A stretch of DNA of 62,735 nt from a virus. Shown here piece after piece: positions 1 through 62,735 of the stretch. The DNA lies in IMG/VR virus record IMGVR_UViG_3300042448_001551, positions 1 to 62,735 of that record, one strand, 5' to 3'. Numbering within the stretch: the first letter of the stretch is position 1; the number at the start of each line of letters is the position of its first letter. Made by a program: the position numbers and the translations under genes. The notes beneath the pieces were generated by a model that saw nothing but the letters and a program-made list of their open reading frames with translations, made no database searches and had not been told where the DNA came from.

Positions 1-259
1 CTTTAATAGATTCAAACCCACCAAAAGACCAGTCACCTAGATGAATAAGTATATCATCTTCTCCAACCATTTGATTAATATTATTTACAATAACATCATT
101 CATATGATCTAAAGTTTTAAAAGGTCTTGTTTGTTCTATTGGAATTTGACCATCTTCTGTTCTCCATTCTGTCACTCCACGACAGATATTCTTATGATTA
201 TAATGAGTATCTGACGTAATAAACAATTTTTGATTAAATCCTAAGTTTATTTTCAGCAT
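1..259 (-). CDS. Calcineurin-like metallophosphoesterase, 3' end beyond window
   Basis: The visible N-terminal 86 residues contain two metallophosphoesterase signatures: FITSDTHYNHKNI (D and H metal ligands, about residues 13-25) and ILIHLGDW (the GD motif). Such enzymes hydrolyse phosphomonoesters or diesters with a two-metal centre; phage members may act on nucleic-acid ends or cyclic nucleotides, and the substrate cannot be read here. The start at 259 overlaps the end of the upstream HNH gene by a few bases, so the two are probably translationally coupled as the last visible genes of the replication operon. The catalytic C-terminal half lies outside the window. Confidence 0.85.
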   Translation of the reverse strand, partial: MLKINLGFNQKLFITSDTHYNHKNICRGVTEWRTEDGQIPIEQTRPFKTLDHMNDVIVNNINQMVGEDDILIHLGDWSFGGFESIK

Positions 260-636
260 TTTTTATTTTTTTCTTTTTGTGTTTTAATATTATGACAATT
301 ACTACACAGTACTTGTAAATCTTTAGCTTCACAAAAAAGTCTCTCTACAAATCCTGGAAGATCTTGAGCACAATTTAATGAACCAGCAGGTATTATGTGG
401 TCTACGTTAATATTTTTTTCAGCAAACCAGTTTTTACACTGATTGCATTGGTATTCAAACTTTTGTCTTTTGTTTGGACCATTATATTTACGCCTAGACT
501 TTTGTTTACACTCTGTTATTGGTTTCCAATATCTTGATTTTTGTCTTAGACCACTACGAATAAAACTCCAAAAAGCAGACTCAGTCATTGTATTACTGTT
601 TCTAGTCTTTGGAGTTTTAGTTTTTCTTGCTGGCAT
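253..636 (-). CDS. HNH endonuclease
   Basis: A 127-residue protein with a basic N-terminus and a C-terminal HNH domain: CNQC at about residues 64-67, VDHI at 78-81 and CSNCH at 111-115, the usual zinc-binding and catalytic ββα-metal layout. I start it at 636 because that ATG overlaps the primase stop codon (TAATG); a start at 678 would overlap the primase further. It may be a free-standing homing endonuclease or a DNA-processing nuclease of the replication module. No intron or interrupted gene is seen around it. Confidence 0.85.
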   Translation of the reverse strand: MPARKTKTPKTRNSNTMTESAFWSFIRSGLRQKSRYWKPITECKQKSRRKYNGPNKRQKFEYQCNQCKNWFAEKNINVDHIIPAGSLNCAQDLPGFVERLFCEAKDLQVLCSNCHNIKTQKEKNKKC

Positions 637-1604
637 TAGTTTATTTTTTTGTCCAGTAAAGGTACTAACTTTAAACAAACTTCTCGTGCACCAAAATCTT
701 TTATAGAATCTGAAGGATCTTTACTCATAGGTAAAATAGTGCATTCTATTGTAGGATACATTTCTTTATACTTTTTCATAGCTTTAACTCCAGGTTCATC
801 ATTATCAAATAACATAACTATTTTTTCATATTTGTCTAAATAGTTTTGCATTACATCATCAGGAATTAAAGTGTTCTCTGAGTCTGGAGCAACTATATCC
901 ACTTTAATTTTTAGACTTTTTAAAGACATTATATCTTTTAAACTACTAGTTATTACTAAAAATCTATTATGTTTAGTTTGTTCTGAGCCTTGAATATAGT
1001 TATGAATTTTTATAAACTTTTTATCTTGAGTTTTCGGTTGATATATTTTATATAATGTTCCGTCTTTTTTAAAAAAACCATAAATATATAACCCACTGAT
1101 TGTCAACACTTTATCTTCGTCTTTTCTTAAAGTGTAATAACTTAAAGGAAAAACATTATGTTCTTCTAAAAGTCTTGATCCTATATTAAACTGAGTCCAA
1201 TAATATTGATCTTGAGTTGTCCAAATTCGTTTGCTATACGAACTCACTTTATATTTTGAATTTTGTTTAAATTCTTGAACATCATAACCTCCATTATTAT
1301 GTAAAACATAATCATTATATGTTTCAACTATTATTAAACATGCTTTATGAAAATCACATCCTCTAAGTTCTTTAATAAAATCAATATGTGTACCTCCTTT
1401 TCCAGAAGAAAAGTCTTTAAACTTATATGTTTGTGTTTTAGAATCTACATAAATACAAAGACTAGGAGTTTTTTCATTAGTAAAAAAGCTTTTTATTTTT
1501 ACATCCTGACCTGTTAATTTCTCAGGAATTCCACCAAAGAACTCAAAAACCCATGTAGCTGGGACATCTTTTACATTATGAACTAGGTTTTTTGTTTTAA
1601 ACAT
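636..1604 (-). CDS. DnaG-type primase with TOPRIM domain
   Basis: A 322-residue protein with a CHC2-like N-terminal half (FFTNEKTPSLCIYVDSKTQT, then FKDFSSGKGGTHIDFI), which in DnaG primases precedes the TOPRIM fold. The TOPRIM DxD is visible as MLFDNDEPG with DND at 267-269. The zinc-binding cysteines expected at the extreme N-terminus are not visible, so it may bind template differently or be a reduced primase. It sits downstream of SSB-like, Sak4-like and DnaB-like genes, after a hairpin terminator, and would prime lagging-strand synthesis with the helicase. Confidence 0.85.
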   Translation of the reverse strand: MFKTKNLVHNVKDVPATWVFEFFGGIPEKLTGQDVKIKSFFTNEKTPSLCIYVDSKTQTYKFKDFSSGKGGTHIDFIKELRGCDFHKACLIIVETYNDYVLHNNGGYDVQEFKQNSKYKVSSYSKRIWTTQDQYYWTQFNIGSRLLEEHNVFPLSYYTLRKDEDKVLTISGLYIYGFFKKDGTLYKIYQPKTQDKKFIKIHNYIQGSEQTKHNRFLVITSSLKDIMSLKSLKIKVDIVAPDSENTLIPDDVMQNYLDKYEKIVMLFDNDEPGVKAMKKYKEMYPTIECTILPMSKDPSDSIKDFGAREVCLKLVPLLDKKIN

Positions 1605-1616
1605 GGCTTAAAATTT

Positions 1617-1650
1617 AAGAAAAAAAGAGAGAGTTTATTAGACTCTCTCT
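1617..1650 (-). terminator. Rho-independent terminator after the SSB-like gene
   Basis: On the minus strand a 9-bp stem (AGAGAGAGT with ACTCTCTCT, arms at 1626-1634 and 1642-1650) is followed by a run of T. It separates the SSB-like gene from the primase and would reduce primase transcription. Confidence 0.8.
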
Positions 1651-1677
1651 TAGTTTTCTGTTGGTTTAAGGGGGATA

Positions 1678-2286
1678 TTAGATGTTAAAATCATCATTAG
1701 CTTCAAATCCTTTTACACTAGTAGTAGGTAAAGCTTTATAATGATAAACATTATTTTTATCAAACTTATCTAATTTGTTTTCATCAGTAGAAGCAAATTT
1801 ATACTTTGGTAAAGATAATTTTACAATTGTTTTACCATTATACTCTTCTTCTGTTCCTTTTAAGAAGAAATACAAATCATGACCTTTTAAAACACTAGCT
1901 GCTTGTTTTACCCAATCTTCTATACTAGAAGCGGATATAGCATCTATTTCTTGTCTTAATCCTAGTTCAATAGCAATTTGAGCAAGCTTACTCATAATCT
2001 CATTTTTAGATGGATTGGGATCATTAAACTGATCTGTGTAAGAAGTTGCTGTAACTCTTGCTGATTGTCCTAAGAATTTAGGTCCATTAAGCTCATCTTT
2101 ATTAACAGCCCAACCTTCAAAGTCTGTAAGAGGTGTACCCTCTAACGTTAATTCTAAAACTTTTTTGTCTCCTTTACTAGAAGTTCTAACGTTTGCAGAG
2201 TAAATATGTGCTAATACTATTCCTGCCTGGAATGATTTTGAAACACCACTACTTGTTTTTACTTCTTGTCCTTTTGTACTAAACAT
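1678..2286 (-). CDS. Probable single-stranded DNA-binding protein
   Basis: A 202-residue protein with an acidic tail ending FEANDDFNI, as in SSB proteins whose acidic tip recruits partners. The centre (residues 20-75) alternates β-type segments (GIVLAHIYSANVRT, KVLELTLEGTPLTDFEGW) consistent with an OB fold, and a later strand-rich part (GKTIVKLSLPKYKF) continues it. It lies between the Sak4-like recombination ATPase and the primase, which is where phage SSBs usually sit. The call rests on context, size and acidic tail rather than on an unmistakable motif. Confidence 0.55.
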   Translation of the reverse strand: MFSTKGQEVKTSSGVSKSFQAGIVLAHIYSANVRTSSKGDKKVLELTLEGTPLTDFEGWAVNKDELNGPKFLGQSARVTATSYTDQFNDPNPSKNEIMSKLAQIAIELGLRQEIDAISASSIEDWVKQAASVLKGHDLYFFLKGTEEEYNGKTIVKLSLPKYKFASTDENKLDKFDKNNVYHYKALPTTSVKGFEANDDFNI

Positions 2287-2312
2287 ACTGTTGATTTTAA
2301 TTATTAAACATT

Positions 2313-2996
2313 TTAATTTTCATAGTCTATAATAGCTTGTCTAACTAAAGCCAGATTATTAGGAATCTCAAAAAACTCAAACATATCTTTAGGAGATTTA
2401 CAAGTGTTTTCTCCATTAGTTTGAGTCTCAAAAATATACCTTAAATTACCTTCTTTGTCTTTTTTAACCTTACCATATAAAACAATACTGAATAATCCTT
2501 CCAAAGTTAAAGAATTATCCACCATTTTACCAAGAGTTTTTGCTTTAACTCTACGTTTTCCTTCCATATCCAAAGATTCTTCTGCATGCATTAGGAAGTA
2601 AACCTGTAAATCTTGTCTTAAATCTTTAGGTAATCTAGCAATTTTAGCTAAATTAGCTGCAATTGAGACAAATTTATCATAGCCTTTTTCTGTGGCTCTT
2701 TCAAAATACTCAAAAGATGACATATACTGCATATCATCAACTACAATAGTTTTTATTTCTGGCCTTTTTTCACTAATATACCTTAAACAAGCTTCAATTT
2801 TAGCTGGTTCAGCACTATTGTAAAGATTTCCTGATGTATTTTCTTTACTCCAGGGAGTATACATTTTTTTCCAACCTTTAAATGGTAAAGGTTTATTAGC
2901 TACATTAATAATAAATGTTTCTTGTGGATTTAAAGACTCTATACTGGTTGATTTTCCTGAACCAGATTCAGCTACAACTAATACGCTGGTTGCCAT
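2313..2996 (-). CDS. Sak4-like RecA-fold ATPase (AAA_24 type)
   Basis: A 227-residue P-loop protein: Walker A AESGSGKS at residues 9-16 and Walker B IKTIVVDDMQ with DD at 87-88. Length and layout match the Sak4/AAA_24 group, phage recombination ATPases that promote annealing of single strands together with the phage SSB. The neighbouring SSB-like gene fits that pairing. It probably acts in recombination-dependent replication or repair of phage ends. Confidence 0.75.
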   Translation of the reverse strand: MATSVLVVAESGSGKSTSIESLNPQETFIINVANKPLPFKGWKKMYTPWSKENTSGNLYNSAEPAKIEACLRYISEKRPEIKTIVVDDMQYMSSFEYFERATEKGYDKFVSIAANLAKIARLPKDLRQDLQVYFLMHAEESLDMEGKRRVKAKTLGKMVDNSLTLEGLFSIVLYGKVKKDKEGNLRYIFETQTNGENTCKSPKDMFEFFEIPNNLALVRQAIIDYEN

Positions 2997-3006
2997 AAGT
3001 GTTTAT

Positions 3007-3450
3007 TTATTGGGATTTATATTTAAAATCTAAATTGTCTCTATTCATGAACTTTTTTAGAAGAGCAATATTATTTAGTCTACACCATATAGTTTTATAT
3101 GATATATTTAATAATAATGAAGCTGTATGTATATCTTTAAACTCAGCTACTTTTTCATTTTTTAAATTAAAAACTTCAAAAGGCTTGTCTTGTACTCCAT
3201 GTTTATAAGTACAAAAAGGACAATTTTTAACTTTTTCTAACTCCATCAGCTTGTTACGCCCTATCCTATGATTAGCTATAAAAGTATTAACTGGAGTTTT
3301 AAAATAACCTGAATCATCTCTAAATAAAGGTCTTTTACCAATATCATTTTTATAGTATTTAGCTCTTACTTCTTGTATACTATCATACTCACATAAATAC
3401 TTTCCTTTTTCTGAGTATTCATAACATTTTACTTTTTCTCTACCTGCCAT
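3007..3450 (-). CDS. NUMOD1-like DNA-binding protein
   Basis: A 147-residue protein with two NUMOD1-like stretches: an N-terminal one (KCYEYSEKGKYLCEYDSIQE) and a C-terminal one (residues about 90-130, FNLKNEKVAEFKDIHTASLL and IWCRLNN). NUMOD1 modules are helix-turn-helix DNA-binding parts of homing endonucleases. A CPFC motif lies between them, but no GIY-YIG, HNH or LAGLIDADG catalytic core is visible. It may be the leftover targeting part of a homing endonuclease inserted between the helicase-side and recombination-side genes, or a regulator derived from one. Confidence 0.6.
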   Translation of the reverse strand: MAGREKVKCYEYSEKGKYLCEYDSIQEVRAKYYKNDIGKRPLFRDDSGYFKTPVNTFIANHRIGRNKLMELEKVKNCPFCTYKHGVQDKPFEVFNLKNEKVAEFKDIHTASLLLNISYKTIWCRLNNIALLKKFMNRDNLDFKYKSQ

Positions 3451-3452
3451 TT

Positions 3453-4046
3453 TTATCTTGTGTTTTTAATTAAATCATTTAACCAAGGTTTTTTACTCAC
3501 TGCTACATTTTTGGTAATAGCATAGTAGTCTCTAATAGTCATCTCACTATAAGGAGCATCTTCTATTGGAGCTGGAGCTTTTTGTGTAGCCGTAGGTTGT
3601 TTTATACCAATAGGTTTATCAACTACAGCTGAAGGACCACTAATAGCTACAGATGTATGATTTACAATTCTAAGTTCTTCAAAAGGAACTAAAAATGATC
3701 CTTTTTCATTTAAAGGATATTCTTCAGAAAAATTAGCATTTTTAGGACATTTGTAAACAGTTCTATTTTCATCTATTGGGTTTAAATAACGGTCTACTAA
3801 TTCAAAGTAGAAACCATCTTTTTTAAACTCTGAGGCAAAAATACCCACTACATTGTTCCCATTTTCATCTTTGAAAACCATTTTCATGTTAAAATCAAGG
3901 ATAGAAATACCAAGATCATTAATAAGATCCATGTTATCTTCTCTGATTTCATCTAGTTTTCTTTTTTTCCAAGCTTTATGCTCTTCATCTGACATTTTAG
4001 AAACTTCTAAAGCTGTTGTTGGTTTTCTGATTTTTTTGATTGCCAT
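3453..4046 (-). CDS. Conserved-type phage protein with C-terminal MTIRDYYAI motif
   Basis: A 197-residue protein of unknown function. A charged helical N-terminus (residues 1-45) is followed by a strand-rich central part and a proline-rich linker near residues 140-165. The C-terminal segment SEMTIRDYYAITKNV recalls the short MTLRDYFA-type motif seen in many unrelated phage proteins, whose role is not established. It lies between the DnaB-like helicase and the NUMOD protein, ending 3 bases before the latter's start, so it is probably co-expressed with the replisome. Confidence 0.6.
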   Translation of the reverse strand: MAIKKIRKPTTALEVSKMSDEEHKAWKKRKLDEIREDNMDLINDLGISILDFNMKMVFKDENGNNVVGIFASEFKKDGFYFELVDRYLNPIDENRTVYKCPKNANFSEEYPLNEKGSFLVPFEELRIVNHTSVAISGPSAVVDKPIGIKQPTATQKAPAPIEDAPYSEMTIRDYYAITKNVAVSKKPWLNDLIKNTR

Positions 4047-4061
4047 AATGTGTGTTTTGTG

Positions 4062-5093
4062 TTATATAATATTTGGTTGTTGAGACGGTAATTGTAAACC
4101 ACCACTACCTTTTTTAGACGGTGGAGGACCCACTTCAGCCATTCTTTGTCTTCTACCATCCATCTTTAAAAAGATTATGTTTTCATCACTATCACTACCA
4201 TTTCTGATCTTAATAAGATGCATAAAAACATCCTCTGGACCACATACATATTGCTTAGGTCCATAAAATGGAATATTTGCTTTAAAGGGTCTATTTAAAA
4301 CACCTATCATATCAGAACCTTGCATTAATGCATCACCACCAAATATATCTGCGGATGTAGGATAGTTACCTATCTTTCCAGGTTCTTTCCTAGAAGATTC
4401 ATCTATGCTTCTATTTAGCTGTGTAATCATTAAAACAATAATAGGAATTTTGTTTTTGAGCTGCATAATCATTTCAGTGGTATTATAAAGAGTTTGGAGC
4501 TTTTCTTTCTCATCATTTCTCTTTTTAATTAACCAACTATGATCTATAGTTACAATCATTGGTTTAGCACCCCATTCTACATAAGCATCTAGAATGGCTT
4601 TTTCCATTTCTGTAGAAGTTATAGATTTAGAAATCAGTTCTCTCTTTAAACCAACTTTTTCCATAGCTTCACAATCAGCTATGTAATCTTTAAGTTGTTT
4701 AAGAACAAATCCATCTAACTCTTTTTTAGTACTTAGCATTTCACCATAGTCCATAGCCATATGACCAGCAAACTGTCTAGCAGCATACTGTTCATCTCCC
4801 ATTTCAAATTGAAATTCTAAAATATTAAAAGCTTGTTTAGGATTGATAACTCTAGCTTCTCTTAAAATTTGACTAACAATCATGGTTTTTCCTGCTCCAG
4901 GTCTAGCTCCTAATGTAAGCATAGAACCCCATTCTAAACCATCTACTCCTGCTTCATTAAAAGAAGCCCAAGGTGTTCTTAAAGATTGAATAATACCTTG
5001 TCTACGTTTATCTATGTAAGTGTAACCTTTTTTTAAGACCTCTGAGAAAGGTCTACGACCAAATTTGTCATCATTTATTTCTTCTGCTGCCAT
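4062..5093 (-). CDS. dnaB: DnaB-type replicative helicase (RecA core only)
   Basis: A 343-residue RecA-fold helicase with Walker A GARPGAGKT and Walker B MIVTIDHSWL, then the loop region around ITQLNRSIDE and FGGDALMQGSD, typical of DnaB/gp4-like hexameric helicases. At this length it lacks most of the N-terminal domain of bacterial DnaB, so loading probably depends on another factor, perhaps the next gene upstream. I start at 5093 (MAAEEIN) because an A/C-rich leader like those of the neighbouring genes precedes it. Confidence 0.85.
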   Translation of the reverse strand: MAAEEINDDKFGRRPFSEVLKKGYTYIDKRRQGIIQSLRTPWASFNEAGVDGLEWGSMLTLGARPGAGKTMIVSQILREARVINPKQAFNILEFQFEMGDEQYAARQFAGHMAMDYGEMLSTKKELDGFVLKQLKDYIADCEAMEKVGLKRELISKSITSTEMEKAILDAYVEWGAKPMIVTIDHSWLIKKRNDEKEKLQTLYNTTEMIMQLKNKIPIIVLMITQLNRSIDESSRKEPGKIGNYPTSADIFGGDALMQGSDMIGVLNRPFKANIPFYGPKQYVCGPEDVFMHLIKIRNGSDSDENIIFLKMDGRRQRMAEVGPPPSKKGSGGLQLPSQQPNII

Positions 5094-5136
5094 ATTGTGT
5101 TTTTGTGGTTTGTGAATCAAAGATACACATAATTTA

Positions 5137-5718
5137 TTAGATATTGTCTAAATTATCTGCATTATCTATTAAAAGTTGACAATAATCAGCCAAAAGAGAT
5201 TTTACAGTTTTGCTTTTAATATCTGTCTTTTGTATAAAATAACTACTTGTAGACATAAACTTAAAATCATCCTCTGTTTTCTTATAAACATAATAATAAG
5301 CAGCATCTATCACTTGTGTCCAGCTATACTCTGGATAGGTTTTAAAGAACCATATAAACTTGTCTTTTAATTCTTGTACAGACTGTCTAGCAAGTTCTCC
5401 TGAAGGAAGTCTTGTTGCTGGAAATAACTCCCTATATTTTTTAATATAGTCTAAAAAGTCACTACCTAGCACATCACTTGCCACTTTTTTCTTAGTCTTA
5501 ACAAGAAGAGTCTCAAAATCTTCTAATAAAACCAATGCTTTAGATGTTAAAGTTCCTGTAAGAGGATCTATAAATCCTTTAGCTTGACAAATATTAAACT
5601 CAGCATCTTCATTTATAATAAGACCTGGTTTTGTTTTTCTTCTACAACAATCTAATAAATAGAGTTGATTAGGACTGATATTGTGCTTCAACAACGTTGT
5701 CCAGAGCTGGTGTCCCAT
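5137..5718 (-). CDS. Uncharacterised protein, possible helicase loader
   Basis: A 193-residue mainly helical protein without a motif I can name. It sits directly between the DnaA domain IV-like protein (50-base overlap) and the DnaB-like helicase, the position where phages and plasmids often keep a DnaD/DnaT- or gp59-like loader. An aromatic-rich C-terminal region (YYVYKKTEDDFKFMSTSSYF, about residues 140-165) would suit a replication-initiation module. The loader role is an inference from position only. Confidence 0.5.
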   Translation of the reverse strand: MGHQLWTTLLKHNISPNQLYLLDCCRRKTKPGLIINEDAEFNICQAKGFIDPLTGTLTSKALVLLEDFETLLVKTKKKVASDVLGSDFLDYIKKYRELFPATRLPSGELARQSVQELKDKFIWFFKTYPEYSWTQVIDAAYYYVYKKTEDDFKFMSTSSYFIQKTDIKSKTVKSLLADYCQLLIDNADNLDNI

Positions 5719-6154
5719 TATAATTTTCTTTAATATTTTGTAAAATAATGTTATATTTTTCTTTAAATGCTGAGTCCACTTCTACTAATGCTTTAAAATT
5801 ATTAATACAATGGATAATGGTTGTATGGTCTCTGTTTAAATAAGCACCTATATTAGTTAATGTATACCCCATACTTTTTGCTAAAAAACAAAAAATATTT
5901 CTAAGATCTACAATAGATCTATCTCTATGCTTACTCTCTAATTTTAATACTTTTTTGTGTGAAAACTTAATTGGTAAGTAAGGAGTAAAAACATCTGATA
6001 ATTCTTTTAATCCAATACATGGAAGAACATTTTTATCCTCTATTTGACGTTTTGTTATAACTATTGGGTAATAACCTAACTTTTTTTCAAATTTTTCTTT
6101 AAACTCAGCAACCAGTTTTTCTTCTAGATTACGAGCATATTCTGCTGCAGTCAT
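5669..6154 (-). CDS. DnaA domain IV-like origin-binding protein without AAA+ domain
   Basis: A 161-residue protein whose residues about 65-120 match DnaA domain IV: a DLR segment, a helix-turn-helix and the signature RDHTTIIHC at 108-116, which in DnaA contacts the TTATNCACA box. The AAA+ ATPase part of DnaA is absent. The N-terminal 60 residues are unassigned. It is the first gene of the replication operon, read from the divergent region near 6175, so it may mark the phage origin, recruit helicase, or regulate genes with DnaA-box-like sites. Confidence 0.85.
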   Translation of the reverse strand: MTAAEYARNLEEKLVAEFKEKFEKKLGYYPIVITKRQIEDKNVLPCIGLKELSDVFTPYLPIKFSHKKVLKLESKHRDRSIVDLRNIFCFLAKSMGYTLTNIGAYLNRDHTTIIHCINNFKALVEVDSAFKEKYNIILQNIKENYNGTPALDNVVEAQYQS

Positions 6155-6174
6155 AAATTTTATAGTTTATTGTG

Positions 6175-6182
6175 CAAATATA
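6175..6182 (-). promoter_or_regulatory. Bacteroidota-type -7 element upstream of the replication operon
   Basis: TATATTTG on the minus strand matches the Bacteroidota primary-sigma -7 consensus TAnnTTTG and lies about 20 bases upstream of the first replication gene. A clear TTTG -33 box is not present at the usual distance, so it may be a weak or activated promoter. Confidence 0.5.
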
Positions 6183-6269
6183 AGGTTTATGTTAAAAAAT
6201 TTTGTATATTATATTGTAGCTTGTTTTAAACTTCTACATAACATAAGTTTATTTATAAATTTTAAGATT

Positions 6270-6521
6270 ATGGCTAAAAAATTTTATGCCCAAAAAGATT
6301 TTCTAGGATTTCCCATCCCAGGAACTATGATGTCTAACGTAACAGTGCCTGCATCAAGTGTAGAGATTCCTACAACCACTGCATCTGTTTACAAAGAACA
6401 TCCGCACAAACTTAGATATTTTGTTCGTTTAGACAAAAAAGGTAACATTCTTCCTAACTCATTAATAATCAGTCTAAAAAAGCCCACTGGTTTAGTTTTA
6501 GAATTTCGTCTTCCTGTGTAA
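6270..6521 (+). CDS. Small uncharacterised phage protein
   Basis: An 83-residue protein that opens the plus-strand lysis cassette. I start at 6270 (MAKKFYAQ); the longer reading from 6189 adds a hydrophobic run that overlaps the divergent promoter region. It is β-rich with conserved-looking VRLDKKGNILPNSLI and ends EFRLPV. Function unknown; it may be a small structural or lysis-accessory protein. Confidence 0.65.
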   Translation: MAKKFYAQKDFLGFPIPGTMMSNVTVPASSVEIPTTTASVYKEHPHKLRYFVRLDKKGNILPNSLIISLKKPTGLVLEFRLPV

Positions 6522-6543
6522 TAAACAATAAATACTTCTAAAA

Positions 6544-6858
6544 ATGAGTGTTTCAGCTGCTGATAAAATAAAAATATGGTTATTTCCTACAGTGATGAGT
6601 CTTTTAGCTGCTCTTATTTGGCATGATGTCAATGAAATAAGAACTGATGTAAAAGCTTTAATGGCTCAAAGTAGTGTAGATAAAACTAGAATAGACAATT
6701 TAGAAAGAATTGTTTATAATAATAAATCTACAGGCTTTTTAGACGCAAAAACGCCACCCAGTAAAGAAAAACCATTTAAAGATATGTGTTTTGAGTTTAT
6801 TCTTATAAGACCAGAAGATTTAAACAAAGTAAAAAAAATTAAAACAAATTTAGTATGA
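6544..6858 (+). CDS. Membrane-anchored protein, holin/antiholin-like
   Basis: A 104-residue protein with one membrane segment near the N-terminus (IWLFPTVMSLLAALIW, about residues 11-26) followed by a coiled-coil stretch (VNEIRTDVKALMAQ to DNLERIV). This layout recalls the haemolysin XhlA-like or holin-accessory proteins of phage lysis cassettes. It overlaps the next holin-like gene by 4 bases. Confidence 0.6.
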   Translation: MSVSAADKIKIWLFPTVMSLLAALIWHDVNEIRTDVKALMAQSSVDKTRIDNLERIVYNNKSTGFLDAKTPPSKEKPFKDMCFEFILIRPEDLNKVKKIKTNLV

Positions 6859-7127
6859 ATATAATGACTTTTAAACAATGGATAATAGACCTTTTTAAAG
6901 ATGAAAGAGGGTCCACTTCTGTAAAACCAGTAGTTGCTTTATTATTAAGTCTTTGTTTAGGTGGTACATTAATAGCTAATAGCTTTAGTCATGGAGATAT
7001 TAAACCTGCAGATAGTCTAGTAAATGCTGTTATAGTTGTTATTGTAGTGGCCATTGGTGGTGACACAGCTGACAAATACACAACTCTTAAAAAACAAATA
7101 AAAGATACAAATGAAAGTAATAGCTAA
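6855..7127 (+). CDS. Holin-like two-helix membrane protein
   Basis: A 90-residue protein with two hydrophobic helices (VVALLLSLCLGGTLIANSF and LVNAVIVVIVVAIGG) and a charged C-terminal tail, the size and form of small holins that form lesions in the inner membrane and time lysis. Between an upstream one-helix protein and a downstream M15 peptidase the holin call is strong by context but has no family-specific motif. Confidence 0.65.
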   Translation: MNIMTFKQWIIDLFKDERGSTSVKPVVALLLSLCLGGTLIANSFSHGDIKPADSLVNAVIVVIVVAIGGDTADKYTTLKKQIKDTNESNS

Positions 7128-7719
7128 TATATTAATAGTTTTTAGTTTTTTCTTCTTAGGACTTTTAATGAGAACAGGTTGTAATCCTAATAAAAAACAA
7201 CTTCCACAAAAACCAGACACTGTAAAAATTACAGACACCCTTAGAGTGCCTTTTGATACAAGTTTTGGTAAGAAAGTCTTTATTAAAAAGACTATCCATG
7301 ATACTATTCCTCCTCAATATTTAGCTGATACTTCCTACCCAAAACTTAAAGCTCAATATGATACACTTCTTAAACAATTTTTTGCTAAAAATATACAAGA
7401 AGACACTTTACCAATTGGAACTATTGGAGCTATTTCAATTCAAGATACGGTTCAGTATAATAAAATACAAAAACGAAATTATAAAGTTAGTTATGAAGTT
7501 CAAACTATAACTAATACAGTTACTATTACTAAACCAGCACCTCTTACTAATGCATTTTTTGTTGGTGGTGGTATAATTGGTAACAAAAAAGAACTACAAT
7601 TGTTACAAGGAGGTTTTTTATACAAGACAAAAAAAGATAAAATGCTTGGTACAATTCTTTCTCTTAATCCTTCTGGTCAATTGTCTTATGGTGTACAATT
7701 TTACTATAAATTAAAATAA
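7111..7719 (+). CDS. Probable spanin-like envelope protein
   Basis: A 202-residue protein with an N-terminal hydrophobic segment (NILIVFSFFFLGLLM) ending in a cysteine (RTGC) that could be lipid-modified. A long periplasmic, Thr/Lys-rich region with repeated KDT/HDT motifs follows, and the C-terminus is β-hairpin-like (AFFVGGGIIG to YGVQFYYKLK), resembling an outer-membrane strand set. Located among the holins and the endolysin, it is a candidate to link or disrupt the outer membrane in the last lysis step. It overlaps the upstream gene by 17 bases. Confidence 0.5.
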   Translation: MKVIANILIVFSFFFLGLLMRTGCNPNKKQLPQKPDTVKITDTLRVPFDTSFGKKVFIKKTIHDTIPPQYLADTSYPKLKAQYDTLLKQFFAKNIQEDTLPIGTIGAISIQDTVQYNKIQKRNYKVSYEVQTITNTVTITKPAPLTNAFFVGGGIIGNKKELQLLQGGFLYKTKKDKMLGTILSLNPSGQLSYGVQFYYKLK

Positions 7720-7725
7720 TAAACT

Positions 7726-7926
7726 ATGGATCCTAAACTTTTAAATTTTGTTGGTGCTTTATTAGTAATGCTGATCGGCTTCACTATGTTTTTCATGTTA
7801 ATGTTTAACGAAATGCCCCAGTCTAATAGAGAACTTTTAATAGCATTTGTTTCAGCTCTTTTTGGAGCTGTAAGTGCCTCTCTTAAAAAAATCACTGGTG
7901 ATGGTGAAGAAACTAAAAATCCTTAA
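7726..7926 (+). CDS. Small two-helix membrane protein (second holin candidate)
   Basis: A 66-residue protein with hydrophobic segments FVGALLVMLIGFTMFFMLMF and LLIAFVSALFGAVSASL and a charged C-terminus. It lies 6 bases downstream of the spanin-like gene and just before the endolysin. Two holin-like proteins in one cassette suggest a holin/antiholin pair. Confidence 0.6.
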   Translation: MDPKLLNFVGALLVMLIGFTMFFMLMFNEMPQSNRELLIAFVSALFGAVSASLKKITGDGEETKNP

Positions 7927-7931
7927 TACTT

Positions 7932-8402
7932 ATGAAACTATCTGAACATTTAGACTTAGCTGAAGTTACTAGGAGTGACTCTGCTAAAAGAAATGGTATT
8001 CCTAACATGCCAACCCCTGAACACATTGAAAACTTTAAACTTCTTGCAGAAAAAGTATTTGAACCAATTAGAAAACATTTTGGTGTTCCTATTAATATTA
8101 GTTCTGGTTATAGAAGTAAAGAACTCAATGCTAAAATTGGTGGTAGTGCAACATCACAACATAGCTCTGGTGAAGCTATTGACATTGATATGGATGGGTC
8201 TGCTAATGGTGTCACTAACAGGATGGTTTTTGATTACATTAAAGACAATCTTGTATTTGACCAACTTATCTTTGAATTTGGTACTAAAGAAGCTCCAGAT
8301 TGGGTTCACGTTTCTTATGAATCAACTGGTAAACAAAGAAAGCAAATTTTAAGAGCTGTTAAAACAGGTGGAAAAACTTCTTACGAACCATATAAAGCTT
8401 AA
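7932..8402 (+). CDS. Peptidase M15-type endolysin
   Basis: A 156-residue protein of the M15 D-Ala-D-Ala carboxypeptidase/endolysin group. SGYRS at 58-62, SQHSSGEAIDID with zinc ligands H77 and D84, and WVHVSYE with the third ligand H126 are all visible. It would cut peptide cross-links of the host wall once holins let it through. There is no signal peptide, so it depends on the holin-like proteins upstream. Confidence 0.93.
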   Translation: MKLSEHLDLAEVTRSDSAKRNGIPNMPTPEHIENFKLLAEKVFEPIRKHFGVPINISSGYRSKELNAKIGGSATSQHSSGEAIDIDMDGSANGVTNRMVFDYIKDNLVFDQLIFEFGTKEAPDWVHVSYESTGKQRKQILRAVKTGGKTSYEPYKA

Positions 8403-8405
8403 CAA

Positions 8406-8525
8406 ATGGCAAAAGTTACTAATGCAAACAAAGTATCCTTTGGTAAAAGGAAAGGTGGCAAAGCTGCTAAATCTAAAGGACCAAAAGATAAAAACATATC
8501 AAAGTATAGAGGTCAAGGTAAATAA
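8406..8525 (+). CDS. Very small basic protein, 39 residues
   Basis: The reading frame MAKVTNANKVSFGKRKGG continues to GPKDKNISKYRGQGK and stops just before a terminator. It is rich in Lys and Gly and starts 3 bases after the endolysin stop. Its composition suggests a nucleic-acid-binding or packaged peptide; a similar short basic protein lies after the capsid gene (49737-49892). Confidence 0.7.
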   Translation: MAKVTNANKVSFGKRKGGKAAKSKGPKDKNISKYRGQGK

Positions 8526-8531
8526 AAGAAA

Positions 8532-8560
8532 GCCAGTGTAAAGAAAACACTGGCTTTTTT
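8532..8560 (+). terminator. Terminator of the lysis operon
   Basis: GCCAGTGT (8532-8539) pairs perfectly with ACACTGGC (8547-8554) and is followed by TTTTTT. It sits between the convergent lysis operon and the minus-strand VWA gene. Confidence 0.95.
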
Positions 8561-8564
8561 GTTT

Positions 8565-10070
8565 TTATTTAGCTTTTGCATGACCATATTTATCCACATC
8601 ATAGATTTTATTTCCAGTAAAAATCACTAATTGATTTCTACTTTGGTATTCTTGCAAAGTTTGATGATTAAAATGATTAAATTTTGCTCCTTCTACACCT
8701 ATAAAAAATGCTTTATCACAATATTCAGAACAATGGTCTTCTGCATCAGTTATTACTAATGCATTTATTCCTATATTTTTAATGTGATTAACAGTCACAT
8801 TTAAGTTAGTGCCGCCACCGCCAGTTATCATAGATATACTTATTAAATCATTTTTACTTTTTTTAACACGAGTGTCAAATAAATAAACATCATTTAACAT
8901 ATCCATTTCTTTTAGTTTAGCAGCAATAGACTTTGCAAAATCTATTTTGGTTACAAATTTACCTTCTATATTTCTCACACCACAACCAGAATTCATAGAA
9001 CCTGAAACATCAATATAAATATCTATTTTACCTACAGACTTTGAGTTTTTTATTAATACATCCTCTAAATGAATTTTTCTTAGTTTAGGATGTAGTAATT
9101 CAAAATCATCTAATCCAGCAATATTATCACTATTAAATAGATCTTCATAGACAGGTATTGTTTGAACAGAGAAAAAACTAATAGATTTATCTAATAATTT
9201 TTTAATTTTTTCTTTTAATGATGTCATGGACAATCTCACATTAGCCAAATTACCAGCTATTTTTCTCATATAATCAGGACTGATTTTAGATGCTTCTTCT
9301 CCACCAGATGAACGTAAAGCATCATCAAAAAGTCTATCTTGTATATCCTGATCAAAGTTTTCGTCCATCATTTTACATGTCTGTTGAGCATCATTCATAA
9401 GTCTGTCTAACATATTTTTTGATGTTCCTTTATCAAACATATCTTTAAGATCTTGATCTCCCTGACCGTTTGGATTATCACCTAAATCATTTTTAATTTT
9501 ACTAGATGCATCTGGGTCTATATACTCCATTATAGTTAGCTGTAAAGCATAATACAACATCATATTTTTAGTAAATATAGATGATTTTAATGCAGCTCCC
9601 TCTGACATAATTTTACCCACTGGATTATTTGCCCTTTCTAAAAACTTATATTTAAACTGATTTTTATCATTTCTGGTTTCAAAATCAAGTTTATCTATTT
9701 TATTATAATACATTTTATAAATATCCTTTTGGATGTGATCAGGAAACTTTTTATAAGTTTCTCTCACTTTAGTATAAAACTTACCATAATCAGGTTTTTT
9801 ATCTGCATCTATTTTTGCAAAATCTTTTGTTTTAGCAAAATTATTATACTCAGATTTTATTTGTTCTTGTGTAGAAAAAGCCCCTTCCACTATATTATCT
9901 AGCTTTCTTTCATCTATATAATGTAAATAAGGTTTAATTAAATCTTCTTTTTTATAAAATTGTATTTTACCAAAAAGACCATCATTCTCTTTATAATAAC
10001 TTTTTATTTCCCCTTTCTTTACTTTTTCTAAAATAGTATAGACGTTTTTATATTGTTTTCCACTAGCCAT
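8565..10070 (-). CDS. VWA-domain protein, partner of MoxR ATPase (CobT/CoxE-like), copy 1
   Basis: A 501-residue protein. The C-terminal third is a von Willebrand A domain with MIDAS motif IDVSGSMNSG (near residue 355) and a late acidic motif ITDAEDH. The long N-terminal part is charged and helical. VWA proteins of this kind work with MoxR/CobS-type AAA+ ATPases, whose gene is immediately upstream (10144-11550), to insert metals or remodel partner proteins. The target in the infected cell is unknown. A second, diverged pair sits at 20318-22633. Confidence 0.85.
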   Translation of the reverse strand: MASGKQYKNVYTILEKVKKGEIKSYYKENDGLFGKIQFYKKEDLIKPYLHYIDERKLDNIVEGAFSTQEQIKSEYNNFAKTKDFAKIDADKKPDYGKFYTKVRETYKKFPDHIQKDIYKMYYNKIDKLDFETRNDKNQFKYKFLERANNPVGKIMSEGAALKSSIFTKNMMLYYALQLTIMEYIDPDASSKIKNDLGDNPNGQGDQDLKDMFDKGTSKNMLDRLMNDAQQTCKMMDENFDQDIQDRLFDDALRSSGGEEASKISPDYMRKIAGNLANVRLSMTSLKEKIKKLLDKSISFFSVQTIPVYEDLFNSDNIAGLDDFELLHPKLRKIHLEDVLIKNSKSVGKIDIYIDVSGSMNSGCGVRNIEGKFVTKIDFAKSIAAKLKEMDMLNDVYLFDTRVKKSKNDLISISMITGGGGTNLNVTVNHIKNIGINALVITDAEDHCSEYCDKAFFIGVEGAKFNHFNHQTLQEYQSRNQLVIFTGNKIYDVDKYGHAKAK

Positions 10071-10084
10071 TATTATATTTTTTA

Positions 10085-10112
10085 AAGAGAGGGATTTTTA
10101 TTTCCCTCTCTT
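10085..10112 (-). terminator. Hairpin between MoxR and VWA genes, copy 1
   Basis: A perfect 10-bp stem (AAGAGAGGGA with TCCCTCTCTT) lies between the two genes. The T-run on the minus strand is weak and interrupted, so this could be a partial terminator or an mRNA stabiliser that sets different levels of the two products. Confidence 0.6.
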
Positions 10113-10143
10113 ATTATTAAAAATTGTTTTTATACTTTTAAAA

Positions 10144-11550
10144 CTATATAATGTCTGCTGGAGCACCTTGAGCATTTGGCACAGCGTCTAAGTCATTTAA
10201 AAGACTTTCAAAATCTTCTGATTTACTAGCACGGGCAGGATGATTTTGTAATAGATAGTTCATAGAAGTTTCTATTTCTTCCACTTGAGCTTCATCCATG
10301 ATGTTACGGCTAGTATAAGTATTAATTAGACCCTCTATTTCTGCAATAGCAAGTTCTAACTGATCATTAGTAGTATAACTATGTAACATTTCCACTTTAG
10401 ACATTACAGCTTTAACTTCTGGACTCATTAGCTTATTCTGTAATTCAGAACCAGCTGTTTGATTAATCATAATTTGAGCTGTTTTAACTAATGCTTTATC
10501 AATACTAATATCCCAAACATAACTTACAGCTTTAGCTAATTTAGGTACAAAAGTTAATGTACGATCTGAACTATGACTATAACCTATTTCAAGATATTTC
10601 TCTAGTTTATTAACTGGAATATTAATAGACTCTATCTCTGTATTAGATGGAACACCAATCTTAAAGTGTTCACGATAGTTTCTAGCACCCTTGTTGTAAT
10701 ATTTAACTAACTCTCCTGCAGATACACGGTTTACTGTCATTTTTAACATAAAACGATCCCAGAATGGAGAATCTGCTTCTTCTTTAGGAATTTCATTACA
10801 TGTTGCTACAAACAGTTTCCACTTACAAGGAATTTTGTGTTTACCATTAAACAAGAACTTCTCATTCATTACACCTAACATGGCATTACGGATAGCTGAA
10901 GAAGCTTTATCCACCTCATTAATAATTACAATCTCAGCATCTGCAATTGGAGTGTTAAGATCATATTTATTATCAGTAAATAATTTACCAAGATCAGGCA
11001 TACCTTTAATTTCTGATGCTTTAGTACCTTCATCAGTTTCTAAAATGTATATTTTATTTGCAAAATCTTCTGCAGTCATTTTACCGTCTTTATTTAGCCA
11101 TGCTTTAGCATATTCTATAACAGTTTTAGTTTTAGCCACTCCAGGTGCTCCAACTAACAAACAAGGAAGTCCAGTGGACTCTGCTAATGCTAACATTTTA
11201 AATACTTCTTCTTTATTAATTAAAGAAGTTTCAATCACTCGCACGTCTTGTGCTACTTTTTTTACTACTTGTCTAGATTTTGACATTTGTTTTGTTTTTG
11301 TGTGTGTTATTATTTGTTTACTTTTTAATAATTTAAAAGATCCTTCAGAATAAAATCCACTAAATCCTGGTCCAAATGATGGATAAGTGGTATATCCTAA
11401 ATCTCTATAATCATTAAATACCACTTGTTCAGTATAATATCCTAATGATGTTATTGTTGCTATTTTGCCTATATGATCAGGATTTATTCCAAGACCTGCT
11501 TTAACAACTTTTACAGTGTCTCCTATTTTAAATCTATGCTGTAAAGACAT
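10144..11550 (-). CDS. MoxR/CobS-type AAA+ ATPase with N-terminal SH3-like domain, copy 1
   Basis: A 468-residue protein. Residues about 90 onwards form a MoxR-family AAA+ module: Walker A VGAPGVAKTKT, Walker B EIVIINEVDKAS, and sensor region LFVATCNEIPKEEADSPFWDRF. The first 85 residues (FKIGDTVKVVKAG, then IGKIATITSLG) look like a separate SH3/KOW-like barrel. The in-frame junction (ITHTKTKQ before MSKSRQ) is encoded by DNA that resembles the A/C-rich leaders of neighbouring genes. The ATPase may therefore also start at 11286, the N-terminal part being a fused small gene. It works with the VWA gene downstream. Confidence 0.85.
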   Translation of the reverse strand: MSLQHRFKIGDTVKVVKAGLGINPDHIGKIATITSLGYYTEQVVFNDYRDLGYTTYPSFGPGFSGFYSEGSFKLLKSKQIITHTKTKQMSKSRQVVKKVAQDVRVIETSLINKEEVFKMLALAESTGLPCLLVGAPGVAKTKTVIEYAKAWLNKDGKMTAEDFANKIYILETDEGTKASEIKGMPDLGKLFTDNKYDLNTPIADAEIVIINEVDKASSAIRNAMLGVMNEKFLFNGKHKIPCKWKLFVATCNEIPKEEADSPFWDRFMLKMTVNRVSAGELVKYYNKGARNYREHFKIGVPSNTEIESINIPVNKLEKYLEIGYSHSSDRTLTFVPKLAKAVSYVWDISIDKALVKTAQIMINQTAGSELQNKLMSPEVKAVMSKVEMLHSYTTNDQLELAIAEIEGLINTYTSRNIMDEAQVEEIETSMNYLLQNHPARASKSEDFESLLNDLDAVPNAQGAPADII

Positions 11551-11560
11551 TATATAAGAA

Positions 11561-11890
11561 TTAAAGATTTGCAAAAAGCTCAGCAGCGTTATTAGTTTCT
11601 TCAACTTTAACTTTTTCTACTTCTACTGGTTTTGTTTTATTTTGATCTTTTTCTTCCACTTTAAAAATAGTAACTTTTGTTTTAACTCCTTGTAAAACAG
11701 GTAGTTTACGTATCACTTTAATTTGATATGGGTTTGCTGAATACTTTTCTTCTATAGAACCATAACCAAGGTCATCTTTTTTTAACCATGTAAGACCACT
11801 GTGTAAATCTGCAATAAGATCTTCTGCTACAATACTACGTTCAGTTACTTCTACTTCTTCTGTGTTTACTTCTACGTTGTTAATTTTCAT
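11561..11890 (-). CDS. Uncharacterised acidic protein
   Basis: A 109-residue protein, strongly acidic and Val/Glu/Lys-rich, with two strand-rich segments and a Lys/Glu/Val repeat near the C-terminus (PVEVEKVKVEETNNAAELF). It ends 10 bases before the MoxR start and is probably co-transcribed with the uracil-DNA glycosylase and MoxR genes. No family recognised. Confidence 0.55.
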   Translation of the reverse strand: MKINNVEVNTEEVEVTERSIVAEDLIADLHSGLTWLKKDDLGYGSIEEKYSANPYQIKVIRKLPVLQGVKTKVTIFKVEEKDQNKTKPVEVEKVKVEETNNAAELFANL

Positions 11891-11908
11891 TTTGATTTTT
11901 ATTTTTGG

Positions 11909-12628
11909 TTACCAATTAATTGTAAATTCTTTTCCGTTTTGTTCTGTTATAATCTTATTTGTTTCTGCAAATACATCTTCACAATTCCAAATTGTCTTTG
12001 TATAAGCAGCAGATGCTGGATGAGATGCTTTTAGAATATGATGACTTTCACCATCAATAACATCTTCTAATTCTTGGGCTGCTTTACCTAATAGTATAAA
12101 AACAATACCTTTATCTGTAAAATTAATAACGTCTATTACATACATAATAAAGTCTTTCCATATACTAGCATGAGAACCCACTTTATCTATTTCACAAGAA
12201 AGAGCTGAGTTTAATAATAAAACACCTTGATTAGCCCATCTGGTAAGATCTGGATCACGTTCTGATGGTACTCCTTCATTAAGTGTAAGATCTAATGCTT
12301 CAAATATATTTTTTAAACTAGGTTGAGGTTTACCTGTTAAACCACAACTAAAAGCAAGACCGTCAGCTACACCAAAGTGAGGATAGGGATCTTGTCCAAT
12401 TACAACCACTTTTAAATCTTTTATAGGACATTCCTCAAAAGCTCTAAACATGTGTTTTAATGGTGGTGTAAATCTTTTACCCTCATTTCTAAGATTGTAT
12501 AATGTACTAAGGATTTTATCAAAATCTGAAGTTTGTACAAATCCTTTTAATTTATTAGCCCAACCTGATGGTTTAAGCTTTTCTATAAGTTTTAATTTAA
12601 TTTCTTCAAGATCTACTGAAGTTGTCAT
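11909..12628 (-). CDS. ung: Uracil-DNA glycosylase, family 1
   Basis: A 239-residue protein at the usual length of Ung. Water-activating motif GQDPYPH at 78-84 (catalytic D80), LLLNSALS at 137-144 and a C-terminal HPASAA at 203-208 in place of the usual HPSPLS loop. It removes uracil from DNA to start base-excision repair, or protects a thymine genome against dUTP incorporation. UDG is one of the recurring genes of crAss-like phages. It is read away from the plus-strand gene at 12661. Confidence 0.95.
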   Translation of the reverse strand: MTTSVDLEEIKLKLIEKLKPSGWANKLKGFVQTSDFDKILSTLYNLRNEGKRFTPPLKHMFRAFEECPIKDLKVVVIGQDPYPHFGVADGLAFSCGLTGKPQPSLKNIFEALDLTLNEGVPSERDPDLTRWANQGVLLLNSALSCEIDKVGSHASIWKDFIMYVIDVINFTDKGIVFILLGKAAQELEDVIDGESHHILKASHPASAAYTKTIWNCEDVFAETNKIITEQNGKEFTINW

Positions 12629-12638
12629 AAATAGTATT

Positions 12639-12646
12639 TATATTTG
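12639..12646 (+). promoter_or_regulatory. Bacteroidota-type -7 element for the 12661 gene
   Basis: TATATTTG lies 14 bases upstream of the plus-strand ATG and matches TAnnTTTG. The -33 region is not convincing. It would explain transcription of a lone plus-strand gene inside a minus-strand block. Confidence 0.45.
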
Positions 12647-12660
12647 TAAAAATATATTGT

Positions 12661-12957
12661 ATGAGTGAGAAAAAATTAACATATATTGGTATTAAGAAAG
12701 ATACCACTTTTCCTATTACAGTTGGAGGAAACACTTTAATTAATCTTCAAAAACTATTATTATTTTTAATAGCTGATAAATCTGAAGAAGAAATAAAGAT
12801 TGCTCAAGAAAAAATTATGCAACAAAAATATGATGAAGAATGGTATGAGCATGTAGCATTTATTTCTTTTATGATAAATGCTATGGAAACTGAGGCTCAT
12901 AAATTAGGACTCACTGTAGAAGAAGATTTATCAGATCCTAACTTAGGGCAAAATTAA
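12661..12957 (+). CDS. Uncharacterised helical protein, lone plus-strand gene
   Basis: A 98-residue acidic, helical protein. It stands alone on the plus strand among minus-strand genes and its 3' end overlaps the convergent gene at 12938 by 20 bases. A TAnnTTTG element just upstream supports independent expression. No family recognised; isolated genes of this type in phages are often early host-takeover proteins. Confidence 0.6.
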   Translation: MSEKKLTYIGIKKDTTFPITVGGNTLINLQKLLLFLIADKSEEEIKIAQEKIMQQKYDEEWYEHVAFISFMINAMETEAHKLGLTVEEDLSDPNLGQN

Positions 12958-13333
12958 CTTCTTGTCCAATCTCTATAGCAGCTTGTATAGCTAAAGATAA
13001 TTCATCTCTAGAACAATCTGCAAAAGACTTAGCTAAAAAATATTCCTTTCCTGCCACAGACCGAGCTATACAAAGACCAGCTCGGTCTTTTATTAATATC
13101 TTCATATTCTCCACTGTTTCTCCCACATGCATAGCTAAATGTTTTATCATAACATGTAATTTAGCCAGCTGAGGAAGTGTACCATCATCATGTGTCACTT
13201 CATAGAATACTTCTACAATAGAACCATCTTTAATATGATTAACAAATAGTTCAAATTGTTTAGATTGACTTAAAGTGGAAAATTTTAAATCTCCATCTTT
13301 TTTAATGTACTTTCCTGTAAAATGTTGTTCCAT
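12938..13333 (-). CDS. Uncharacterised protein, possibly NinB/Orf-like
   Basis: A 131-residue protein. The central part (DGTLPQLAKLHVMIKHLA, then MKILIKDRAGL) loosely recalls NinB/Orf recombination mediators, where a helical QxxxLHxxI segment precedes a conserved MK..K element. It overlaps the SF2 helicase stop by one base and so belongs to the DNA-metabolism cluster. The family assignment is tentative. Confidence 0.45.
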   Translation of the reverse strand: MEQHFTGKYIKKDGDLKFSTLSQSKQFELFVNHIKDGSIVEVFYEVTHDDGTLPQLAKLHVMIKHLAMHVGETVENMKILIKDRAGLCIARSVAGKEYFLAKSFADCSRDELSLAIQAAIEIGQEVNFALS

Positions 13334-14439
13334 TATTCTTTATTTTTAGCTGAATGTACTTTGATTTTTTTAGAATCAAAATCTTTAATAGCTTCTGTAA
13401 TCCACTTTTCATCCACTGTATCCTCATAACATAAAATATGCACTACAGCTAATTCGCCTGGACTAAGTCTTAAAGTTCTACCAAGTTTTTGGGCAAACTT
13501 TCTTTCATTACCAAACGAATGTAAAATAATAGAAGCTCTTAAATTTGGAATGTTTACACCTTCATTTAATTGTTGAACACAAGATAATAAATCTATTTCT
13601 CCTTTTTTAAATTTATCTAGATTAATTTCTGAGTTTGGATTTTTACTATGATAGGAGTGTTTAGACATTCTATCAGCTTGTTCTTGAGTGTTGCAGAACA
13701 AAAGACACTTATCATCTATTTGTTTTAATAGATTTAATGCATAGTTTTCTTTAGTTTTAAAGTCCATTAATGCACGCATTCTCATTAAAGATGTAATTTG
13801 TTTTTGTTTCATACCTGCACTTTCTCTAAAACGCTTAGTCCAATACTCATAATGATTAGATTCTGATGTAAAAAAAGTTTTTTGGGTTTTTAAAACAACA
13901 GGAATATCGCTCACTTGAGAAAGAGGCATTTTATGTATTACAATTCTATAATCATTTAATATTTCGTTGTCAATAGCGTCATCTGTTAAATAACTAAATA
14001 CAACAGGACAATATTTATTTACAAGAATTCCTTTTTCAGAGTTATTATATCTAGGAGGAGTACCAGTGAGACCTAATATTCTACCAGAATATTCTTCTAA
14101 AAAAGCTTCACTACTTGGTAGTATAGAATGACATTCATCTAAGACTAAAATATCATAATATTTAGGATTTTGCTTTGGTAAAGATAGATAAGTGGTAAAA
14201 CTTATATTATCACTAGATATTTTAAATTTTTTTGCATCATCAGTCCAACTTGTAAAAATAGAAAGCTTAGGGGCTACAACTAACACTTTTAGTTTAAACA
14301 TATTAGATTTTTGTAAATGCTCTATATATTTAAGACCTAAAAGTGTTTTACCTACACCCATTGAAATTGCTGCTGTACAACGTTGATGCTTTAAGATTTT
14401 ATCTAAAGCTTCTTTTTGTATTTCATCTTTAGTTAACAT
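13333..14439 (-). CDS. SF2 DNA/RNA helicase (DECH box)
   Basis: A 368-residue superfamily 2 helicase: motif I SMGVGKT at 26-32, Ia VLVVAPKLS, motif II DECH at 101-104, motif III LTGTPP, motif V QLNEGVNIP and motif VI QKLGRTLR. It is shorter than SNF2 remodellers but carries the complete core. Crass-like phages regularly encode an SF2/SNF2-type helicase near UDG, as here. Likely roles are branch migration or replication-fork processing. Confidence 0.9.
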   Translation of the reverse strand: MLTKDEIQKEALDKILKHQRCTAAISMGVGKTLLGLKYIEHLQKSNMFKLKVLVVAPKLSIFTSWTDDAKKFKISSDNISFTTYLSLPKQNPKYYDILVLDECHSILPSSEAFLEEYSGRILGLTGTPPRYNNSEKGILVNKYCPVVFSYLTDDAIDNEILNDYRIVIHKMPLSQVSDIPVVLKTQKTFFTSESNHYEYWTKRFRESAGMKQKQITSLMRMRALMDFKTKENYALNLLKQIDDKCLLFCNTQEQADRMSKHSYHSKNPNSEINLDKFKKGEIDLLSCVQQLNEGVNIPNLRASIILHSFGNERKFAQKLGRTLRLSPGELAVVHILCYEDTVDEKWITEAIKDFDSKKIKVHSAKNKE

Positions 14440-14446
14440 TATTAAT

Positions 14447-14725
14447 TTATTTTAATCCGTATTGTTTCCTGTGTTTTAAAATTTTATTTTTATCTTCTAA
14501 ACAATCATCATAACAACCAGTAGTTAGATAATCAGGTTTTCCTGACATATTCCATTGTCTAAAATTAATCATTGTTAAATCTTTTAAAAGATAATAAGTC
14601 TTTCCCACTGTACTAAACATTTTAACTTTAGCATTAACGTGTTCTAATTGTTTTGCACCATGATTTAAAGATCTAACCATCTTTAAATGAGCTGTGCAAT
14701 TTGAATTTCCGATTTTAAATGACAT
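14447..14725 (-). CDS. Uncharacterised small protein
   Basis: A 92-residue basic protein with four spread cysteines and a Tyr/Leu-rich middle (GKTYYLLKDLTMI). No known motif. It sits between the helicase and a conserved phage protein, 3 and 7 bases from its neighbours, so it is part of the same transcript. Confidence 0.55.
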   Translation of the reverse strand: MSFKIGNSNCTAHLKMVRSLNHGAKQLEHVNAKVKMFSTVGKTYYLLKDLTMINFRQWNMSGKPDYLTTGCYDDCLEDKNKILKHRKQYGLK

Positions 14726-14728
14726 ATA

Positions 14729-15673
14729 TTATTTTTTTTTATTGTTTTCAAACCATTCTGGAATATCTGCTAATACAATATCTGAATGATCTATTAATAC
14801 TTTATCTAATAAAAGTTTAAGTTCTTCTTCACTATACATTTTTTCTTGTCTTTTAAGAAGTATGGCTATACCTTTTTCTAAAGTTTGAATAGCATCGTCT
14901 TTAAAAAACAATTCAGCTTGACATTTAGTAAATAAAATATGACTTTCTACAATTCCTTCTTTACTTGCATGAATGTCTGGGTAAGACTCATCACCACAAA
15001 TTTGTTTAGTAAATCTATTATTTACCCATATTTCAGCAGCTTCTTCTAATGTTTCTTGTTTACTATTATTAAGAAATTCTTCAACTGTTGGACCCACTTT
15101 ATCAGATTCAGCACTTTTTTCCCACTCTTCTAATAACTTCTCTCTTGGAGTATTTTCAAAATGCTTTTTTAAATCTTCATAAAAGTTAGAAGATTGTTTA
15201 GGTTCTTCTTGTGGGATGATGATTTTGTAAACAGAAATCCAAATGTATTTATGTTTTGTTGGTTTTAATTCTTCAGGATTTATCCATTTCTGACAACCTT
15301 CATCTTCAACCTCAATACTTTCACAATTTGGATTCTTTACAAACCATTCTAAAAACTCATCATCAATAGCTTGTACACCATCTTTGATTAAATCGGGGTC
15401 TGTTGTAAGGATGATTCTTTTGCAGAAATGTGGATTTGGCTTAAACGTATGTTTAGTTATAATATGAACATCTCCTACTGGGTCTCTATGATAAAAAGCT
15501 CCACTATCAAATATAGAACTATCATAAGGTAATTTTTCATCAGAAGTTATGTAAATGTGTTGGTTAATTGTATGACCACCTGAATTTTGCAAGATACTAT
15601 CTAAGTGTAATTGACCATTATTAGAGTATAACCTACTTGGTTTATCTGTTGGTATTAAATAAATATTTTTCAT
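14729..15673 (-). CDS. Conserved environmental Bacteroidota phage protein
   Basis: A 314-residue protein starting MKNIYLIPTDKPSRL with a central IILTTDPDLIKDGVQ AIDDEFLEWFV motif. From memory, this block recurs in many Bacteroidota phage and metagenome proteins of unknown function. The C-terminal half is acidic and helical (KKHFENTPREKLLEEWEKSA) and ends in Lys. It hints at an aquatic flavobacterial-type host rather than a gut host, as an inference only. Confidence 0.7.
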   Translation of the reverse strand: MKNIYLIPTDKPSRLYSNNGQLHLDSILQNSGGHTINQHIYITSDEKLPYDSSIFDSGAFYHRDPVGDVHIITKHTFKPNPHFCKRIILTTDPDLIKDGVQAIDDEFLEWFVKNPNCESIEVEDEGCQKWINPEELKPTKHKYIWISVYKIIIPQEEPKQSSNFYEDLKKHFENTPREKLLEEWEKSAESDKVGPTVEEFLNNSKQETLEEAAEIWVNNRFTKQICGDESYPDIHASKEGIVESHILFTKCQAELFFKDDAIQTLEKGIAILLKRQEKMYSEEELKLLLDKVLIDHSDIVLADIPEWFENNKKK

Positions 15674-15674
15674 A

Positions 15675-16064
15675 TTATTTTGATTTAACTATTTCAATAA
15701 GTTTAACAAGACAAGCTAATTCAGCTTCTTCGTAGGTCCCAACCTCCCAATCTGCAAATAATTCAGTTCTTGTCCCATTAATAAAATTAATAATGACAAA
15801 ACCAGTTACTTCTTTTCTATCATCATTCGTTTGTCCATAACTTCCATAAATTTTATACTTCTCTCTAAAAAACCTAAATGCTTGTGAGAATGTGGGAATA
15901 CCAAAAGGTTTTGTAGGTAAATCGGTTTCTCGATGAACCTTATAACCATTACCTACATGTATAGTGTTAGGATACTCTAAAGTTGCCCAAGCCAAACAAG
16001 GTTTATCAAACCCAATTGACTTTAATTCTAATGCTTGTTCATATGATACAAATTCTTTATTCAT
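15675..16064 (-). CDS. Conserved environmental Bacteroidota phage protein (SYEQALELKSIGF type)
   Basis: A 129-residue protein with N-terminal FVSYEQALELKSIGFDKPC and a central FSQAFRFFREKYKI helix. I recall this opening as a common signature of small uncharacterised proteins in Bacteroidota phages and mobile elements. Its function is unknown. It often occurs beside the MKNIYLIPTDKPSRL protein, as here (the two are one base apart). Confidence 0.7.
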   Translation of the reverse strand: MNKEFVSYEQALELKSIGFDKPCLAWATLEYPNTIHVGNGYKVHRETDLPTKPFGIPTFSQAFRFFREKYKIYGSYGQTNDDRKEVTGFVIINFINGTRTELFADWEVGTYEEAELACLVKLIEIVKSK

Positions 16065-16452
16065 TTTTTAATCTTGATTCAGACAAACCTAATTCTTTAG
16101 CTTCTTCAGGATTTTCCTCGACAAAACGGTGACAATTACGACATAATGCTTTCCACTTGGAAATATTAAGATAATTATCTCCTATTCTTCCAGCGGAGTG
16201 ATGTACATCAGTTGCTTCTCCACTACATCCCACTAATTTAGCTTGACAATTAGGATTTGCTATTAAAAATAATTTTCTTTTTTTAGAATACTCATCCATT
16301 TCTACCTGCCTCTTTTTAGAGACAGGAGAAATAGATTTAGGTTTTTCCATAGAATACCAGCATTCTTTGCAGTACTTTTCTTTTCCTGAGCTTTTCCATA
16401 TGTGTTTAGGTTGTTCACATCCTGCACATTTTTTTAGTTTAGATTGTATCAT
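16057..16452 (-). CDS. HNH endonuclease with N-terminal zinc ribbon
   Basis: A 131-residue protein. The N-terminus has two CxxC pairs (CAGC and CKEC) forming a zinc ribbon. The C-terminal half is an HNH domain with DVHHSAGR (catalytic HH) and LCRNCHRFVEENPEEA. The paired Cys at PNCQ and VGCSG complete the zinc site. It may act as a recombination or packaging nuclease, or as a homing nuclease. It overlaps both neighbours slightly. Confidence 0.85.
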   Translation of the reverse strand: MIQSKLKKCAGCEQPKHIWKSSGKEKYCKECWYSMEKPKSISPVSKKRQVEMDEYSKKRKLFLIANPNCQAKLVGCSGEATDVHHSAGRIGDNYLNISKWKALCRNCHRFVEENPEEAKELGLSESRLKNE

Positions 16453-16961
16453 GTTAATTGAAAAAAGTTATTAGTAATTAAATGAGATTTAATTAATCTT
16501 TCAACTATCATTACAGGAGTTATTTTTAACTCTTTAAATGAAAGTGTATTAATATATGTACGATCACATTCGTTTTCATTACACATTTGTTTTACAACTT
16601 TAGAATTAGGAAATAATTTAATTAAAAACCCATTCATTTGGTTGTTTACAATCTCTTGTTTATACAAATTTAAGTTTTCTTGCACTTGAATTTGTGTATT
16701 TTCTATTTTAAACTTTTTATTTTTTGACATAGTTTTGATTTCATCTTCACTATATACATTTAAACCATAAAGAGCCTCAGCATAAACTTTTTGCTGAACA
16801 TTGTTAAACACTGGAGAATCAAATTTTTGATAATATCTACTGTTATTATATAATGGTTTTTCATTATATTTTACAAACTGATGTTTGTTTGTATCTCTAA
16901 ATGATATAATTACACCTTTAGAGTTGGCAGAAGCTGTTTTATGTTGATTACTTTGTATCAT
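16449..16961 (-). CDS. Uncharacterised protein
   Basis: A 170-residue basic, Asn/Gln-rich protein with no recognised motif; the C-terminal part is helical (SFKELKITPVMIVERLIKSH). It follows a strong terminator and starts behind a TATTTT..AATTAAAT leader like those described elsewhere in this window, so it heads a new transcript that runs into the HNH gene. Confidence 0.5.
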   Translation of the reverse strand: MIQSNQHKTASANSKGVIISFRDTNKHQFVKYNEKPLYNNSRYYQKFDSPVFNNVQQKVYAEALYGLNVYSEDEIKTMSKNKKFKIENTQIQVQENLNLYKQEIVNNQMNGFLIKLFPNSKVVKQMCNENECDRTYINTLSFKELKITPVMIVERLIKSHLITNNFFQLT

Positions 16962-16986
16962 AATGATTACATTTAATTGTTTAAAA

Positions 16987-17018
16987 TAAAAAAAGCCTGG
17001 CTTTTACACCAGGCTTTT
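16987..17018 (-). terminator. Rho-independent terminator
   Basis: AAGCCTGG pairs with CCAGGCTT (16993-17000 with 17009-17016) and is followed on the minus strand by seven T. It ends the 17023 gene. Confidence 0.95.
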
Positions 17019-17022
17019 AAGT

Positions 17023-17490
17023 CTATAATTCAACTATTTCTTTCTTAACTTTCAAAACACTCATTTGTTTTTGAGCAGCTTGAACACTTCTAATATCATC
17101 ACCATTATTATGCATAATTAACTGGTCTTGAGCAGACTCGTTAGTTGTATAAAAACTCTGACGATAAATAGGTTGATCATCTAAAGTACAAGGAATACCT
17201 GTACTACCAGCAATTTTAAGATCACGGTCTGGATTTTCTGTATTAAATGGAGTTAAAGACTCAATAATAATAATTTTGCCTGTTAATTCCATACCTTCTT
17301 GAAAATCTACATTTTCTAAATCTTTTACAAGACCCTTAATAAATGCTGATCTTTTAGATAGTCTTAACCATCCTTGATCATTAATGTGTTTAGACTCTTG
17401 TTCTACACGAATATAGCCATACTCTGGGCTATTTTGATAAACACCGATAATATTACCATGTTTATCTGCTGTCACTTTAACTTTTGACAT
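17023..17490 (-). CDS. Uncharacterised β-rich protein, possibly nucleic-acid binding
   Basis: A 155-residue strand-rich protein with KVTADKHGNIIGVYQNSPEYGYIRVEQ at the N-terminus, an OB-like rhythm (LTGKIIIIESLTPF) and a C-terminal helical tail. It is a single-gene transcript, closed by terminators on both sides, which suggests high or specially timed expression. A role in binding single strands is possible but not shown. Confidence 0.5.
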   Translation of the reverse strand: MSKVKVTADKHGNIIGVYQNSPEYGYIRVEQESKHINDQGWLRLSKRSAFIKGLVKDLENVDFQEGMELTGKIIIIESLTPFNTENPDRDLKIAGSTGIPCTLDDQPIYRQSFYTTNESAQDQLIMHNNGDDIRSVQAAQKQMSVLKVKKEIVEL

Positions 17491-17510
17491 TTTTTTGGTT
17501 TTTATTGTGA

Positions 17511-17539
17511 AAAAAAATCCCCTTAGATTTCTAAGGGGA
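17511..17539 (-). terminator. Rho-independent terminator
   Basis: TCCCCTTAGA pairs with TCTAAGGGGA (17518-17527 with 17530-17539) and is followed on the minus strand by a long T run. It ends the unit containing the 17561 gene. Confidence 0.95.
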
Positions 17540-17560
17540 CATTAAATTTAAATCTTTATT

Positions 17561-17815
17561 TTATTCTTCTATAAGATCTTTATCAACATCTAAATCAGTT
17601 AATTTGTCTATTTCAGGTGTTATATCTGGTGAGATTTCCTCTTCATCATTAGAAGAAGCTTGTTCTCTTTTTTTAAGAATAGAACCAAACCACGGATCTT
17701 CTAGAGTGTCACCATAATTATAAGCTATTAGGTATTCTAGCTCTTCATCTGACATCTCTAAATATTGTTCAGTGCTTATTTCAATAACTTTACCTGTAGG
17801 AAGTTGATATAACAT
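17561..17815 (-). CDS. Conserved small acidic phage protein (LPTGKVIEISTEQYLEMSDEE type)
   Basis: An 84-residue protein. I start at 17815 (MLYQLPTGKVIEI), because the preceding 16 codons are hydrophobic and non-conserved in appearance. The EQYLEMSDEELEYLIAYNYG core is, from memory, a common block in small Bacteroidota phage proteins; the C-terminal third is acidic and disordered. Function unknown. Confidence 0.65.
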   Translation of the reverse strand: MLYQLPTGKVIEISTEQYLEMSDEELEYLIAYNYGDTLEDPWFGSILKKREQASSNDEEEISPDITPEIDKLTDLDVDKDLIEE

Positions 17816-17901
17816 ATTAGTAATATAATAATATAAAACTAACATATAATTATCAATTATCATACAAATAATAAATAAAGACTGGATTATAGAGCTATAA
17901 A

Positions 17902-18078
17902 TTAATTTGATTTTCTATTTTGCATATTATAAATCTTCCTTTTCCAATATGCATTAGTGTTATTTATAACTTTTTGCTGATCTTTTAACTTTTCCTTTAG
18001 ATGTAACACTTCTTTACTAAGATGATTTATAATTTCATCCTTTTTAAAAAAGTTTTTTATATTATTTATTAGTTGCAT
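17902..18078 (-). CDS. Small coiled-coil protein, 58 residues
   Basis: A reading frame starting MQLINNIKNFF inside the last codons of the upstream gene and ending NMQNRKSN. The middle (HLSKEVLHLKEKLKDQQKVI) has heptad-like Leu/Val spacing of a coiled coil. It fills what would otherwise be a 200-base gap between tightly packed genes, and an ATG in the overlap fits the coupling seen elsewhere. No function recognised. Confidence 0.65.
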   Translation of the reverse strand: MQLINNIKNFFKKDEIINHLSKEVLHLKEKLKDQQKVINNTNAYWKRKIYNMQNRKSN

Positions 18079-18628
18079 CCTCTATTCTTTTATATAAATT
18101 ATTAAATATGCCTGCTGAGTTAGTATCAATAAAACTATTTGCTTGACTTAATTCTTCATCAAGCTGTAAATCAATTTTAGATACTAAATTACCCTTTTCA
18201 TTCACTTCTTTACCAAGCCTTTTAATATCAAAAATTTGAGTTTCTTTAAAATCTTTTCCTTCAAAAATAACAACTAAAGCTTCTTTATCAATTGGTATTT
18301 CTCTCCAATTTTTTAAATCATCTTCATCAGTTGCTTCTTTATCCACTGTTCTAACCCAAGCTTCAGCTGCCCAAACTACATAATTAATAGTACATATTTT
18401 GTTAGCTTCAGCGATTACTTCTGGAAAAATGTTGTTTAGAAAATTAATTTTTGTTTTATCACTTTCTAAAATTTCAGCAGTTAAAGGAATATGAATAATT
18501 ATAACCTTTTCTTCATTTTCTTTTTTTCCTATTAAAGAAATTTGAGCTGCTATAGAACCCATCATTGTAAACATTTCTTTTAAAGAGTCTACATACTCTT
18601 CTTTTATTGTATTATATTTTTCTGTCAT
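18062..18628 (-). CDS. Uncharacterised acidic protein
   Basis: A 188-residue acidic protein with a strand-rich middle (KVIIIHIPLTAEIL, then TINYVVWAAEAWVR). No motif recognised. It directly follows the AAA+ ATPase gene by 2 bases and may be its partner or substrate adaptor. Confidence 0.55.
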   Translation of the reverse strand: MTEKYNTIKEEYVDSLKEMFTMMGSIAAQISLIGKKENEEKVIIIHIPLTAEILESDKTKINFLNNIFPEVIAEANKICTINYVVWAAEAWVRTVDKEATDEDDLKNWREIPIDKEALVVIFEGKDFKETQIFDIKRLGKEVNEKGNLVSKIDLQLDEELSQANSFIDTNSAGIFNNLYKRIEDATNK

Positions 18629-18630
18629 AA

Positions 18631-19719
18631 TTATAAAATTAAATCTAAATTATCTTTAAATATGTTATGGGTTACTGCTACTGGTTCTAAGAGTAAGATT
18701 TTTTTATTAATCTCATTTTCTTTTTCTTGATTTTTAGATTCTTTTCCAGCTAATCTAGATAAAGAACTTTGTGATTTTAAATCATTTTCTACTACAATAG
18801 TATTAGATGAAACAATATCTACAATTACACCAAAAAGTTTTCTACCAGCGTAAAAGTGTTCTCCAATTGTATAATCATTAAAATAATTATGAGAAACTCT
18901 AGTGGCATTAAATAAAAGTTTCTTTTGACCATCTATAACTTCATAAACATTAAAAATGTCACTAGTATCACCATTAACATTAAATATTAATTTAAAGTTA
19001 TCTGTACTTTCGTCATGAATATTTACTTCTTCAATAATGGCTTTTACTATATCCATTGTGATTATTGGACGTTCACTGATAAATTTAATAACATCTTGTC
19101 TAAAAAATTTATTAATTAAAAGATCATCAACAACTTCAATTATAACATTAAGTTCTAAGTCATTAAATGTTTTTACATAACGTATTCTAGAAGGTCTTTG
19201 TAATAAATTTTTTTCTATTCTAATATGATTGGTTGTTAATAAAAACAAAATTCTATTATTAGTTTTTAACACACCATCCATTATAGTTAGTAAAGAATTA
19301 TCATGTTCATCATAGATTTTTTCAAATTCATCTATAAAAACAATTATGTCCTGTTGTATTTCATTTAAAAGTGATGCAAACCCTTGATAAGCTTCAGAAA
19401 CAATTATTACAGGAAGATTTAATTTATTACAAATTAATTCAGCTGTGATAGTTTTACCTGTACCTCTTAAACCATTTAATAATACACCAAAATTACCCTT
19501 TGTGTTATTATAAGATTTAACCACTCTGTCTATAAAAGGTTGTTCACATCCATATATTTTATATGGAAATGTAAAACAATCTTGAGTTTTTGATAAATAT
19601 AACACTCCTGTTTGTTCATTAAAACATAATTTATAAATTGCAGGTGGTAAATCTATAATTTGATCAGTTACATCAGATAAGATGTAATTATTTTGTCTTT
19701 TATTCCAAACTTTATTCAT
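18631..19719 (-). CDS. AAA+ ATPase (FtsH/BCS1-like)
   Basis: A 362-residue protein with Walker A GLRGTGKT (near residue 86), Walker B DIIVFIDEFEKI, sensor 1 LFLLTTNH and arginine-finger-like QRPSRIRYVK, the order of classical AAA+ proteins. The C-terminal 120 residues are β-rich and may hold a substrate domain. Crass-like genomes often carry a comparable AAA+ gene. Its target is unknown; it lies upstream of an acidic protein and downstream of a conserved phage protein. Confidence 0.85.
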   Translation of the reverse strand: MNKVWNKRQNNYILSDVTDQIIDLPPAIYKLCFNEQTGVLYLSKTQDCFTFPYKIYGCEQPFIDRVVKSYNNTKGNFGVLLNGLRGTGKTITAELICNKLNLPVIIVSEAYQGFASLLNEIQQDIIVFIDEFEKIYDEHDNSLLTIMDGVLKTNNRILFLLTTNHIRIEKNLLQRPSRIRYVKTFNDLELNVIIEVVDDLLINKFFRQDVIKFISERPIITMDIVKAIIEEVNIHDESTDNFKLIFNVNGDTSDIFNVYEVIDGQKKLLFNATRVSHNYFNDYTIGEHFYAGRKLFGVIVDIVSSNTIVVENDLKSQSSLSRLAGKESKNQEKENEINKKILLLEPVAVTHNIFKDNLDLIL

Positions 19720-19723
19720 AATA

Positions 19724-20314
19724 TTAATCCCACCAATGGGATGATTTTTGTTTTAAAATTTCAAATATTAAATTTCTACATCTTTCTTGATTATAAACAC
19801 CTATAAAAGTAGCTAATATTCTGTTGTTGACTACTCCTTCTAAATTATACTTAGCTTTTACTCTTGGGATAAGTTTTTTATACTTATTAATGTATTCATC
19901 TAATTTATCCTGTACAACTGCCTGATCAAAATATTCTGTAGTTATGCGTTTTTCTTCATGAAATTGTCTAAAATCTAATTTAGTGTAGTCCATATAGTCA
20001 TCATTCTCATAATAACTCTCATGTTCTCTTTCAATAAGATTTAATGTGACTGTCATCCAAAAGTTATCTTTATCTACACTTGTGTGTCTGTTATGACTCA
20101 CTATATAATGTCTTTGAAGTTCAATCTTCTTTTGTAGTATTTTAGTAATGTAATAATCATCCCAATGTCTATCATTCCAGATAGTTGGTAACCAATCAAT
20201 AAGATTGGTTACACTATCTACAAATCTACAAAACCAACGGGGGGAAAATCTTCTCCATGTTTTTCTACCAAATACTGAGTCTTCTGGTAATTCTAATTTT
20301 TTATAAATTTTCAT
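19724..20314 (-). CDS. Conserved phage protein (DRHWD..YI..IL type)
   Basis: A 196-residue protein with a Trp-rich core, RHWDDYYITKILQKKIELQR, and WWD at the C-terminus. Comparable proteins with a WxDRDWD...L..KL core are common across large phages and remain uncharacterised. It begins 3 bases after the VWA gene ends, in an operon with the second MoxR-VWA pair and the AAA+ ATPase. Confidence 0.6.
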   Translation of the reverse strand: MKIYKKLELPEDSVFGRKTWRRFSPRWFCRFVDSVTNLIDWLPTIWNDRHWDDYYITKILQKKIELQRHYIVSHNRHTSVDKDNFWMTVTLNLIEREHESYYENDDYMDYTKLDFRQFHEEKRITTEYFDQAVVQDKLDEYINKYKKLIPRVKAKYNLEGVVNNRILATFIGVYNQERCRNLIFEILKQKSSHWWD

Positions 20315-20317
20315 AGA

Positions 20318-21673
20318 TTAATCTTGAAATTCTGTTTTTACAACTTTATTAATAATAGTGCTCACTTGCTCTACTAATTTATTATTGTCAGTCACTACAG
20401 TGTGGTAATTATAAATATTTTTTACATTATACTCTAAACCAACACCAATAGTTACAAAACCATCTCGTTTACATTTTTCTATAATTCTTTTCATATCATC
20501 AATAGCTGATTGACCCCCATAAGCTTTACCAGAAGGTTCACCATCACTAATAGATATAAAAATAATATTATCATCTGTAAAACTTCTTACTTTTTCATAC
20601 ACTAAATCAATTACAGGACCATCATAATTTTCACAATAATAATTGCCATCTGTTTGATTTTTAATTGTATATTCAAAATCTTGATTAAATGGATCATGAT
20701 AAACTCTTATTTCTGGATGATCTTCTCCACTATGACCATAAAAAAACATTTTTTCTTTAGGAAGAATTTCAGAAAAAGCTTTATAAAGCACTTTAAATAA
20801 ATGATGCTGATAATATTGATTAGATCCTTGCATAGAACCACTCTCATCTCCTAAAATACACACACTAAATGGTTTAGTAGATTGGTTTTCCTCTATTTTA
20901 TAATAAACATGTGTATTACCAGCAGGAATCTCTCCTATTTTGCTACTATTTAATTTACCTGTTTTTAGATTGGGAACTATATCTTTTTTAGGATCAAAAG
21001 AAATATCTAAAAGTCTTACTAAATGATTTGCTTGAGCTATACACTTTTGATCAAAATGAATAGGAATATCAAATTTATTCATTTTTTGGAAAACTCCATT
21101 CTCTTTTAGTTTACCAGCTCTATCATCATCATATTTAATACTACTTCCAAATGAAAAACTAGATTTTCTAATTTTAATTTCATTTAAAGCTGGTTTAACT
21201 TTAGATAGAGCATCTCTTAAAGGGTTATCAGATTCACCTTCTTTTTTATCTTTTTTAGGAATTTCTATAAAAAACTGCGTGTCTGCTAAAAAATCTTGAT
21301 AATTAATAAATAAAGATGAAAGATCTGGATCATGAGAAAGAATTTCTAAACATGCTTTAATATTGTTTTTTGGAATATATAAATATTCTTTTTCATATAA
21401 TCCAAAAAAGCTTTCTTTTTTAATCTCCATTCCTCTATAATAAAAGAAAGCTTCAGCTCCATTACCATACTCTGATTTTTGATTTAACTTTAATAAAAAT
21501 AATTTTATTAATTTAGTTTTTGTATAGTAAGAAAGTCCTTCAACAGGATCTTCTGGTTCTTTCCAATCTATCTCTAAAGGAACATAAACATCTGGATGAT
21601 CCCATAAAACTTTACTAAAACCACCAAAGTACGAGGTTTCCCACCCCGTACTTGATTTTGAATAATAAGCCAT
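20318..21673 (-). CDS. VWA-domain protein, partner of MoxR ATPase, copy 2
   Basis: A 451-residue protein with a C-terminal VWA domain: MIDAS ILGDESGSMQG (near residue 278) and IFISISDGEPSG. The first 270 residues are unlike copy 1 (8565-10070), so the two VWA proteins probably recognise different targets. It lies 6 bases downstream of the MoxR-type gene at 21680-22633. Confidence 0.85.
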   Translation of the reverse strand: MAYYSKSSTGWETSYFGGFSKVLWDHPDVYVPLEIDWKEPEDPVEGLSYYTKTKLIKLFLLKLNQKSEYGNGAEAFFYYRGMEIKKESFFGLYEKEYLYIPKNNIKACLEILSHDPDLSSLFINYQDFLADTQFFIEIPKKDKKEGESDNPLRDALSKVKPALNEIKIRKSSFSFGSSIKYDDDRAGKLKENGVFQKMNKFDIPIHFDQKCIAQANHLVRLLDISFDPKKDIVPNLKTGKLNSSKIGEIPAGNTHVYYKIEENQSTKPFSVCILGDESGSMQGSNQYYQHHLFKVLYKAFSEILPKEKMFFYGHSGEDHPEIRVYHDPFNQDFEYTIKNQTDGNYYCENYDGPVIDLVYEKVRSFTDDNIIFISISDGEPSGKAYGGQSAIDDMKRIIEKCKRDGFVTIGVGLEYNVKNIYNYHTVVTDNNKLVEQVSTIINKVVKTEFQD

Positions 21674-21679
21674 TTAATA

Positions 21680-22633
21680 CTATTTAGCTGTATTTAATAT
21701 TGTTTCTAACGCTTTTAAACCATCTGGTCCGCCAATACCTTTACAAATAATATAAAAACTATCATAAAGTGTGAAACCGTCTTCTACTAAAGCAGCAATA
21801 AGTTTTAAATGTCTAATAGATAGATTAAAACCAATAACAAACTCATCATGAGCATTATTAATTTTAGTATACACATCTACCATTTTAGCTATTACAAGAG
21901 GATCCATTTTTGGATTTTGAATAGTTATAGCTTTAGTGACATCTTCACTTGTTAATGGATCAATTTCTACTAACATAAATCTATCCATAAGAGCTCTATC
22001 TAACTTGTGAGTTCCTGTATACTGACCACCTAAGTTTGCTGTAGCAAAGAAAACACATTCTGGATGCACTTTGATTGGAGCAGCATCTTCAAAACAATAT
22101 TCCATAGGTAGTTCTCTACGAAAATCTAAACAAGGAAATAATAGATTATTTGCTGTAGCACTAGCTCTTGACAATTCATCCAATAGTATAATACCTGGTT
22201 TTTGGATCATTTCACTAAAACGTGATTTTACAAATGTACTTGTGGTTTTGCCGTCTTCCATTTTTATAATATGAGTTCCTACAAGACTCATAATTGGGTC
22301 ACTCATAGTACCCATGTCAAAAATTGTTAGAGGTAGATTTTTAATTTTAGCTAAATTAGAAACTAACTCTGTTTTACCTACACCAGTAGGTCCTAATAAT
22401 AATGTACTTACATTTTTATCTACATTTCTTTCTACAACTGCTAAAAGCCCTTTTGAAACTCTATAATAACCATTAATAGTTTTATAACTACCTCCAGTAA
22501 ACTCTGGTTTTTTTACTGTTTTTCTGTCTTCTTTAACAGATTTTTTACTACTTTCTTCGATTGACTTTTTTAACTCTTCTACAAGACTTTCTGTAGTTAA
22601 ACCTAGATTTTCCATTGTTGATTTTGTTGACAT
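21680..22633 (-). CDS. MoxR-type AAA+ ATPase, copy 2
   Basis: A 317-residue protein with Walker A LLGPTGVGKTEL, Walker B GIILLDELSRA, sensor 1 VFFATANLGGQYTG and LDRALMDRFMLVEID, typical of MoxR/CobS ATPases. I start at 22633 (MSTKSTMENL); the longer reading runs through the upstream terminator hairpin at 22672-22699. It pairs with the adjacent VWA protein and is the second such pair in this window. Confidence 0.9.
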   Translation of the reverse strand: MSTKSTMENLGLTTESLVEELKKSIEESSKKSVKEDRKTVKKPEFTGGSYKTINGYYRVSKGLLAVVERNVDKNVSTLLLGPTGVGKTELVSNLAKIKNLPLTIFDMGTMSDPIMSLVGTHIIKMEDGKTTSTFVKSRFSEMIQKPGIILLDELSRASATANNLLFPCLDFRRELPMEYCFEDAAPIKVHPECVFFATANLGGQYTGTHKLDRALMDRFMLVEIDPLTSEDVTKAITIQNPKMDPLVIAKMVDVYTKINNAHDEFVIGFNLSIRHLKLIAALVEDGFTLYDSFYIICKGIGGPDGLKALETILNTAK

Positions 22634-22662
22634 TTTTCTTTTTAGATTTTTATGATTAATAG

Positions 22663-22699
22663 AATAAAAACAAGTCCCAGTATAAAAATACCAGGACTT
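22663..22699 (-). terminator. Rho-independent terminator after the mini tRNA-like element
   Basis: On the minus strand AAGTCCTGGTAT pairs with ATACTGGGACTT (with wobble pairs; arms at 22688-22699 and 22672-22683), followed by TTTTTATT. It separates the tRNA-like element from the MoxR gene. Confidence 0.85.
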
Positions 22700-22735
22700 T
22701 ATCCGCACAAACAATTCCCATTTATTCCTGGGTCT

Positions 22736-22780
22736 TGGTGACTATAACAAGAATCGAACTTGTTTAAATACCTTTTAGTC
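22736..22780 (-). tRNA. Minimal tRNA-like element: acceptor stem, T arm and CCA only
   Basis: Read on the minus strand, GACTAAA and TATAGTC form an acceptor-like stem (6 of 7 pairs). A perfect T arm follows (ACAAG, loop TTCGATT, CTTGT), and A plus an encoded CCA comes directly after the acceptor. Only 10 bases lie between the 5' acceptor strand and the T arm, so the D and anticodon arms are missing. It cannot be a working decoder in this form. It may be a deleted tRNA, a tRNA mimic bound by CCA/T-arm enzymes, or an RNA 3'-processing signal. It lies between two minus-strand terminators. Confidence 0.6.
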
Positions 22781-22811
22781 AAAAAAAAAGGAAGAACTTT
22801 TACATTCTCCC
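22781..22811 (-). terminator. Rho-independent terminator after the coiled-coil gene
   Basis: On the minus strand GGGAGAA pairs with TTCTTCC (one wobble), followed by nine T. It ends the 22842-23171 gene and lies immediately upstream of the tRNA-like element. Confidence 0.85.
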
Positions 22812-22841
22812 TTTTGTAATCTATATTGTTTTTATTTTTTT

Positions 22842-23171
22842 TTAGAATCTTTCTAATAAGATTCTTTCAGCAAAATCTAATGCTTTTTCTAATCCTTCCA
22901 CTACTTGATAAGCATCAAACTCATTTTGCACACTGTACGGAACAGCTGATTGAGCAGCAATTAATTCACGTCTAGCTGCTGCTAAGTCTTTTTTGGTGGT
23001 AGCTACTGTTACTTCCAAATCTGACTTTGCAATCTGAACTTTTAAGTCCAGCTCCTCCGCTTCTAACTGTTGTTGGGATTTTGATATGAGGTCTTTGTAC
23101 TTTAATACCTCGTTCATTCTGTCTTTCAATATTACTGTTTCCTTCTGTGTTTTTGTTGTTGCTACTGCCAT
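22842..23171 (-). CDS. Alanine-rich coiled-coil protein
   Basis: A 109-residue, almost fully helical protein (LISKSQQQLEAEELDLKVQI, then DLAAARRELIAAQSAV) with heptad patterning. It overlaps the 3' end of the MIB/HERC2 gene by 200 bases in another frame. Since its own sequence looks like an orderly coiled coil while the overlapped end of the other protein is low-complexity, this frame is probably the selected one in the overlap. Confidence 0.7.
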   Translation of the reverse strand: MAVATTKTQKETVILKDRMNEVLKYKDLISKSQQQLEAEELDLKVQIAKSDLEVTVATTKKDLAAARRELIAAQSAVPYSVQNEFDAYQVVEGLEKALDFAERILLERF

Positions 23172-24345
23172 TTTGATTTGTGTTTATTGGTTTATTAATA
23201 ATTGCTGTGTATTCTTTTGTATCAGAATTGTATAACCACCTTCTTAACTCAGGAGAACTAATATTACCATTATAATCTCCATTGTACTCTTTAATACCAT
23301 TATATACTTCGTCAGTTATCCTTTCTGTACGTTTTATTTCATTTATTTCGGTTTTTACATCTGTACCTACTGGAAACATTTGCTTACATACTTCTAATGG
23401 AGATAGTTCTTTTTTAGGTATATCATTTATATTTTTTCCACCATTATTGTAAAAAGTTATCTCTTCTGGTGTGGCTAGTCTCCATGATGATTTATCTGCT
23501 GATGATCTAGATTTTGTATAAAATAAGTCATCTTTTTCACTAGCTGGTAAAACTCTAAAAATATCTCCTATTTTTCTAGCACCACCAACATCTCTTAATG
23601 AAACCACTGTATCTCCTATATATATTCCTGGAAATACTACCATTCTTTCTATTTTCTTTTTTTCTTCTGTAATAAACTTAGGCATACCATATTCATAAAA
23701 AGTATCAAAAGATATTAGAGGACCAGAATTGTCCATACCTGTATGAAATTTTTTCTCACTACCATAAATAAATAAGTAATTATCATGATCTGAACAATCA
23801 TGATTAAGTTTCCATCCTTGGGAAATAAACCAGTTTACAGCATGTTCCATATGCTCTTTACTGGGAAGATTAAAAGATTTAGCAGTTGGAATAGGTTTGA
23901 ATTTATTACTAAGTTCAGCGCATACACCTTCTTTTACAGGAACATCAGTACATTCAGCCCATACACCATTATTATAAACAAGTCCTTCATCTTCTTTTAA
24001 AGCAATCATTTTTTTATCATACCAATATGGATAGTCATATTTAATATTTTTATGATGACTTCCTATTGTATCAATATAAGAACATCCACTTGGAAATCTT
24101 TCCATAGCGTCTTGAAGAAGCGCATCTTTATAATTCTCAAAATAAAGATCATACATCCCATGATCTCCTATACGATAACCATCTTTAGATCCATTTTCCC
24201 ATAATACTGTTACCCAACCATTTTTTAAGTTTTCTATTATAACACCTGTTTTTCCTCCTCCATCTTGATTTCCATAAACCCAATCTTTCCCTCTTATCAC
24301 TTTAGCCCCACTTATGGGGTATTTCACGGATATTATTGTGCTCAT
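22972..24345 (-). CDS. MIB/HERC2-domain protein
   Basis: A 457-residue protein. Residues about 13-69 match the MIB/HERC2 domain: GAKVIRGKDWVYGNQDGGG, then GWVTVLWENGSKDGYRIG and MYDLYF, the VxRGxDWxxGxQDGG...V.V.W.NG....YR.G....YDL pattern known from eukaryotic Mind bomb and HERC2 ubiquitin ligases. A second β-rich domain lies around residues 235-330 (GIYIGDTVVSLRDVGGARKIGDIF). The last 65 residues are Asn/Ser-rich and overlap the coiled-coil gene out of frame. The domain probably binds peptides; the phage role is unknown. Confidence 0.75.
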   Translation of the reverse strand: MSTIISVKYPISGAKVIRGKDWVYGNQDGGGKTGVIIENLKNGWVTVLWENGSKDGYRIGDHGMYDLYFENYKDALLQDAMERFPSGCSYIDTIGSHHKNIKYDYPYWYDKKMIALKEDEGLVYNNGVWAECTDVPVKEGVCAELSNKFKPIPTAKSFNLPSKEHMEHAVNWFISQGWKLNHDCSDHDNYLFIYGSEKKFHTGMDNSGPLISFDTFYEYGMPKFITEEKKKIERMVVFPGIYIGDTVVSLRDVGGARKIGDIFRVLPASEKDDLFYTKSRSSADKSSWRLATPEEITFYNNGGKNINDIPKKELSPLEVCKQMFPVGTDVKTEINEIKRTERITDEVYNGIKEYNGDYNGNISSPELRRWLYNSDTKEYTAIINKPINTNQNGSSNNKNTEGNSNIERQNERGIKVQRPHIKIPTTVRSGGAGLKSSDCKVRFGSNSSYHQKRLSSS

Positions 24346-24677
24346 GCTGTTTCATTTACGCAGTCAAAAATATGTTGTATTCTCATATTCCAATATTTTC
24401 TACTATGTACTGGATACCAATGTCTTCCCATTGGATCTTTTTTCCATAATCTTGGGGCTTTATTATATAATTCTGGTAAAAATAATTCTAAAAAGTAAAC
24501 ATTATTATAATTCCATTTTGCATGTAATTTTTTAACTTTACTATTTGATTTATAGTTGTCAAATATTACACGATGTATATAATGACATATTCCTTGACTA
24601 AGATTTGGATCTTTTACTGTAAAATCTAATAGTCTTTTGTAAAATTTGTGTCTATCTTTTTTTGTTAATTTTGTCAT
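24342..24677 (-). CDS. Uncharacterised small protein
   Basis: A 111-residue basic protein with an aromatic-rich C-terminal half (FLPELYNKAPRLWKKD to RHWYPVHSRKYWNMRI). It overlaps the MIB-gene start by 4 bases (ATGA type), and its own start sits 8 bases behind the recurrent leader motif at 24686-24705. No family recognised. Confidence 0.6.
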   Translation of the reverse strand: MTKLTKKDRHKFYKRLLDFTVKDPNLSQGICHYIHRVIFDNYKSNSKVKKLHAKWNYNNVYFLELFLPELYNKAPRLWKKDPMGRHWYPVHSRKYWNMRIQHIFDCVNETA

Positions 24678-24685
24678 ATTATAAG

Positions 24686-24705
24686 ATTTTAATGTTTAAA
24701 AAATA
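24686..24705 (-). promoter_or_regulatory. Recurrent leader motif, copy 1
   Basis: The minus-strand TATTTTTTAAACATTAAAAT lies 8 bases before an ATG and directly after the tRNA-like gene. It resembles the elements at 29918, 32398 and 32674. It could be a phage-specific promoter or translation leader. Confidence 0.45.
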
Positions 24706-24707
24706 GC

Positions 24708-24778
24708 GGTGTATGTTGGGACTCGAACCCAAATTTCATCCTCCCGTAGATGCGTACTAGCCTTTATACTACAAACAC
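24708..24778 (-). tRNA. tRNA-like gene with atypical anticodon loop
   Basis: On the minus strand the acceptor GTGTTTG pairs with CATACAC (one T-T mismatch), TA precedes a D arm (GTAT, loop AAAGGCTA, GTAC), and the T arm is perfect (TTGGG, loop TTCGAGT, CCCAA). The anticodon stem is CATC/GATG with an 8-base loop TACGGGAG, so no anticodon can be assigned in the standard way. No CCA is encoded. It may be a degenerate tRNA or one with an odd decoding loop. Confidence 0.6.
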
Positions 24779-24811
24779 CTTTGTGTTTAAGGTACACAAT
24801 TGGAAACCTAT

Positions 24812-25054
24812 TTATTCAAATATTTTACTAAGCTTAGAAATAACATTGTTATTTTCTGCTTCTTGTATAGACAAAACATTTAACTCAGATTGAATTTTAG
24901 CTTTTTGAGCTTTCTTTTCTTCAGCCAATGTTTGAATGTCTTCATTTACTAGTCTTAACTCCTCCATTGTTTTACTAAAAATATTAGTAATATTTTTAGA
25001 ACGTTTTTGGAGCATTTCTAAGGTTCTTTCTGTAGATTGTTGAAAAAGATTCAT
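24812..25054 (-). CDS. Small coiled-coil protein
   Basis: An 80-residue helical protein (IFSKTMEELRLVNEDIQTLA, then KKAQKAKIQSELNVLSIQEA) with coiled-coil spacing throughout. A Bacteroidota -7 element (TAAATTTG, minus strand, 25069-25076) sits just upstream, so it may start its own transcript. No function assigned. Confidence 0.65.
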   Translation of the reverse strand: MNLFQQSTERTLEMLQKRSKNITNIFSKTMEELRLVNEDIQTLAEEKKAQKAKIQSELNVLSIQEAENNNVISKLSKIFE

Positions 25055-25068
25055 AAGTTTTATTTTGG

Positions 25069-25126
25069 CAAATTTAATAAAACATTACCATTTTACTGGA
25101 ACTTCTCCATAATTATCTTATTTTTG
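25069..25126. promoter_or_regulatory. Divergent promoter region with two TAnnTTTG elements
   Basis: TAAATTTG on the minus strand (25069-25076) faces the coiled-coil gene, and TATTTTTG on the plus strand (25119-25126) lies 4 bases before the homing endonuclease ATG, which would give an almost leaderless mRNA. Convincing -33 boxes are not seen. Confidence 0.5.
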
Positions 25127-25130
25127 TATT

Positions 25131-25709
25131 ATGGAAAATAAATATGTTGTGTATTTACATTATACAAAAGATAATAATAAAGTTTTTTACGTGGGTGAGG
25201 GAACAATACGTAGATCAAAAACACGTTCTGGTCGAAATATTTATTGGCAGCGTGTTGTAGCAAAACATGGTTTTACTGTTAAAATAATAGCCAATAATCT
25301 TACTAAAATTGAAGCTCTAAAACTAGAAAAGTTAACAATTAAAGGCTTAAAACGTACTGGGTACAATCTTACAAATTTAATAAATTCTTCAATTGGAAAT
25401 AATAATATTGGTAAAAAAAATCCTAAATTAAAAGAATGGAATATTAAACATTCTGGAAAATTACACCCAATGTATGGAACTAAACGTCCAGATACTGCTC
25501 TTAGAAATAAATTAACTGCGTCAACTCGTAAAAGAACTTTTAAACCAGTTAGATGTATTGAGACAGGTTTAGAGTTTCCTTCTTTAATTTCCGCAGTAAA
25601 ATATTGTGGAAGAAAAAAACATCATAATTTATCTGAACATCTAACTGGTAAAAGAAAAACTGCTTTTGGTTTTACATGGGAGTTTATTAACGTTTTGAAT
25701 CAAGGTTAA
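25131..25709 (+). CDS. GIY-YIG homing endonuclease with NUMOD modules
   Basis: A 192-residue protein. The N-terminal GIY-YIG domain shows YVVYLHY at 5-11 and VFYVGEG at 18-24. A NUMOD3-like stretch (HSGKLHPMYGTKRPDTALRN) and a C-terminal NUMOD1-like helix-turn-helix (CIETGLEFPSLISAVKYCG) follow, as in Seg-type freestanding homing enzymes. It is the only plus-strand gene of its region, has its own -7 element, and its end overlaps the SPFH gene by 23 bases. It therefore looks like an inserted mobile gene. Confidence 0.9.
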   Translation: MENKYVVYLHYTKDNNKVFYVGEGTIRRSKTRSGRNIYWQRVVAKHGFTVKIIANNLTKIEALKLEKLTIKGLKRTGYNLTNLINSSIGNNNIGKKNPKLKEWNIKHSGKLHPMYGTKRPDTALRNKLTASTRKRTFKPVRCIETGLEFPSLISAVKYCGRKKHHNLSEHLTGKRKTAFGFTWEFINVLNQG

Positions 25710-26646
25710 TTAGTAAACCCCCTCCTGATCCAGAAACTACTTGAGGTACTCCTCCTGACCATTTTTGTACTTTTAAATAATCAATATATAACGGTGTTAA
25801 ATATTGTTGTTCTTTTTTAACAGCTTCAGCTCTACCAGCAGCTGCAATTACAGCTTGTGCAGAATCACCTTTAGCTGTAGCTATTTTAGTCTGAGCTTGA
25901 GCTTCAGCTACTAACTTTTGTTGGATAGCACTTTGAGCTTCTTGTACAGCTTTAGTTTTTGCATTAATAGCTTCTGTAATTTCTTTTGGAGGAAGAATAT
26001 TAGTTCTTAATTGACTTACATTAAACCATTTAGAAACTCTTTTATTACATTCTTTTACTATATCAGACTCAAACTCAGCTCTGTGGTTAAAAATAGAATC
26101 CACTGTATATAAATTAGCTACGTCATTAACTGCTCCAATAATAGCATTTTTTAACCATGTATCTCTGATATCATCTACGTCTTTCTTTAGAGATTGATAC
26201 ATATCAGCTGCATTAGCTGCATTTACACTCCAGTTAAAACTTGGTTTAATTATTGCTTGAAATCCACCTTTTGTAATAATAGATGTTTCTTCATAATCAA
26301 TGTGTTGTTGTGTAGTGGGATATTCTTTAATTCTACTCAACCATGAGTTGTAAAATACCCATCCCGTAACATATACAGTCTTAGATACTCCACGCTCATC
26401 ACCCGTGTTATTCACTTTAAGTCCTACATTACCCACATCAATCCTTTCAACACTTATTGGATTGATTATAGTAATAACAAAACTTCCTACAATCACTGCT
26501 AAAAGAATTAACAGTTTCTTGTCATTAAAACCTTTGTTAACATCTCCAAATCTGTCTTTTGTTTCAACAGAATAAGAACCCTTAAAAACTCCAAAAATTG
26601 CACCCAGTATTAAAAAGGATGCTACTAAAACTAAAAAACTAATCAT
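25687..26646 (-). CDS. SPFH (prohibitin/stomatin-like) membrane protein
   Basis: A 319-residue protein. Two N-terminal membrane segments (SFLVLVASFLILGAIFGVF, then LLILLAVIVGSFVITII) precede an SPFH domain: VGNVGLKVNNTGDERGV, then ITKGGFQAIIKPSFNWSV. A C-terminal Ala/Gln-rich coiled coil (KAVQEAQSAIQQKLVAEAQA) ends in AEAVKKEQQYLTPLYIDYL. SPFH proteins assemble ring- or cage-like membrane scaffolds and often regulate FtsH-type proteases. A phage copy could protect phage products or remodel the host membrane. Confidence 0.85.
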   Translation of the reverse strand: MISFLVLVASFLILGAIFGVFKGSYSVETKDRFGDVNKGFNDKKLLILLAVIVGSFVITIINPISVERIDVGNVGLKVNNTGDERGVSKTVYVTGWVFYNSWLSRIKEYPTTQQHIDYEETSIITKGGFQAIIKPSFNWSVNAANAADMYQSLKKDVDDIRDTWLKNAIIGAVNDVANLYTVDSIFNHRAEFESDIVKECNKRVSKWFNVSQLRTNILPPKEITEAINAKTKAVQEAQSAIQQKLVAEAQAQTKIATAKGDSAQAVIAAAGRAEAVKKEQQYLTPLYIDYLKVQKWSGGVPQVVSGSGGGLLINLDSKR

Positions 26647-26848
26647 TGTTTTTAATTATATTGGTTATTAAATAAAATACAAATTTACCTAAATGGATTA
26701 CTAAAAAAATCCATAAAAACATTAATAATGATATTGCCACTCCTGTTAATAAGAGATCATTATTTTTAGAAGCAAAATCTCCTAAATAATATATTAAAAC
26801 TAATGTTAATATAAAATGAAAGAATAATAAAATACTTTTTTTAATCAT
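26639..26848 (-). CDS. Small membrane protein
   Basis: A 69-residue protein with two hydrophobic segments (ILLFFHFILTLVLIYYL and LLLTGVAISLLMFLWIFLVI), overlapping the start of the SPFH gene by 8 bases. I start at 26848 (MIKKSILL), 21 bases inside the longest reading, because an A/T leader ending TATATT precedes that ATG. It may accompany the SPFH protein in the membrane. Confidence 0.6.
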   Translation of the reverse strand: MIKKSILLFFHFILTLVLIYYLGDFASKNNDLLLTGVAISLLMFLWIFLVIHLGKFVFYLITNIIKNND

Positions 26849-27015
26849 AATATAAAGTTTATTACACATATCTTAGGGACTGCATTTCTAAGTTAGTACA
26901 CATCATTACTACTTTCTTTATAAACGCATTCATTTCTGAATCTAGTCAATATAGATTTCATTCTGTGTCTTATAATTAATACTATACAGGCTCCTAAGAT
27001 CATGTAAAAAGTTCA

Positions 27016-27101
27016 GTATCACGGCCCCCCTTGTTTATGGCTAATCTTATCATAAACATAAATTTATATAAAAGTAGGATAAACAGATGGGGGCGTGACA
27101 C
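27016..27101. ncRNA. Candidate structured RNA element
   Basis: GTATCACG (27016-27023) pairs with CGTGACAC (27094-27101), and CCCCC (27025-27029) with GGGGG (27089-27093), giving a 13-bp closing stem. Inside it GTTTATG (27033-27039) pairs with CATAAAC (27051-27057). No gene is seen in 26870-27103. The G/C-rich stem stands out in an AT-rich genome. The flanking genes are on the minus strand, so the RNA probably is too. Confidence 0.55.
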
Positions 27102-27103
27102 TA

Positions 27104-27310
27104 TTAAATTCTTTGTTTTAAGATGGAAAGCTCTTTATTTATACGCTCCACATCTTTATCAGTTAAAGGAATATTACTAAGTGTCTGATCAGATTTTTTA
27201 GGAGCTTTCATTCCTTTCTTTAACTGATTTTCCAGACGTTCTATAACTCTTTCTCTTCTAGACTTTGCTTGAGGTGTACCATTAAAACTTTTAGTTGATT
27301 TATTACTCAC
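27104..27310 (-). CDS. Small basic helical protein
   Basis: A 68-residue Lys/Arg/Ser-rich protein with a C-terminal helix (DKDVERINKELSILKQRI). It starts 13 bases after the helix-turn-helix gene. No motif; a DNA- or RNA-binding accessory is possible. Confidence 0.55.
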   Translation of the reverse strand: MSNKSTKSFNGTPQAKSRRERVIERLENQLKKGMKAPKKSDQTLSNIPLTDKDVERINKELSILKQRI

Positions 27311-27323
27311 TGTTTATATAGTT

Positions 27324-27608
27324 TTATTTTAATAATATTGTTGTATGACTTTTACCAATTCCATTGGAATAACGAGATATTACACCTGCCACCATTAAAG
27401 ATTTAATACTTCTTTTAACTGTAGAAGGTGTAATATTTAAATCAGCTGCTATTCTATTAACAGATACAAATAATGAGTTAGATTCACTATCTGCATAAAG
27501 AGATAGATATGCATAAACTGCTTTATCCCTTAATGAAATAGCTGGATCTTTTATAACCAAAGAGGAAACTTGACCAAAGCCATCTTTCAATCTTGGATTT
27601 TTACTCAT
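27324..27608 (-). CDS. Winged-helix DNA-binding protein (HTH_36-like)
   Basis: A 94-residue protein. DKAVYAYLSLYADSESNSLF, SVNRIAADLNITPSTVKRSI and KSLMVAGVIS form the helix-turn-helix plus wing typical of replication-initiator/DnaD-type N-terminal domains, where the motif reads 'ls..KavYayL...a......s...iA..l..s..Tv.r.l..L...G.I'. It is short, so it lacks a partner domain and is likely a regulator. Confidence 0.75.
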   Translation of the reverse strand: MSKNPRLKDGFGQVSSLVIKDPAISLRDKAVYAYLSLYADSESNSLFVSVNRIAADLNITPSTVKRSIKSLMVAGVISRYSNGIGKSHTTILLK

Positions 27609-27619
27609 TATTTAATGAT

Positions 27620-28291
27620 TTATTCTTCATCAGAATTTAAAAGAATGTTGTTAAGCATAGAATCAACTTCTTTAGTTGATTCTTTTACATAATCTAATAA
27701 CTCTTGATCTTTATAATTTTCAGCTAAAATCTTTAAATAATCTGTAAAATTATGTTTTGATTTAATTATAAAATCAACACGTTTTAATAAAGTGAATGGA
27801 TCTAATTTATTAATAGGAAGTTCATTTTTATTAGATAAATTAAATAAAGAATCATCATCGTCATCATCGTCATCAGATTTTCTAGTAATTTCTAAATGAT
27901 CTCCAAACTTTTCTTTAAGTTCACCAAGCATCTTTAACATATTAATAGCAGTTTTTTCTTCTTCACTCATTTCATCATTAATCTGAGCAAGATGAGCGTT
28001 TATAGTTTGTAAAGAAAGCTTATGAAAATTATTAAACATTAATAGAGTGTAAGCATATTCTTCTTCAGAATTTACTAACTTCATACATCTTTCAAGATCT
28101 CCAGTTGCTGTTCTCATTTCTCTTGGAGCATCTTTTTTATTTTCACCATAAAGATTATTTAAAACAAGAGCATTAACCATAGTAACAAAAAATATTCTTT
28201 CTCTTGATACCATAATTAATACATCTTTTATACCTAATGCTCTGTTAAACATTGCTTCTTCATGTTTATAACAGTTTGTTTTTAAATACAT
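27620..28291 (-). CDS. Uncharacterised helical protein with aspartate run
   Basis: A 223-residue acidic protein with a run of eight Asp around residue 145. The N-terminal half is helical (MVSRERIFFVTMVNALVLNN). No domain recognised. A terminator hairpin lies upstream, so it begins a new transcript that includes the helix-turn-helix gene. Confidence 0.55.
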   Translation of the reverse strand: MYLKTNCYKHEEAMFNRALGIKDVLIMVSRERIFFVTMVNALVLNNLYGENKKDAPREMRTATGDLERCMKLVNSEEEYAYTLLMFNNFHKLSLQTINAHLAQINDEMSEEEKTAINMLKMLGELKEKFGDHLEITRKSDDDDDDDDSLFNLSNKNELPINKLDPFTLLKRVDFIIKSKHNFTDYLKILAENYKDQELLDYVKESTKEVDSMLNNILLNSDEE

Positions 28292-28310
28292 AATATTTAA
28301 TTTAAAAAGA

Positions 28311-28352
28311 TTAAAAAATGCGTAAAGGGGAGTATAGAAATACTCCCCTACG
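28311..28352 (-). terminator. Rho-independent terminator
   Basis: AGGGGAGTAT (28326-28335) pairs with ATACTCCCCT (28340-28349), extended by CGTA/TACG, and is followed on the minus strand by CATTTTTTAA. It ends the 28375 transcript. Confidence 0.85.
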
Positions 28353-28374
28353 ACTTTAAATTATGAAAACAAAT

Positions 28375-28767
28375 TTATAACGTCTTAGTTATTTCAGACG
28401 CAATACGTTTAACAAATTGATCTGCTGTTTCTCCATCATTAGATGTAAACCCTTCTATAATAATTTTATTATATACAGATTCATATGTTGGAATAACACC
28501 AGTGTGACTAATGTTTACTGAACAAGTTGAATAATGAAAGTCAACAAATGTTTTAGGATACTTATCTCTTAAAATATTTATTTTGTTACTTATTTCACCT
28601 TTTAGTTTAGCTTGTTGTTGAGCTAATTTCTCTAATTCTTTATAAACTTTATCTTTTTTATAAGCTGCATCTTTTTTTGCTCTAATGTCTGTAGCTTGTA
28701 ATTTAATGTTAGTTAAGACTTCTGTTGCTAAAGCTTTTGCAATTGTAGGCGTAATTTTTGTGGCCAT
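28375..28767 (-). CDS. Uncharacterised protein
   Basis: A 130-residue Lys-rich protein with a long central helix (DAAYKKDKVYKELEKLAQQQ) and a β-type C-terminal half. Its start overlaps the end of the 28728 gene by 40 bases. No family recognised. Confidence 0.55.
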   Translation of the reverse strand: MATKITPTIAKALATEVLTNIKLQATDIRAKKDAAYKKDKVYKELEKLAQQQAKLKGEISNKINILRDKYPKTFVDFHYSTCSVNISHTGVIPTYESVYNKIIIEGFTSNDGETADQFVKRIASEITKTL

Positions 28768-28961
28768 GATAATACGTTTTTTTGATTGTTATTTCTTTTT
28801 GATTTAAACAAAAAATTGTTTTTACATTCTTGAATGTCAATGTATTTAATATTATTACCAACTTGTACTTCTATTATTGTAGAACCTACATTAGTAAATC
28901 CACTAACATTAAATTTTTTAAACCACTCTTCTAGGCTTAATTCTCTTTCAGTTTTAGTCAT
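28728..28961 (-). CDS. Uncharacterised small protein
   Basis: A 77-residue protein from the ATG at 28961 (MTKTERELSLEEW), which overlaps the preceding gene's stop by 8 bases. The longer reading to 29030 would overlap far more. It has an alternating strand centre (GSTIIEVQVGNNIKYIDI) and a basic C-terminus. No family recognised. Confidence 0.55.
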   Translation of the reverse strand: MTKTERELSLEEWFKKFNVSGFTNVGSTIIEVQVGNNIKYIDIQECKNNFLFKSKRNNNQKNVLSWPQKLRLQLQKL

Positions 28962-29193
28962 CAGAATTGTTTTTTTGGTCTCTAAAATTTTTAAATCTTT
29001 TAATAACTTCTTCTGGTCCACCTTTAGCAATTGCTATTTCCTTAGAAAGCAACATTGAACAAAACATAGACAGTTCTTTTGTAGCTCCTATGTTTTCAGG
29101 ATTTTCTATAACTTTTTCAGCTGCTTCTTTAATTTTTTTAGCCAATTCTTCAACGGGCATACTAGCAGCTAGCATGATGATTAACTCCTCCAT
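28954..29193 (-). CDS. Small helical protein
   Basis: A 79-residue helical protein (MPVEELAKKIKEAAEKVIEN and SMFCSMLLSKEIAIA). It sits between a small lipoprotein gene and another unknown, all closely spaced. No function assigned. Confidence 0.55.
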   Translation of the reverse strand: MEELIIMLAASMPVEELAKKIKEAAEKVIENPENIGATKELSMFCSMLLSKEIAIAKGGPEEVIKRFKNFRDQKNNSDD

Positions 29194-29206
29194 AATTGTT
29201 TTTTTT

Positions 29207-29350
29207 TTAAAAGGTTGAATAAGATTTTTTCTTTACTACATATCTGCATCCAGTTTTAGGTGCAGAACAAGATGTTATGCTAAATATAGCCCAAGCTAAT
29301 AAAGCTGTATATAAAGCTAAAATGATTAGTGATTCTTTATTTTTCTTCAT
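29207..29350 (-). CDS. Small putative lipoprotein, 47 residues
   Basis: The reading frame MKKNKESLIILALYTALLAW continues to AIFSITSCSAPKTGCRYVV. A charged start, a hydrophobic core and the lipobox-like ITSC make it a candidate envelope lipoprotein, perhaps for superinfection exclusion. It overlaps the end of the 29337 gene by 14 bases, filling what otherwise looks like a gap. Confidence 0.65.
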   Translation of the reverse strand: MKKNKESLIILALYTALLAWAIFSITSCSAPKTGCRYVVKKKSYSTF

Positions 29351-29597
29351 TTACTAGTTTTTTAATAGATAATCTTTTTGGAAAGTTTTCATCTTTAGCA
29401 ATTCTAAATATTTCTCTTTCAGAAATACCAGTTATTTTAGATATTTTAGTGATAGATTTAAACTTAATTATATCCATCCAACATTTTTTTATAATGCCCA
29501 CTTTCATATCTTGGATATTTAAATTGTCATTTTCATTGTAAATGATTGTTGGAAACTTTTCACATAAATTAACATAATTAGTATTTCTTTTTCCCAT
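29337..29597 (-). CDS. Small helix-turn-helix protein
   Basis: An 86-residue protein from ATG 29597 (MGKRNTNYVN). FKSITKISKITGISEREIFR IAKDENFPKRL reads as a helix-turn-helix of the MerR/AlpA type (recognition helix then a FPKRLS turn). It is a candidate transcription regulator or excisionase-like protein. Confidence 0.65.
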   Translation of the reverse strand: MGKRNTNYVNLCEKFPTIIYNENDNLNIQDMKVGIIKKCWMDIIKFKSITKISKITGISEREIFRIAKDENFPKRLSIKKLVNEEK

Positions 29598-29599
29598 GT

Positions 29600-29737
29600 T
29601 TAATCTTTTATTAATGAATAACATTCTAGTGCATGCTCATAATTAATAGCCCAAATTCTAAATCCGTCTATAATCCACATGCATTTACCTGATTTAAGAT
29701 TTATTTCATCAGGTGGTGGATTTAATTGATTTTCCAT
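29600..29737 (-). CDS. Small protein, 45 residues
   Basis: The frame MENQLNPPPDEINLKSGKCM continues to WIIDGFRIWAINYEHALECY. It starts at an ATG that overlaps the stop of the membrane protein upstream (TAATG) and ends 3 bases before the next start, which supports real coding. The hydrophobic, Cys-containing core is compact. Function unknown. Confidence 0.65.
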   Translation of the reverse strand: MENQLNPPPDEINLKSGKCMWIIDGFRIWAINYEHALECYSLIKD

Positions 29738-29907
29738 TATCTTTTACGTTTAAGTCTAAAATAAGTGGACCAAAATTTTTCTACATAATAATGAACTAAT
29801 TCTTTCGGGTGTTTAAAATCCCAATTCCATAATGCTTCACATAAAAGTATGAAATAAGCTGGAATAAAAGTTATTGTTAATATTAAGAATTTTAATATGT
29901 ATTTCAT
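29737..29907 (-). CDS. Small membrane protein, 56 residues
   Basis: The frame MKYILKFLILTITFIPAYFI has one membrane segment and a basic tail ending STYFRLKRKR. Its ATG lies 11 bases behind the recurrent leader motif (29918-29937), and its stop overlaps the next ATG. Function unknown. Confidence 0.65.
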   Translation of the reverse strand: MKYILKFLILTITFIPAYFILLCEALWNWDFKHPKELVHYYVEKFWSTYFRLKRKR

Positions 29908-29917
29908 TGTTTAATGA

Positions 29918-29937
29918 ATTTTAATGGTGATAAAATA
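29918..29937 (-). promoter_or_regulatory. Recurrent leader motif, copy 2
   Basis: Minus-strand TATTTTATCACCATTAAAAT between the end of a structured noncoding element and the ATG at 29907 (11-base spacing). It matches the copy at 32674-32693 in 18 of 20 positions. Confidence 0.55.
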
Positions 29938-29938
29938 G

Positions 29939-30211
29939 AGTCCCCACGTAGAAACGCAGGGACTTGTCATAAAAATAATACAAACAGTTTTTGACATGTT
30001 TAGGTCAATAATATATGGTTAATGTTTCTTTATTAACGTGGTAACAAATGCCCACGGAGTATCCACTTGTCTAGAACTTAGTAAGAAGTCCTCAATCTTC
30101 TTTGATTTATAATCTAGAATATTAACAAAAAAAATATGTAGAAAATTCTACATATTAAGATCACACGTCTTTCATCTAATATTAGATCCCTTCGTTAACT
30201 TCCTGTGTGAT
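29939..30211 (-). ncRNA. Candidate structured RNA element
   Basis: The stretch 29908-30217 has no plausible gene. It holds several stems: AGTCCC/GGGACT (29939-29944 with 29959-29964), CGTGG/CCACG (30037-30041 with 30052-30056), a terminator hairpin (30126-30155), and ATCACAC/GTGTGAT (30160-30166 with 30205-30211) enclosing the perfect palindrome ATCTAATATTAGAT. The part below 30126 follows a terminator and could be an independent RNA of about 190 bases. Confidence 0.5.
30126..30155 (-). terminator. Rho-independent terminator
   Basis: ATATGTAGAA (30134-30143) pairs with TTCTACATAT (30146-30155), followed on the minus strand by at least eight T. It ends the transcript carrying the 30218 gene. 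Confidence 0.95.
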
Positions 30212-30217
30212 AAGATT

Positions 30218-30595
30218 TTAAATTAAATTAAATTTGGTTAGTTTATCTCTACTTTCTTCTTTATTTATGTTCATCAAGTAATTCTGGACATTAGTAATGA
30301 TTTTTTTATTATAAACACTATTTAAAAATCCTAATGTTATAGGTTTAGTGACAACATTACTTTTATCTATATTATTATTTTTAAAATCACTAATGGCAGA
30401 TAGTATTTGATTTTTATATCCAGAGTTTCCATTAATAAGATTTATTGTTTTATTAGTTAAAAAACCATTAACAACAATTCTTAATTGATGAACTTTAAGT
30501 CCTTTTTTAAATGTTATAATATACTCATCATAACCATCATGGACAAAAGAATCATTAATTTTTTCATATTTAGCAATTTTAAAATTTATTTGCAT
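30218..30595 (-). CDS. Uncharacterised protein
   Basis: A 125-residue basic, Asn/Lys/Ile-rich protein with a β-rich N-terminal half (EYIITFKKGLKVHQLRIVV). It lies between two noncoding stretches of more than 300 bases. No family recognised. Confidence 0.5.
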   Translation of the reverse strand: MQINFKIAKYEKINDSFVHDGYDEYIITFKKGLKVHQLRIVVNGFLTNKTINLINGNSGYKNQILSAISDFKNNNIDKSNVVTKPITLGFLNSVYNKKIITNVQNYLMNINKEESRDKLTKFNLI

Positions 30596-30604
30596 ATATA
30601 ATTA

Positions 30605-30930
30605 TTTTTTTAAATATAAAAATGTAACTTTTAAATTACCCCCAGAGTTACCAACTGTGTCAACATACGATTTGAAACTCAAAACAGATCTTACGGTATG
30701 TAATAGTTGTCTTCGATCCTTACACTTAGGCTATTGTAGTCAGGACAGGAATGACCCTGTTTAGGTGTTTTAACATTAAACTAGTATTACATTGGAATTG
30801 ACCAATATCTCCTAATGACTTTTTGTTCGTCACCTGACTATAAAATGAGGGTGAGAAACCCTCTGTGTTGTGGGACTACCTATCCCATAGTTCATTACAG
30901 ATTCCTTTCTCAAGGGAACAACACACATTT
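30605..30930 (-). ncRNA. Structured RNA, family member A
   Basis: A gene-free stretch with stems TGTGTTGT/ACAACACA (30864-30871 with 30918-30925), GAGGGT/ACCCTC, TAGTCAGG/CCTGACTA (30737-30744 with 30833-30840) and ACAGG/CCTGT (30745-30749 with 30756-30760). Member B at 31225-31590 has the same stems with compensatory changes (CG for TA in the first, AT for GC in the last), which is direct evidence for selected RNA structure. Strand is taken from the neighbouring genes. Confidence 0.75.
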
Positions 30931-30931
30931 T

Positions 30932-31216
30932 TTAACTATCAAATACCACCATCATTCTTTCAATCCACGGATGAGCTTCAAAGAATGCTGTAACCCATTT
31001 GACTTGTTCTTCATTATATTCTTCAGGACGGTCTATTAAATCTTGTTTAACCCAATATACTTTGTTCCCATCGTAAGATACAATATTATTATCTCTAACA
31101 AAATCACAACATTTATTCCAACTCAAACCCATAGATGCATTTTCTGAAATAAATCTAATTAAATAAGCATCATCGACATAATGTATTTGTTCTTTTTCAA
31201 ATAAAACTGGTTTCAT
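30932..31216 (-). CDS. Uncharacterised small protein between two structured RNAs
   Basis: A 94-residue protein (EKEQIHYVDDAYLIRFISEN, then EEQVKWVTAFFEAHPWIERM). It is the only gene between RNA family members A and B and ends one base before A, so it may be processed from a common transcript with them. No domain recognised. Confidence 0.6.
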   Translation of the reverse strand: MKPVLFEKEQIHYVDDAYLIRFISENASMGLSWNKCCDFVRDNNIVSYDGNKVYWVKQDLIDRPEEYNEEQVKWVTAFFEAHPWIERMMVVFDS

Positions 31217-31224
31217 ATTATTTA

Positions 31225-31590
31225 ATTTTAGTAGTCAGGACAGATTATGATTCTGTAACTTAGCCTATCGACTCTGCTTTACTTTAAGCTACCTGACTAT
31301 ATTAAGTTGTAAGTAAACCACTTAGGGACTATCATTAATGCTCTTTACCTTCTTAACTTCTTTATCATTAATGAACCCTTTACCGTTCAGTACTATTAGT
31401 ACCAACTTGATGAGGATAGAAATTCCTTCATGCGTTGTAGAGAACGTTATTTATTACTCTCTTATCCTAGTTTATTCCTTTTCAAAGGGAACAACGCAAT
31501 TTTGCTCCTTATTCTCTTACCCCTTTATATCAGAGCTATCCTGCTTATCTAAGGAATTAACCTATAATACGAGTTTCTCAGGGATACAGG
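31225..31590 (-). ncRNA. Structured RNA, family member B
   Basis: A gene-free stretch with TGCGTTGT/ACAACGCA (31431-31438 with 31491-31498) closing the same TTCC..GGAA hairpin as member A. At the other end TAGTCAGG/CCTGACTA (31232-31239 with 31292-31299) encloses ACAGA/TCTGT (31240-31244 with 31252-31256). Paired differences from member A keep base pairing. It is longer than A by an inserted region around 31300-31430. An upstream terminator isolates it from the 31658 gene. Confidence 0.75.
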
Positions 31591-31641
31591 AAATAAAAAC
31601 AACTAATGATTTTTTTACTTTTCAGTATTAACCATTAGTTG
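31591..31641 (-). terminator. Rho-independent terminator, possibly bidirectional
   Basis: CAACTAATG (31600-31608) pairs with CATTAGTTG (31633-31641). On the minus strand TTTTTATTT follows, and a T-rich run also follows on the plus strand. It ends the 31658 gene. Confidence 0.85.
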
Positions 31642-31657
31642 TTTAAACTTTTTTTAT

Positions 31658-31993
31658 TTAAACAGTATAATACTGCTTAATAGTAACAACTTTTAAATTG
31701 TCTACCATTTTTGTAGAAACTTGTTCTTCAAAAATCATATTTCCAACTTTTTTAGTAGCAATATTCTTTTTGTTAACAAACTCCACATTCTTACTTTTAA
31801 CCATAAATTGGTCTTGCATAGTTTCTCTAAGACCATTTTTTCTATACCAAGCACTTTTAACAGCTTTAATATGCATTCCCATTTGTTTTGCTATTTTTTC
31901 AAAAGCAGTTTCCAAGTTTTGTGGAGACTTTTTAAGTTCTTTAGCAAATAAATCAATGGTTTTTTGACTGTGCCAGCTAGTGTTTCTTTTCAT
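31658..31993 (-). CDS. Myb/SANT-like DNA-binding protein
   Basis: A 111-residue protein from ATG 31993 (MKRNTSWHSQKTIDLFAKEL). The first 55 residues form a three-helix pattern with spaced Trp (SWHS, SAWYRK) like a Myb/SANT or helix-turn-helix fold. The C-terminal part is β-rich. It is probably a transcription factor. The longer reading to 32083 overlaps the preceding gene by more than 60 bases and was not used. Confidence 0.6.
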   Translation of the reverse strand: MKRNTSWHSQKTIDLFAKELKKSPQNLETAFEKIAKQMGMHIKAVKSAWYRKNGLRETMQDQFMVKSKNVEFVNKKNIATKKVGNMIFEEQVSTKMVDNLKVVTIKQYYTV

Positions 31994-32021
31994 TTTTGTG
32001 ATTTTTGGTTTAAAAAAAAGT

Positions 32022-32387
32022 TTATAATTGAGGGAGAGCCCATTCAAGAAGTTCTTTTTGTTCATCTTCATACCAACTATCATTCACCTTAGATAAATTA
32101 TCAAGTTGATTTTGAACGTCAAATTTTTCTTGTATAACTTGCAAATAACTTTGACCAAAGTTAGCAAGTCTTTTTTGCAAATCTTCAGAATTTATATCTT
32201 CAGAATAAAAAGCATCAAATTCTGATTGAAATGCATCACAAACACTACAAGAACCATAAGAACCAGTTACTAGTCCTTTTTTATTATTATACTCCACTAT
32301 ACACCCCCAAGTTCCTTGGTAACTTCCTGCATAATGTGTATTTAACACTTTAGCTCCTGCTGCTGCTAACGCTGATTCATAACCCAT
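32022..32387 (-). CDS. Conserved phage protein (GSYQGTW..YGSCSVCDAFQSEF type)
   Basis: A 121-residue protein with the block AGSYQGTWGCIVEYNNKKG followed by GSYGSCSVCDAFQSEFD. From memory this block recurs in small proteins of many unrelated phages; its function is unknown. The two close Cys may bind metal. It starts 11 bases behind a copy of the recurrent leader motif. Confidence 0.7.
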   Translation of the reverse strand: MGYESALAAAGAKVLNTHYAGSYQGTWGCIVEYNNKKGLVTGSYGSCSVCDAFQSEFDAFYSEDINSEDLQKRLANFGQSYLQVIQEKFDVQNQLDNLSKVNDSWYEDEQKELLEWALPQL

Positions 32388-32397
32388 ATATAAATAA

Positions 32398-32416
32398 ATT
32401 TAGTAATGATAAAATA
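32398..32416 (-). promoter_or_regulatory. Recurrent leader motif, copy 3
   Basis: Minus-strand TATTTTATCATTACTAAAT, 11 bases before the ATG at 32387, similar to copies at 29918 and 32674. A G/C-rich segment (32417-32445) precedes it. Confidence 0.5.
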
Positions 32417-32459
32417 AATGGGAACCAGAGCCTTTCAGCCCCAGTTCACCATAATAATT

Positions 32460-32666
32460 TTAGCTTAGTTTTTCATCAAGATCTGATAAAATAACTATTC
32501 CTGGTACCCAGCCAAAAACAACTGTTACCATAAGTACTCCTCCAGATGTACAAGCTTCTTTAAAGCTTATATCTAAATTTGTAAATAAATAATTTAATAG
32601 CCCTAAAAATAACCAGGTTAATAAAATACTTGCTATAAAAGCTAGCATCATAATTGTGTTTTTCAT
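32460..32666 (-). CDS. Small membrane protein
   Basis: A 68-residue protein from ATG 32666 (MKNTIMMLAFIAS) with two hydrophobic helices (IMMLAFIASILLTWLFLGLL and SGGVLMVTVVFGWVPGIVIL). It sits directly downstream of the large noncoding RNA terminator, 8 bases behind the leader motif. Function unknown. Confidence 0.6.
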   Translation of the reverse strand: MKNTIMMLAFIASILLTWLFLGLLNYLFTNLDISFKEACTSGGVLMVTVVFGWVPGIVILSDLDEKLS

Positions 32667-32673
32667 ATAATAG

Positions 32674-32693
32674 ATTTTAATGATGACAAAATA
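32674..32693 (-). promoter_or_regulatory. Recurrent leader motif, copy 4
   Basis: Minus-strand TATTTTGTCATCATTAAAAT directly follows the terminator T-run of the large RNA and lies 8 bases before the ATG at 32666. Its match to copy 2 is 18 of 20. Confidence 0.55.
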
Positions 32694-32756
32694 AAAAAGC
32701 TGTAACAAGAGGTTTTACTAAGAGACATTGTCCTACTTAGTTACATTGTTACAGCT
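32692..32756 (-). terminator. Terminator of the large noncoding RNA
   Basis: AGCTGTAACA (minus; 32747-32756) pairs perfectly with TGTTACAGCT (32698-32707), with an inner ACTAAG/CTTAGT helix, followed by TTTTTTATTTT. A strong terminator directly after a gene-free kilobase implies an independent transcript. Confidence 0.93.
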
Positions 32757-33693
32757 GGATTTCTCAATCTTTGATTAATAGAATAAGTAATCAAGGATGA
32801 CCTTATTTCTAAAATGTCCCCTAAACAACAACATAGCTTGATTTAATGTTGTATAGGAAAATAATACAATATGTATTATTCCTTTATCAAAGATTGGGGT
32901 GTGTTCCTCATGCACTCAGTTGTAATATTACTACCGTGGAGATCAACCCACCCAACTCTATAGTTATATCATATTAATATAACTCCTATCCTCGTATTAT
33001 TACAAACTGTCTCATTCTTAGATTGATTAACTTTAATTACAGGCAATATTACCTTCCCCTACATAGCACCCACTCTATTGTGAGATTTATATGCAGATTC
33101 GTTTGTTAATCAGATCTTTTTACATCTTGGGAGCTGATTAAAACCTTACTACATCTAACTATATAGCAAGTTTATACATTCTTTACAGCTGGCATTTAAG
33201 GAGAATAGTTAGTTCTTAGCCAATACTGTGGTGTTGTATTATTAATCAGATGTCCCAAGAAAGAATGAATAGTGCATAAAGGAATAAGTTTTGTTTTAAG
33301 GACTCAAGGGTCGGTCAACCCTTGATTTATATTTTATAAAAATCTCATTGGAACTACACACGACCTGAATGTATAGCTAATGTCTCCACATCACCCCAAT
33401 AAGATCGACTCTATACTAACTTTTAGTATATCATCTGTTATCTGGTCCACCACAAACCAGGGAGAGAAATAGACGTGTGGTTTTTACGTCTACGAAACGG
33501 TTGTACCATTACTGGTCGTTTAACTGTTACCTCTAAGCTTAACCGTAAATTTAGAGATTCAGTGCTTGATTTTATAGTCTGCACTAACTTAGCATTACAT
33601 AGAAAGGAATGTTTATCTATGTTTAATACTCTCACCCTTATATGAGAGAACACTATAGTAGCCCCACAAGCTTGTCACAGTTTATTAATCCGT
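32692..33693 (-). ncRNA. Large ornate noncoding RNA, about 1 kb
   Basis: No plausible gene is seen in roughly 1,000 bases, in a genome that otherwise wastes no space. The stretch is full of strong stems: AATCTTTGAT/ATCAAAGATT (32766-32775 with 32886-32895); a 16-bp two-part helix (33125-33132 with 33253-33260, and 33134-33141 with 33242-33249); CTAACTAT/ATAGTTAG (33155-33162 with 33205-33212); TCAAGGGT/ACCCTTGA (33304-33311 with 33318-33325); a 10-bp helix with one wobble (33342-33351 with 33396-33405); plus many local hairpins. A terminator closes each side. Size, multi-stem form and phage location resemble ROOL and GOLLD RNAs. Family membership is not established. Confidence 0.8.
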
Positions 33694-33726
33694 AAAGAAG
33701 AAAGAGAGCCTTTTTACAGACTCTCT
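33694..33726 (-). terminator. Rho-independent terminator upstream of the large RNA
   Basis: AGAGAG (33703-33708) pairs with CTCTCT (33721-33726), followed on the minus strand by TTCTTCTTT. It ends the 33714 gene and sets the 5' limit of the large RNA. Confidence 0.75.
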
Positions 33727-33872
33727 ATTTTTTCTGTTGTAGTTATAATAATTTTGCTTACATACATAACATTGCATATAAGCTTATCATCCCCATATAA
33801 CTGCTCATCTTTTATCTCTATTTTTCTGTAAATAGAAGGAATTTCAGCAATTATAACAATAAATACAGACAT
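33714..33872 (-). CDS. Small protein, 52 residues
   Basis: The frame MSVFIVIIAEIPSIYRKIEI runs to ITTTEKIESL and stops inside the terminator stem at 33703-33726. It is preceded by another terminator (33891-33921), so it forms a one-gene transcript. Alternating Ile/Val suggests β structure. Function unknown. Confidence 0.6.
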   Translation of the reverse strand: MSVFIVIIAEIPSIYRKIEIKDEQLYGDDKLICNVMYVSKIIITTTEKIESL

Positions 33873-33890
33873 ATATTAGGTTTTTGGTTA

Positions 33891-33921
33891 TAAAAAGAAA
33901 GAGCCCTGTTACAGGCCCTTT
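33891..33921 (-). terminator. Rho-independent terminator overlapping a gene end
   Basis: On the minus strand AGGGCCTG pairs with CAGGGCTCT (one bulged G, one wobble), followed by TTCTTTTTAT. The stem includes the last codons of the 33909 gene. Confidence 0.75.
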
Positions 33922-34196
33922 AATTTTTTATAAATTTTCTCAGCTCTTTCCCAATTAGATGATATAAACTCTGGTATTCTGGTTCTTTCTGGATAACGGT
34001 CATCTCCACCATAACAATGGTAACCTTTTAGAATAACTGCATAAGTAACAGTTAAAGGTTTACCATCTTCCCAGTTTTTAATAAGTATAAACTTATCACT
34101 CAGTTCAAAGCTTTCATCTTGGTTAGATTCTGCCATCATACATAAATGACCACAAATTTCATTTGCAATCATTTCTTTAGTAATTTCTATTGTCAT
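33909..34196 (-). CDS. Uncharacterised small protein
   Basis: A 95-residue protein from ATG 34196 (MTIEITKEMIANEICGHLCM). It has a Tyr/Gly/Asp-rich middle (GYHCYGGDDRYPERTRIPEF) and a helical, basic end. The longer reading runs into the 34220-34291 stem-loop and was not used. No family recognised. Confidence 0.6.
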   Translation of the reverse strand: MTIEITKEMIANEICGHLCMMAESNQDESFELSDKFILIKNWEDGKPLTVTYAVILKGYHCYGGDDRYPERTRIPEFISSNWERAEKIYKKLKGL

Positions 34197-34219
34197 AACA
34201 ATAAAACATTTGGTGACCT

Positions 34220-34291
34220 CTATAGACAGTGCCGTCTTGTACACCACGTTGGGCTTAAAGAGCATTTCTGCACACCGTTATCTGTCTATAG
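34220..34291 (-). ncRNA. Structured spacer element
   Basis: CTATAGACAG (34220-34229) pairs perfectly with CTGTCTATAG (34282-34291), enclosing about 52 bases. A second hairpin, CAAGG/CCTTG, lies just beyond. It fills the spacer between the genes at 34318 and 33909 and may be a processing site or leader structure. Confidence 0.5.
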
Positions 34292-34317
34292 AACGCACAA
34301 GGCCTAACACCACCTTG

Positions 34318-34539
34318 CTAAAATGGGAGAGTTCCTCCATAAGCTTTATGAACATTAGTTTTTGGTTGTTGACCAAAATAATGATCTTGAAACTCATCCA
34401 CTGAAGAATACTCTCTAAGACCATACTCTTGTACTAACATATGTAATTCTTGAGGAAAAACAGATATGTAATTTTCAAGAGCTCCTGCATAAGGTGGAGC
34501 AATAATAAGTTGGTCTCCTATAAATCCTAATATTTCCAT
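34318..34539 (-). CDS. Uncharacterised small protein
   Basis: A 73-residue protein (MEILGFIGDQLIIAPPYAGA, then YGLREYSSVDEFQDHYF). It has structured RNA-like spacers on both sides. No family recognised. Confidence 0.55.
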   Translation of the reverse strand: MEILGFIGDQLIIAPPYAGALENYISVFPQELHMLVQEYGLREYSSVDEFQDHYFGQQPKTNVHKAYGGTLPF

Positions 34540-34622
34540 ATAAAGTTTTTAACAATTAAATAATATATAGCTATCTCATCCGCAAACTTGAATCCATTTT
34601 AGAGAGGTTTTTTAAACTAAAA

Positions 34623-34678
34623 GATAACGTGGAAGTGGTTCTATCACTCTCACCACACTGCGTAACTCCCACGTTATC
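34623..34678 (-). ncRNA. Structured spacer element
   Basis: GATAACGTGG (34623-34632) pairs perfectly with CCACGTTATC (34669-34678); inside, GTGGT pairs with ACCAC. It lies upstream of the 34318 gene in a spacer of 156 bases without another gene. Confidence 0.5.
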
Positions 34679-34695
34679 AATCAGTTATGAAGGGA

Positions 34696-34842
34696 TTAGT
34701 AAGTAATCACCACCATAACTCTTCTCTCACTTGTGTTCCACTTAATGAATGCACAAGCAAGTTGTCTGAACTTAGTCTTCATGGATGTATACCATGTTCT
34801 GAACAGCTCAAACGTTCTAAATGAAAGTCTTCTAGATTTCAT
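34696..34842 (-). CDS. Very basic small protein, 48 residues
   Basis: The frame MKSRRLSFRTFELFRTWYTS continues to KFRQLACAFIKWNTSERRVM and ends VVITY. Ten or more Arg/Lys with regular aromatic residues suggest an amphipathic helix that binds nucleic acid or membrane. It is short and flanked by noncoding sequence, so coding is likely but not certain. Confidence 0.45.
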   Translation of the reverse strand: MKSRRLSFRTFELFRTWYTSMKTKFRQLACAFIKWNTSERRVMVVITY

Positions 34843-34888
34843 GTTAGATTGTTTTAAGGGTTAGTAAATAAGAAAGCACAAGCAAGTT
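34751..34888. repeat. Direct repeat GCACAAGCAAGTT
   Basis: The 13-base sequence occurs at 34751-34763 and again at 34876-34888. The first copy lies inside the small basic gene, the second upstream of it. Confidence 0.6.
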
Positions 34889-34934
34889 ATTGTTATGGAT
34901 TATTATAACTTATAAGATGCTTGTACCTTCCTTT

Positions 34935-34960
34935 AAAAAAACAGAGGATTATTCCTCTGT
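34935..34960 (-). terminator. Rho-independent terminator
   Basis: CAGAGGA (34942-34948) pairs with TCCTCTG (34953-34959) with loop TTAT, followed on the minus strand by six T or more. It overlaps the stop of the 34949 gene. Confidence 0.93.
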
Positions 34961-35221
34961 TAAACCGTTTGCGTCTATAGAGCCAAATAGCTCCACAGCA
35001 CCGTTTACAAACCAGTATGAACCTTTAAGGTGTTCATAGCTTTTACCCTTTTTATCTTCACCACCCTGATGTTGGGTAATGAATACTTCTTTTTTCCAGT
35101 CTATCTTCTCAGCTACGAAGATAGTACCTACTGGAGTAGAAGCAAATGCTCTACCTTTACCTTTTAAAAGGTCGATTTTCTGTAGTCCACAGACTTCCAG
35201 AAATTGTCTTAGTGTCATCAT
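34949..35221 (-). CDS. Uncharacterised protein, first gene of the minus arm
   Basis: A 90-residue protein (TLRQFLEVCGLQKIDLLKGK, then VFITQHQGGEDKKGKSYEHL). It starts next to the divergent control region and ends in its own terminator, so it is a single-gene transcript and a candidate early gene. The fold looks β-rich; no family recognised. Confidence 0.6.
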   Translation of the reverse strand: MMTLRQFLEVCGLQKIDLLKGKGRAFASTPVGTIFVAEKIDWKKEVFITQHQGGEDKKGKSYEHLKGSYWFVNGAVELFGSIDANGLTEE

Positions 35222-35321
35222 ATAGTTTAGATTTTAAGTACGGGTACCAAATGCCCTATGAGTAAGGAGGGGAGCTTTAAGTAGTAGGTCCCAACACACT
35301 ACTATATAGAATAGTTTTACC

Positions 35322-35357
35322 ACGGGGGGTCTTTTGTACAGAAAGCTTACGGGGGGT
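35322..35357. repeat. Direct repeat ACGGGGGGT
   Basis: Two identical 9-base copies 27 bases apart (start to start), with six G in a row in an otherwise AT-rich region. Candidate protein-binding site. Confidence 0.6.
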
Positions 35358-35377
35358 GTTTAAACTTCTAGAGGTAG

Positions 35378-35445
35378 CACCAGTGACCCCCTAACATAGT
35401 AATAAGTTAATATTAATAGTATTATATAGGGGTCACCAGTGATCC
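35378..35445. repeat. Direct repeat CACCAGTGAYCC combined with an inverted repeat
   Basis: Copies at 35378-35389 and 35434-35445 differ at one position. An inverted pair GTGACCCCCTA/TAGGGGTCAC overlaps them, enclosing an AT-rich loop. Confidence 0.6.
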
Positions 35446-35461
35446 CACGAGAGAATTAAAG

Positions 35462-35492
35462 TTTGGCTGTATAAAAAATAGTTTTACATTTG
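35462..35492 (+). promoter_or_regulatory. Canonical Bacteroidota promoter of the structural arm
   Basis: TTTG at 35462-35465, exactly 19 bases, then TACATTTG at 35485-35492, matching the TTTG/TAnnTTTG consensus of the Bacteroidota primary sigma factor. The ATG of the first gene begins 5 bases after the -7 box, so the mRNA is expected to be leaderless. Confidence 0.88.
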
Positions 35493-35496
35493 ATTT

Positions 35497-35715
35497 ATGG
35501 AAAATAAAGATAAAGTGATTTACACAGACTTAGACAGTGTGATAGACTTATTTGAAGAGGGAGATCTTTCTTCTGATGAACTTGCCTTTCCTTATTACAA
35601 GGGAGGTGTTGGTAGTGATGGTCAAAAGCTAGTGAGCTGGGTACATAGGAGTGAGCTTGAGAACTATCTCATTTTAAGAAAGACTTATAATAACAGTCTT
35701 TTAAAGAGACAATAA
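35497..35715 (+). CDS. Small acidic protein, first gene of the plus arm
   Basis: A 72-residue protein (YTDLDSVIDLFEEGDLSSDE, then GGVGSDGQKLVSWVHRSELE). It is read from a canonical host promoter with no leader, so it is expected early and independent of phage factors. No family recognised. Confidence 0.65.
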   Translation: MENKDKVIYTDLDSVIDLFEEGDLSSDELAFPYYKGGVGSDGQKLVSWVHRSELENYLILRKTYNNSLLKRQ

Positions 35716-35745
35716 AATATATTTTATTATTACATATAATAGAAG

Positions 35746-35753
35746 TAAATTTG
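35746..35753 (+). promoter_or_regulatory. Bacteroidota-type -7 element
   Basis: TAAATTTG lies 31 bases upstream of the 35785 ATG. A second promoter for the early plus-strand genes is possible; the -33 box is not clear. Confidence 0.4.
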
Positions 35754-35784
35754 TATAGTTTAAACTTTTTAAGTATATTGTATT

Positions 35785-35997
35785 ATGACAGCAGTTGTAA
35801 AAAACCAACAAGAGAGTCAGTTAAGTTATTACTTACAGACGACAAACAAATACGGTGAGCCAGTTAACATTCCAGTTATAGATGTTAGAGATGGGTTAGC
35901 TGAGAGAATGCTAGGAGAACAGTTTATAAAGTCTAGCAATCGTAGTAAGTATATAACATATAATGAATACCATATTTCACGCAAAAACCAAAAATAA
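35785..35997 (+). CDS. Uncharacterised small protein
   Basis: A 70-residue protein (LSYYLQTTNKYGEPVNIPVI, then DGLAERMLGEQF). It ends one base before the next start. No motif recognised. Confidence 0.6.
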   Translation: MTAVVKNQQESQLSYYLQTTNKYGEPVNIPVIDVRDGLAERMLGEQFIKSSNRSKYITYNEYHISRKNQK

Positions 35998-35998
35998 T

Positions 35999-36289
35999 AT
36001 GATTCACATTTGTAACATACAGTGTTTAACAATGGATCAAGAAGAAGCCAGTCTATTAAATATAAAAGACAAGGGTAAGTGGCTTCCTTTTATGTTTAAG
36101 CTAGATATAGTGGAAGCAATTAAATTGGCATCAGATGAACCAGATGCTTTAGCATATGAAAAGACTTCTGTTTTTACCAATGGGGGTGATGTATATGTTA
36201 TAGACACCCCGTTTGATGTTTTCCAAACTATATTTATAAAACACAATATTGAGGGTCATCTTCCAGATAGGGAGGAACCCTCTTTTTAA
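35999..36289 (+). CDS. Uncharacterised small protein
   Basis: A 96-residue protein from ATG 35999 (MIHICNIQCLTMDQEEASLL), directly behind the previous stop; a longer reading would overlap that gene. Mixed α/β with VYVIDTPFDVFQTIFIKHNI. No family recognised. Confidence 0.6.
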   Translation: MIHICNIQCLTMDQEEASLLNIKDKGKWLPFMFKLDIVEAIKLASDEPDALAYEKTSVFTNGGDVYVIDTPFDVFQTIFIKHNIEGHLPDREEPSF

Positions 36290-36310
36290 TTTTAAAAACC
36301 AATAAGCATT

Positions 36311-36682
36311 ATGAAAGACCAAGAACAACCAAAAGCTCCTTCTAAAGAAGAAGTGATTGCTTTCTTAAAAGAACAGATTGAGGTGAAATCAGTTCAATTA
36401 GAACTACAGAAGATTAACACCAGTCTTGCAATAGAAAAAGCAGAAGAGTTAAAAGCTTTGTCTATTATTGGACAAATTACCAACCCAGGGTCTAGAGAAG
36501 ATTCTTATAAAGGAGGCACTCCTCACATTTTAACAAAAGAGGATATGGAGTTAAATCCTGAGCTTGCCGAGGAAGGACTTAAAGAAGGAGACACTATTGT
36601 TATTCCAGATGGAGAATCAGTGGAGTCTTTAAAAGATGAAGCCCCTACAGTTGAGAAAAAATCTAAATCTTTAAAAAAGTAA
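36311..36682 (+). CDS. Uncharacterised helical protein with Lys/Glu-rich tail
   Basis: A 123-residue protein. Residues 10-55 are a continuous helix (EEVIAFLKEQIEVKSVQLEL), and the rest is acidic with GTPHILTKEDMELNPE. The tail ends in SKSLKK. It overlaps neither neighbour and is followed directly by the acetyltransferase gene. Function unknown. Confidence 0.6.
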   Translation: MKDQEQPKAPSKEEVIAFLKEQIEVKSVQLELQKINTSLAIEKAEELKALSIIGQITNPGSREDSYKGGTPHILTKEDMELNPELAEEGLKEGDTIVIPDGESVESLKDEAPTVEKKSKSLKK

Positions 36683-37114
36683 ATGAACACTCTTTATAAA
36701 CTAAAAGATTATAGGGAAACATTTAAGTTTGAGAAAGAACATCCTAAACCTCTCCGCTGGGATGACCAGTATAAATTATACATGTTGTCACAAGCGGAGA
36801 AGTTTCAGGGTATTTGGTTCAAAGATAAAGGAGAGTTAATAGGAGAAATTTTGTTTAGCTGGCAAAGTGATAATGTAGTGCATATAGATTCTTTCACTAT
36901 AATAGAAGCTTACAGAGGAAAAGGATTGGGGTATGAAATAGTTAATGAAGGAATAAAATGGGCTGAAAGTTTTAATTTCTCTTACATCACTGGAGAAGCT
37001 AGACAAGGAGCCAGTTGGAAAATATTTGAAAATATAGGAGCATTCCCTATTTTGTTACATGAAAACTGGAATGACACAAAAGAAAATTACATGAGTTTTA
37101 AATTAGATATATAA
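36683..37114 (+). CDS. GNAT-family acetyltransferase
   Basis: A 143-residue protein with the GNAT acetyl-CoA site: VHIDSFTIIEAYRGKGLGYE (R/Q-x-x-G-x-G/A as YRGKGLG) and a following helix GIKWAESFNFSYITGEARQG. It overlaps the next start by one base (TAATG). Phage GNATs can modify host RNA polymerase, toxins or defence proteins. The substrate is unknown. Confidence 0.85.
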   Translation: MNTLYKLKDYRETFKFEKEHPKPLRWDDQYKLYMLSQAEKFQGIWFKDKGELIGEILFSWQSDNVVHIDSFTIIEAYRGKGLGYEIVNEGIKWAESFNFSYITGEARQGASWKIFENIGAFPILLHENWNDTKENYMSFKLDI

Positions 37115-37476
37115 TGGCATTAGTAAACCAAGTTGATAAGAGAGTAAAAATGGACCTTTGGCAGATAGTAAAATATCAGATTTTAACCCATTGTTACATT
37201 AATAAAATACAGATAAGTGATTCTGACTTAGACTGTTTAACATATTTAGCTTTAGAAGGAGACCAAGAATTAACTAGCTTTTGTAATAAAGCTAATGAAA
37301 AAAGATTGTTTTCCTCAGCCCAGTCTGTGAGAAACTGTCTCACTAAATCAGAAAAGAAAGGTCTTATAAAGAAAGAAGGAAAGAATAAGAAAAAAATATT
37401 TTTACACCCAGATCTTAAAGTGCATAGTAAAGGAAACATATTATTAGACTTTAAATTCTTGTGCGTTGCATCCTAA
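37114..37476 (+). CDS. Winged-helix-like DNA-binding protein
   Basis: A 120-residue basic protein. LFSSAQSVRNCLTKSEKKGL IKKEGKNKKKIFLHP has the recognition helix and basic wing of a winged helix. It lies between the acetyltransferase and the HU-like gene, which it overlaps by 11 bases, and could be a regulator of late genes or a terminase-associated protein. Confidence 0.55.
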   Translation: MALVNQVDKRVKMDLWQIVKYQILTHCYINKIQISDSDLDCLTYLALEGDQELTSFCNKANEKRLFSSAQSVRNCLTKSEKKGLIKKEGKNKKKIFLHPDLKVHSKGNILLDFKFLCVAS

Positions 37477-37897
37477 AAAAGCTAAAGAGTTAATACCAGA
37501 AGTAGCTGAAAAAACCAATCTACCAGAAGAAATTGTGAAACAAATAGTTTCTTATTACTGGCAGGAGGTGAGACAAGCTCTTTCTAGTCTTCAACATTCT
37601 AGGGTGCATGTAACAAATCTTGGAGATTTTGTAATTAAACATTGGAAATTAGAAGAAAAGGTTAAAGTGTTTGAACAGTTTGAGGAAAAAAACAAACAGA
37701 AAGGTTTACAACAAATCACTGCTAGATTTAGAACAGCTGAAAAACTTTTTGATCTTAAAAATTTACAAAGTATAATAGATACTGAGAAGCAAAGGGCAGA
37801 TTTTGTTAAAATTTATAAAACTACTAGAGATGAGTCTAAAACAAAATATAATAAGGGTTTGGAAAAACAAAAACCAAATAGTGGAGGGGGTGACTAA
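37466..37897 (+). CDS. HU/IHF-like DNA-bending protein
   Basis: A 143-residue protein. Residues 1-75 follow the HU/IHF layout: KAKELIPEVAEKTNLPEEIV, KQIVSYYWQEVRQALSSLQH, then VHVTNLGDFVIKHWKLEEKV. The C-terminal 65 residues are a charged extension. Crass-like phages often carry such a protein near their capsid genes. It probably compacts or bends phage DNA during packaging or at packaging sites. Confidence 0.8.
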   Translation: MHPKKAKELIPEVAEKTNLPEEIVKQIVSYYWQEVRQALSSLQHSRVHVTNLGDFVIKHWKLEEKVKVFEQFEEKNKQKGLQQITARFRTAEKLFDLKNLQSIIDTEKQRADFVKIYKTTRDESKTKYNKGLEKQKPNSGGGD

Positions 37898-38165
37898 TTC
37901 TATATTTAAGAAAGAAGATGTAGAAGCTATTGCTGAGGAAAGAATGAACATATGTAGAAAATGCCCTTCTAATCTTTATGATGAGACAGGAGAGGGCTGT
38001 TTAATTTTAGGTACACAACCATGCTGTCATATAGAGAAAGGAGGATGTGGATGTAGTCTTGGTTTTAAAACTAGAAGTCTTTCAGCTGGTTGTGATCTTC
38101 ACCATTGGGAGCCAGAGATTTCCCAACAAGAAGAAGATCTTTTAAAACAAAAATTAGGTATATGA
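37830..38165 (+). CDS. Cys-rich zinc-binding protein
   Basis: A 111-residue protein from ATG 37830 (MSLKQNIIRVWKN), overlapping the HU-like gene. It contains CRKCPSNLYDETGEGC, QPCCHIEKGGCGC and a later SAGCDLHHW, nine cysteines spaced for one or two zinc sites. Proteins of this form occur near the nuclease gene in related phages, from memory. Likely DNA- or protein-binding. Confidence 0.7.
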   Translation: MSLKQNIIRVWKNKNQIVEGVTNSIFKKEDVEAIAEERMNICRKCPSNLYDETGEGCLILGTQPCCHIEKGGCGCSLGFKTRSLSAGCDLHHWEPEISQQEEDLLKQKLGI

Positions 38166-38998
38166 GTATATTAAGATTCACTGCTCATGATCATAAATAC
38201 ACAAGTATTGATGAACATGAAAAAGAGTGGTTATCTGTAACATCTTTTATTGGACAGTTTAAACAACCGTTTGATGCTGATAAGATTGCAGAGAAATCTT
38301 CTAAAAAAAGAAACTCGAAATGGTATGGAATGACTCCAGAGGATATAAAAACTGCCTGGAAAAATGAAGCACTAAGAGCTACAACACTTGGAACATGGTA
38401 TCACAATTGTCGTGAAAAAGATATTTGTGATTTTCAAGATATGGAAAGACATGGAAAGACAGTACCCGTTTTTACACCAATAGAAGTGGAAGGAATCAAG
38501 TATTCTCCTAATCAAAAGCTTACGGACGGTGTCTACCCAGAACATATGGTTTATTTAAAATCAGCAGGACTTTGTGGGCAATCAGATCTTGTAGAAGTGA
38601 TAGATGGGTTTGTACATATAACAGATTATAAGACAAACAAAGAGATTAAGTTGGAAGGATTTACCAGCTGGGATGGAATAACACAAAAAATGTTACCACC
38701 AGTGTCTCATTTAGACGATTGTAATTTAAACCACTATGCATTACAGTTGAGTCTTTATATGTATATTATATTAAAGCACAATCCTAAATTAAAACCAGGA
38801 GTGCTAACTATTCATCATATAATGTTTGAGGAAGTGGGTAGGGATAAGTTTGACAACCCTATAACAGAGCTTGATAGTAATGGAGATCCTGTAGTTAAAG
38901 ATATTGTACAATATGATCTTCCATATTTAAAATCAGAGATTATTAATCTTTTACATTGGCTAGAGGATAATCGCCACAAAATAAAAGTAAAGCACTAA
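38162..38998 (+). CDS. PD-(D/E)XK (RecB-like) nuclease
   Basis: A 278-residue protein from ATG 38162 (ATGA overlap with the zinc gene). The RecB-type signature is GQSDLVEVIDGFVHITDYKT NKEIK (D, D-x-K), with a QLSLYMYIIL helix behind it, the QxxxY motif of the Cas4/RecB group. PD-(D/E)XK nucleases are conserved in crAss-like phages and probably work in DNA processing before packaging. Confidence 0.88.
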   Translation: MSILRFTAHDHKYTSIDEHEKEWLSVTSFIGQFKQPFDADKIAEKSSKKRNSKWYGMTPEDIKTAWKNEALRATTLGTWYHNCREKDICDFQDMERHGKTVPVFTPIEVEGIKYSPNQKLTDGVYPEHMVYLKSAGLCGQSDLVEVIDGFVHITDYKTNKEIKLEGFTSWDGITQKMLPPVSHLDDCNLNHYALQLSLYMYIILKHNPKLKPGVLTIHHIMFEEVGRDKFDNPITELDSNGDPVVKDIVQYDLPYLKSEIINLLHWLEDNRHKIKVKH

Positions 38999-39672
38999 TG
39001 AAAGTAGTATTTGATCACATTAATGGTTTTGGTAAAGTGAGTGATCAAGATTTTATTTATTCACAACCTTATGGTATTCTTGAAAATGGAGAAAATCCTT
39101 CAGATGCTTTAGATAAAGGATGGATACCGTGGGAAGACTTATGGTATAATATTAGATCTGTAAGAATAAAGTTAAGTGATTATAAACCACATGAAACTAC
39201 AAGAAAAAAAGCTAGACTTATTAATTTTTTGTATAAAGAGTTTGATGATAAACTTATCTATCGTGAACTATATGAGAAGTATTTAAGTCACCGTGGGTTT
39301 TTAAGAACAATTACATGGGAACAACTCTTTACTGGTCATATTGTTGAGTATAGTTACATGGGGAATGTTATTGGGTTTTCATGTGTAGAAAAATATAATG
39401 ATGCTTTAGTAGCAACACAGTTTGTCTGGGATTATGAAGAACCTAGTCTTTCTTTAGGCAAGGTGGCTCAGATGTATGAGTGTGAAATAGCAAAGATTTT
39501 AGAATGTAAATATGTATATATTTTAGGAGGTTATGAACAATGTTGTTTGTATAAGTCAGACTTTTATGGTTTTGAATGGTGGACAGGTTCAGAATGGAGT
39601 AGAGATAAACAATTATATAAAACTCTTTGTGAAAGAGATGATAAAACTACTGTAACATATGATGATATATGA
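38998..39672 (+). CDS. Possible aminoacyl-tRNA-protein transferase-like (GNAT-fold) protein
   Basis: A 224-residue protein. LFTGHIVEYSYMGNVIGFSC and ECKYVYILGGYEQCCLYKSD FYGFEWW recall the C-terminal domain of ATE1/Bpt arginyl/leucyl transferases, which reads 'vYL.GYyi..c..m.YK..f.P.E...g..W'. Such enzymes add amino acids from charged tRNAs to protein N-termini. The match is partial and by eye. It overlaps the nuclease by one base (TAATG). Confidence 0.4.
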   Translation: MKVVFDHINGFGKVSDQDFIYSQPYGILENGENPSDALDKGWIPWEDLWYNIRSVRIKLSDYKPHETTRKKARLINFLYKEFDDKLIYRELYEKYLSHRGFLRTITWEQLFTGHIVEYSYMGNVIGFSCVEKYNDALVATQFVWDYEEPSLSLGKVAQMYECEIAKILECKYVYILGGYEQCCLYKSDFYGFEWWTGSEWSRDKQLYKTLCERDDKTTVTYDDI

Positions 39673-39853
39673 ACCAATTAATAGAGTGGAAGTGACCACT
39701 CCTAAAGGTGATGGTGTTATTTGGATTATTACAGACTATGGTCATGAAACAGATACCGTGTATACTATTATAATAGATAAAACATGTGAACTTTGGCAGT
39801 TTACACATAAAGACATAAAGATTAGAAAAAACGTAACATTTAGAAGAACATGA
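39659..39853 (+). CDS. Small β-rich protein
   Basis: A 64-residue protein (RVEVTTPKGDGVIWIITDYG, then YTIIIDKTCELWQFTHKDIK) with an SH3-like strand order. It overlaps both neighbours by a few bases, so it is translationally coupled. Unknown function. Confidence 0.55.
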   Translation: MMIYEPINRVEVTTPKGDGVIWIITDYGHETDTVYTIIIDKTCELWQFTHKDIKIRKNVTFRRT

Positions 39854-40362
39854 TAAGATTATTTGATATATCCAATGGTAAAGTGATTCCTAGTGAGCAT
39901 TGTTATACATTGAAGTTTTTAAAAGATATTATAGATTATTATGGGGAAGAAGCTCCTAAAGTTTATGCTTATTTGTTTTATATGACTTGTCCCAATCCAG
40001 ATCTTAATCCATTTTTTGATATGCTGGAAACAGAAAAAGAAGAATTTATTTTAAAAGAAATAGATGGAGAGTTTTCAGGGGAGGATGATTTAATAATTAC
40101 AGCCTTAGCTATGTGTAGAAAAATGTATGAAACTCCTACATATAGGGCTTACCAAGGTATTAAAATAGCTCTTGATAACTTAGGGAAGGTTTTGGCTACA
40201 GAAACTCCTACCTTTGGAAGAGATGGATCAGCTACATCTTTATTAAAGATTGCTGAAAGATTTGATATGGTGAGACAGTCTTTTAAAGGAGTGTATAAAG
40301 ACCTCCAAGAAGAACAAGATTCAAAAGTGAGAGGTGGGCAAAATATGGCTTACGATCAATAA
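39850..40362 (+). CDS. Helical protein upstream of the terminase, possible small terminase or regulator
   Basis: A 170-residue mostly helical protein (LNPFFDMLETEKEEFILKEI, then TAYRAYQGIKIALDNLGKVL-like helices). It lies two genes upstream of TerL, a place where phages often keep TerS. No helix-turn-helix is obvious, so the TerS role is speculative. Confidence 0.45.
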   Translation: MIRLFDISNGKVIPSEHCYTLKFLKDIIDYYGEEAPKVYAYLFYMTCPNPDLNPFFDMLETEKEEFILKEIDGEFSGEDDLIITALAMCRKMYETPTYRAYQGIKIALDNLGKVLATETPTFGRDGSATSLLKIAERFDMVRQSFKGVYKDLQEEQDSKVRGGQNMAYDQ

Positions 40363-40392
40363 TTTTAACCTTTTAAAGTGTAATACATATTT

Positions 40393-41043
40393 ATGAAAGA
40401 ACCAAACAGACAGCGTAAAAATGAAATTAAGTATTCTATTGAGTTAAATGAAGAACAGAAAGAAGCCAAGAGGCTTATTAGGGAAAATCAAATAGTTATT
40501 ATTACTGGTAGAGCTGGCTGTGGAAAGTCTTTAGTGTCTGCTCAAGTGGCGTTAGATTTTCTCTTTAAAAAAGAATGTGAAAAAGTCTTTGTTACAAGAG
40601 CTGCTGTGGAGGTGGGAACATCTTTAGGATTTTTACCAGGGGGCCTTTCTGAAAAATTTAACCCCTATCTAGAAGCATTTATTGAAAACTTAGTAAAATG
40701 TTATGATAAAACTAGAGTGGAGCAGCTAGTCATTGACCAAAAGATAATAGCTTCTCCTGTACAGTTTATACGTGGTAAAACTATAGATGATGTTTTAGTT
40801 ATAGAGGAGGCACAGAATTTAACTAAACATGAAATCTTAGCTTTGTTAACTAGACTTGGTAAAACTGGTAAGATTATTATTAATGGAGATAATGAGCAAA
40901 AAGACATTAAAGAAAGTTTTAATGGTCTTAGTTATGTAATAGAGCTTTCTAAAAAAATACAAGAAATTCAATGGGTTAAATTAAAAGAAAACCATAGAAG
41001 TGATCTTGTGGGAAAAATATTAGATTTTGAGTATGGCAAATAA
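40393..41043 (+). CDS. phoH: PhoH-like ATPase
   Basis: A 216-residue P-loop ATPase: Walker A GRAGCGKS at 39-46, the PhoH block RAAVEVGTSLGFLPGGLSEK, Walker B DDVLVIEEAQ at 131-140, then INGDNEQKD. PhoH-like genes are frequent in phages; roles in RNA/DNA helicase or phosphate-starvation responses are proposed for the family. It overlaps the next gene by 17 bases. Confidence 0.93.
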   Translation: MKEPNRQRKNEIKYSIELNEEQKEAKRLIRENQIVIITGRAGCGKSLVSAQVALDFLFKKECEKVFVTRAAVEVGTSLGFLPGGLSEKFNPYLEAFIENLVKCYDKTRVEQLVIDQKIIASPVQFIRGKTIDDVLVIEEAQNLTKHEILALLTRLGKTGKIIINGDNEQKDIKESFNGLSYVIELSKKIQEIQWVKLKENHRSDLVGKILDFEYGK

Positions 41044-41341
41044 ACCATTAAGTAGAGAATTTTTATTAAATAGAGGATATTGTTGTGGTAATGGATGTTT
41101 TAATTGTCCTTATAAAGAAAAAACAATAAATATGGCAAGAAGTATACATGATTATGTATTTCATTTTAACGAGTATACAAACCTTTGGAATGCTATTCCT
41201 AGAGAATTAATAAATGATTATTGGAATAAACCAAAAGTAAAAGGTGTTATTAGTTCTTCTAGAATTGAAGTATTAACAGAACTAATAAATAAAGTGGCAA
41301 CCGATGCCAATTTTTTAGATAAGATTAAACAGGATGAGTAA
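41027..41341 (+). CDS. DUF5522-type Cys-rich domain fused to a helical part
   Basis: A 104-residue protein. SREFLLNRGYCCGNGCFNCP at residues 8-27 matches the small Cys-rich domain (RGYCCGNGC.NCPY) known as a stand-alone protein in Bacteroidota genomes. The C-terminal 70 residues are unrelated and helical. This is a host-like domain captured by the phage. The start is either 41027 or 41033, both inside the PhoH gene end. Confidence 0.7.
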   Translation: MSMANKPLSREFLLNRGYCCGNGCFNCPYKEKTINMARSIHDYVFHFNEYTNLWNAIPRELINDYWNKPKVKGVISSSRIEVLTELINKVATDANFLDKIKQDE

Positions 41342-43538
41342 TTATAAAGAAATATATACATATGAAAATAATACTTGGAGCACCACTGTGTTTCAAACTC
41401 GTGAAGAATTTAGGGATTTTTTAATCCCTTTATTTATTGAGCCAGGTAAATATGATTTTGATGAGAATTCTTTAGTGTTTAATGAAGAGGGTAGGAAGTT
41501 TCAAAAACAAGGTTATTATTGCTCAGCTCCTTTTAAAACAAAAGATTTTATACATTATTGGGATTTACAAAAACATAAATGTAGGAATGGTATAATTGTT
41601 AAGAGTGGAGATAAAACCTGGTATATTACAAGAGAATATTATATGTGGTTAAACTTTCTTCCTATTTATGATAAAGAAGAAAAAAAGTTTGATTTTGCTA
41701 AAGTGAGAGATGCTCAGTATCATATGGCTCTTTATGAGCTTTTAGCTGAGCTTCATTATAAACATGCAGTTGTTTTAAAGAAACGTCAGATTGCATCTTC
41801 TTATTACCATATGGCTAAGTTTATAAACCATTGGGTATTTGAAGAAGGAGCTGTTTTAAAACTAGGAGCTAGCCTTAAAGATTATATTAATGAAAAAGGT
41901 TCTTGGAAATTTTTAGATGAATACCGTAATTTTTTAAACCAACATACAGCATGGTATCGTCCATCAGAACCTGATAAAGTGGGATCTTGGCAGCAACAGA
42001 TTAAAGTGAGGATAAATGGTAGAGACACTTATAAAGGTTTAAAAGGAACTATTAATGCTTATTCATTTGAGAAAAACCCAACTAATGGGGTCGGTGGTCC
42101 AGTAACTTATTTCTTTCACGAGGAAGCTGGTATTGCTCCTAAGATGGATGACACATATGGATTTATGAAACCAGCCTTAAAATCTGGTCATATGATCACT
42201 GGTCAGTTTATAGCTGCTGGATCAGTGGGTGATCTTGATCAATGTGAACCTTTAAAACTTTATATAGAAAGACCTGAAGAAAATGGATTTTATGGTGTCA
42301 CTTCTAATTTATTAGACTCTAAAGGAACTATTGGTGTAACAGGATTGTTTATTCCAGAACAATGGAGTATGCCTCCTTACATAGATAAATATGGTAATTC
42401 TAAAGTGGAAGAAGCTTTAGAAGCTCTTGAGAAAGAGTTTGAAAAACTAAAAAAAGACTTAGAACCTGCCGCCTATCAGTTAACTATTTCACAGTCTCCT
42501 AGAAATATAGAAGAGGCTTTTGCTACAAGGAAGCTTTCCATTTTTCCAAAACATTTATTATCAAAACAAATGCAACGTATACAGGATAAAGAATATCCTG
42601 TAGAGTATTTAGAACTTTCCAGAGATTCTAATGGGCAAATTGTAGATAAACCATCTAGAAAAATTCCTATTATGGAATTCCCTATTTCTAGAAAAACTGA
42701 GGATAAAGAAGGGGTTTTATGTATTTATGAAAGACCTCATAAAGATCCACCTTTTGGTATGTATTATGCTTCCGTGGATCCAGTGGGTGAAGGTAAAACC
42801 ACTACATCTGAATCATTATGTTCAATCTATATTTACAAAAATCCTGTTGAGGTTATTATTGATGATGGTGATGGTAAAGTGAAAAGTGTTATAGAAAGAG
42901 ACAAAATAGTGGCATCTTGGTGTGGACGTTTTGATGATCTTAATAAAACACATGAACGTTTAGAGATTTTAATAGAGTGGTATAATGCATGGACTGTTGT
43001 AGAAAACAACGTAGCTTTATTTATACAATACATGATTTCTAAAAAGAAACAACGCTATTTAGTCCCAAAAGACATGATTTTGTTTTTAAAGGATATTGGA
43101 GCTAATAGAAACGTATTCCAAGAATATGGTTGGAAAAATGTGGGCACATTATTTAAAGGTACAGTTTTATCCTATGGTATAGAGTTTTTAAAAGAGGAGT
43201 TAGACCATGAAACTAAAGCTGATGGAGAGATAGTAAAAACTATATATGGTGTAGAGAGAATCCCAGACCCTATGCTTTTAAAAGAAATGGATGCTTACCA
43301 AGATGGTTTAAACGTGGATAGGTTAGTTGCATTTTGTGCTTTAATAGCATTTGCTAAAATACAACAATCTAATAGGGGTTTAGTTAGACGGGTCGAGGCT
43401 GTAAAACAAAACTTGGATAAATCAAAAAAATTTAGTAAATTAAACTATAGCCCTTTTAGACATATTGGGGCTTCAACTATTTCTAAACATGGTGGTATGA
43501 CTGCCCCAAAAAGAAATGCATTTAAAAATTTTAGATGA
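41334..43538 (+). CDS. terL: Terminase large subunit
   Basis: A 734-residue protein, long for TerL as in crAss-like phages. The ATPase part shows KKRQIASS at 149-156 where the P-loop is expected (without GK[ST]) and Walker B TYFFHEEAG with FFHEEA at 260-265. The nuclease part has YYASVDPVGEGKTT (first catalytic Asp) and VVENNVALF (second acidic site). It translocates DNA into the prohead and cuts it. It overlaps the upstream gene by 8 bases. Confidence 0.92.
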   Translation: MSNYKEIYTYENNTWSTTVFQTREEFRDFLIPLFIEPGKYDFDENSLVFNEEGRKFQKQGYYCSAPFKTKDFIHYWDLQKHKCRNGIIVKSGDKTWYITREYYMWLNFLPIYDKEEKKFDFAKVRDAQYHMALYELLAELHYKHAVVLKKRQIASSYYHMAKFINHWVFEEGAVLKLGASLKDYINEKGSWKFLDEYRNFLNQHTAWYRPSEPDKVGSWQQQIKVRINGRDTYKGLKGTINAYSFEKNPTNGVGGPVTYFFHEEAGIAPKMDDTYGFMKPALKSGHMITGQFIAAGSVGDLDQCEPLKLYIERPEENGFYGVTSNLLDSKGTIGVTGLFIPEQWSMPPYIDKYGNSKVEEALEALEKEFEKLKKDLEPAAYQLTISQSPRNIEEAFATRKLSIFPKHLLSKQMQRIQDKEYPVEYLELSRDSNGQIVDKPSRKIPIMEFPISRKTEDKEGVLCIYERPHKDPPFGMYYASVDPVGEGKTTTSESLCSIYIYKNPVEVIIDDGDGKVKSVIERDKIVASWCGRFDDLNKTHERLEILIEWYNAWTVVENNVALFIQYMISKKKQRYLVPKDMILFLKDIGANRNVFQEYGWKNVGTLFKGTVLSYGIEFLKEELDHETKADGEIVKTIYGVERIPDPMLLKEMDAYQDGLNVDRLVAFCALIAFAKIQQSNRGLVRRVEAVKQNLDKSKKFSKLNYSPFRHIGASTISKHGGMTAPKRNAFKNFR

Positions 43539-43813
43539 GTATGATAAATCAAGATTTACATCATAAAAAGATAGAAATTTTATCTAGACTTATTAAAGAC
43601 AATCTCATTTCTAAAGCTGAAGCTTTGGTTTTACTAGAGAATGATGAGAATATTGAGACACAAAAACAAGAAACAACTCCTTTAAAGTTTGTTACTACAG
43701 ATACAGTTTATCAAGATTGGATAAAAAACTACCCTTTATTTGTGGGTGATACTTATATCAAAACAAATGATTACACATTTCAACTCCCTACAAGTAGCGG
43801 CACTTCTTTTTAA
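43535..43813 (+). CDS. Small protein between terminase and portal
   Basis: A 92-residue protein overlapping the TerL stop by 4 bases (ATGA). The N-terminal half is a helix with a SHOCT-like feel (KKIEILSRLIKDNLISKAEA LVLLE), a short motif found at termini of many proteins, and the second half is β-like. No function known. Confidence 0.6.
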   Translation: MSMINQDLHHKKIEILSRLIKDNLISKAEALVLLENDENIETQKQETTPLKFVTTDTVYQDWIKNYPLFVGDTYIKTNDYTFQLPTSSGTSF

Positions 43814-43830
43814 TAAAAATATTATTTAAC

Positions 43831-46572
43831 ATGCAAGTATATAATGCTTTAGACCTCAAAGCTGGTAAAAAATCAGACTATAATAAAATGGGTACTCTTA
43901 CCCAACCAATTCAATTTTTACCAGAATCTGAGAAAGATGAGGAATGGAGAGCTTGGAATTTAGATTGGCTAGAGTGGCAAGCTATGAAACAGCTTAGAAG
44001 AAATTCTAGGAGATTAATGAAAAACTACAAGCTTGCTAAAGGTATTATTGATAAAACTGATTATATAGTTGAGGAAGATAATGAGATGGCTGATCTTATT
44101 GATACATTAACAAAAGAAGATGAGTCGGCATTAGAGTTAAAATTCTACCCTATTATTCCAAATGTAATTAATGTTTTATGTAATGAGTTTTCTAAAAGAA
44201 GCTCAAAGGTTATGTTTAGGGCTATAGACGATATTTCATATAATGAGATGTTGGAAGAGAAACGTGCTATGATAGAGAATGTTTTAGTACAACAAGCTCA
44301 GATGAAAATGATGAATCAAATTTTAGCTCAAGGTGGAGATTTTGAATCTGACGAGTCTAAACAGATGATGGATGTTAGTAATATAAAAACTCTTCCAGAA
44401 ATTGAAGATTTTTTTAAGAAAGACTATAGATCTATGATAGAAGAGTGGGCCACACACCAAATGAAAGTGGACAATGAAAGATTTAAAATGCAAGAACTGG
44501 AAGAAATGGGCTTTAGAGATATGCTTATAGCTGACCGTGAGTTTTGGCATTTTAAGATGGGTGAAGATGATTATGAAGTGGAATTATGGAATCCTTTATT
44601 AACATTTTACCATAAGTCTCCTGATGTACGTTATGTATCACAAGGAAACTGGGTTGGTAAAATGGATATGATGAGTGTATCTGACATTATAGATAAGTAT
44701 GGTTGGATGATGACTCAAAAACAATTAGAGGCTTTAGAGGTCATCTATCCTGTTAGATCAGCTGGTTATGCTGTACAAGGCTACCAAAATGATGGTACAT
44801 ATTATGATCCCACACGTACACATGAGTGGAACACTCAAATGCCAAGTCTTCAGTATAGACAATTTACTTCTATATATGATGCTAAGTTTGGTACAGGAGA
44901 TATTCTTCAGTGGATCCTATCTGACTCAGAAGACACTATAGACTTTGGTAAAGGACATCTTTTAAGAGTGACTCAGGTTTATTGGAAGTCTCAGCGTAAG
45001 GTGGGTCATTTAACAAAAATAACTGAAGAAGGAGAATTAATTCAGGATATTATAGGAGAAAAATATAAAGTGACGGATAAACCTTTATACAACACTACAG
45101 TTTATAAAGACAAAACAAAAGATAATTTAATATTTGGGGAGCATATAGATTGGATTTGGATTAATGAAACTTGGGGTGGTATTAAAATAGGACCTAATAG
45201 ACCAGCATTCTGGGGACAGAATAACCCAGGAGGTATAAATCCTATTTATTTAGGATTAAATGGGGGTAAACCAGGTAGAATTCCTTTTCAATTTAAAGGA
45301 GATAACACTGTTTATGGTTGTAAACTTCCTGTAGAAGGAGCTATTTTTAGTGATAGAAATACAAGAAGTATTTCTTTAGTTGATTTAATGAAGCCTTTCC
45401 AAATTGGCTACAATATAGTTAACAACCAAATTGCTGATATATTAGTTGATGAACTTGGTACAGTTATTTTGTTTGACCAAAATGCTCTTCCTCGTCATTC
45501 TATGGGAGAAGACTGGGGTAAGAATAACTTACATAAAGCTTATGTAGCTATGAAGAACTTCCAAATGCTACCGTTAGACACCACCATCACTAACACTGAA
45601 AATGCATTAAGTTTCCAACACTACCAAGTTTTAAACTTAGAACAAACTAACCGTTTACTTTCCCGTATTAATTTAGCTACATACTTTAAGAACCAAGCTT
45701 TTGAAGTGATTGGTCTTAACCAACAACGTATGGGTCAGCAGATTGCTCAACAACAAACTGCCACTGGTGTAGAACAAGCTATGAATGCTAGTTATGCTCA
45801 AACTGAACAGTATTTTATACAGCATAGTGATAACTTAATGCCTAGGGTACACCAAATGAGAACTGACCTAGCTCAGTATTATCATTCTAAAAAACCTAGT
45901 GTACGTTTACAGTATATAACAGGGGCTGATGAAAAAGTTAACTTTCAAATGAATGGAACAGATCTTTTAATGAGAGATCTTAATATATTCTGTACCACTA
46001 GAACAAATTCTAGAGCTATTATTGAACAACTTAAACAGTTGGCTGTAAATAACAATACAACTGGTGCTTCTATTTATGATCTTGGTAATATAATTAAGTC
46101 TGAATCTATAGCTGAATTATCTCATGTATTAAAAGCTACAGAAGAAAAATCTCTAAGCTTAAAGAGACAAGAACAAGAAAACCAACAAAAGTTACAACAA
46201 GAAATGTTGGCTTCTCAAGAGAAACAAAAACAAATGGATCTTCAGTTTAGAGCTGAACAAGCTGAACTTGATAGACAAAATAGTATCACTGTAGCAGAAA
46301 TTAGAGCTGCAGGATATGGTGCTGCTGTTGATATTAATCAAAATCAAATGTCTGATTATCAAGATGCTTTAGCTAACATCCAAAAGCAAGATAACTACAC
46401 AGACACTATGAACTTTAAAAGAGAACAAGAAGTTAATAAGTCTTCTAGAGAAATGCAGAGATTACAGATTGATAGAGAAAAGCTTCAAACTCAAAAAGAA
46501 ATAGCTGACAAGCAATTACAGATTGCTCGTGAAAATAAGAATAAATACGATACTAAACAGAAGACTAAATAA
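43831..46572 (+). CDS. Portal protein
   Basis: A 913-residue protein directly after TerL. The N-terminal half is mixed α/β with Trp-rich segments. The central region (NLHKAYVAMKNFQMLPLDTT, then QTNRLLSRINLATYFKNQAF EVIGLNQQRMGQQ) fits the portal stem/crown, and the last 200 residues are a Gln/Glu-rich coiled coil (EKQKQMDLQFRAEQAELDRQ) as in large crAss-type portals. It forms the ring through which DNA enters the capsid. Confidence 0.85.
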   Translation: MQVYNALDLKAGKKSDYNKMGTLTQPIQFLPESEKDEEWRAWNLDWLEWQAMKQLRRNSRRLMKNYKLAKGIIDKTDYIVEEDNEMADLIDTLTKEDESALELKFYPIIPNVINVLCNEFSKRSSKVMFRAIDDISYNEMLEEKRAMIENVLVQQAQMKMMNQILAQGGDFESDESKQMMDVSNIKTLPEIEDFFKKDYRSMIEEWATHQMKVDNERFKMQELEEMGFRDMLIADREFWHFKMGEDDYEVELWNPLLTFYHKSPDVRYVSQGNWVGKMDMMSVSDIIDKYGWMMTQKQLEALEVIYPVRSAGYAVQGYQNDGTYYDPTRTHEWNTQMPSLQYRQFTSIYDAKFGTGDILQWILSDSEDTIDFGKGHLLRVTQVYWKSQRKVGHLTKITEEGELIQDIIGEKYKVTDKPLYNTTVYKDKTKDNLIFGEHIDWIWINETWGGIKIGPNRPAFWGQNNPGGINPIYLGLNGGKPGRIPFQFKGDNTVYGCKLPVEGAIFSDRNTRSISLVDLMKPFQIGYNIVNNQIADILVDELGTVILFDQNALPRHSMGEDWGKNNLHKAYVAMKNFQMLPLDTTITNTENALSFQHYQVLNLEQTNRLLSRINLATYFKNQAFEVIGLNQQRMGQQIAQQQTATGVEQAMNASYAQTEQYFIQHSDNLMPRVHQMRTDLAQYYHSKKPSVRLQYITGADEKVNFQMNGTDLLMRDLNIFCTTRTNSRAIIEQLKQLAVNNNTTGASIYDLGNIIKSESIAELSHVLKATEEKSLSLKRQEQENQQKLQQEMLASQEKQKQMDLQFRAEQAELDRQNSITVAEIRAAGYGAAVDINQNQMSDYQDALANIQKQDNYTDTMNFKREQEVNKSSREMQRLQIDREKLQTQKEIADKQLQIARENKNKYDTKQKTK

Positions 46573-46637
46573 TTATAGCTCTATTATCCATTAGTTAGGT
46601 TTTTAAAAATTACAAATTGTAAATTTTTAAAATTTAA

Positions 46638-46723
46638 GTTGTATATTAATAATGTAGATATATACAACATTAATAGACAGGATGATACACTGATCAGTAT
46701 ATAAAATATACAGGTGTGTCATC
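46638..46723 (+). promoter_or_regulatory. Hairpin-rich spacer before the scaffold-like gene
   Basis: GTTGTATAT/ATATACAAC (46638-46646 with 46660-46668) and GATGATACAC/GTGTGTCATC (46681-46690 with 46714-46723, one wobble) with inner GTATAT/ATATAC (46697-46702 with 46706-46711). The 180-base spacer has no gene and may hold a processing site or promoter for the capsid genes. Confidence 0.55.
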
Positions 46724-46753
46724 TGAACAGTCTATAAAAAACCCAACAAATAT

Positions 46754-48010
46754 ATGGTTGATACACAAACAAATGTACAAACTTCTGTACAAGAAGTTGA
46801 CGTAGACTTAGATAGTCTTTTTGCAGGAGCTCCAGGAGCTGACAGTATTGTAACTCCTACCACTCCAACCGAGTCTAAACCAAATATCTTTAGTCAAAAA
46901 GCTGAAGATTTAAAGTTTTTAGATGATGACGGATCTGAAGAAGATGATGATGTTTCACGTGGAACAGACGACAATTTAAAACCTATTTCAAAAGAAGAAA
47001 CTGATGATCTTTTAAATGAGTTAGATGAAACAGAAGAAAAAGGAAAATCTCCTGGTCGTCCTAAAACAGAAAAATCAGGTCTTGTAGAGTTTTTGAAAAA
47101 ACGTATTGAATCAAAAGAAATGTTTGCTTTTGATGATTATGATGAATCAAAACAAAGTCTTGATGATTATTTAAGTGGTTTAGGTGAAAAAGATATAGAG
47201 GAGTTATGGCAAGCTAACGTAGACAATCTTAAACAAGAAGTTGCAAGTAGTACACCAAAAGAGTTTTTTGAATCACTTCCAGATGAATTACAATATGCTG
47301 CAAAGTATGTAATGGATGGAGGTCAAGATTTAAAAGGTCTTTTTCAAGCTCTTGCTCAAGTGGAACAAGTTAGAGAAATGGATCCCACAGATGAAAATGA
47401 TCAAGAAGGAATTGTAAGATCTTATTTACAGGCAACTAACTTTGGTAATCAAGACGAAATTGAAGAAGAAATTACCACTTGGAAAGATCTTAATGTTTTA
47501 GAAAAGAAAGCCAAACAGTTTAAACCTAAGCTAGATCAAATGCAAGAACAAATTGTTCAAGCTAAGATTATAGAGCAAGAGGAAAGACAAATACAACAAA
47601 GAGAAGCTGCTGATGCTTATATGAAAAATGTTTTTGAAGCTCTTCGTCCAGCTGAAATTAATGGACTTAAATTAGATAAGAAAACACAAGCTCAGTTATA
47701 TAGTGGTTTAACACAGCCACAATATCCTTCTATATCAGGTAGACCAACAAACTTGTTAGGACATCTTTTAGAAAGATACCAGTTTGTAGAACCAAACTAC
47801 CCATTGATTGCAGAAGCTTTATGGTTACTTTCTGAACCAGAGGCATATCGTCAAAGTTTAATAAAACAGGGTAAAAATCAAGCTGTTGAACAAACAGTTA
47901 GACAGTTAAAAACTGAACAAGCTCGTAAAAACACTAGTAATGTTTACGAGGAAAATGAACCAGAAAGAACTAGAAAGATTTCTAGACCTACAAATATTTT
48001 TAAACGTTAA
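46754..48010 (+). CDS. Scaffolding-like acidic protein
   Basis: A 418-residue protein with a strongly acidic, disordered first third (FLDDDGSEEDDDVSRGTDDN) and a long helical, Gln-rich middle (ARQFKPKLDQMQEQIVQAKI-like). It lies between the portal and the major capsid candidate, where scaffolding or head-core proteins sit. A basic C-terminus (RTRKISRPTNIFKR) could bind the capsid. The role rests on position and composition. Confidence 0.6.
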   Translation: MVDTQTNVQTSVQEVDVDLDSLFAGAPGADSIVTPTTPTESKPNIFSQKAEDLKFLDDDGSEEDDDVSRGTDDNLKPISKEETDDLLNELDETEEKGKSPGRPKTEKSGLVEFLKKRIESKEMFAFDDYDESKQSLDDYLSGLGEKDIEELWQANVDNLKQEVASSTPKEFFESLPDELQYAAKYVMDGGQDLKGLFQALAQVEQVREMDPTDENDQEGIVRSYLQATNFGNQDEIEEEITTWKDLNVLEKKAKQFKPKLDQMQEQIVQAKIIEQEERQIQQREAADAYMKNVFEALRPAEINGLKLDKKTQAQLYSGLTQPQYPSISGRPTNLLGHLLERYQFVEPNYPLIAEALWLLSEPEAYRQSLIKQGKNQAVEQTVRQLKTEQARKNTSNVYEENEPERTRKISRPTNIFKR

Positions 48011-48049
48011 TAATATAATTTTTAATTAACCCTTAAATCAAAATGCCCC

Positions 48050-49669
48050 ATGGCAACTCCAGTTCTAAACAATGGTATATTTCTACGTGACAATACCTAT
48101 AATGCAAGCTCTCACGTAGACTCTTACCACCTTTCCAACTTGCTGAAATCAGCTGAACCTACTGATTTAGGTCCAGTGGATTTATGGGCAATGGTTCAAA
48201 AAGTAGAAATGCCTTTGTACCAGATGTCTAGCTTTGGTGGAAAAAACGTTATCTCAGTAGATAATGCTCGTGGTGAGTACAAATGGCAGATCCCTGTAAC
48301 ACAAGATCTACCATACATAGTTGAAGATATTGAATCAGCAAACACTACTAAAGGTGTTGATGGTCAATTATTCAAAATTAAACTTAACAAACGTACATTT
48401 GGACATGGTGATATCATCACTTATGACAAGTATAACGGTGTTGAGATGTACATTACAGCTGATGACATCATACCTGCTGGTGATGGTTTCATTTACACTG
48501 TACAGTTAGTAAACAATGATAGTACTAAATATCTAGATAACAAATATCTAAGAGTTGGTACTAAGGTATCCCGTAAGGGTTCTGCCCGTGGTGAATACGG
48601 TGAAAGATTCTCTGACATTGGTAATGTAAATGCAGGTTTCCGTGAGTTCTATAACTACGTTGGTGGTGCTGAAGCTCACGTACACTATTCAATCTCTAGT
48701 CGTGCTGACTTAATGATGAAAGGTGGTATGAAAGCTGATGGTACAGTTCCAGTTATTGAAATGTGGAGAAACTTTGACAAAAATGTAGATCCTGCTGTAA
48801 GCAGTCTTGAAGACATGGCTTCTAAAATGGGTAAAGATTATGTGAAAAAAGCTTACCAAAATGGTCAGTTAACACGTTCTTTTTTAACCACTTTAGAAGC
48901 AGCTCATTTGACTAAAATTGCTAATGACATTGAAACTTACTTAATGTGGGGTCAAGGTGGTAAAGTTAAGCAAGACGGTCCAGATGATATTCGTCTATCT
49001 GTTGGTCTTTGGAAGCAATTGGATAACTCATTCAAGCGTATTTACAACAAAGGAAGCTTTAACTTAGATCTTTTCAAATCTGAAATCTTTAACTTCTTCA
49101 ATGGTAAAGTTGAGTTCCAAGGTCCAGATCCTAAGCGTGCATTAATTGTACAAACAGGATTAGGTGGTATGAAGCTTATCAATGAAGCAATTAAGAAAGA
49201 AGCTATTAATAGTGGCTTAGTTATTAATGCATCTGAGGTTGGAGCTATCACTGGTAAAGGAATGGATCTTAACTTTGGATTTGCTTACACTCAGTACGTT
49301 ATTCCTTTCTTGGCTAACGTTAAGTTTGTATTAAACCCAGCGTTTGATAACATTCACACTAATGATATTGAGAATCCAATCATAGATGGTTTCCCTCTAT
49401 CTTCTTATAACTTTATCATATTTGATATTACTGAAAACACTAACGATAACATCTTCTTGTTAAAGTTAAGTTGGGATAACCAATTAAAGTGGTTCTATCA
49501 AAATGGTACTATGGATTACATGGGACGTACCCAAGGTTTCCAGTCTTCTGGTAACTTTAATGGATACCGTGTATTCATGACACAAACAATGCCAGCTATT
49601 TGGGTTAAAGACCCTACCAAGGTGTTGAAAATTGTTATGAGAAACCCTGTAACTGGTGGATCATTCTAA
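48050..49669 (+). CDS. Major capsid protein candidate
   Basis: A 539-residue protein behind the scaffold-like gene and followed by a strong terminator, as expected for an abundant product. The sequence is mixed α/β with a long charged loop (EYGERFSDIGNVNAGFREFY) and a well-ordered C-terminal part. GC is slightly higher than neighbours, with frequent ACC, CGT and AAC codons, typical of highly expressed genes. An HK97 fold is expected but cannot be shown by eye. Confidence 0.8.
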   Translation: MATPVLNNGIFLRDNTYNASSHVDSYHLSNLLKSAEPTDLGPVDLWAMVQKVEMPLYQMSSFGGKNVISVDNARGEYKWQIPVTQDLPYIVEDIESANTTKGVDGQLFKIKLNKRTFGHGDIITYDKYNGVEMYITADDIIPAGDGFIYTVQLVNNDSTKYLDNKYLRVGTKVSRKGSARGEYGERFSDIGNVNAGFREFYNYVGGAEAHVHYSISSRADLMMKGGMKADGTVPVIEMWRNFDKNVDPAVSSLEDMASKMGKDYVKKAYQNGQLTRSFLTTLEAAHLTKIANDIETYLMWGQGGKVKQDGPDDIRLSVGLWKQLDNSFKRIYNKGSFNLDLFKSEIFNFFNGKVEFQGPDPKRALIVQTGLGGMKLINEAIKKEAINSGLVINASEVGAITGKGMDLNFGFAYTQYVIPFLANVKFVLNPAFDNIHTNDIENPIIDGFPLSSYNFIIFDITENTNDNIFLLKLSWDNQLKWFYQNGTMDYMGRTQGFQSSGNFNGYRVFMTQTMPAIWVKDPTKVLKIVMRNPVTGGSF

Positions 49670-49686
49670 ACCTTAATGTAGAAAAA

Positions 49687-49712
49687 ACCTGGGATTTATT
49701 TCCCAGGTTTAT
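49687..49712 (+). terminator. Terminator after the capsid gene
   Basis: AACCTGGGA (49687-49695) pairs with TCCCAGGTT (49701-49709), followed by TTATTT. Confidence 0.85.
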
Positions 49713-49736
49713 TTACCTTTATAAAAAATAAACATT

Positions 49737-49892
49737 ATGTCTACTCCAAACAAATCATTTAACAAAGCAACTGCTAACGTTGGAAAGCAAGCTGCTACAC
49801 CTAGAGCTAGTGTAGTTAAATCTACTGCTCCTAAAGGTGCTGTACCTTCTATGAAAAAAGGTGGTATGGTAAAAAGTAAAAAAGGTTATTAA
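49737..49892 (+). CDS. Very small basic protein, 51 residues
   Basis: The frame MSTPNKSFNKATANVGKQAA runs to MKKGGMVKSKKGY. It is rich in Lys, Ala and Gly like the 39-residue product at 8406-8525. The KKGGMVKSKKGY end is a frequent feature of very small phage structural peptides. Its place just after the capsid gene suggests a capsid-internal or decoration peptide. Confidence 0.7.
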   Translation: MSTPNKSFNKATANVGKQAATPRASVVKSTAPKGAVPSMKKGGMVKSKKGY

Positions 49893-49904
49893 ACTTACCT
49901 CCCC

Positions 49905-49999
49905 TCTAAGAATAGTATTCTTAGACGATGTTTAAAACACATCTAATCAAACCTGTTGTATGCAACTAGTTTACTAGAAGGCTTGCAACCTTCAACAGG
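49905..49999 (+). promoter_or_regulatory. Three consecutive hairpins in an intergenic spacer
   Basis: TCTAAGAAT/ATTCTTAGA (49905-49913 with 49917-49925), GATGT/ACATC (49927-49931 with 49939-49943), and CCTGTTG/CAACAGG (49952-49958 with 49993-49999) enclosing TGCAA/TTGCA and CTAG/CTAG. There is no T run, so a processing or mRNA-stability role is more likely than termination. Confidence 0.55.
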
Positions 50000-50018
50000 T
50001 TCTAAATTTAACAACGCT

Positions 50019-50252
50019 ATGACAATATATACTAGATTAGGTAGATTATGCAAAGTGTTAAATCCAGGATATAAAAAGAGTGTAAATAAAGAACCCTTTT
50101 ATATGGCTGTGATGGTTAAATATAAAGTGGATGAAAAGAATAAAACACAGTTATTATTTTTTACAGAAGCTGAACTTGAATTAGCATCAGCTCGTGCTAA
50201 AAGACTTCCTTTTAATGTTGAGCAAAGTGTTATTTCTAAAATTATAGATTAG
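50019..50252 (+). CDS. Uncharacterised small protein
   Basis: A 77-residue basic protein from ATG 50019 (MTIYTRLGRLCKVLNPGYKK). An upstream TTG at 49956 would extend it across the hairpin cluster and is not preferred. It has a β-type core (YMAVMVKYKVDEKNKTQLLF) and a helical end. Function unknown; probably structural by position. Confidence 0.6.
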   Translation: MTIYTRLGRLCKVLNPGYKKSVNKEPFYMAVMVKYKVDEKNKTQLLFFTEAELELASARAKRLPFNVEQSVISKIID

Positions 50253-50295
50253 TCTCAGAATAAACTGAGTTTAATATAAAAACAAAAAACCAAAT

Positions 50296-51312
50296 ATGAG
50301 TAGTGTAACTATTGTGGAAAAGTATCCACAAAACAAAAAATCAAGTATTGCTATACGTCCTTTTTTTGATTCTAGCATGGATAACATGGGTTTACAAAAA
50401 TATGGATTAAGTCTTTTTGATGGTGCATTCCATGAAGAACCTATAGCTTGCTTAGATATTAATGGAATTAAAAGGTATGTTACAGGATTAAATGAATTTG
50501 CTCCAGATATTAAAGCTCTTTCTATGGATGAGCAAGAAGCTAAGGTTAAGCAAATTCGTCAAATAATTTCTCAGTTAGAGAAAGAGTTAGCTGCAAATGT
50601 AGTTGATCCTAATGATGATCAGTTTTGGAACAAAGTGAAATTACTTAAACCTGATAATGCAGATTTTTGGGATAAGATAAAAATAAGATGTGGTAATGAA
50701 CCAGTCTTTTTAGAACCTGATAAAGACCCTTATGATCTGATTAGACTTTTAGCAATAGAAGCAGGTGGTTTTTCAATAGTTGCTAAGTCTTTAGAAGACG
50801 CTCGTAGAATGCCAGTTCCTCCTAAGTTTTATTTAGATAGACTAGAAGAAACAGCATCATTAAATACGGAGGTTAAAAAGATGAGAAATAAAGCTCTTTC
50901 TGAACTTCAAAAGTTATTTGATAAAAATCAGAATAAACTACTTTATGTAGCAAAAGCTTTAGATCCAAATAGTGCTCAATATAAGAAGTCTACACCAAAT
51001 GACATTATTTATGACAACATGGATAAGTATATTAATGGTGATCTTGTAGAGAAGGATAAACGTAAAACGGCAGAAAAGTTTTTAGAGGCAGCCAGTTTAG
51101 ATATGGAAACTTTAAAAATCAAAGCCATTGTAAAAGATAGTTCTTATTATAAGTTTATTTCTACAAAAGCAGATGGGTTTATCTATCATATGCAAACAGT
51201 TACTCTTTTAGGAAGAACTCTAGTAGATGTGGTTGAGTATTTAAGAAATCCTTTAAATGAGGAAATTTTAATAGATCTTACTAAGAAAGTAGAAAAATAT
51301 TGGAATCAATAA
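50296..51312 (+). CDS. Uncharacterised structural-region protein
   Basis: A 338-residue protein, mostly helical after residue 70 (EQEAKVKQIRQIISQLEKEL), with a β-rich N-terminus. It lies between the capsid and the connector genes. Crass-like phages have a protein in this place that is part of the capsid or its portal-proximal core. I see no diagnostic motif. Confidence 0.55.
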   Translation: MSSVTIVEKYPQNKKSSIAIRPFFDSSMDNMGLQKYGLSLFDGAFHEEPIACLDINGIKRYVTGLNEFAPDIKALSMDEQEAKVKQIRQIISQLEKELAANVVDPNDDQFWNKVKLLKPDNADFWDKIKIRCGNEPVFLEPDKDPYDLIRLLAIEAGGFSIVAKSLEDARRMPVPPKFYLDRLEETASLNTEVKKMRNKALSELQKLFDKNQNKLLYVAKALDPNSAQYKKSTPNDIIYDNMDKYINGDLVEKDKRKTAEKFLEAASLDMETLKIKAIVKDSSYYKFISTKADGFIYHMQTVTLLGRTLVDVVEYLRNPLNEEILIDLTKKVEKYWNQ

Positions 51313-51316
51313 AAAC

Positions 51317-51355
51317 AGTACCTGGGTGCTTACCATAAGAACAGCCCCCAGGTCA
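51317..51355 (+). promoter_or_regulatory. Intergenic hairpin
   Basis: ACCTGGG and CCCAGGT pair around a 20-base loop within the 52-base spacer. No T run follows directly, so it is more likely a processing or stability element than a terminator. Confidence 0.5.
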
Positions 51356-51364
51356 TTTTAAAAT

Positions 51365-52066
51365 ATGAATAACGGTCTATTACAAATAAAGATAAAGCAG
51401 CGTTTGAATAAACTAGCATCTTTTGATTATGATAATCTAGAGTGCTGGCAAATAGCTGAAGCTTTTAATAAAGCTCAAATTGAGTGGGTACGTAGACAAG
51501 TTTATGGATATAATTTAAGAAAAGAAGGCGCAGAACAATCTATAGGATTAGTGGATGATCTTAGAATTCTTTTGAAAAGCCAAACATTAGCATCAGCTAA
51601 AAAATCTGGTTTTTACGAAGGAACGCTTCCCTCTGATTATTTATATTATGTTAGGGCAGATGTAATGGCTACAAAAGGTTGTTGTACAGAACCTAGACGT
51701 ATGACTGTTTATGAGGCTGAAGAAGCTAATATAGGTATTTTATTAAATACAGAAACTAAAAATCCTAATTTTGAATGGGCTGAAACTCTTAGTACATTAA
51801 TCGGTAATAAAATAAGAATTTATACAAATGATCAATTTGACATATCTAATATAAATCTTGTTTATTATAGGGTTCCCGCAGAAATACAAATTATTAATTG
51901 TATTAATCCAAACACAGGTACTGTATACACTAAAGATCAAATTTGTGAGTTTAAGGATGATATTGCTGAAATTATTTTAGATGGTGCAGCAGCAATTTTA
52001 GCTGGTGACATAGAGAGTATGAATCAATATCAGAGAGAAAGTCAAAACGTACAAAATAATACTTAA
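51365..52066 (+). CDS. Head-tail connector (crAss-like ring/adaptor protein)
   Basis: A 233-residue protein. LNKLASFDYDNLECWQIAEA FNKAQIEWVRRQ at the N-terminus resembles, from memory, the N-terminus of the crAss-like ring/tail-stub protein (DYxNIxxWQIxEAFNKAQLEWVRRQ). The rest is mixed α/β and ends in a helix (ILDGAAAILAGDIESMNQYQ). It would bind under the portal as the first ring of the short tail. Confidence 0.7.
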   Translation: MNNGLLQIKIKQRLNKLASFDYDNLECWQIAEAFNKAQIEWVRRQVYGYNLRKEGAEQSIGLVDDLRILLKSQTLASAKKSGFYEGTLPSDYLYYVRADVMATKGCCTEPRRMTVYEAEEANIGILLNTETKNPNFEWAETLSTLIGNKIRIYTNDQFDISNINLVYYRVPAEIQIINCINPNTGTVYTKDQICEFKDDIAEIILDGAAAILAGDIESMNQYQRESQNVQNNT

Positions 52067-52070
52067 ATAA

Positions 52071-52502
52071 ATGATACAGAAATTACAAAGACCAATTGCT
52101 CCTTATAGTAAAGGTGGTAGTTCATTAGAATCAAAAGTGGCTGCTTGTGTATCAGAATTAATGAATGCTGCAACAAGTTTTCATAAACTTCACTTAAAAG
52201 TTACAGGAATAGGTTCTTATGCTGCTCACAAAGCTTTAAATAAAATATATGACTCTATGCCTGGACATGCTGATGATCTTGCAGAAGGTTTTCAGGGAGC
52301 TTCTGAAAAGCTTTTAGATTATGAAGATGTAGCACCAAGAGTTTTAAATTCTGTACAAGAAGCTTTATCTTATTGTAGAGAACTTATTCAAATGGTTAAT
52401 GGATTACAAGCAATTATGCCTTACTCAGAAATTGTTAATGACTTAGATACTATAAAGAGTGATATTAACTCTATTAAGTATAAGTTGTTATTTTTAAAAT
52501 AA
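52071..52502 (+). CDS. Ferritin/Dps-like protein (DUF5856 type)
   Basis: A 143-residue helical protein. SFHKLHLKVTGIGSYAAHKA LNKIYDSMPGHADDLAEGFQ has the His-x-x-His/Asp-containing four-helix pattern of Dps-like proteins (first helix HxxHxxxxG, second helix ending in HADDLAE). Phage DUF5856 proteins have this shape. Metal binding or a structural role in the particle is possible. Confidence 0.65.
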   Translation: MIQKLQRPIAPYSKGGSSLESKVAACVSELMNAATSFHKLHLKVTGIGSYAAHKALNKIYDSMPGHADDLAEGFQGASEKLLDYEDVAPRVLNSVQEALSYCRELIQMVNGLQAIMPYSEIVNDLDTIKSDINSIKYKLLFLK

Positions 52503-52539
52503 TTTTATTTTTTTTTATTAACCCAAAATTACATTAATT

Positions 52540-54012
52540 ATGTATTTTCCACACGCCTTTAGGAAGTCGTTTTTACCAGCAAGTACGACTTTGGCAACAA
52601 CTGGTTCTACACAGAACCTTACCGCTGGTCAAGTAGGTTTCTTTGATGCAAAGAGCTATGCTGTAGTATCTGCTCAAGCTGCTCCATTTATTGTAGCTCA
52701 AGGATCTTACTTTAACACAGATAAAATTGGACCTGTTCATGGTGGTTACAAAGAGTCTATTAAGTCAAAAGTGATTAACCCTAAGTATGTTAGTCGTTTG
52801 ATTAAAGTGGCTGCTAAAACTCCAGTACAACAAGTGGTTAAAGTGAGTGTAAATGGTGGATTGACTGCCGATAGTACATTTAGACTTCGTTTAGATGTAA
52901 AAGGTTCTCCAGCTTTACGTTTCTTAAATCACCAATTGTATAAGACTTTAGATGCTTATACTGGTTGTGCTGACACAACTAACCCCACTTATGTGAAAGA
53001 TCCTGTAGCTTCTTTGTTACAATGGAAAGATCAAATTAACAACACTATCATTTTTAACGAAATGGTAAGTGCAAGAGTGTACAAGTATGTAACTGTATTA
53101 CCAGCTACTGGTGCTGTAACTGCTACCACTTCTCAAACAACTATTCCTATGTCTAGCACAACTGGTGTTGTGGTTGGTCAAAAAGTAGTTGGTACTGGTA
53201 TTCCAGCAAATAGCTTTGTAACAACTGTTACTGCTAGCACAAGTATTGTAATTAAGTATCCAACTCAAGCTGTTGCTCCTACTATTAGTGCATCTGTAAG
53301 CATGAAGTTTTACACTGATGTTTATAGTGAAGCTGGCGTTGTTGCTACTATTCCTGGTACTTCTACAGCGACTGGTCTTACATCTGCTGCTTACGTTGCT
53401 TCTGCTGATGCAGCTTCTTTTACTTTTACTGAAGCTCCTTTTATTGAAATCACTGCTGGTTTCGTAGAAACTAAGTTTGGTGGATGTAGCACAAATCTTG
53501 GAACTTTCACTGCTAGTGACAAATACGAAGTTGAACCTTTAGTAATCTATGCATCTGTAAAAGATGAGTCTGGTGAACCATGTTTAGTTAGTGCATTTGT
53601 TGCAAACACTGGAACTATTTCAGCTACAAATCCTTATTTATCTAGTCATGGTATTGAGGTACAAGCTCCTGTACAAGCTCAAGGTTCTGGTGAAGCTGTT
53701 TTACGTGAGCTTATTTTAGATGGTCGTTATTTACAAAATGCTTTTCCTGATAGTGCTCGTACAGACTCTTTCAGAATGAGAGAAATTGAAGCTGACCCAG
53801 CTTTATTAACAGTAAACCGTAATGGTTTATATGATAGAGTTTTGGTTCTTCATAACGTACCAAGATTTTACAATCCTACTGGTAGCTTTGATAATGATCA
53901 ATATTTGCTAGTGTTCCACGTTCCAGCTGGAACTAGTACCACTACAATTACTGACTTTATTACAAACTCTTGTACTGCTGCTGGTAATGGTGTTACTTTA
54001 GAATCTTACTAA
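52540..54012 (+). CDS. Large structural protein (fibre, decoration or tail)
   Basis: A 490-residue protein with LTAGQVGFFDAKSY at residues 25-40 and a Thr/Ser/Val-rich Ig-like insertion (TTGVVVGQKVVGTGIPANSF, about residues 205-225) of the kind often displayed on phage capsids and tails. The C-terminal 150 residues are well ordered. A terminator follows directly, suggesting an abundant product. It could be a head-fibre or tail-tube protein; the window does not decide. Confidence 0.6.
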   Translation: MYFPHAFRKSFLPASTTLATTGSTQNLTAGQVGFFDAKSYAVVSAQAAPFIVAQGSYFNTDKIGPVHGGYKESIKSKVINPKYVSRLIKVAAKTPVQQVVKVSVNGGLTADSTFRLRLDVKGSPALRFLNHQLYKTLDAYTGCADTTNPTYVKDPVASLLQWKDQINNTIIFNEMVSARVYKYVTVLPATGAVTATTSQTTIPMSSTTGVVVGQKVVGTGIPANSFVTTVTASTSIVIKYPTQAVAPTISASVSMKFYTDVYSEAGVVATIPGTSTATGLTSAAYVASADAASFTFTEAPFIEITAGFVETKFGGCSTNLGTFTASDKYEVEPLVIYASVKDESGEPCLVSAFVANTGTISATNPYLSSHGIEVQAPVQAQGSGEAVLRELILDGRYLQNAFPDSARTDSFRMREIEADPALLTVNRNGLYDRVLVLHNVPRFYNPTGSFDNDQYLLVFHVPAGTSTTTITDFITNSCTAAGNGVTLESY

Positions 54013-54033
54013 TCCTAAGATTTGAAACATACT

Positions 54034-54064
54034 AGGAGGGCTCAAAACTGAGCTCTCCTTTTTG
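54034..54064 (+). terminator. Terminator after the 52540 gene
   Basis: GGAGGGCTCA (54035-54044) pairs with TGAGCTCTCC (54049-54058), followed by TTTTTG. Confidence 0.9.
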
Positions 54065-54146
54065 TTTTGGATAAGTCCTGAAAAATCAGTATATTAATAT
54101 TGAGAACCTTTAAGTTTTTATTACATAAATTTATAAAGTTTATATT

Positions 54147-54698
54147 ATGGCCGCTAAACACCAATTAAGTTTAGAACTTCCTGATACTAATAATATCAAG
54201 GTTTTACGTTTATTTGACACAAGTACTTATGTTGAAAATATACCTGTTGACTGTAGCACATTACGTATTACATCACCTGGATTTAATTTACCTGTAGCAA
54301 TAGAGGTTTTACCTCAATTTAATGTAGTTTTAAATGCATGTACTTTAGGATTACAAAGATCTGGATGTTCTGAACTATCCCAACCTCTTCCTGATGGAAT
54401 TTATGTTATTAACTATTCTGTTTCTCCTAATACAAATGTATTCGTAGAATATAATCATTTAAGGGTGACACAAACTACTAATAAGTATTTTAATTTAATG
54501 TGTCAACTAGAAATGGCAGCTTGTGAACCAAGTGCAGATGTAAAAGAACAGTTAGAAGAATTAAGACTTATTAAAAGTTTTATAGATGCTGCAAAAGTAA
54601 AAGTGGAATACTGCCATGAACCAGAAGTGGGCATGGATCTTTTAATTTATGCACAAAAAAGACTAGAAAAATATACTAGTAAATGTGCTAGTTGTTAA
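54147..54698 (+). CDS. Conserved structural-region protein
   Basis: A 183-residue protein: β-rich for 120 residues (DGIYVINYSVSPNTNVFVEY), then a helix ELRLIKSFIDAAKVKVEYCH ending KRLEKYTSKCASC. From memory this block is common in Bacteroidota phages beside a small zinc protein and a fibre-adaptor gene, as here. Likely part of the tail or baseplate. Confidence 0.6.
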   Translation: MAAKHQLSLELPDTNNIKVLRLFDTSTYVENIPVDCSTLRITSPGFNLPVAIEVLPQFNVVLNACTLGLQRSGCSELSQPLPDGIYVINYSVSPNTNVFVEYNHLRVTQTTNKYFNLMCQLEMAACEPSADVKEQLEELRLIKSFIDAAKVKVEYCHEPEVGMDLLIYAQKRLEKYTSKCASC

Positions 54699-54719
54699 GA
54701 TATTAAAACCAATAAATAC

Positions 54720-54899
54720 ATGAGAACTTGTACTAATTGTAATGCACAAATTACATGTGGTTGTCAAGATAGAATAGCCACAGATGGAAAATTAGTTTGT
54801 AGTAGTTGTGTAGCAACTTATGAACAAACTTTAATCCAGAAAAAAGTAAATGAATCTAAACTTTATTCCTCTGATATAAATGAGAACACTACTTTCTAA
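54720..54899 (+). CDS. Small zinc-ribbon protein, 59 residues
   Basis: The frame MRTCTNCNAQITCGCQDRIA continues to KLVCSSCVATYEQT. CxxC, CxC and CxxC make at least one zinc site. It overlaps the next gene's start by 20 bases in another frame. The neighbourhood is typical of tail-assembly accessory genes. Confidence 0.75.
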   Translation: MRTCTNCNAQITCGCQDRIATDGKLVCSSCVATYEQTLIQKKVNESKLYSSDINENTTF

Positions 54900-55497
54900 A
54901 AAAGAAAAATACTATAAAGATTTTGCTGCTGTTATTGTAAAACAATACAAGCAAATGAAATATGGTATTGCTACATGCACACCATTAAAAAATGATGATT
55001 TAGCTTCTATTAGAGCTGAAATTGTACAGTGGCAAACAAACTCTGATGATGATGCTCTATCTCAATCAAATATAAATTACACTACTTGGCTTCCTGTTAA
55101 TTATAGGAATGATGCATTAGTTAATTATGATCCTAATAAAAATGCTTGGGGACCTGGGTATGTACAAACATCAAATCCTCATGGTTCCTCATCTATAGGT
55201 ATGGGTTACACTTATGGAAATGGTACTCAAAATATTATTGAGGTAAATACAGGTGGTTGTATAACTAGAATAAATTTAAATCCAGCCATTACTATAAACC
55301 AAAATAGTTCATTTGAGTTTATACAGTCTACACCCTCTAATGTTTGGACTATAGAACATAACATGGGAATAGTTCCAAATGTAACTACAGAAGATTTATT
55401 AGGTAATGATATTTCTGGTGTAATAGAAGTTGTAAATAATAACACTTTAAAAATCTACTTTAATACAGCAATTGCTGGTAAAGCTTATTTATCATAA
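54880..55497 (+). CDS. Tail protein with β-sandwich fibre-adaptor end
   Basis: A 205-residue protein. The N-terminus is helical (KEKYYKDFAAVIVKQYKQMK). The C-terminal 55 residues (WTIEHNMGIVPNVTTEDLLG, then NNTLKIYFNTAIAGKAYLS) match a widespread small β-domain of phage tail fibres ('W...HnLg..P.v...d..G........N.v.i.Fs....G.ay'). It overlaps the giant fibre gene start by a base and probably anchors or caps fibres. Confidence 0.75.
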   Translation: MRTLLSKKEKYYKDFAAVIVKQYKQMKYGIATCTPLKNDDLASIRAEIVQWQTNSDDDALSQSNINYTTWLPVNYRNDALVNYDPNKNAWGPGYVQTSNPHGSSSIGMGYTYGNGTQNIIEVNTGGCITRINLNPAITINQNSSFEFIQSTPSNVWTIEHNMGIVPNVTTEDLLGNDISGVIEVVNNNTLKIYFNTAIAGKAYLS

Positions 55498-58400
55498 TGT
55501 CATTATCTAAATCATATTTACACGATATACTTGCAAAAGCTAAATTAGATGTAACTGATACCACTACGTTGCGTACAGTTGAAAATTCTAATATAGACAC
55601 TGATAAATTTTTAGTGGTAGAAAATAATGTTGTTAAGTATAGGACTGGAGAACAATTACTTGCAGATATTGGAGTGATTGGTTTAAATATGACTACAATA
55701 GTAGAGCCTTTGTATTTTCAAATTATAAATAGTGTTCCAACATTATTTATTACTAAGGCTGATACTGATACTAATGGGTATTTATCTTTTGAAGATTGGA
55801 ACACTTTTAACAATAAACAACCTTTTATAACTCCTGGTACAAATCTTCAGTATTGGAGAGGAGATAAAACCTGGCAAACTTTAGACACTTTAGTAGTTCC
55901 TGAAAATACTAATTTATATTTTACTAATGCTAGAGCTAGACAATCTATTAGTCTTACCACTCTTAATAATTCTGGATCATCTGCTTATGATTCAGGTACT
56001 GGAGTATTAAATGTACCTACTTACACTCTTTCTGGTCTTGGTGGAGAACCTATTATTACTCCAGGTACTAATTTACAATACTGGAGAGGGGACAAAACTT
56101 GGCAGACATTAGATACATCTATTGTTCCAGAAAATACTAATCTTTATTATACACAAGGAAGATTTGATTTAGCATTTTCTGCTAAATCTACAACTAATTT
56201 AGCTGAGGGTCTTAATTTATATTATACTAATGAAAGAGCAAGAGCTTCTATAACTCTAACTACAACAGGTTCATCTGGTGTGGCTAGTTATTTTTCTGAT
56301 ACTGGTATTCTTAACATTCCAGAATATACACTTTCTGGACTAGGTGGCGTACCTTCTACTAGAACATTAACTATTAATGGAGTTACTTATGATCTTTCTG
56401 CTAATAGAAGTTGGTCTATTGTAGCAGGTGTTTCTAGTATAACTAGCAATGCTCCCTTACATTCCACTAATGTAGATGGTGCTGTTACAATATCTATTTA
56501 TCAAGCTAATACAGGTGTAGACGGATATTTATCATCTACAGATTGGAACACTTTTAATTCTAAAGAACCTGCTATAGCTTCGGGCAGTAACACTCAATAC
56601 TGGCGTGGGGATAAATCTTGGCAAACCCTTAACACTTCTGTTGTTACAGAAGGAACTAATTTATATTTTACAGATTTAAGAGCAAGAACTGCTATTTCAT
56701 TAACTACTAATGGTAATAATGGAGCATCAACTTATTCAACATCAACTGGAATATTTAATATTCCTGAATATACTCTTGCTGGCCTTGGTGGTGTACCAAG
56801 TACAAGAACCATCACTATAGATGGGGTTACTTATGATCTGAGTATTAATAGAACTTGGAATGTTTTACCAGCTCATGGAACTGCAGGCCAAATTTTAGCA
56901 AAGATTAACGGAACTAGTTATAATACAGAATGGATAGATAACTACACTAGTTCTGTTAAACATTTAGTTAGTCTTTCAGAAGCAATGACTATTGGTACAG
57001 CAGTTTATGTATCAAGTGCTAATGGTACAAACATGGTTGTATCAAAAGCTTCTAATGTTGGAGAATCCACGTCTAGTAAAACAATGGGTATTATTGCGTT
57101 TTCTGGATCTGCTAATGCTCAAGGATTTTTAATAACAGAAGGACTTTTATCTGGTATAAATACAAGTCTTGCTAATGCTGGAGATCCAGTTTGGTTAGGT
57201 GTTAATGGTCAGTTATTGTTTGGTTTATCTAATAAACCACAAGCTCCAGCCCATATGGTATTTTTGGGTATTGTTACTAGAGTGCAACAAAATAATGGAG
57301 AAATTTTTGTAAAAGTTCAAAACGGTTTTGAGCTTCAAGAATTACATAATGTATTTTTAAATGGAACAGCCAATAATCAAATCTTAGTTTATGAAAGTGC
57401 TACTAGTCTTTGGAAAGCAAAGTCTATTACTACTATACTAGGATATACACCTGTTTCAACAACTTCTAATTTAACAACTTCTTATATACCAAAAGCTTCT
57501 GGCTCAACTAGTTTAATAAATAGTAATATTTCAGATGATGGTACCACTATTAAATTAAACTCTAATGCTAGAGTGATTGGTAATTTACAGATTGATGGTA
57601 ACTTTATTGTAGGTGGAACTACCACTACAGTGGGTGCTATTAATTTATCTGTTTCAGATAATATGATTTATCTGAATAATGCAATAGAAACTAATATAAC
57701 TAATGTTGTAGGTAATGGAACCACAGTGACTTATACTGCTGATAATAATTATGTAGCAGGTATGTCAGTGACAATTACTGGTGTAAATCCAAGTTCTTTT
57801 AATCTATCTAATCAAACTATAGTTTCAGCTGACGCAACATCGTTTACTATTAATAGTACAGTGGTTGCTACTTATATAGGTGGTGGTACAGCTAGAGCTA
57901 AATCAAATGCAAATCCAGATCTTGGTTGGGCTGCTGGTTATAATGATGGAACCTATCACCATACAGGTCTTTTTAGAGATGCTACGGATGGTGTATACAA
58001 ATTTTTTCAAGGTTATATACCTGAACCAGATCTTTCTGTATTTATAGATACATCAGATCCTTCTTTTCAATTAGCTCAAGTACAAGCGTCTAAATTTATA
58101 GGACCTTTACAAGGTAATGCAGACACTGTTACTAATGGTGTTTACACTAGCAGAACTTTAACAATTAATGGTGTAACTTATGATTTAAGTGCTAACAGAA
58201 GTTGGACAATTACTGCAGGAGTATCCTCTGTTACAGCATCTAGTCCTTTAACATCTAGTGGGGGTTCTACACCAAATATTTCTATATCACAAGCTACTAG
58301 CACTACAAACGGTTATTTAAGTTCTACAGATTGGAACATTTTTAATAACAAACAAAATGCATTTACATTAACAACCACTGGTTCTTCTGGTTCTGCTACA

Positions 58401-59534
58401 TATTTAACTAATGTACTAAACATTCCTACTTACACTTTAAGTGGTTTAGGTGGTGTACCAACGTCTCGTATATTAACAATAAATGGAACTGGTTATGATT
58501 TATCAACAGATAGAAGTTGGAGTGTAGGCACTGTAACAAGTGTAGCTGCTTTAACAATAGGAACAACTGGTACTGATGTAAGCTCAACAGTGGCAACAGG
58601 AACAACCACTCCTGTTATTACATTAAATATTCCCACTTCTTCTGCTACAAATAGAGGTGTTTTATCTTCTACTGATTGGAACACATTTAATAATAAACAA
58701 AATGCTTTAGGTTATACACCTGTAAATCAAACGAGAACATTAACTATCAATGGTGTAGGTTATGATCTTTCAGCAGATAGATCTTGGACTATAACAGCTG
58801 GTGTATCTGGGTCTGGTGTAGCTAATCAACTTACTTACTGGAATGGTACAAGTTCTGTAACTAGTTCTGCTTCATACACTTTTAATCCTTCTGTTACAGC
58901 TTCTTCAGCTTTAGGAAGAAGTTTATATTTAGCTCCTACAGTTATTGCAGCAGCTAACAATGATGTGTTATCATCATTTGACATTAATCCTACATTTACT
59001 AATGGAGCTTTTACAGGTGTTACAAATTATGGTTTAAGAGTTTTAAATGGATCTACTTATTTTTATCATCCCGTAGTTGGTGCTACAGTATTTACCGTAC
59101 AAGGCACAACTGGTCAATTATTTACAGTTTCAGATATAACCACTGGAAACTTACTACAAGTGAATGATGTTTCAGGACTTCCTCTAATGGCTGTAAATGC
59201 TAATGGAGCTTTATACATGTATTCGGCTTCAGCTACTGGAATATCTACATCTCCTTATACAATTTATACATTAGATGAGACAACTGGAACGGCAGCTTAT
59301 TTTGATTATAGAGTGACAAACACAGTTAATAATGGATGGAGAGCAGGAACAGTGATGGCTGTTTGGAATCCAACAACTAATGTGGTTGAATTTACAGATA
59401 CATCCACTGCTGATCTTACAGCAACTACATCAGGACTTTCTTGGTCTGTAGCTGTAACTGGGACTAATGTACAACTTTCAGCTATTATAACTTCTGGTAC
59501 ATGGAATATTAAAATAGGAGCAAGAGTGATATGA
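55497..59534 (+). CDS. Large modular tail-fibre protein
   Basis: A 1345-residue protein built from repeats: YWRGDKTWQTLDT, LTTTGSSGVASY..LNIPEYTLSGLGG, LTINGVTYDLSANRSW and NGYLSSTDWNTFNNKQ, each present three to five times. A unique block lies around residues 480-620, and a β-rich ending follows. This is typical of Bacteroidota phage receptor-binding fibres that change by repeat shuffling. The N-terminal 60 residues would attach to the tail. Confidence 0.9.
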   Translation: MSLSKSYLHDILAKAKLDVTDTTTLRTVENSNIDTDKFLVVENNVVKYRTGEQLLADIGVIGLNMTTIVEPLYFQIINSVPTLFITKADTDTNGYLSFEDWNTFNNKQPFITPGTNLQYWRGDKTWQTLDTLVVPENTNLYFTNARARQSISLTTLNNSGSSAYDSGTGVLNVPTYTLSGLGGEPIITPGTNLQYWRGDKTWQTLDTSIVPENTNLYYTQGRFDLAFSAKSTTNLAEGLNLYYTNERARASITLTTTGSSGVASYFSDTGILNIPEYTLSGLGGVPSTRTLTINGVTYDLSANRSWSIVAGVSSITSNAPLHSTNVDGAVTISIYQANTGVDGYLSSTDWNTFNSKEPAIASGSNTQYWRGDKSWQTLNTSVVTEGTNLYFTDLRARTAISLTTNGNNGASTYSTSTGIFNIPEYTLAGLGGVPSTRTITIDGVTYDLSINRTWNVLPAHGTAGQILAKINGTSYNTEWIDNYTSSVKHLVSLSEAMTIGTAVYVSSANGTNMVVSKASNVGESTSSKTMGIIAFSGSANAQGFLITEGLLSGINTSLANAGDPVWLGVNGQLLFGLSNKPQAPAHMVFLGIVTRVQQNNGEIFVKVQNGFELQELHNVFLNGTANNQILVYESATSLWKAKSITTILGYTPVSTTSNLTTSYIPKASGSTSLINSNISDDGTTIKLNSNARVIGNLQIDGNFIVGGTTTTVGAINLSVSDNMIYLNNAIETNITNVVGNGTTVTYTADNNYVAGMSVTITGVNPSSFNLSNQTIVSADATSFTINSTVVATYIGGGTARAKSNANPDLGWAAGYNDGTYHHTGLFRDATDGVYKFFQGYIPEPDLSVFIDTSDPSFQLAQVQASKFIGPLQGNADTVTNGVYTSRTLTINGVTYDLSANRSWTITAGVSSVTASSPLTSSGGSTPNISISQATSTTNGYLSSTDWNIFNNKQNAFTLTTTGSSGSATYLTNVLNIPTYTLSGLGGVPTSRILTINGTGYDLSTDRSWSVGTVTSVAALTIGTTGTDVSSTVATGTTTPVITLNIPTSSATNRGVLSSTDWNTFNNKQNALGYTPVNQTRTLTINGVGYDLSADRSWTITAGVSGSGVANQLTYWNGTSSVTSSASYTFNPSVTASSALGRSLYLAPTVIAAANNDVLSSFDINPTFTNGAFTGVTNYGLRVLNGSTYFYHPVVGATVFTVQGTTGQLFTVSDITTGNLLQVNDVSGLPLMAVNANGALYMYSASATGISTSPYTIYTLDETTGTAAYFDYRVTNTVNNGWRAGTVMAVWNPTTNVVEFTDTSTADLTATTSGLSWSVAVTGTNVQLSAIITSGTWNIKIGARVI

Positions 59535-60262
59535 GTTTAGTAATTAAAGGACAAACAGTTTATGGAGTTAAACCTATTGTAACAGATGGGCTTGTTTTAT
59601 ATTTGGATGCAGCTAACACTAAAAGTTATCCTGGTACAGGTACAACATGGGCTGATTTAAGTCCTTATAAAACAAATGCTACATTAGTTAATGGTCCTAC
59701 GTACACTCCAGCTAATGCTGGTGGTATTGTATTTGATGGTACTAATGATGGAGTCACTTTGCAAGCTTCAACACTTTGGAATGTTGGTGCTTCTGATTTT
59801 ACTATTGAATTCTGGTTTAGAAGGACTGGAACTAGTCAAGCTTATGGTAGGTATTTTCAACTAACTAATGGTGATACTTATAGCGCATTTAGTTTAGCTG
59901 TAAAAGGGACAAACCAAGATCAATTATCATTCTCTATGACTACTGCAAATGGAAGTTGGAATGTTTTAAATGATGCTACAATAGGAACTTTAACAGCAGG
60001 ACGATTCAATCATGTTGTTATTTCAAGAATAGGGACAAATTTTTATCTATATTTAAACACAGTTCAAAGTCTGATTACTACTAGTGCAGCATCACTATAT
60101 TATGCAGCTGGTGGTGTACCTATAATTGGAGGTCAAACAATTGGTACAGCTAGATCTTTAGCTGGTATAATTTCTTTGTTTAAATTTTACAAAGGAAAAG
60201 GGCTTACATTAGCCGAAGTAACACAAAATTATAATGCTTTAAAAGGGAGGTTTGGATTATGA
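59531..60262 (+). CDS. LamG/concanavalin-like lectin protein
   Basis: A 243-residue protein. GLVLYLDAANTKSYPGTGTT WADLS.. and GGIVFDGTNDGVTL open a concanavalin A-like (LamG_3) β-sandwich, with FTIEFWFRRTG and the closing FNHVVISRIGTNFYLYLN. It binds carbohydrate in many phage tails. It overlaps the giant fibre gene and the next lectin gene by 4 bases. Confidence 0.88.
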   Translation: MSLVIKGQTVYGVKPIVTDGLVLYLDAANTKSYPGTGTTWADLSPYKTNATLVNGPTYTPANAGGIVFDGTNDGVTLQASTLWNVGASDFTIEFWFRRTGTSQAYGRYFQLTNGDTYSAFSLAVKGTNQDQLSFSMTTANGSWNVLNDATIGTLTAGRFNHVVISRIGTNFYLYLNTVQSLITTSAASLYYAAGGVPIIGGQTIGTARSLAGIISLFKFYKGKGLTLAEVTQNYNALKGRFGL

Positions 60263-61584
60263 GCAGTTTAATAGGAACAAATAGTACTATAACAGATGGA
60301 TTAGTATTATGTATTGATATAGGAAATAATAAATCTTATAATAGTACAAGTAACACTTGTCGAGATATAAGTCCTTATAATAGATTGTGTACATTAAATA
60401 ATTCGCCAATATACCTTTCTGATAATGTTGGAAGTTTAGTATTTGATGGAGTCAATGCAAAATCAGTAACCTTTACTCCAACTTCATTACCATCAGGAAA
60501 TCAATCATTTTCAATTAGTTTATGGGCAAAATTAAATAGTATACCTACTGGTGGGGATAACAGAAAATTTATATTTAGTTATGGAAACGGTTCTTATGGG
60601 CAATGTGTATCAGTTGGTATAAAAGGTAGTAGTTACTTTATAGGTTCTTTCGGTCTTGATAAAACTATAACTGGCACTACAGTTCAAACTAAAAAATGGT
60701 TTAATTTAGTCATAACAAAAGATGCTACTAATTTAAAAGCATATTTAAATGGAGTTGAAATATATTCAACTGATACACCAACTTATAATATAGTATTATC
60801 AAGTGGTTTAATTGGTGGTGGACTTGAAGGTCTATTACCTTGGAATGGAAATATTAGTATTGCTAAAGTATATAACACCACTTTATCGGCAGCAGATATT
60901 TTAAAAGATTATACAATTATTGTTAAAAGATATCTATATACTCCACCTCCTGGTAGCATTATCAAAACAAATCTTAAATTCTACGTAGATGCAGGCGATA
61001 TAACATCATATCCAGGAACAGGAACTACTTGGTATGATATAAGTGGTAGTGGTACAAATGCTACACTATATAATGGACCTACATATAATAGTTTTGGTGA
61101 AGGATCTATATTATTTGATGGGGTTGATGATTGGGGTAGTTTTGACGGAACAAATTTACCTTATGGAAACAGTGCAAGAACAATATCTACTTGGCTATAT
61201 TGTACTGACTTAACTTATTTTAACTGGGTTTTTTCTTATGGAAATTACACAAATAATCAGTTTTTATCTTTAGGTAATAACTGGGCAAGTTATTGTTTTG
61301 GTACTGGATATGATGTTCTTGCTAATGGATTTTCAACTAATAAATGGATTAACCTTGTAGGAACTTATAATGGAACAGCAGCTAAATTATATGCTAACGG
61401 TACTTTATTAACTTCTACAAATAGGACTTGGAACACTGTTCAAAATTATGTAGAGATAGGAAGAGGATTCACACAAGATAATTTTCCTGGGTATATATCA
61501 TCTATAGCCATATATAATGTGGAATTAACAGACACTCAAATTTTAAATAATTATAACGCATTAAAAGGAAGATTTGGTTTATAA
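60259..61584 (+). CDS. Double LamG/concanavalin-like lectin protein
   Basis: A 441-residue protein with two LamG domains: residues about 12-220 (GLVLCIDIGNNKSYNSTSNT to FISLKVYNTTLSAAD-like end) and about 230-440 (LKFYVDAGDITSYPGTGTTW to LTDTQILNNYNALKGRF). The second copy ends NALKGRFGL, like the single-domain protein at 59531, so both descend from one ancestor. Probably host-surface glycan binding. Confidence 0.88.
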   Translation: MSSLIGTNSTITDGLVLCIDIGNNKSYNSTSNTCRDISPYNRLCTLNNSPIYLSDNVGSLVFDGVNAKSVTFTPTSLPSGNQSFSISLWAKLNSIPTGGDNRKFIFSYGNGSYGQCVSVGIKGSSYFIGSFGLDKTITGTTVQTKKWFNLVITKDATNLKAYLNGVEIYSTDTPTYNIVLSSGLIGGGLEGLLPWNGNISIAKVYNTTLSAADILKDYTIIVKRYLYTPPPGSIIKTNLKFYVDAGDITSYPGTGTTWYDISGSGTNATLYNGPTYNSFGEGSILFDGVDDWGSFDGTNLPYGNSARTISTWLYCTDLTYFNWVFSYGNYTNNQFLSLGNNWASYCFGTGYDVLANGFSTNKWINLVGTYNGTAAKLYANGTLLTSTNRTWNTVQNYVEIGRGFTQDNFPGYISSIAIYNVELTDTQILNNYNALKGRFGL

Positions 61585-61597
61585 ATAAATTTAATAT

Positions 61598-61864
61598 ATG
61601 GAAATTAAAGAGTATGAGAGTAGACAGTTTATGATATTTGATGTTATAGAATTAAATAAAATAGATTTTACTCAAGTCTTAGAAACATCATCAGAAACAG
61701 TTAGAAAATCCGTAGATAACACAAAAACATTTGTAAAATGGGAAGGAGCTGTAATTCCAGATTGTGTTTTAGATCTATATACAAAAAAAGGTCCTTATAC
61801 GTATTCTGAAATACTTTCTATACTAGATACACCAGAGTGGCAAAACATTCATATAACAATTTAA
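61598..61864 (+). CDS. Uncharacterised small protein in the fibre cluster
   Basis: An 88-residue acidic protein (EYESRQFMIFDVIELNKIDF, then KTFVKWEGAVIPDCVLDLYT). It is placed between lectin and fibre genes. It may be a fibre chaperone or assembly factor; no family recognised. Confidence 0.6.
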   Translation: MEIKEYESRQFMIFDVIELNKIDFTQVLETSSETVRKSVDNTKTFVKWEGAVIPDCVLDLYTKKGPYTYSEILSILDTPEWQNIHITI

Positions 61865-61902
61865 AAACTTTACCTGTTGGATAGTGAAAACAGATAATTA
61901 TT

Positions 61903-62735
61903 ATGGCAAATGAATTTATAGCCAAGAAAGGTCTTGGTATTGGAAACTTAGTTTCCACACTTTTAAAAGTTAATGCTAGTGGTATAGTGGTAGCAGCAGT
62001 GCCTGGTACAGATTATTTATCTACTATTACATTAACCACCACTGGTAATAGTGGAGCTGCCACTTTCTCTAGTGGAACTTTAAATATACCTAATTACACT
62101 TTAGCTGGTCTTGGTGGTCAGCCTCAACTTAATGGTACAGGCTTTGTAAAAATCTCTGGTACAACAATTAGTTATGATAATAGTACTTATTATTTAGCAT
62201 CTAATCCGAATGGATATACATCAAATACTGGTACAGTAACATCTGTAGCTACATCTGGCGGTTATGGTGGATTAACATTAACTGGAGGTACTATAACTAC
62301 AAGTGGAACTATAACTTTAGGAGGAACTCCTACAGGTACGTGGCCTATTAGCGTGACTGGTAATGCTGCTACAGCAACTTATGCTACAACACTTTATTCC
62401 AATGACGTAAGAACTATATCTCCAAGTTCTGCAACTGCATATAGAGCAACTTATGGGTTTACATCATGGGGAAATAATAATACTTCACCCTATGCAGATT
62501 ATCTTCATTTTAGAGGATATTCTGATGCATCAGGTGGTGCTGATAATCTAATAATGTTTAGAAAAGATGCAATTGGAATGAGGATATGGCAACAATCTTA
62601 TGGAAGTACTACAGCATATAGTAATTATGTAGATGTTTTACACAGTTCTAATTACACATCATATGCTTTACCATTATCAGGTGGTAGTTTAAGTGGAGCA
62701 ATTACATTTTCAAATTTATCTGGTGGTATACGTGT
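61903..62735 (+). CDS. Second modular tail fibre, runs off the window
   Basis: The frame starts MANEFIAKKGLGIGNLVSTL and stays open for 277 codons to the window end. LTTTGNSGAATFSSGTLNIP NYTLAGLGGQ is the same module as in the fibre at 55497-59534. A later segment (GFTSWGNNNTSPYADYLHFR) differs and may be the receptor-binding tip. 3' end missing. Confidence 0.85.
   Translation, partial: MANEFIAKKGLGIGNLVSTLLKVNASGIVVAAVPGTDYLSTITLTTTGNSGAATFSSGTLNIPNYTLAGLGGQPQLNGTGFVKISGTTISYDNSTYYLASNPNGYTSNTGTVTSVATSGGYGGLTLTGGTITTSGTITLGGTPTGTWPISVTGNAATATYATTLYSNDVRTISPSSATAYRATYGFTSWGNNNTSPYADYLHFRGYSDASGGADNLIMFRKDAIGMRIWQQSYGSTTAYSNYVDVLHSSNYTSYALPLSGGSLSGAITFSNLSGGIR

Follow-up and report, generated by a model that had tools for sequence, protein, structure and literature searches.

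A gene-free, structured block on the minus strand

The stretch of DNA analysed here (i.e. the window) is a virus record of 62,735 nt (62.7 kb) with a TerL gene at 41334–43538 (+) that matches phrog_6681 and whose product shows 23–26% identity to the terminases of crAss-like phages (i.e. gut, Flavobacterium and Cellulophaga phages). The largest internal gap in the window, of 1,047 nt, is gene-free and spans 32667–33713, and a possible small gene (an ATG ORF of 52 aa at 33714–33872 (-)) lies directly upstream. A preliminary description of this DNA had noted about 1,000 bases without a plausible gene. This was borne out, with no ATG ORF of at least 24 aa in 33699–32692 (-) and zero ATG-started ORFs of this size lying wholly inside 32760–33684 on the minus strand. 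The interval given at that time (32692–33693) covers a real gene-free block but misses the first bases of a ribozyme, which reach 33699. Read along the minus strand, the block consists of a hatchet ribozyme, a post-hatchet domain (PHD) of ~265 nt, an element of ~370 nt termed E2, a tail specific to the window, and a terminator; this anatomy is well supported. Elsewhere in the window, an intergenic segment after the portal gene (46573–46753) is structured and about 70–80% conserved in dozens of terminase relatives, and ARAGORN made one tRNA call, with an undefined two-base anticodon, at 24706–24779 (-).

The minus strand of the block had an MFE of -284 kcal/mol, whereas dinucleotide shuffles gave -221 ± 7, which corresponds to a z of -9.4. 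Plus-strand folding reached a z of -6.3. When non-overlapping 1-kb stretches were sampled from the genome, the next best had a z of -7.8. Structure thus exceeds chance, and the minus strand is favoured. The individual helices described earlier are all present, i.e. a 16-bp arm of 8 + 8 bp (UCUUGGGA/UCCCAAGA and CUGAUUAA/UUAAUCAG, 33261–33243 with 33141–33124), a 10-bp helix (AATCTTTGAT/ATCAAAGATT, 32766–32775 with 32886–32895) and an 8-bp hairpin at 33304–33325 (TCAAGGGT/ACCCTTGA). Folding and homologues support the proposal of a large structured non-coding RNA on the minus strand of a Bacteroidota phage. The view of the block as one structured RNA region stands, but it had missed both the hatchet at the 5′ end and the make-up of the block as a mosaic of separate modules.

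The sole point in favour of an overlooked protein-coding region is the ease with which small genes of phages escape detection. That the block is such a region is highly improbable: the unit holds no internal ATG ORF of the above size, the proteins encoded by relatives matched nothing in it significantly, and what separates homologous stretches is non-triplet indels and paired changes. Homologues show paired substitutions and not conserved codons, the outcome named beforehand as one that would speak against a structured RNA being conserved codons.

A hatchet ribozyme at the 5′ end

A hatchet self-cleaving ribozyme (RF02678) was detected by cmscan at 33564–33699 (-) with a score of 74.1 bits (E 2e-13, gathering score 51) and a full-length match (i.e. 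positions 1–133 of 133 of the model). All of the core blocks (i.e. GACAA, UGUGGGGC, GUGCAGAC and UAAAAUCA) are present and the P1–P4 pairings can form; the alignment flags six non-standard pairs, and P1 (ACGG/CUGU) forms if one G-U pair is allowed. Cleavage by hatchet ribozymes takes place between a C and a U at the P1 base, and the downstream product carries a 5′-OH (PMC6154101). For the window, the predicted cut falls between 33697 (C) and 33696 (U), which would place almost all of the block in the downstream product. The hatchet of Rfam is known as an isolated ribozyme, whereas the window copy has a conserved downstream domain outside the Rfam model. No published role for hatchet ribozymes was found in the part of the literature that was searched.

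The preliminary description had also placed a terminator at the 5′ side of the block, and a terminator-like hairpin is indeed located at 33703–33726 (-), ending beside the cut site. Hairpins adjoining the cut recur in many relatives. The 36 nt that directly precede the cut had a mean z of -1.5 across 33 dereplicated hatchet loci, as compared to about -0.4 further upstream, with cut positions set by a simple rule that leaves some off by a few bases. As the hairpin before the window hatchet resembles a terminator, it could stop the precursor, which counts against self-processing of the block. The motif GCGGATNNGATNGCTATA sits 4–5 nt before the hatchet cut in four relatives, where it might be a promoter; the cut would then take off no more than the initial bases of the transcript. 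In the window, this motif is found elsewhere than at the hatchet, at 34566–34583 (-), in the form GCGGATGAGATAGCTATA. It lies there within another gene-free structured gap (34540–34948 (-), z -5.6). The GCGGATGAGATAGCTATA motif occurs once or twice per relative and is possibly a phage promoter.

The post-hatchet domain

Pattern scans of IMG/VR yielded about 45 hatchet loci of the window type, most of which carry a domain of ~250–300 nt ending in a hairpin plus AGUCCUCA (22 of the 30 hatchet loci in the first set for this type of ending). In the window, the PHD spans 33297–33563 (-), has a z of -3.7 and ends in a hairpin plus its own version of this sequence, GAGUCCUUA. The copies closest to it, all with the same order of parts, were found in loci L002 (~480 nt aligned), L332, L366 and L210, and the stem of the last PHD hairpin (33304–33325 (-)) exhibits paired changes among these four. 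The named human-gut crAss phage cr6_1 (NC_055894.1) has a hatchet followed by ~260 nt, CGUCCUCA (CGTCCTCA) and then a gene. A reading of the AGUCC ending as P7 of a group I intron was rejected, as no intron model matched. In locus L106, a tRNA-like sequence and not an ORF comes after the PHD (651–789 (-) and downstream).

Neighbouring hairpins with complementary loops are present in most PHD copies. In the window these are hairpin 1 (33470–33492 (-)), with ACCAC in its loop, and hairpin 2 (33442–33460 (-)), whose loop GUGGU is proposed to kiss that of hairpin 1; both were located from per-sequence hairpins, with the coordinates of hairpin 1 obtained by counting. The loop pairs switch together between types (i.e. 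ACCAC/GUGGU, UUCCA/UGGAA and AUUCCACUU/AAGUGGAAU). The ACCAC/GUGGU match of the window alone is not significant, being reached in 16 of 100 shuffles, and the case for kissing loops therefore rests on covariation between types. Pairing was judged from hairpins of the individual sequences, as alignments A2 and A3 misplace hairpins between types. An exact-pattern scan with the sequence of hairpin 1 gave zero matches, the pattern having fixed a loop length that varies.

The E2 element, tail and terminator

The long form of E2 occupies 32908–33279 (-) and was placed by homology to locus L232 (85% identity over 134 columns, nhmmer E 5e-22) and by its fold. The MFE structure forms the same three-way junction, with P1 (UUAUGCAC/GUGCAUGA), P2 (CAUUC/GAAUG) and P3 (CAGUUUGUAAUA/UAUUACAACUG) present as helices of 8, 5 and 9–11 bp, respectively, and the conserved TTACAACTGAGTGCA at 32925–32911. 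Long-form copies have two extra stems inserted into P2; the new 8 + 8 bp arms of the window, i.e. the 16-bp arm described above, form one of the inner stems within P2. The E2 of relatives comprises AAUGCACCA, a hairpin with loop UUCCCAAGG, CAGUUGUAAU paired to AUUACAACUG, and then AGUGCAGAGGG. In 42 short copies, double changes were observed at all five P2 pairs, with 98.8% of cells paired as compared to at most 53% when the strands were slid, and P1, P3 and a CCC/GGG pseudoknot were kept in the same copies. The window copy is missed by model R1, which was built from the short form only, indicating that this copy has diverged and that its placement depends on L232 and the fold.

A pattern scan for E2 gave at least 120 matches, and whole records of 60–127 kb usually contain one or two copies. 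E2 was co-directional with its neighbours in 78 of 90 and 83 of 90 cases. A role as a strict 5′ leader was rejected, since an ORF started within 60 nt in 36% of cases as compared to 26% at random positions, i.e. a weak tendency. Most E2 records lack a hatchet. Known ribozymes upstream of such hatchet-less copies amounted to one pistol ribozyme (RF02679; L287, 13780–13840 (-)), which precedes E2 by ~0.9 kb in the same orientation and lies near where a hatchet would be; pistol is absent from the window and from 49 other E2 records. At L287, and in this one case, a ribozyme may have been exchanged for another.

Downstream of E2, a structured, window-specific tail (32757–32907 (-), z -4.1) contains the 10-bp helix, and 32690–32900 has no similarity among the collected relative loci. 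A minus-strand terminator had been described at the end of the block, and an intrinsic terminator, recognized by eye and by folding as the stem AGCUGUAACAA followed by a T-run, is present at about 32692–32756 (-).

Comparison with known RNA families

At a permissive setting, the hatchet was the sole family to exceed its gathering score in a cmscan of the block. The size of the block, its density of helices and its phage location resemble those of ROOL, GOLLD and OLE RNAs, to which it had been likened at the outset; ROOL and GOLLD RNAs measure 659 to over 800 nt (PMC12286853). Identity with any of the three was rejected, as no covariance-model match was obtained at the gathering score or at E ≤ 5, and the window RNA differs in that a ribozyme stands at its start and the modules of its mosaic also occur independently of one another. 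Group I and group II introns were rejected in the same way, with no intron covariance-model match even at E ≤ 5.

RAGATH RNAs are the closest known kind. These are structured RNAs near self-cleaving ribozymes, and the window RNA is contiguous with a hatchet; in the gut phage records L380 and L381, hatchets have RNAs of the RAGATH-6, -7, -9 and RAGATH-7-associated types nearby. PHD and E2, in contrast, carry other conserved motifs, and the RAGATH covariance models had no match in the window (E ≤ 5) or in the E2 loci scanned. No published description of PHD, E2 or the other modules was found in a partial literature search, and the complete RNA had no BLAST match among phage records.

Modules bracketing exchangeable small genes

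A homologue search of metagenomic sequences, as had been suggested, showed that both PHD and E2 recur with paired changes in dozens of contigs, most of which have a crAss-type terminase; the relatives are mostly metagenomic fragments. A homologue of the window terminase was present in 27 of 30 E2 or hatchet records. Relatives with a TerL 82–84% identical and records of 92–124 kb have neither hatchet nor E2. As these close relatives lack both and E2 often occurs without a hatchet, the modules are accessory and exchangeable. In some genomes, further recurrent modules (i.e. E1, E3 and E4) are found directly beside the hatchet or E2. The comparable units of the window (1,010 nt, 0 ORFs), L002 (~1.3 kb, 2 ORFs) and L332 (~1.75 kb, 3 ORFs) all contain, by position, a hatchet, PHD, E2 and a terminator. 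Two further loci were observed: in L336 (3955–5600 (+)), a hatchet is followed by ~1.4 kb without clear genes that contains a repeated structured unit, with a GGAGAT..GTAA..GGCAGCAGATGGACATTGT block present twice, and L196, a terminase relative, has six consecutive tRNA genes in a gene-free region upstream of TerL (4969–5433 (+)).

The RNA modules are constant among relatives while the small ORFs between PHD and E2 differ. This pattern, together with the lack of ORFs and the strong folding in the window, would fit a free-standing large phage RNA with a function in trans (i.e. as scaffold, protein sponge or anti-defence RNA), similar to ROOL or GOLLD. The hatchet would then merely trim the 5′ end, and the small genes of relatives would be passengers inserted between domains. 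Other gene-free stretches of 0.9–1.5 kb upstream of E2 point in the same direction, as does a conserved non-coding RNA of ~700 nt, found in L310 (1345–2019 (+)), L162 (460–1453 (-)), L227 and L308, which ends 8 nt before E2 in L310. This RNA is 61–67% conserved and absent from Rfam, and it overlaps a tRNA in L162. Against a trans-acting RNA, Rfam gave no match to ROOL, GOLLD or OLE, and PHD and E2 occur in varied combinations, with E2 mostly lacking a hatchet, indicating that PHD and E2 are not one obligate molecule. We regard this explanation as possible but on the whole unlikely.

The genes of relatives sit exactly in the PHD-E2 gap, and in the window this gap contains an A-rich leader and an ATG open frame of only 11 codons. 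Together with the divergence of the window E2, these features could mark a remnant, i.e. leader or spacer elements of an operon that lost its small genes and are drifting without a role. Drift should, however, erode structure, and the hatchet core is intact, P1, P2 and P3 of E2 are kept alongside the new arms, and the block as a whole folds with the z given above. A drifting remnant is therefore improbable.

A proposed model of ribozyme-punctuated transcript processing

The interpretation that we favour, with modest confidence, is that 33699–32692 (-) is one self-processed RNA of ~1,000 nt and reflects ribozyme-punctuated transcript processing. Read-through from upstream minus-strand genes would generate a precursor, which the hatchet would cut at C33697/U33696, so that the upstream message would end in a 3′ hairpin. 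The released RNA would have a 5′-OH, with the folded ribozyme first and the terminator near 32692 last, and its body would consist of two independent modules, i.e. the PHD, in which two hairpins would kiss, and the three-way junction of the long-form E2. The gene slot of the window phage is empty, and the product would be a stable non-coding RNA that may be free-standing. As the modules bracket unrelated small genes in relatives, we infer that their general role is most likely the punctuation and stabilisation of transcripts (i.e. defined ends and a structured leader). A broader and rather speculative extension, which we consider more doubtful than not, is a Crassvirales class of large self-processed RNAs in which shuffled modules (i.e. 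a 5′ ribozyme, PHD, E1 to E4 and E2) surround exchangeable small genes, gene-free units have their own role in infection, and E2 is maybe an undescribed ribozyme or ligand-binding RNA.

The hatchet ribozyme gains from these data a recurrent setting in crAss-like phages, cr6_1 among them, with a hairpin often upstream of the cut and a conserved kissing-loop domain downstream, which makes transcript processing directly testable. PHD and E2 are structured domains that recur in many relatives and are in no RNA catalogue. E2, being widespread and with clear covariation but no Rfam family, is a concrete target for studies of structure and function.
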